From Spirochaetales bacterium (lineage in GTDB: Bacteria > Spirochaetota > Spirochaetia > Treponematales > UBA12059): a stretch of DNA of 10,702 nt. Of this stretch, positions 1 through 10,702 are shown in pieces. The position numbers and the translations under genes are program-made. A model generated the notes under the pieces. The model was not told the DNA's origin. It was given only the letters and a program-made list of their open reading frames with translations, and ran no database searches. How positions within the stretch are numbered: the stretch's first letter is position 1; every line of letters starts with the position of its first letter. The stretch is taken from the NCBI GenBank assembly GCA_004525355.1, contig SPCK01000040.1, forward strand, positions 1 to 10,702, in the 5' to 3' direction.

Positions 1-1317
1 ATGACCCTCACCTTCAAACTGCGCAAGGCCAACTGGTCCGATGGGACCCCCATCACCGCCCAGACAGTGGTTGACAGTTGGGTCCGAACCCTTGACCCGG
101 CCACCGGCGCTGAATACGCCTTCATGGTCAACATGGTCGTCAAGGGCGCCGAAGACTACAACTCCGGCAAGGCCGGCAAGGAAGCCCTTGGCATCAAGGC
201 CGTCGACGAGCGGACCTTCCAGGTCGAACTCGTTGGTCCGATGGCCTACGCCGTGGACATGATGGCCCACTACGCGTTCGCCATTCTCCCCATGCACACC
301 ATCAACGCCAAGGGCGAAGACTGGATCAAGGCGGAGAATTTCGTATGCAATGGTCCGTTTATACTCTCAGAGTGGAAACCCCAGGAATCCCTGACCGTGG
401 TTGCCAATCCCAAGTACTGGGATGCCAAGAACGTCAAGCTTTCCAAGGTCACCTTCCTCCCCATCGAGGATGCCCTGACCGCATACAACAAGTACAAGGC
501 CGGCGAAGTTGACTGGTCCACTGGCGTACCGCTCGAGCTGATCGACGAGATCAAGCTCCGCCCGGACTACGAGGTAGCTCCCCAGGTTGCCACCTACTAC
601 TACATCTTCAACATGACCCGCAAACCTTTCGATGACGTCCGCGTCCGCAAGGCCATGACCATCTCCCTGAACATGCAGGAACTGGTCGACAAGGTAACCA
701 AGGGCGGCCAGCTGGCCACCTCTGCCATGGTCCCTGTCATGGCAGGCTATACTCCCGCCAAGGGCAACGCCTACAACCTCGAGGAAGCCAAGAAGCTTCT
801 CGCCGAGGCTGGCTATCCTGATGGCAAGGGTTTCCCCAAGATAACCCTGCTGTACAACACCAGCGAAGGCCACAAGAAGATCGCCGAGTGGGCTCAGGAG
901 AACTGGAAGCAGAATCTCGGCATCGAGATCGCCCTGACCAACCAGGAGTGGGGAACCTTCCTCGACACCCGCCAGAACTCCCATGACTTCCAGATCTGCC
1001 GCGCTGGCTGGGTCGGTGACTACCTCGATCCCAACACCTTCCTCGACATGTTCCTTACCGGCTCCGGCTTGAACGACGGTCTGTACAGCAACCCGCAGTA
1101 CGACGCGCTGGTTCGCCAGGCCGCCACCATGCCCGATGGCGCTGCCCGCATGGACACTCTCCGCCAGGCCGAGGAAATCCTCGTTACCCAGGATCAACAC
1201 ACCATCCCGTTCTACCACTACGTGGAACAGGACATGATCGACCTGTCCAAGTGGGACGGCTGGTATGCCAACCCGCTCGGCGCCCACAACGTGAAGTTCG
1301 TCGCTCCCAAGAAGTAA
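1..1317 (+). CDS. oppA: Oligopeptide ABC transporter substrate-binding protein OppA (5' end missing)
   Basis: This is the peptide-binding component of an Opp/Dpp-type ABC importer (SBP_bac_5 family). It acts in the periplasm or as a lipoprotein and delivers peptides to OppBC. The visible 438 codons begin inside the mature protein: the opening residues contain the family stretch NWSDGTPITA, which normally lies roughly 100 residues from the N-terminus, so the ATG at position 1 is an internal Met and the signal peptide lies outside the window. Family hallmarks include FVCNGPFILSEWKP, NPKYWDAKNVKL, the hinge region RKPFDDVRVRKAM, and GWVGDYLDP at about residues 336-344. The reading frame is intact to a TAA at 1315. 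Lysine codons are mostly AAG and codon use looks strongly biased, as expected for an abundant protein. It is followed by an attenuator-like terminator and then oppBCDF. The peptide-binding assignment is solid; the exact peptide length preference cannot be read. Confidence 0.93.
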   Translation: MTLTFKLRKANWSDGTPITAQTVVDSWVRTLDPATGAEYAFMVNMVVKGAEDYNSGKAGKEALGIKAVDERTFQVELVGPMAYAVDMMAHYAFAILPMHTINAKGEDWIKAENFVCNGPFILSEWKPQESLTVVANPKYWDAKNVKLSKVTFLPIEDALTAYNKYKAGEVDWSTGVPLELIDEIKLRPDYEVAPQVATYYYIFNMTRKPFDDVRVRKAMTISLNMQELVDKVTKGGQLATSAMVPVMAGYTPAKGNAYNLEEAKKLLAEAGYPDGKGFPKITLLYNTSEGHKKIAEWAQENWKQNLGIEIALTNQEWGTFLDTRQNSHDFQICRAGWVGDYLDPNTFLDMFLTGSGLNDGLYSNPQYDALVRQAATMPDGAARMDTLRQAEEILVTQDQHTIPFYHYVEQDMIDLSKWDGWYANPLGAHNVKFVAPKK

Positions 1318-1328
1318 GCACCAGGTCT

Positions 1329-1347
1329 CGTCAGGCCAAAGCTGACG
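1329..1347 (+). other. Small stem-loop after oppA, upstream of the terminator
   Basis: A perfect 6-bp stem, CGTCAG pairing with CTGACG around a 7-nt loop, starts 11 nt after the oppA stop codon and ends 2 nt before the terminator stem. No U-tract follows it directly. It could act with the terminator as a tandem 3' structure protecting oppA mRNA from exonucleases. That role is inferred; only the pairing is seen. Confidence 0.4.
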
Positions 1348-1349
1348 TC

Positions 1350-1378
1350 AAGGGCCGCCCGCACGGGCGGTCCTTTTT
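1350..1378 (+). terminator. Intrinsic terminator / attenuator between oppA and oppB
   Basis: An 11-bp stem (1350-1360 with 1365-1375, one G-U pair) closes a GCAC tetraloop and runs straight into a T-tract. The core CCGCCC/GGGCGG is perfect. This is a textbook rho-independent terminator. Because oppBCDF continues in the same direction, it probably acts as a partial terminator that keeps oppA mRNA more abundant than the permease mRNA, unless oppB has its own promoter. Confidence 0.85.
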
Positions 1379-1438
1379 ATTTGCTGAAACGTCATTTCAA
1401 AAAGCACCATACAAGCTAATTGGCAGTAGCGCTTTTTT

Positions 1439-1455
1439 TACAATGAGGATATACT
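1439..1455 (+). promoter_or_regulatory. Possible -10 elements of an internal promoter ahead of oppB
   Basis: The AT-rich stretch just after the oppA terminator contains TACAAT (1439-1444) and TATACT (1450-1455), both close to the -10 consensus. No convincing -35 box stands at 16-18 nt from either; TTGGCA at 1420-1425 is 13 and 24 nt away. An independent promoter for oppBCDF is plausible but poorly supported. Confidence 0.25.
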
Positions 1456-1498
1456 TTCACAACAAGCGCCGCCGACACCCCTTTGCCCTGCCGCTTTC

Positions 1499-1541
1499 GG
1501 GTATCGCGACGCACCGAACCCGATACCCTGCCTCGGGTTCG
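1499..1541 (+). promoter_or_regulatory. Structured oppB leader with two overlapping, competing hairpins
   Basis: Two perfect 8-bp inverted repeats overlap here. Hairpin A pairs GGGTATCG (1499-1506) with CGATACCC (1521-1528). Hairpin B pairs CGAACCCG (1515-1522) with CGGGTTCG (1534-1541). They share bases 1521-1522, and the left arm of B lies mostly in the loop of A, so they either exclude each other or form an H-type pseudoknot with a slightly shortened stem. The structure ends about 14 nt before the oppB ribosome binding site (GAGG, 1556-1559). No U-run follows either hairpin, so a translational or RNA-stability role fits better than termination. It matches no riboswitch class I recognise. 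Confidence 0.5.
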
Positions 1542-1564
1542 CACCCCATCCAAGCGAGGCTACG

Positions 1565-2494
1565 ATGTCAAGATTCATCGTCAGAAGATTTCTGAGCGTT
1601 ATCCCCACGTTGTTCATCATCGTGACGCTCAGTTTCTTTCTCATCCGGCTTGCTCCAGGCGGTCCGTTCTCACGCGAGAAGAAAGTTCCGCCAGAGATAC
1701 TTCAGAACTTGATGAAGAAGTATCACATGGACGAGCCGCTTCTGAACCAGTACTTCCGCTATGTCGGGAACGTACTGCAATTCGACCTCGGCCCTTCTTT
1801 CAAGTACAAGGACCAAACGGTCAACGAATTGATCGGTACGGCATTTCCCGTTTCCGCAACGCTGGGCTTCATGTCACTGGCAGTAGCCCTGATCCTCGGC
1901 GTTTCCGTCGGGATACTCTCTGCGCTTAAACAAAATAAATGGCCGGATTACCTGGCAATGTCGGTTGCCGTATTGGGTATATCGATACCGCTCTTCGTGA
2001 TCGGCCCGGTATTGATGCTTGTATTCGCGTTGGTCCTGAAATGGCTCCCGACATCCGGCTGGGTCAACAGCCGGGCTGGATGGGCGACCGTCATCCTGCC
2101 AGTAACAACGCTCATGTTCCCCTACTTCGCGTATATTGCCCGCCTCTCCAGAAGCTCCATCATCGAAGTGATCAGGTCGGACTACGTACGCACGGCCAAG
2201 GCCAAAGGGCTCAAGGATTCGGTCGTCATCGTAAAGCACGTTCTCAAGGGCGCCCTCCTGCCGGTGGTAACCTTCCTCGGGCCGGCCTTCAGCGGCATTG
2301 TGATCGGCTCCGTAGTAGTGGAGAGAATCTTCGTCATACCGGGGATAGCGAACATTTTCGTACAGGCCGCTTTCAACCGTGACTATACCCTGATCATGGG
2401 CGATCTTATCGTGTACTCCCTCATCCTCATCAGCGCGAACTTCATCGTGGACATCCTGTACGGCCTCCTCGATCCGCGCATCTCCTACAAGTAA
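1565..2494 (+). CDS. oppB: Oligopeptide ABC transporter permease OppB
   Basis: This is one of the two inner-membrane permease subunits of the peptide importer (BPD_transp_1 fold). The protein is 309 aa, close to the roughly 306 aa usual for OppB. It opens with MSRFIVRRFLSVIPTLFIIV, the typical OppB first membrane helix (residues 8-28), followed by the family N-terminal periplasmic motif LAPGGPF. Further hydrophobic helices lie at about 98-120, 131-160, 174-195, 235-255 and 278-300. The EAA loop that docks on the ATPases is at about 206-233 (DYVRTAKAKGLKDS ... ALLP). The C-terminus LYGLLDPRISY is the standard OppB ending. The ATG at 1565 follows GAGG by 5 nt. OppC starts 13 nt after the stop, so the two are very likely co-translated from one mRNA. 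Confidence 0.95.
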   Translation: MSRFIVRRFLSVIPTLFIIVTLSFFLIRLAPGGPFSREKKVPPEILQNLMKKYHMDEPLLNQYFRYVGNVLQFDLGPSFKYKDQTVNELIGTAFPVSATLGFMSLAVALILGVSVGILSALKQNKWPDYLAMSVAVLGISIPLFVIGPVLMLVFALVLKWLPTSGWVNSRAGWATVILPVTTLMFPYFAYIARLSRSSIIEVIRSDYVRTAKAKGLKDSVVIVKHVLKGALLPVVTFLGPAFSGIVIGSVVVERIFVIPGIANIFVQAAFNRDYTLIMGDLIVYSLILISANFIVDILYGLLDPRISYK

Positions 2495-2507
2495 GGAGCG
2501 TACCAGA

Positions 2508-3617
2508 ATGCCGGTACTCAACAAGAAAAACGATAACGCCGTCAACGAGTTCAACCAGTACGTCAAACCGGTTTCGTTGTGGGCGGATGCGTGGAAACGA
2601 CTGCGGCGCAACCAGATGGCCGTGATCGGCATGTGGGTGGTAGGTATCTACCTGCTGATCACTTTCGGCGCGGGCATACTGCCTTTCTACAGTTACACCG
2701 ACCAGGAACTCCTGCATGCCAACCTGCCTCCTTCCTTCAGGCCGTCTGGCGTGGTCGCGCTGGAAAAACTGGAAACGCGTCAGGTAGAACTCGTGGACGC
2801 ACTGGCCAATACAGGACGCGAAGACCTCAAGCGCGATCTTGACCGTGTAACCGCCGAGATCGCCCAAGTCAAGTTGGAAGTCAACACCAATCCCATCCAT
2901 AAACGCGTATATATCATGGGAACCGATTACCTTGGACGCGACATGCTGGCGCGAACGATCTACGGCGGGCAGATATCGCTGATGATCGGTATCGTGGGCA
3001 CGGTGACCGCCGGCTTGATCGGCATCCTCCTGGGCGCATTGGGCGGGTATCTGGGAGGCTGGGTTGACAACCTGATCGGCCGCTTTGTGGATATCATGTA
3101 CAGCCTGCCATACATGCTGGTAGTGATCATCATCATGTCCATGATCAAGGACTCGACCAACGCGACGGTTCTCGGGCTCCCGATCAATATCATCATCCTC
3201 TTCTTCGCCATCGCATTGGTATCATGGCTGACCATGTCCCGCGTCGTACGCGGTCAGATTATCAGCCTGAAGAACTCCGAGTTCGTAGAGGCGGCCAGGT
3301 CGATGGGCGCGGGTTCAGGCCGAATAATCTTCCGTCACCTGCTTCCCAACACGATGGGCATCATCATCGTATACTCTTCACTGTCATTCCCCAGCTTCAT
3401 CATGAACGAGAGCTTCCTGTCGTTCCTAGGCTTGGGCGTTTCCGCGCCCTACGCGTCCTGGGGCACCTTGGTGGCCGAAGGCGTACAGGGCATGCAACTC
3501 TACCCGTGGCGTCTGCTGGTCCCGGCATTGTCGATGACCATCTTCCTGTTCGCGATGAACTTCCTCGGCGACGGCCTGCGCGATGCCCTCGATCCGCAGA
3601 GCAAGAACCGCACTTAA
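2508..3617 (+). CDS. oppC: Oligopeptide ABC transporter permease OppC with a coiled-coil insert
   Basis: This is the second permease subunit, pairing with OppB. It has 369 aa, against about 300 for typical OppC. The usual parts are present: an N-terminal cytoplasmic tail with WADAWKRLRRNQMAVIG leading into helix 1 (about 38-59), the GTDYLGRDMLAR motif (138-149), helices at about 155-180, 200-213, 226-245, 283-300 and 337-353, and the EAA loop EAARSMGAGSGRIIFRHLLP (261-280). The end GLRDALDPQ is also canonical. The extra length sits between helix 1 and GTDYLGRD: residues about 84-126 are charged, Leu/Val-rich and heptad-like (VALEKLETRQVELVDALA, then DLKRDLDRVTAEIAQVKLEV), which predicts a helical hairpin or coiled coil on the periplasmic side. 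AGGAG (2494-2498) overlaps the oppB stop and sits 9 nt before the ATG. Confidence 0.94.
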   Translation: MPVLNKKNDNAVNEFNQYVKPVSLWADAWKRLRRNQMAVIGMWVVGIYLLITFGAGILPFYSYTDQELLHANLPPSFRPSGVVALEKLETRQVELVDALANTGREDLKRDLDRVTAEIAQVKLEVNTNPIHKRVYIMGTDYLGRDMLARTIYGGQISLMIGIVGTVTAGLIGILLGALGGYLGGWVDNLIGRFVDIMYSLPYMLVVIIIMSMIKDSTNATVLGLPINIIILFFAIALVSWLTMSRVVRGQIISLKNSEFVEAARSMGAGSGRIIFRHLLPNTMGIIIVYSSLSFPSFIMNESFLSFLGLGVSAPYASWGTLVAEGVQGMQLYPWRLLVPALSMTIFLFAMNFLGDGLRDALDPQSKNRT

Positions 3618-3635
3618 GTCTAAGGAGACCGTCGA

Positions 3636-4619
3636 ATGACCGATGACGTCATACTCCAGGTCAAGGACCTGAAGACCTATTTCAAGCTGGACGAGGGGCT
3701 CCTGAAGGCTGTTGACGGCGTGAGCTTCAACCTTCGAAAAGGTGAGACCCTTGGCATCGTGGGCGAGTCCGGTTCCGGCAAGAGCGTAACCAATCTTGCC
3801 ATCATGAGACTGATACCCTCTCCCCCCGGCCGTATCGCCGGCGGCGAGGTGCTTTTCAAAGGCAAGGACATCCTTGCCATGTCCGACAACGAGATTCGCG
3901 AGCTGCGCGGCAACAAGATCTCCATGATCTTCCAGGACCCCATGACCAGCCTCAACCCCTTCCTCAGGATCAGTACCCAGATGATTGAGACCATCGTGCT
4001 CCATCAGGGACTGGACAAGAAGGCAGCGAAGGTTAAGGCCATCGATATGCTCAAGCTTGCTGGTATTCCCGCACCCGAGAAGCGTATCGACCAGTACCCG
4101 CACCAGTTTTCCGGCGGCATGCGCCAGCGCGTCATGATCGCTATGGCGCTGTCGTGCAACCCGGAGATCCTGATTGCCGACGAGCCGACTACCGCCCTGG
4201 ACGTCACCATCCAGGCGCAGATTCTGGACCTGATCAACGAGCTTTCGGAACGTCTTGGCACGGCCGTCATCCTGATCACCCACTCTCTGGGCGTGGTAGC
4301 CGGCATGTGCGACCATATCTGCGTCATGTACGCCGGGCGTATAGTGGAACGTGGAAACGCGGACGAGATATTCGCAGATCCCAAACATCCCTATACCATT
4401 GGCCTGATCAAGAGTGTCCCGCGCCTGGACCGGACAAACAAACAGCGGCTGTACTCCATACCCGGCCAACCGCCCAACGTAATAAACTTGCCCGAGTGCT
4501 GTCCGTTCTTCCCTCGCTGCGACCGCGCCATGGACATTTGCAAGAGCAAATACCCCCCTGCCGTGGATATCGGAAGCGAAAGAAGCGTCGCCTGCTGGCT
4601 ATACGGGGAGGGGAAGTAA
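3636..4619 (+). CDS. oppD: Oligopeptide ABC transporter ATP-binding protein OppD
   Basis: This is a cytoplasmic ATPase subunit that powers peptide import together with OppF. It has 327 aa, within the normal range. All nucleotide-binding elements are intact: Walker A GESGSGKS (43-50), Q-loop Gln100 in FQDPMTSLNP, signature FSGGM (158-162), Walker B ILIADEP with catalytic Glu183, D-loop ALD, and switch His216. The C-terminal oligopeptide-transporter domain follows (HPYTIGLIKSVPRLD) and contains Cys288, 289, 295, 302 and 320. Cys289-X5-Cys295-X6-Cys302-X17-Cys320 is the four-cysteine pattern that binds an iron-sulfur cluster in characterised OppD/DppD proteins; binding here is inferred. The AAGGAG at 3622-3627 sits 8 nt before the ATG. 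The stop TAA directly abuts the oppF ATG, so translational coupling is likely. Confidence 0.96.
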   Translation: MTDDVILQVKDLKTYFKLDEGLLKAVDGVSFNLRKGETLGIVGESGSGKSVTNLAIMRLIPSPPGRIAGGEVLFKGKDILAMSDNEIRELRGNKISMIFQDPMTSLNPFLRISTQMIETIVLHQGLDKKAAKVKAIDMLKLAGIPAPEKRIDQYPHQFSGGMRQRVMIAMALSCNPEILIADEPTTALDVTIQAQILDLINELSERLGTAVILITHSLGVVAGMCDHICVMYAGRIVERGNADEIFADPKHPYTIGLIKSVPRLDRTNKQRLYSIPGQPPNVINLPECCPFFPRCDRAMDICKSKYPPAVDIGSERSVACWLYGEGK

Positions 4620-5627
4620 ATGGAGAACAACGAAAACCTGCTAGAAGTGCGCGGGCTGAAAATGCACTTCCCCTTCCATTCCGGCTCGCTCCTGAACCGC
4701 AAGAAGGGCTATATCTATGCCGTTGACGGCGTAGACATCAGCATCAAGAAGGGCGAAACGCTCGGGCTCGTGGGTGAATCGGGTTGCGGCAAATCAACAA
4801 CCCTGCGCGCCGTTGCCCAGCTGCACAAGCCGACCGCGGGTAGCGTCATGCTCAAGGACAAAAACCTGGTTACCCTGCCGTCCAATGAGCTCATGTCGGC
4901 TCGCAAGGATATGCAGATCGTCTTCCAGGATCCCTATGCGTCACTCAATCCGCGCATGACGACCCGCGATATCATCTCTGAACCCCTGCGCATCTTCAAC
5001 AAGGCTGGTCTGCTCACCATGACCAAGACCGAGATCGACGAGCGCGTAGAACAGCTTCTGGAACGCGTTGGACTGTCGCGGTTTTTCAAGAATCGCTATC
5101 CGCACGAGTTTTCCGGCGGCCAACGCCAGCGTATCGGCATAGCCCGCGCCTTGGCGCTCAAGCCCGACCTCATGCTCTGCGACGAGCCCGTATCCGCGCT
5201 GGACGTATCCATCCAGTCGCAGATATTGAACCTCTTCAAAGACCTTCAGGAGGAATTCGGGCTGACCTACATGTTCATAGCCCATGACTTGGCGGTTATC
5301 CAGTACATTTCCAATCGCATCGCGGTCATGTACCTGGGCGTCATCGTCGAAATCTCCGACTCCGCGGAGCTATACAAGAAGCCCCTGCACCCCTATACCC
5401 AGGCCTTGTTGTCCGCGGCTCCCATCCCCGATCCCGCCGTAGAGCGAAAGCGCCAACGCATCATCCTGACCGGGGACGTACCGTCACCGGACAAGGTACG
5501 GACCGGTTGCTATTTTTCCGATCGTTGCCAGCACCGCATGGACAAATGCAACGACAGCATCCCCACGCTCAAGGATGCCGGTCCTGGCCATCAGGTAGCC
5601 TGCTTCCTGTACAACGATCCTGACTGA
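4620..5627 (+). CDS. oppF: Oligopeptide ABC transporter ATP-binding protein OppF
   Basis: This is the second ATPase subunit, forming the heterodimer with OppD. The 335 aa match OppF length. The N-terminus is OppF-like, with LEVRGLKMHFPF and then an insertion before YAVDGVDI. Walker A is GESGCGKST (52-60), the Q-loop Gln103 lies in FQDPYASLNPRM, the signature is FSGGQ (164-168), Walker B ends CDEP with Glu189, and the switch His is 222. The C-terminal extension carries Cys297-X5-Cys303-X6-Cys310-X17-Cys328, the same spacing as in OppD. Its ribosome binding site is a G-rich run (GGGGAGGGG, 4605-4613) inside the last codons of oppD, with no bases between the oppD stop and this ATG. It ends the operon; a strong terminator follows. 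Confidence 0.96.
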   Translation: MENNENLLEVRGLKMHFPFHSGSLLNRKKGYIYAVDGVDISIKKGETLGLVGESGCGKSTTLRAVAQLHKPTAGSVMLKDKNLVTLPSNELMSARKDMQIVFQDPYASLNPRMTTRDIISEPLRIFNKAGLLTMTKTEIDERVEQLLERVGLSRFFKNRYPHEFSGGQRQRIGIARALALKPDLMLCDEPVSALDVSIQSQILNLFKDLQEEFGLTYMFIAHDLAVIQYISNRIAVMYLGVIVEISDSAELYKKPLHPYTQALLSAAPIPDPAVERKRQRIILTGDVPSPDKVRTGCYFSDRCQHRMDKCNDSIPTLKDAGPGHQVACFLYNDPD

Positions 5628-5648
5628 CCGGGATACCTGCTCACCCAG

Positions 5649-5679
5649 AACCGCTCCGGAATTTCCGGGGCGGTTTTTT
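5649..5679 (+). terminator. Intrinsic terminator at the end of the opp operon
   Basis: A 12-bp stem (5649-5660 with 5664-5675, one G-U pair) around a 3-nt loop is followed by a run of T to 5679. It begins 21 nt after the oppF stop and clearly closes the operon, separating it transcriptionally from the downstream chemoreceptor-like gene. Confidence 0.88.
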
Positions 5680-5833
5680 CCAAAGACTCCTGGAATCCAG
5701 GAAGTCCGCTATATCAATAGGAAAAGCGCAGGAAAAGTATCAGCAAGCCTGTTTTTGTGCAATAATTAACTTGATAGTCATAAATACGCGAGTGCGAGCG
5801 TATACCCGTCAGTTACATCGAACTCCGAATAAT

Positions 5834-5838
5834 GGAGG
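5834..5838 (+). promoter_or_regulatory. Ribosome binding site that decides the start of the chemoreceptor-like gene
   Basis: GGAGG is the only strong Shine-Dalgarno match here. It lies inside the first possible ATG reading (5832) and 2 nt before the second (5841), but 8 nt before the third ATG at 5847. The start is therefore placed at 5847, five codons inside the longest open frame. Confidence 0.65.
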
Positions 5839-5846
5839 CAATGGTG

Positions 5847-7478
5847 ATGGAATCGAATCGAGACAGCAATCTTACCCTTGATCAAATCGCGCACAGCTCG
5901 CAGATATTCAAGGAACTGCATCGGGACCTGTCCGACCATCTTTGGTCCCTGACCATGGAATCAGGGCTGACCGCGGATTTCTTCCAGGAAACCCTGAACT
6001 CAAGTTCAGCCAATCTGGAGGCGACGCGCTCCATTGACCGAGAACTCGGCGCGCTCCGGGCGAGTTCGGTAAATATTTCAGCGTCGGCAACGAAGGCTGG
6101 CACCAGGCTGACCGAGGCCGACGAGTCATCCCGTGCATCCCTTGGAGCGATAGAGTCGGGTGGCAAGGCATTGCAGCGGATGGACGAACGTTTCAGCGGC
6201 TTCATGTCGATGTTCAAGCGATTGTCCGAGGCGGTAGACAAGATAGACGGTACGCTCAAGGCGATCGAGGAAATCTCGGACCTGACCAACCTCCTCTCCC
6301 TCAACGCCGCGATAGAAGCTGCTCGGGCAGGCATACACGGCAAGGGGTTCAAGGTAGTCGCCAACGAGGTCAAGAACCTCGCTGAAAAAAGCAAGAATCT
6401 GACCGACGCGGCATCCCACCTGCTCAAGGAACTTCGTTCGGGTATGAATGACGCGACGAGTGGGCTCAAAGCGATTGAAGAGGGCAAGAACGAGCTGGCT
6501 CAGCGCATGGATAAATCCCGTAGCGAGCAGGAACGAAGTACGGGTTCAATGTCGGATGCGGCAGGAGACATGAAGGATATCAGCGAATCCCTGCTGACCC
6601 AGACGCGAAGCGCCGAACACATCGCGCTATCGATGTCCAAGCTGACCGAAGCGGTCAACCTCCTCACCGAGAGCTCGGAATTGATAAAGGGAAACCTCGA
6701 TCGCCAGAAGATTTCCTCAATCGAGATCCTGAAATCGTCCAGAAAGCTCAAGCTTGCAATCAACGACTTGAACCATTCGATTGTCCAACTGGATGAGAAG
6801 GAAACCGCGACCGAGACAGTACCAATCGGACACGACGTGACCTACCCGCCATGGGTATACATCGGCGAAGGGCATTCGGCCGGGATCACTATCGAGCTGG
6901 CCCGCCGATTCATGCAACAGGCCGGCATGTCGCCGGAGTTCAAGCCGAGCCAGTTCGCCAACGCTCTGGATGACCTATTCTCCGGTTCGATACGGATCCT
7001 CGCGAACGTCGGCTGGCCGAACGCGTTCTTCTCCGACAAGCCGGTTATTCCCACAATTCCCTTTGCAAAATTCAAGCCGACCATCTTCGCCTATGAGTCT
7101 CAAAAGGCTACCCTGCGAAGCATGTCCGACCTCAAGGGTGTTCGCGTTGCGGCACAGAAAGGATCATATGTCTTCGACTGCCTGCTGGGATCCGGCTGCG
7201 AGCCCATCGTTATCAACAACGATCTCGAGGCCTTTGCTGCAGTAATCTGGCAGAGGGCTGATTGCGCCATCACCGAGCGGCTCGTTGGAGCCTATCTCTC
7301 GGAAAACTATTTTTCGGGAAAACTCGTATCCTGCTTCGAAACCGGCACCGAAATGAGCGTGGTATTCCTCCTCCGTGAAAACGACGTCGAACTACGGGAT
7401 ACCATGAACGCGTGGATCCAGACACCGGAAACGGCCTCTTTCGTCGAACAAATGGTCAGGCAGCGTCGCGAGCGATAA
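5847..7478 (+). CDS. Soluble methyl-accepting chemotaxis-type protein with C-terminal solute-binding-protein domain
   Basis: A predicted cytoplasmic signalling protein of 543 aa (548 from the alternative ATG at 5832). No signal peptide, transmembrane helix or HAMP domain is visible. Residues about 45-295 form a long alpha-helical region with the conserved chemoreceptor hairpin tip at about 141-185: [16 protein letters not shown], then [18 protein letters not shown]. This is the part that binds CheA and CheW in known receptors. After a helical linker, residues about 323-540 resemble a family-3 solute-binding protein (SBP_bac_3): YPPW at 333-336, a [15 protein letters not shown] helix, [25 protein letters not shown], and [10 protein letters not shown] near 470-479. 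The Arg of the usual T-x-E-R ligand motif is absent; GWPN (389-392) stands in that region. The binding domain has four Cys (445, 451, 473, 496), which suits a reducing compartment. No CheR-tethering pentapeptide ends the protein. The gene stands alone between two terminators. Signalling domain sure; ligand unknown. Confidence 0.88.
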
Positions 7479-7521
7479 TAAGAAAGGCGCCCTGAACGAC
7501 CGATACGGCATCCAGGGCGCC
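7478..7521 (-). terminator. Hairpin terminator for the minus-strand DUF1015 gene
   Basis: A perfect 9-bp inverted repeat, GGCGCCCTG (7486-7494) and CAGGGCGCC (7513-7521), encloses an 18-nt loop that itself can form a small CCG/CGG hairpin. Read on the minus strand the stem is followed by TTTCTTATTA, a fair U-rich tract, 11 nt after the DUF1015 stop codon. Read on the plus strand no T-tract follows closely, so termination of the chemoreceptor-like gene would be weaker. Confidence 0.6.
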
Positions 7522-7532
7522 CGGACTGGCGC

Positions 7533-8870
7533 TTACAGTACTATTTTTCTTGCTTCAATATAGAAACGTTTTTCCGGAGCCTCACCCATGCTGAAGGTCT
7601 TGCGCGGCATTACTCCATCACGGATTATCGTACCAAAGAAGCTGCCTTTGTCTATCGGCGGCAGGTAGAAACCGAAATTCCCCGGTTTCCTTGCCAAAGC
7701 TTCAAGGCTTTCGGTGCCATGGATATAATCTATGCCTGTAGATGAATGATCCTTCAGGTGCGCGTCCAGGAGCACCTGCAGGGTTCCGGTCGCGAGCTTG
7801 TCCGTGGGCGCGCGAAAGCGCATCAATCCCGCTTCCGTATCGGAAACGTATACAAAACGATGTTCCGGCCCTCGATAGTCGTCGGTCATCTTTACCGCAT
7901 CAGCGAACGGCATCGGCTCCAGAATCGCGCCCGCTTTTACGAGATCCGCGACCAGGCTCTTCTTGTCCGCCTTGAACAGCACCCGGTGTATGGGATGGAA
8001 GGGAAGCCCCTCGTCGTAGATGTTCACCAGTTCAACCAAGGCATGGCGAGCAGGATGGCTCGTCAAGCCGGGATCGCCCTCCAGGGTCTTCTTGGTCTCT
8101 TCCCATACGGCCTTGGCCGTGGCCAGCGAGTGGTTGCCGTCGCCGACGGCGAATAAAAGCACATCGGCGGATCCGTACTTGTCCTCGTACACCTTGGCAT
8201 TGGCAAGCCGCTCGAGAGCGCCGGCCAGCTTCTCCAAATCGACGGGATCTGCGACATGAGCGCCACGGACATGCCCCGAGCCCGTCATCAAATCGAAGTC
8301 GTACAGGCCGGGCAGAGCGTCCATCTTGTCATGCAACGGCTCGATGACGGTCCTGTCTGGATCGTCAATGAGCAGCATGATGTGCGGTACTTCCAGCGGC
8401 GCGCCCCTTCGGATCTCCATGCGAGGCGGCAAGCGTTCAACGATGGTTCCTTCAGTCGGCCTGATTTTGCTGGTGACGTCCTTGCCATATTGATATGCCT
8501 CAAGGTCCACTGCAATGACCAAACCCTTGCGTGGATACTTCTCATAGGGCGTTTTTCGTTCGACGAGCACGAAACCCGGTTCTTGCTTACGCAAGATTCC
8601 CATGGCAAGATACTTCTTCATGTATGCTTGAATACGCACGACCCGTTCGGCCTTATCGTCATCTTCAAGGTAACATTCGGGAAAAATCACGTTGAGGGTG
8701 CTGGGCGCCTCGCCGACGAGTAGCGAAACACGTTCCCAATATTCCCGCTCGCTTGAATACTGGTCACATGCGACGACCGCCCATGCAGGATAGTCTGTTC
8801 CCGGGGCAGGCAGATATACTTCCGGTACGCCAACACCGAGCGCGGCAAAGCGTTCCTTGAGATCGGACAT
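7533..8870 (-). CDS. DUF1015 family protein (COG4198-like)
   Basis: A 445-aa cytoplasmic protein of the DUF1015 family. Recognition rests on the N-terminal block YPAWAVVACDQYSSEREYWE (28-47), the middle blocks TPYEKYPRKGLVIAVDLE and RPTEGTIVERLPPR (137-150), the motif GDGNHSLATAK (243-253), and the C-terminal block DGVMPRKTFSMGEAPEKRFY (418-437). The length is normal for this family. The GDGNH motif recalls the DGHHR-type motif of ParB/sulfiredoxin-fold nucleotide-binding proteins. In other bacteria DUF1015 genes often lie beside serine biosynthesis genes, but none are seen here, so no enzymatic role is assigned. The start at 8870 is preceded by AAGGAG with a 6-nt spacer and lies about 70 nt downstream of a good promoter; a longer in-frame start at 8990 would lie upstream of that promoter and is rejected. 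Family sure, function unknown. Confidence 0.9.
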   Translation of the reverse strand: MSDLKERFAALGVGVPEVYLPAPGTDYPAWAVVACDQYSSEREYWERVSLLVGEAPSTLNVIFPECYLEDDDKAERVVRIQAYMKKYLAMGILRKQEPGFVLVERKTPYEKYPRKGLVIAVDLEAYQYGKDVTSKIRPTEGTIVERLPPRMEIRRGAPLEVPHIMLLIDDPDRTVIEPLHDKMDALPGLYDFDLMTGSGHVRGAHVADPVDLEKLAGALERLANAKVYEDKYGSADVLLFAVGDGNHSLATAKAVWEETKKTLEGDPGLTSHPARHALVELVNIYDEGLPFHPIHRVLFKADKKSLVADLVKAGAILEPMPFADAVKMTDDYRGPEHRFVYVSDTEAGLMRFRAPTDKLATGTLQVLLDAHLKDHSSTGIDYIHGTESLEALARKPGNFGFYLPPIDKGSFFGTIIRDGVMPRKTFSMGEAPEKRFYIEARKIVL

Positions 8871-8876
8871 GGTACT

Positions 8877-8882
8877 CTCCTT
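8877..8882 (-). promoter_or_regulatory. Ribosome binding site of the DUF1015 gene
   Basis: On the minus strand AAGGAG lies 6 nt before the ATG at 8870, preceded by a run of A. It fixes the start of the 445-aa protein and argues against the 40-residue N-terminal extension of the longest open frame. Confidence 0.75.
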
Positions 8883-8949
8883 TTTTGGTGTGCGGGAGGA
8901 GGTCCGCTTGCGCGAAATTTCCGCTGAGGCGAGCCGCACCCGATGGCCC

Positions 8950-8978
8950 ATTATGCGATGAATCGGGTTCATGGTCAA
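8950..8978 (-). promoter_or_regulatory. Sigma-70-type promoter of the DUF1015 gene
   Basis: Read on the minus strand, TTGACC (8978-8973) and CATAAT (8955-8950) each match the consensus at 5 of 6 positions and are exactly 17 bp apart. Transcription would start near 8943 and give a leader of about 70 nt. This is the best promoter match in the window. Confidence 0.68.
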
Positions 8979-8984
8979 ACCCGA
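8963..8984. promoter_or_regulatory. Operator-like inverted repeat over the DUF1015 -35 box
   Basis: TCGGGTT (8963-8969) and AACCCGA (8978-8984) form a perfect 7-bp inverted repeat with an 8-bp spacer. The spacer and right arm cover the -35 hexamer (8973-8978) of the minus-strand promoter. The geometry fits a dimeric repressor site. No regulator gene is in the window, so its identity is open. Confidence 0.45.
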
Positions 8985-9000
8985 AAGCAATCGACCTTGA

Positions 9001-9019
9001 CCGGGTACGGATTGCCCGG
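9001..9019. promoter_or_regulatory. Second, weaker CGGGT inverted repeat in the divergent region
   Basis: CCGGG (9001-9005) and CCCGG (9015-9019) are inverted around 9 bp. The left arm continues as CGGGTA, resembling the CGGGTT half-site of the neighbouring dyad. It overlaps the candidate -35 box of the plus-strand gene. Taken alone it could be chance in GC-rich DNA. Confidence 0.25.
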
Positions 9020-9040
9020 CGTGTTTCTTCCGTGTATCCT
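9012..9040 (+). promoter_or_regulatory. Candidate promoter of the peptidase-like gene
   Basis: TTGCCC (9012-9017) and TATCCT (9035-9040) match the sigma-70 consensus at 4 of 6 positions each with a 17-bp spacer. The predicted start near 9047 gives a leader of about 58 nt before the ATG at 9105 and excludes the longer open frame from 8943. Confidence 0.4.
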
Positions 9041-9104
9041 CATAGCGAGGACGTATCGATCATCACCGCAGTATGATTGCGTACACGCCTACAAAGGGAG
9101 TCTC

Positions 9105-10103
9105 ATGGACAGGAAACTGGAAGATACGCTCCGCAAGACTGGAATCGTCGCCATGGCGATTTTCATGGTGAGCACTATTGTCTATATCGTATCCGATGCA
9201 ACGCAGAGCAGCTTCAGGCTCAGTGAGACAGGACCATCGGCCGTGTTCATAGACAGGTACGTGTCAACCACAAAGCGCACAGAGCTGATCGAGGGATTGA
9301 CGGATGCAACTGCGGGAACCCTGGCCCGACTGGGGATAATCCTCGATCCGGGAGACCAACCCACAGCCTACTTCGTTACCGATCGCAATTACGGCGTGAT
9401 CAATGCGGGCGATCACCTGGTCAGCAGAAGACTACGCGGCGTCTCGTCCTCCGATTTCATGCTGTTTCGCAATATCAGCCTGAACCTGTACGCAAACGAA
9501 CTCATCGCTGACACGATTACCTCAAGGGATGGCAACTATATCTTCATGACGGTGGAAGGGGACTGGCGAAGGTCGATCCTGCATGGGTATGCCCACGGCC
9601 TGGCCACCCGCAACATACCGCCGAAGCTGGCAGCGGCAATGGACAACGACGCGGGCTTCGATGCGGAAACCTGGTATGCGTTCCGCTTTGTCGATGAGAC
9701 GATGGCCATGTTCGTTACCGACGCAGCCGAGATCGCCGCCGACTCGGGGGGAGTATCTTCCACCCTGGAAGGTTATGGCGACCGGGTGGCGGCCGCCTAT
9801 GCCGATCCTGACGCACCCATGTACCTGAAAGAACGCATCATATGGCTGGCTACTTTCAACGAACCGCCGAAATCCTCCGCCTTCTATCGTGCTGCCAGCG
9901 ATTTCAGCGCTTTCCTCCTGGAAAATCTTGGCCACGAACACATGATCTCACTTGCGTCCCGGTTTCTCACGGGCCGATATAGCGATCTCGATGATCTGTT
10001 TTCGGAGCTCGGCGGCCTCGCGGGCAGCATGCAGGAATGGAAAGGTGCGGTGGATATCCCGCGCTCCGGACTCGAAGTTCCTGAATCAATACTGGATAGG
10101 TGA
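9105..10103 (+). CDS. Membrane-anchored gluzincin-like protein with altered HExxH motif (probable inactive peptidase)
   Basis: A 332-aa protein with one N-terminal membrane segment (about 13-30) and no other hydrophobic helix; the rest is probably outside the inner membrane. The layout resembles peptidase-MA/gluzincin metallopeptidases: a helix SILHGYAHGLA (157-167) where HExxH is expected, then FVDETMAMFV (195-204) where the third zinc ligand Glu would be Glu198, 34 residues after His164. The C-terminal part YRAASDFSAFLLENLG ... FSELGGLAGSMQEWKGAV (261-316) resembles the family's end region (a helix, then a small domain ending in E-W). The catalytic Glu is Gly161, codon GGG at 9585-9587, one transition from GAG. 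Both zinc His and the distal Glu remain. The start at 9105 has AGGGAG 4 nt upstream. The fold assignment is from motif order only and may be wrong; the reading frame is intact. Confidence 0.6.
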   Translation: MDRKLEDTLRKTGIVAMAIFMVSTIVYIVSDATQSSFRLSETGPSAVFIDRYVSTTKRTELIEGLTDATAGTLARLGIILDPGDQPTAYFVTDRNYGVINAGDHLVSRRLRGVSSSDFMLFRNISLNLYANELIADTITSRDGNYIFMTVEGDWRRSILHGYAHGLATRNIPPKLAAAMDNDAGFDAETWYAFRFVDETMAMFVTDAAEIAADSGGVSSTLEGYGDRVAAAYADPDAPMYLKERIIWLATFNEPPKSSAFYRAASDFSAFLLENLGHEHMISLASRFLTGRYSDLDDLFSELGGLAGSMQEWKGAVDIPRSGLEVPESILDR

Positions 10104-10151
10104 CAGGAACACGGCGTTTGCCATATGATCGTCAGGTCAGACATCACTGCT

Positions 10152-10180
10152 TTGCCAGCGCGACGACACCGCGATAGGAT
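10152..10180 (+). promoter_or_regulatory. Candidate promoter immediately before the DMT transporter gene
   Basis: TTGCCA (10152-10157, 5 of 6) and TAGGAT (10175-10180, 4 of 6) are 17 bp apart. Transcription would begin at or beside the ATG at 10187, giving a leaderless or nearly leaderless mRNA. The same AGGA (10176-10179) could instead be the Shine-Dalgarno of a transcript reading in from the upstream gene. Confidence 0.3.
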
Positions 10181-10186
10181 GCGACC

Positions 10187-10702
10187 ATGAGGATCAACAA
10201 ACGCGGCGCAGTACTTTTTGCAACGCTGACGGCTTTCATCTGGGGATTCTCATTCCTGAGCATCAAGGTTACCGTTCAAGTGATTCCGCCGATGAGTCTT
10301 GGCCTGGCCCGTTTCGTCGTGGCATCGCTGCTGTTGTTCATGTTCTTCATTATCCGCCGAAAGATGCCGCGGCTCGTCGCCAGGGATATTCCCCTGATGG
10401 CAGGCGCCGGCCTGGTGGGTGTTACGCTATATTTTCTCGGCGAGAACAACGGCATACTGCGGCTGTCCGCATCGGAATCCTCCATTATCGTCGGGATCAT
10501 TCCGGTATTGACGGTACTCGCTGACAGAATATTCTCTGGAACCAGACTTTCCATCCCCCAGTCAGCCGGAGTTATCCTCTCAGCGCTTGGAGTGGGACTT
10601 ATGGTCATCGAATCATTGCGCATAAGCCCGGAACCGCTCGGCTACCTGTTCATGGGAATCGCCGCACTGTCCTGGGTCGCTTACGCCTTCATGACCAAGC
10701 GC
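10187..10702 (+). CDS. EamA/DMT-family membrane transporter (3' end missing)
   Basis: The first 172 codons of a drug/metabolite-transporter superfamily protein run off the right edge with an open frame. It starts MRINKRGAVLFATLTAFIWGFSFL, the typical EamA first helix with a W-G-x-x-F motif, then FVVASLLLFMFFIIRRK (helix 2), a helix at about 70-85, GENNGILRLSASESSIIVGIIPVLTVLADRIF (helix 4 with the family's SA-x-x-S-x-x-x-x-x-x-P pattern), QSAGVILSALGVGLMVI (helix 5) and the start of the second repeat (GYLFMGIAALSWVAYAFMTKR). Full proteins have about 300 aa and ten helices, so roughly half is visible. Members export amino acids or other small metabolites or are uncharacterised; the substrate cannot be read. 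AGGA lies 7 nt before the ATG. It begins 83 nt after the peptidase-like gene, on the same strand. Confidence 0.9.
   Translation, partial: MRINKRGAVLFATLTAFIWGFSFLSIKVTVQVIPPMSLGLARFVVASLLLFMFFIIRRKMPRLVARDIPLMAGAGLVGVTLYFLGENNGILRLSASESSIIVGIIPVLTVLADRIFSGTRLSIPQSAGVILSALGVGLMVIESLRISPEPLGYLFMGIAALSWVAYAFMTKR

Follow-up and report, generated by a model that had tools for sequence, protein, structure and literature searches.

Class-3 binding folds are usually taken to be extracellular, and in typical transmembrane chemoreceptors membrane helices and a HAMP domain stand between the sensor and the signalling hairpin. A gene in the window (the whole stretch of 10,702 nucleotides of Spirochaetales DNA that was analysed) encodes a protein in which the hairpin comes first and a binding domain of this class follows. 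Has a class-3 fold moved inside the cell, as it seems to have done here, to become the input of a chemoreceptor, and what would it report? The answer that we favour, and hold to be fairly probable, is a cytosolic metabolite receptor, made up of a hairpin and a tethered flytrap that acts through CheA from the hairpin base. The computation supports the architecture, its conservation, the absence of export and membrane signals and the co-inheritance of the two halves. The ligand of such a receptor would reveal the internal metabolite by which these bacteria steer.

Domain order and predicted location

The sequence-only reading of this DNA had proposed a soluble receptor of reversed order, with a chemoreceptor tip at about residues 141-185 and an SBP_bac_3-like domain at about 323-540. 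Both parts are there, with the boundaries given in Table 1: PF00015 matches the receptor at E 1.1e-28 (100.7 bits against a cut-off of 34.6), PF00497 matches C-terminally to the hairpin at E 2.3e-8, and Pfam and the AF2 model both give the C-terminal domain the class-3 bilobed fold of SBP_bac_3 proteins. In the model, the hairpin consists of two arms, each of about 152 residues, around an apex near residue 163 (a position set by analogy with known tips), and a short linker joins the binding domain to the return helix, which would put the sensor at the base of that helix, as had been supposed. The Pfam scan of the whole receptor finds no HAMP domain and no recognised domain ahead of the hairpin; the CZB family is absent from its matches at E up to 1, and a search of a viral fold library gave no useful match. 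An alternative start of the gene is possible at 5832. One promoter-like and two terminator-like sites lie at 5500-7700, a number not above that found in shuffles.

Table 1. Features of the receptor gene and its downstream neighbours, in window coordinates
Feature	Position	Strand	Basis or remark
MCP-SBP receptor gene, soluble by prediction	5847..7478	+	543 aa plus stop
GGAGG ribosome-binding-like site, 8 nt 5' of the ATG at 5847	5834..5838	+	direct reading; putative function
Signalling hairpin, residues 11-315	5877..6791	+	AF2 model; PF00015
Hairpin tip, expected to face CheA/CheW, R-type motif, residues 140-186	6264..6404	+	core conserved in 86 members
Linker, residues 316-323, low confidence in part	6792..6815	+	AF2 model
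SBP_bac_3-type bilobed domain, residues 324-543	6816..7475	+	Pfam match; AF2 model
HDVTYPPW cleft motif, residues 329-336	6831..6854	+	H, D, P, P, W in 86/86; Y in 85
NVGWPN cleft motif, residues 387-392	7005..7022	+	alignment to solved proteins; family alignment
QKGSY cleft motif, residues 437-441	7155..7169	+	Q, G, S in 86/86
ND, residues 458-459	7218..7223	+	N 86/86, D 85/86
TE, residues 476-477	7272..7277	+	T 86/86, E 84/86
DUF1015 gene	8990-7533	-	downstream of receptor gene
386-aa protein gene, no Pfam family over cut-off	8943-10103	+	overlaps 5' end of DUF1015 frame, opposite strand
EamA transporter gene	10187 on		downstream of receptor gene

Searching with the SBP part retrieved 59 proteins, the window's included, 52 of them with both precomputed Pfam domains; the other seven are three short pieces without PF00015 and four that lack the precomputed PF00497 only. 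The second search started from the most distant locus (L092) and retrieved 36 proteins, 29 with both domains. The 86 of 96 proteins that reach at least 480 aa, again counting the window's, are the family set used below, ten shorter ones having been dropped. Looking for homologues with the same order, as the sequence-only reading had suggested, thus turned up a whole family: in the alignment, the tip is followed by the first cleft motif in 86 of 86 full-length members.

By hydropathy, none of these 86 proteins has a transmembrane- or signal-like stretch outside the SBP core. No 19-residue window within their first 60 residues has a mean hydropathy above 1.04, and values above 1.6 occur anywhere in only three members (maximum 1.68), within the SBP domain. 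The receptor therefore shows neither the membrane helices and HAMP domain of a typical transmembrane chemoreceptor nor, judged by hydropathy, the export signal and extracytoplasmic location typical of SBP_bac_3 proteins. Since export and membrane signals are missing in all members, we infer that it is cytosolic, which agrees with the intracellular placement originally proposed on the ground that signal peptide, membrane helix and HAMP were all lacking. The four cysteines of the binding domain, which had been thought to suit the cytoplasm, are indeed compatible with a reducing compartment. They do not belong to the core design: among the 54 full-length members from the first search, Cys occurs 49, 53, 48 and 48 times at positions 445, 451, 473 and 496 respectively, but among the 32 from the second (L092) the counts are 0, 16, 0 and 0, so that this second set is without three of them and has the fourth in half of its members. 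A four-cysteine metal site at the heart of the sensor was considered and is unlikely to be essential, with three of the four missing in the second-search set.

A spirochaete family and its likely single fusion

Every source organism named beyond 'bacterium' is a spirochaete, most of the rows carrying no name. In a sample of 392 genomes from a larger group of the phylum, 107 contain an SBP match of some kind at E 0.001, and only 10 (the window's included) have one below E 1e-40; all 10 contain the fused gene. Seven of these are among the 12 genomes listed in the window's own family, one belongs to the same order and two to the same class. One scan of genome contigs yielded only L011. No stand-alone close relative of the SBP part came out of a domain-only search, its 5 matches being four family members and one 125-aa piece. 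A 388-aa relative (P0095) with the SBP domain, a short helical-looking start and no PF00015 match appears to be a truncated or tip-less form.

In a quick tree that carries a long-branch warning, the SBP domains of the 49 representatives compared fall into a single group (SH-aLRT 100), set against those of 12 spirochaete SBP receptors of membrane type (L072-L083). The hairpins of 48 representatives likewise form one group, with 81/83 support and in 80% of bootstrap trees, when set against 32 other MCPs (24 R-tip and 8 H-tip), with long branches nearby; P0056, missed by the tip pattern, was left out of this tree. The deep split, between the window's clade and the L092 clade, is broadly alike in the two trees, and P0056, P0058 and P0096 lie near its base. 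Because SBP domains and hairpins each make up a single group, one old fusion that preceded the deep split, with both halves inherited together ever since, is likely; the 81/83 support of the hairpin group keeps it short of certain. Among the 10 records listed of 4242 matching plasmid records, the same order was confirmed in none outside the spirochaetes, and in no phage or plasmid record does a match extend over 80% of the query at a single site. The Vibrionaceae plasmid matches that were examined as possible further cases of this fusion consist of two separate genes, as shown by the ORFs of L153 and L154 and by the annotation of L155; a Methylobacterium record (L156) was also among the 10 listed. 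In L153:1655-3964 and L154:1733-4018 (Salinivibrio and Vibrio), a membrane-type MCP gene lies directly 5' of a secreted-type SBP gene, an unfused counterpart of the present order and perhaps a receptor with its own binding protein.

Upstream of the receptor gene, at 1-5627, lies an oligopeptide transporter (opp) operon, with an SBP_bac_5 protein (cut by the start of the window), two permeases and two ATPases. L011 keeps the opp, DUF1015, 386-aa and EamA genes around its receptor gene; neither opp nor the other neighbours were seen in the remaining nine loci, no neighbour is common to all 11 loci compared, and L086 and L087, which belong to one genus, have other neighbours in common. This comparison is a simple choice of the longest ORFs in GC-rich DNA that missed the L087 receptor itself and had only 4.5 kb of L088. 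Since the neighbours of the window recur only in L011, they indicate no cognate transporter or enzyme.

The conserved cleft and its candidate ligand

The loops that line the cleft of class-3 SBPs bind the ligand. It is to such cleft-lining loops of solved class-3 proteins that HDxxYPPW, NxGWPN, QxGSY, ND and TE align, and these motifs are nearly invariant across both deep clades of the family. The residues of the SBP domain that are invariant in the 86 members are H329, D330, P334, P335, W336, G346, N387, G389, W390 and P391 and, further on, Q437, G439, S440, N458, W468, T476, V480, F489 and V506. The mean majority is 0.94 in the cleft motifs and 0.54 in the rest of the domain, a purely descriptive comparison, the positions having been picked with their conservation known. 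A cleft conserved in this way fits ligand sensing.

In class-3 SBPs, the Arg of the TPER/TEER motif binds the carboxylate of the ligand and an Asp holds its amino group. The canonical Arg aligns at residue 396, just past NVGWPN, where the window protein has Ser and the 86 members have D (30), A (19), S (12) and others, with K/R in 7; at 387-392 and 394-395, K/R occurs in none. Aligning to 3h7m shifts the Arg by two or so residues, again on to a position without K/R. Judged by alignment rather than structure, the family is therefore without the carboxylate-binding Arg. The amino-group Asp aligns with Glu477 (84 E and 2 D among the 86), which leaves an acidic residue at that site throughout. With the Arg missing while Glu477, the aromatics and the amides are fixed, the standard grip on an alpha-amino acid is to be doubted. 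The alignments lead us to conclude that strong selection acts on the cleft, for a task other than standard alpha-amino-acid binding. The ligand is probably one shared molecule, gripped unlike a standard amino acid, and an amine, an amide or a heterocycle would be a better guess than a conventionally bound alpha-amino acid; labelling the SBP part an ordinary amino-acid binding domain seems doubtful. The domain thus resembles the class-3 periplasmic binders (LAO, GlnH, AncQR) in fold, in the order of its lobes and in the acidic residue at the amino-group site, but has no export signal, has lost the carboxylate Arg and has NxGWPN and HDxxYPPW fixed instead.

An ordinary amino-acid gauge, in which a cytosolic alpha-amino acid is bound much as periplasmic class-3 proteins bind it, nevertheless has to be weighed. 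Among solved sequences, the nearest are for the most part amino-acid binders and reconstructed ancestors of such binders (AncQR at 6.4e-21, AncCDT-1, LAO), Glu477 stands where the amino-group Asp would be, and in the window and L011 the receptor gene stands behind an opp operon. The near-absence of K/R at and around residue 396 weighs against it, although residue 398, two positions on and K in 54 members (E in 23), could in principle replace the Arg; the absence of opp genes beside the receptor gene in the other nine loci also counts against it, and we regard it as distinctly unlikely. Still less probable, in our estimate, is that the SBP fold serves as a structural or protein-docking part, or as an enzyme akin to cyclohexadienyl dehydratase, instead of as a sensor. 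The class-3 lineage does include an enzyme (AncCDT to CDT), and the dehydratase 5jos gives a profile match to the SBP domain at 1.1e-12; the Glu at the TE site is common to the receptor family and this dehydratase. The Arg that holds the substrate carboxylate in the dehydratase, however, aligns to the one that the family has lost, the strictest conservation sits in the motifs of the cleft loops, and every one of the 86 full-length members has the domain C-terminal to a signalling hairpin. The same 86 members, with one order of parts, argue against an assembly accident. That two genes were joined by an artefact of assembly or gene calling might be suggested by the Vibrionaceae, where MCP and secreted-type SBP genes adjoin and one tblastn piece spans both. 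The frame is single and uninterrupted in the window and in the other full-length members, several of which are on contigs longer than 1 Mb (P0011, P0038, P0045, P0079, P0086); homologues with the same fused frame refute this reading, to which we attach practically no probability, and they dispose of the hidden frameshift between separate genes that the sequence-only reading had named as a danger to its proposal.

Signalling, precedents and relatives

How might a cytosolic metabolite receptor of this design work? In the model, a short linker ties the Venus-flytrap domain to the return helix where that helix ends, at the level that HAMP occupies in membrane receptors. Dimerisation of the hairpin would make a four-helix bundle with two flytraps beside its base; closure of a flytrap on a small cytosolic molecule in the conserved cleft would shift or clamp the base of the bundle, and the change would run along the hairpin to the tip and alter CheA activity, so that the cell would steer by an internal metabolite. 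The distance from tip to cleft is nearly constant (162-178 residues, and 170-172 in 58 of the 81 members measured, five having been missed by the pattern), as expected if spacing matters and as would suit a fixed mechanical link. A strict methylation pattern, sought by a crude test no farther than about 150 residues from the tip, is present in 20 of 83 members (three without a recognised tip pattern being excluded) and in 19 of 24 other R-tip MCPs; by the same crude test, the window protein has none. Methylation-based adaptation may be weak or absent.

A tip is present in all 86 members. The window's genome has 10 PF00015 loci, and the EAA(R/H)AG motif of the tip has Arg in this receptor and His in all nine others (1 R against 8 H by the tip pattern); contig ends truncate two of the nine, and transmembrane stretches are seen in the remaining seven. 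In 15 genomes, the R-tip pattern occurs at 95 places, and six of the 30 loci examined belong to the MCP-SBP family. CheW genes are found in 10 of 10 receptor genomes and CheA in the same ten. The window's genome shows one CheA (C232), whose reading frame continues in C190; C190 (L061) also encodes a CheX protein and one that combines CheW and CheR domains. The two contigs (C232/L136 and C190/L061) are an F2 locus split by the assembly. A CheW-CheR-like protein marks the spirochaete F2 system, according to excerpts of PMC7666581, and the CheW-CheR neighbour is the reason for classing this CheA as F2-type. The question arises how a receptor with an R-type tip can function where the genome's other receptors are H-tip; the difference at this tip position suggests that it may couple poorly, or differently, to its CheA.

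A rival reading is a signalling branch distinct from the main F2 array, such as a cluster in the cytosol or a role that does not involve CheA, of which the R-type tip would be the mark. The His at the tip of all nine other MCPs found in the genome speaks for such a branch, as do the nearest hairpins in the tree, which belong to three short soluble MCPs that lack a sensor and sit on a long branch. On the other side, the window's genome and G256 each show one CheA, and the receptor there would be limited to that kinase unless the assemblies miss a gene (the window's genome is 93% complete, so a second CheA could be missing); on balance a separate branch seems unlikely. Returning to the cytosolic metabolite receptor, its fuller version would be one old fusion that set a flytrap for a single non-amino-acid metabolite on a soluble R-tip receptor, reporting metabolic state into H-tip F2 arrays or into its own array in the cytosol and doing so without adaptation by methylation. 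This we put forward tentatively, as a possibility that has somewhat less than even standing.

The order of the parts had been contrasted with the sensor-first order of most chemoreceptors, and it stands out in one respect: searches of one open-access library yielded no description of an MCP with a C-terminal SBP_bac_3 domain. It does not stand out for its C-terminal sensor as such, since C-terminal sensors are known on soluble receptors, among them CZB, which is called the commonest (in portions of PMC8262984); SBP-type Pfam domains are also known as sensor domains of both cytosolic and membrane signalling proteins (in a part of PMC9602780). TlpD of H. pylori is a solved precedent for a C-terminal domain of a soluble receptor coupled to the kinase end (extracts of PMC12871147). 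As far as these sections of PMC12871147 and PMC8262984 go, the TlpD-CZB receptors are, like the present one, cytosolic and without transmembrane helices, with the ligand domain after the hairpin (solubility being predicted here), but TlpD has a Zn-binding CZB sensor and an N-terminal PAS domain, whereas the sensor here is a bilobed SBP_bac_3 domain and nothing recognised precedes the hairpin. Treponema denticola CheWS (CheW-CheR-like) offers a second parallel, a spirochaete cytosolic metabolite sensor, of SAM in that case, on the chemotaxis array; it is a CheW-CheR fusion, however, not a receptor (passages of PMC10653840 and PMC7666581). The SBP_bac_3 histidine kinases (BvgS with its VFT domains, the Geobacter-type 3h7m and the spirochaete set L072-L083) offer a further comparison. 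In the 12 spirochaete receptors of that set, the SBP domain is not cytosolic and C-terminal as it is predicted to be here: all 12 have it at the N-terminus with a hydrophobic, transmembrane-like stretch after it, and 11 then have histidine-kinase domains, the twelfth having SBP and PAS only, near a contig end. The present family seems to have kept its flytrap input through deep spirochaete branches with a frozen, non-canonical cleft. Since the receptor is predicted to be soluble and is of modest size, signalling from flytrap to hairpin would be accessible in one intact protein.

Two other arrangements came to light among these receptors. L095:694-2460 (G342) and L101:567-2327 on the reverse strand (G379) have N-terminal transmembrane-like stretches, MCPsignal and a C-terminal PilZ domain, and are a further case of reversed order, with c-di-GMP as the probable input. 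L096:708-1952, on the reverse strand (G320), encodes a 415-aa receptor without a transmembrane-like stretch and with a C-terminal Cache match (sCache_2, 1.5e-15); Cache being normally extracellular, this is a second case of a soluble receptor whose tail bears an outside-type sensor.
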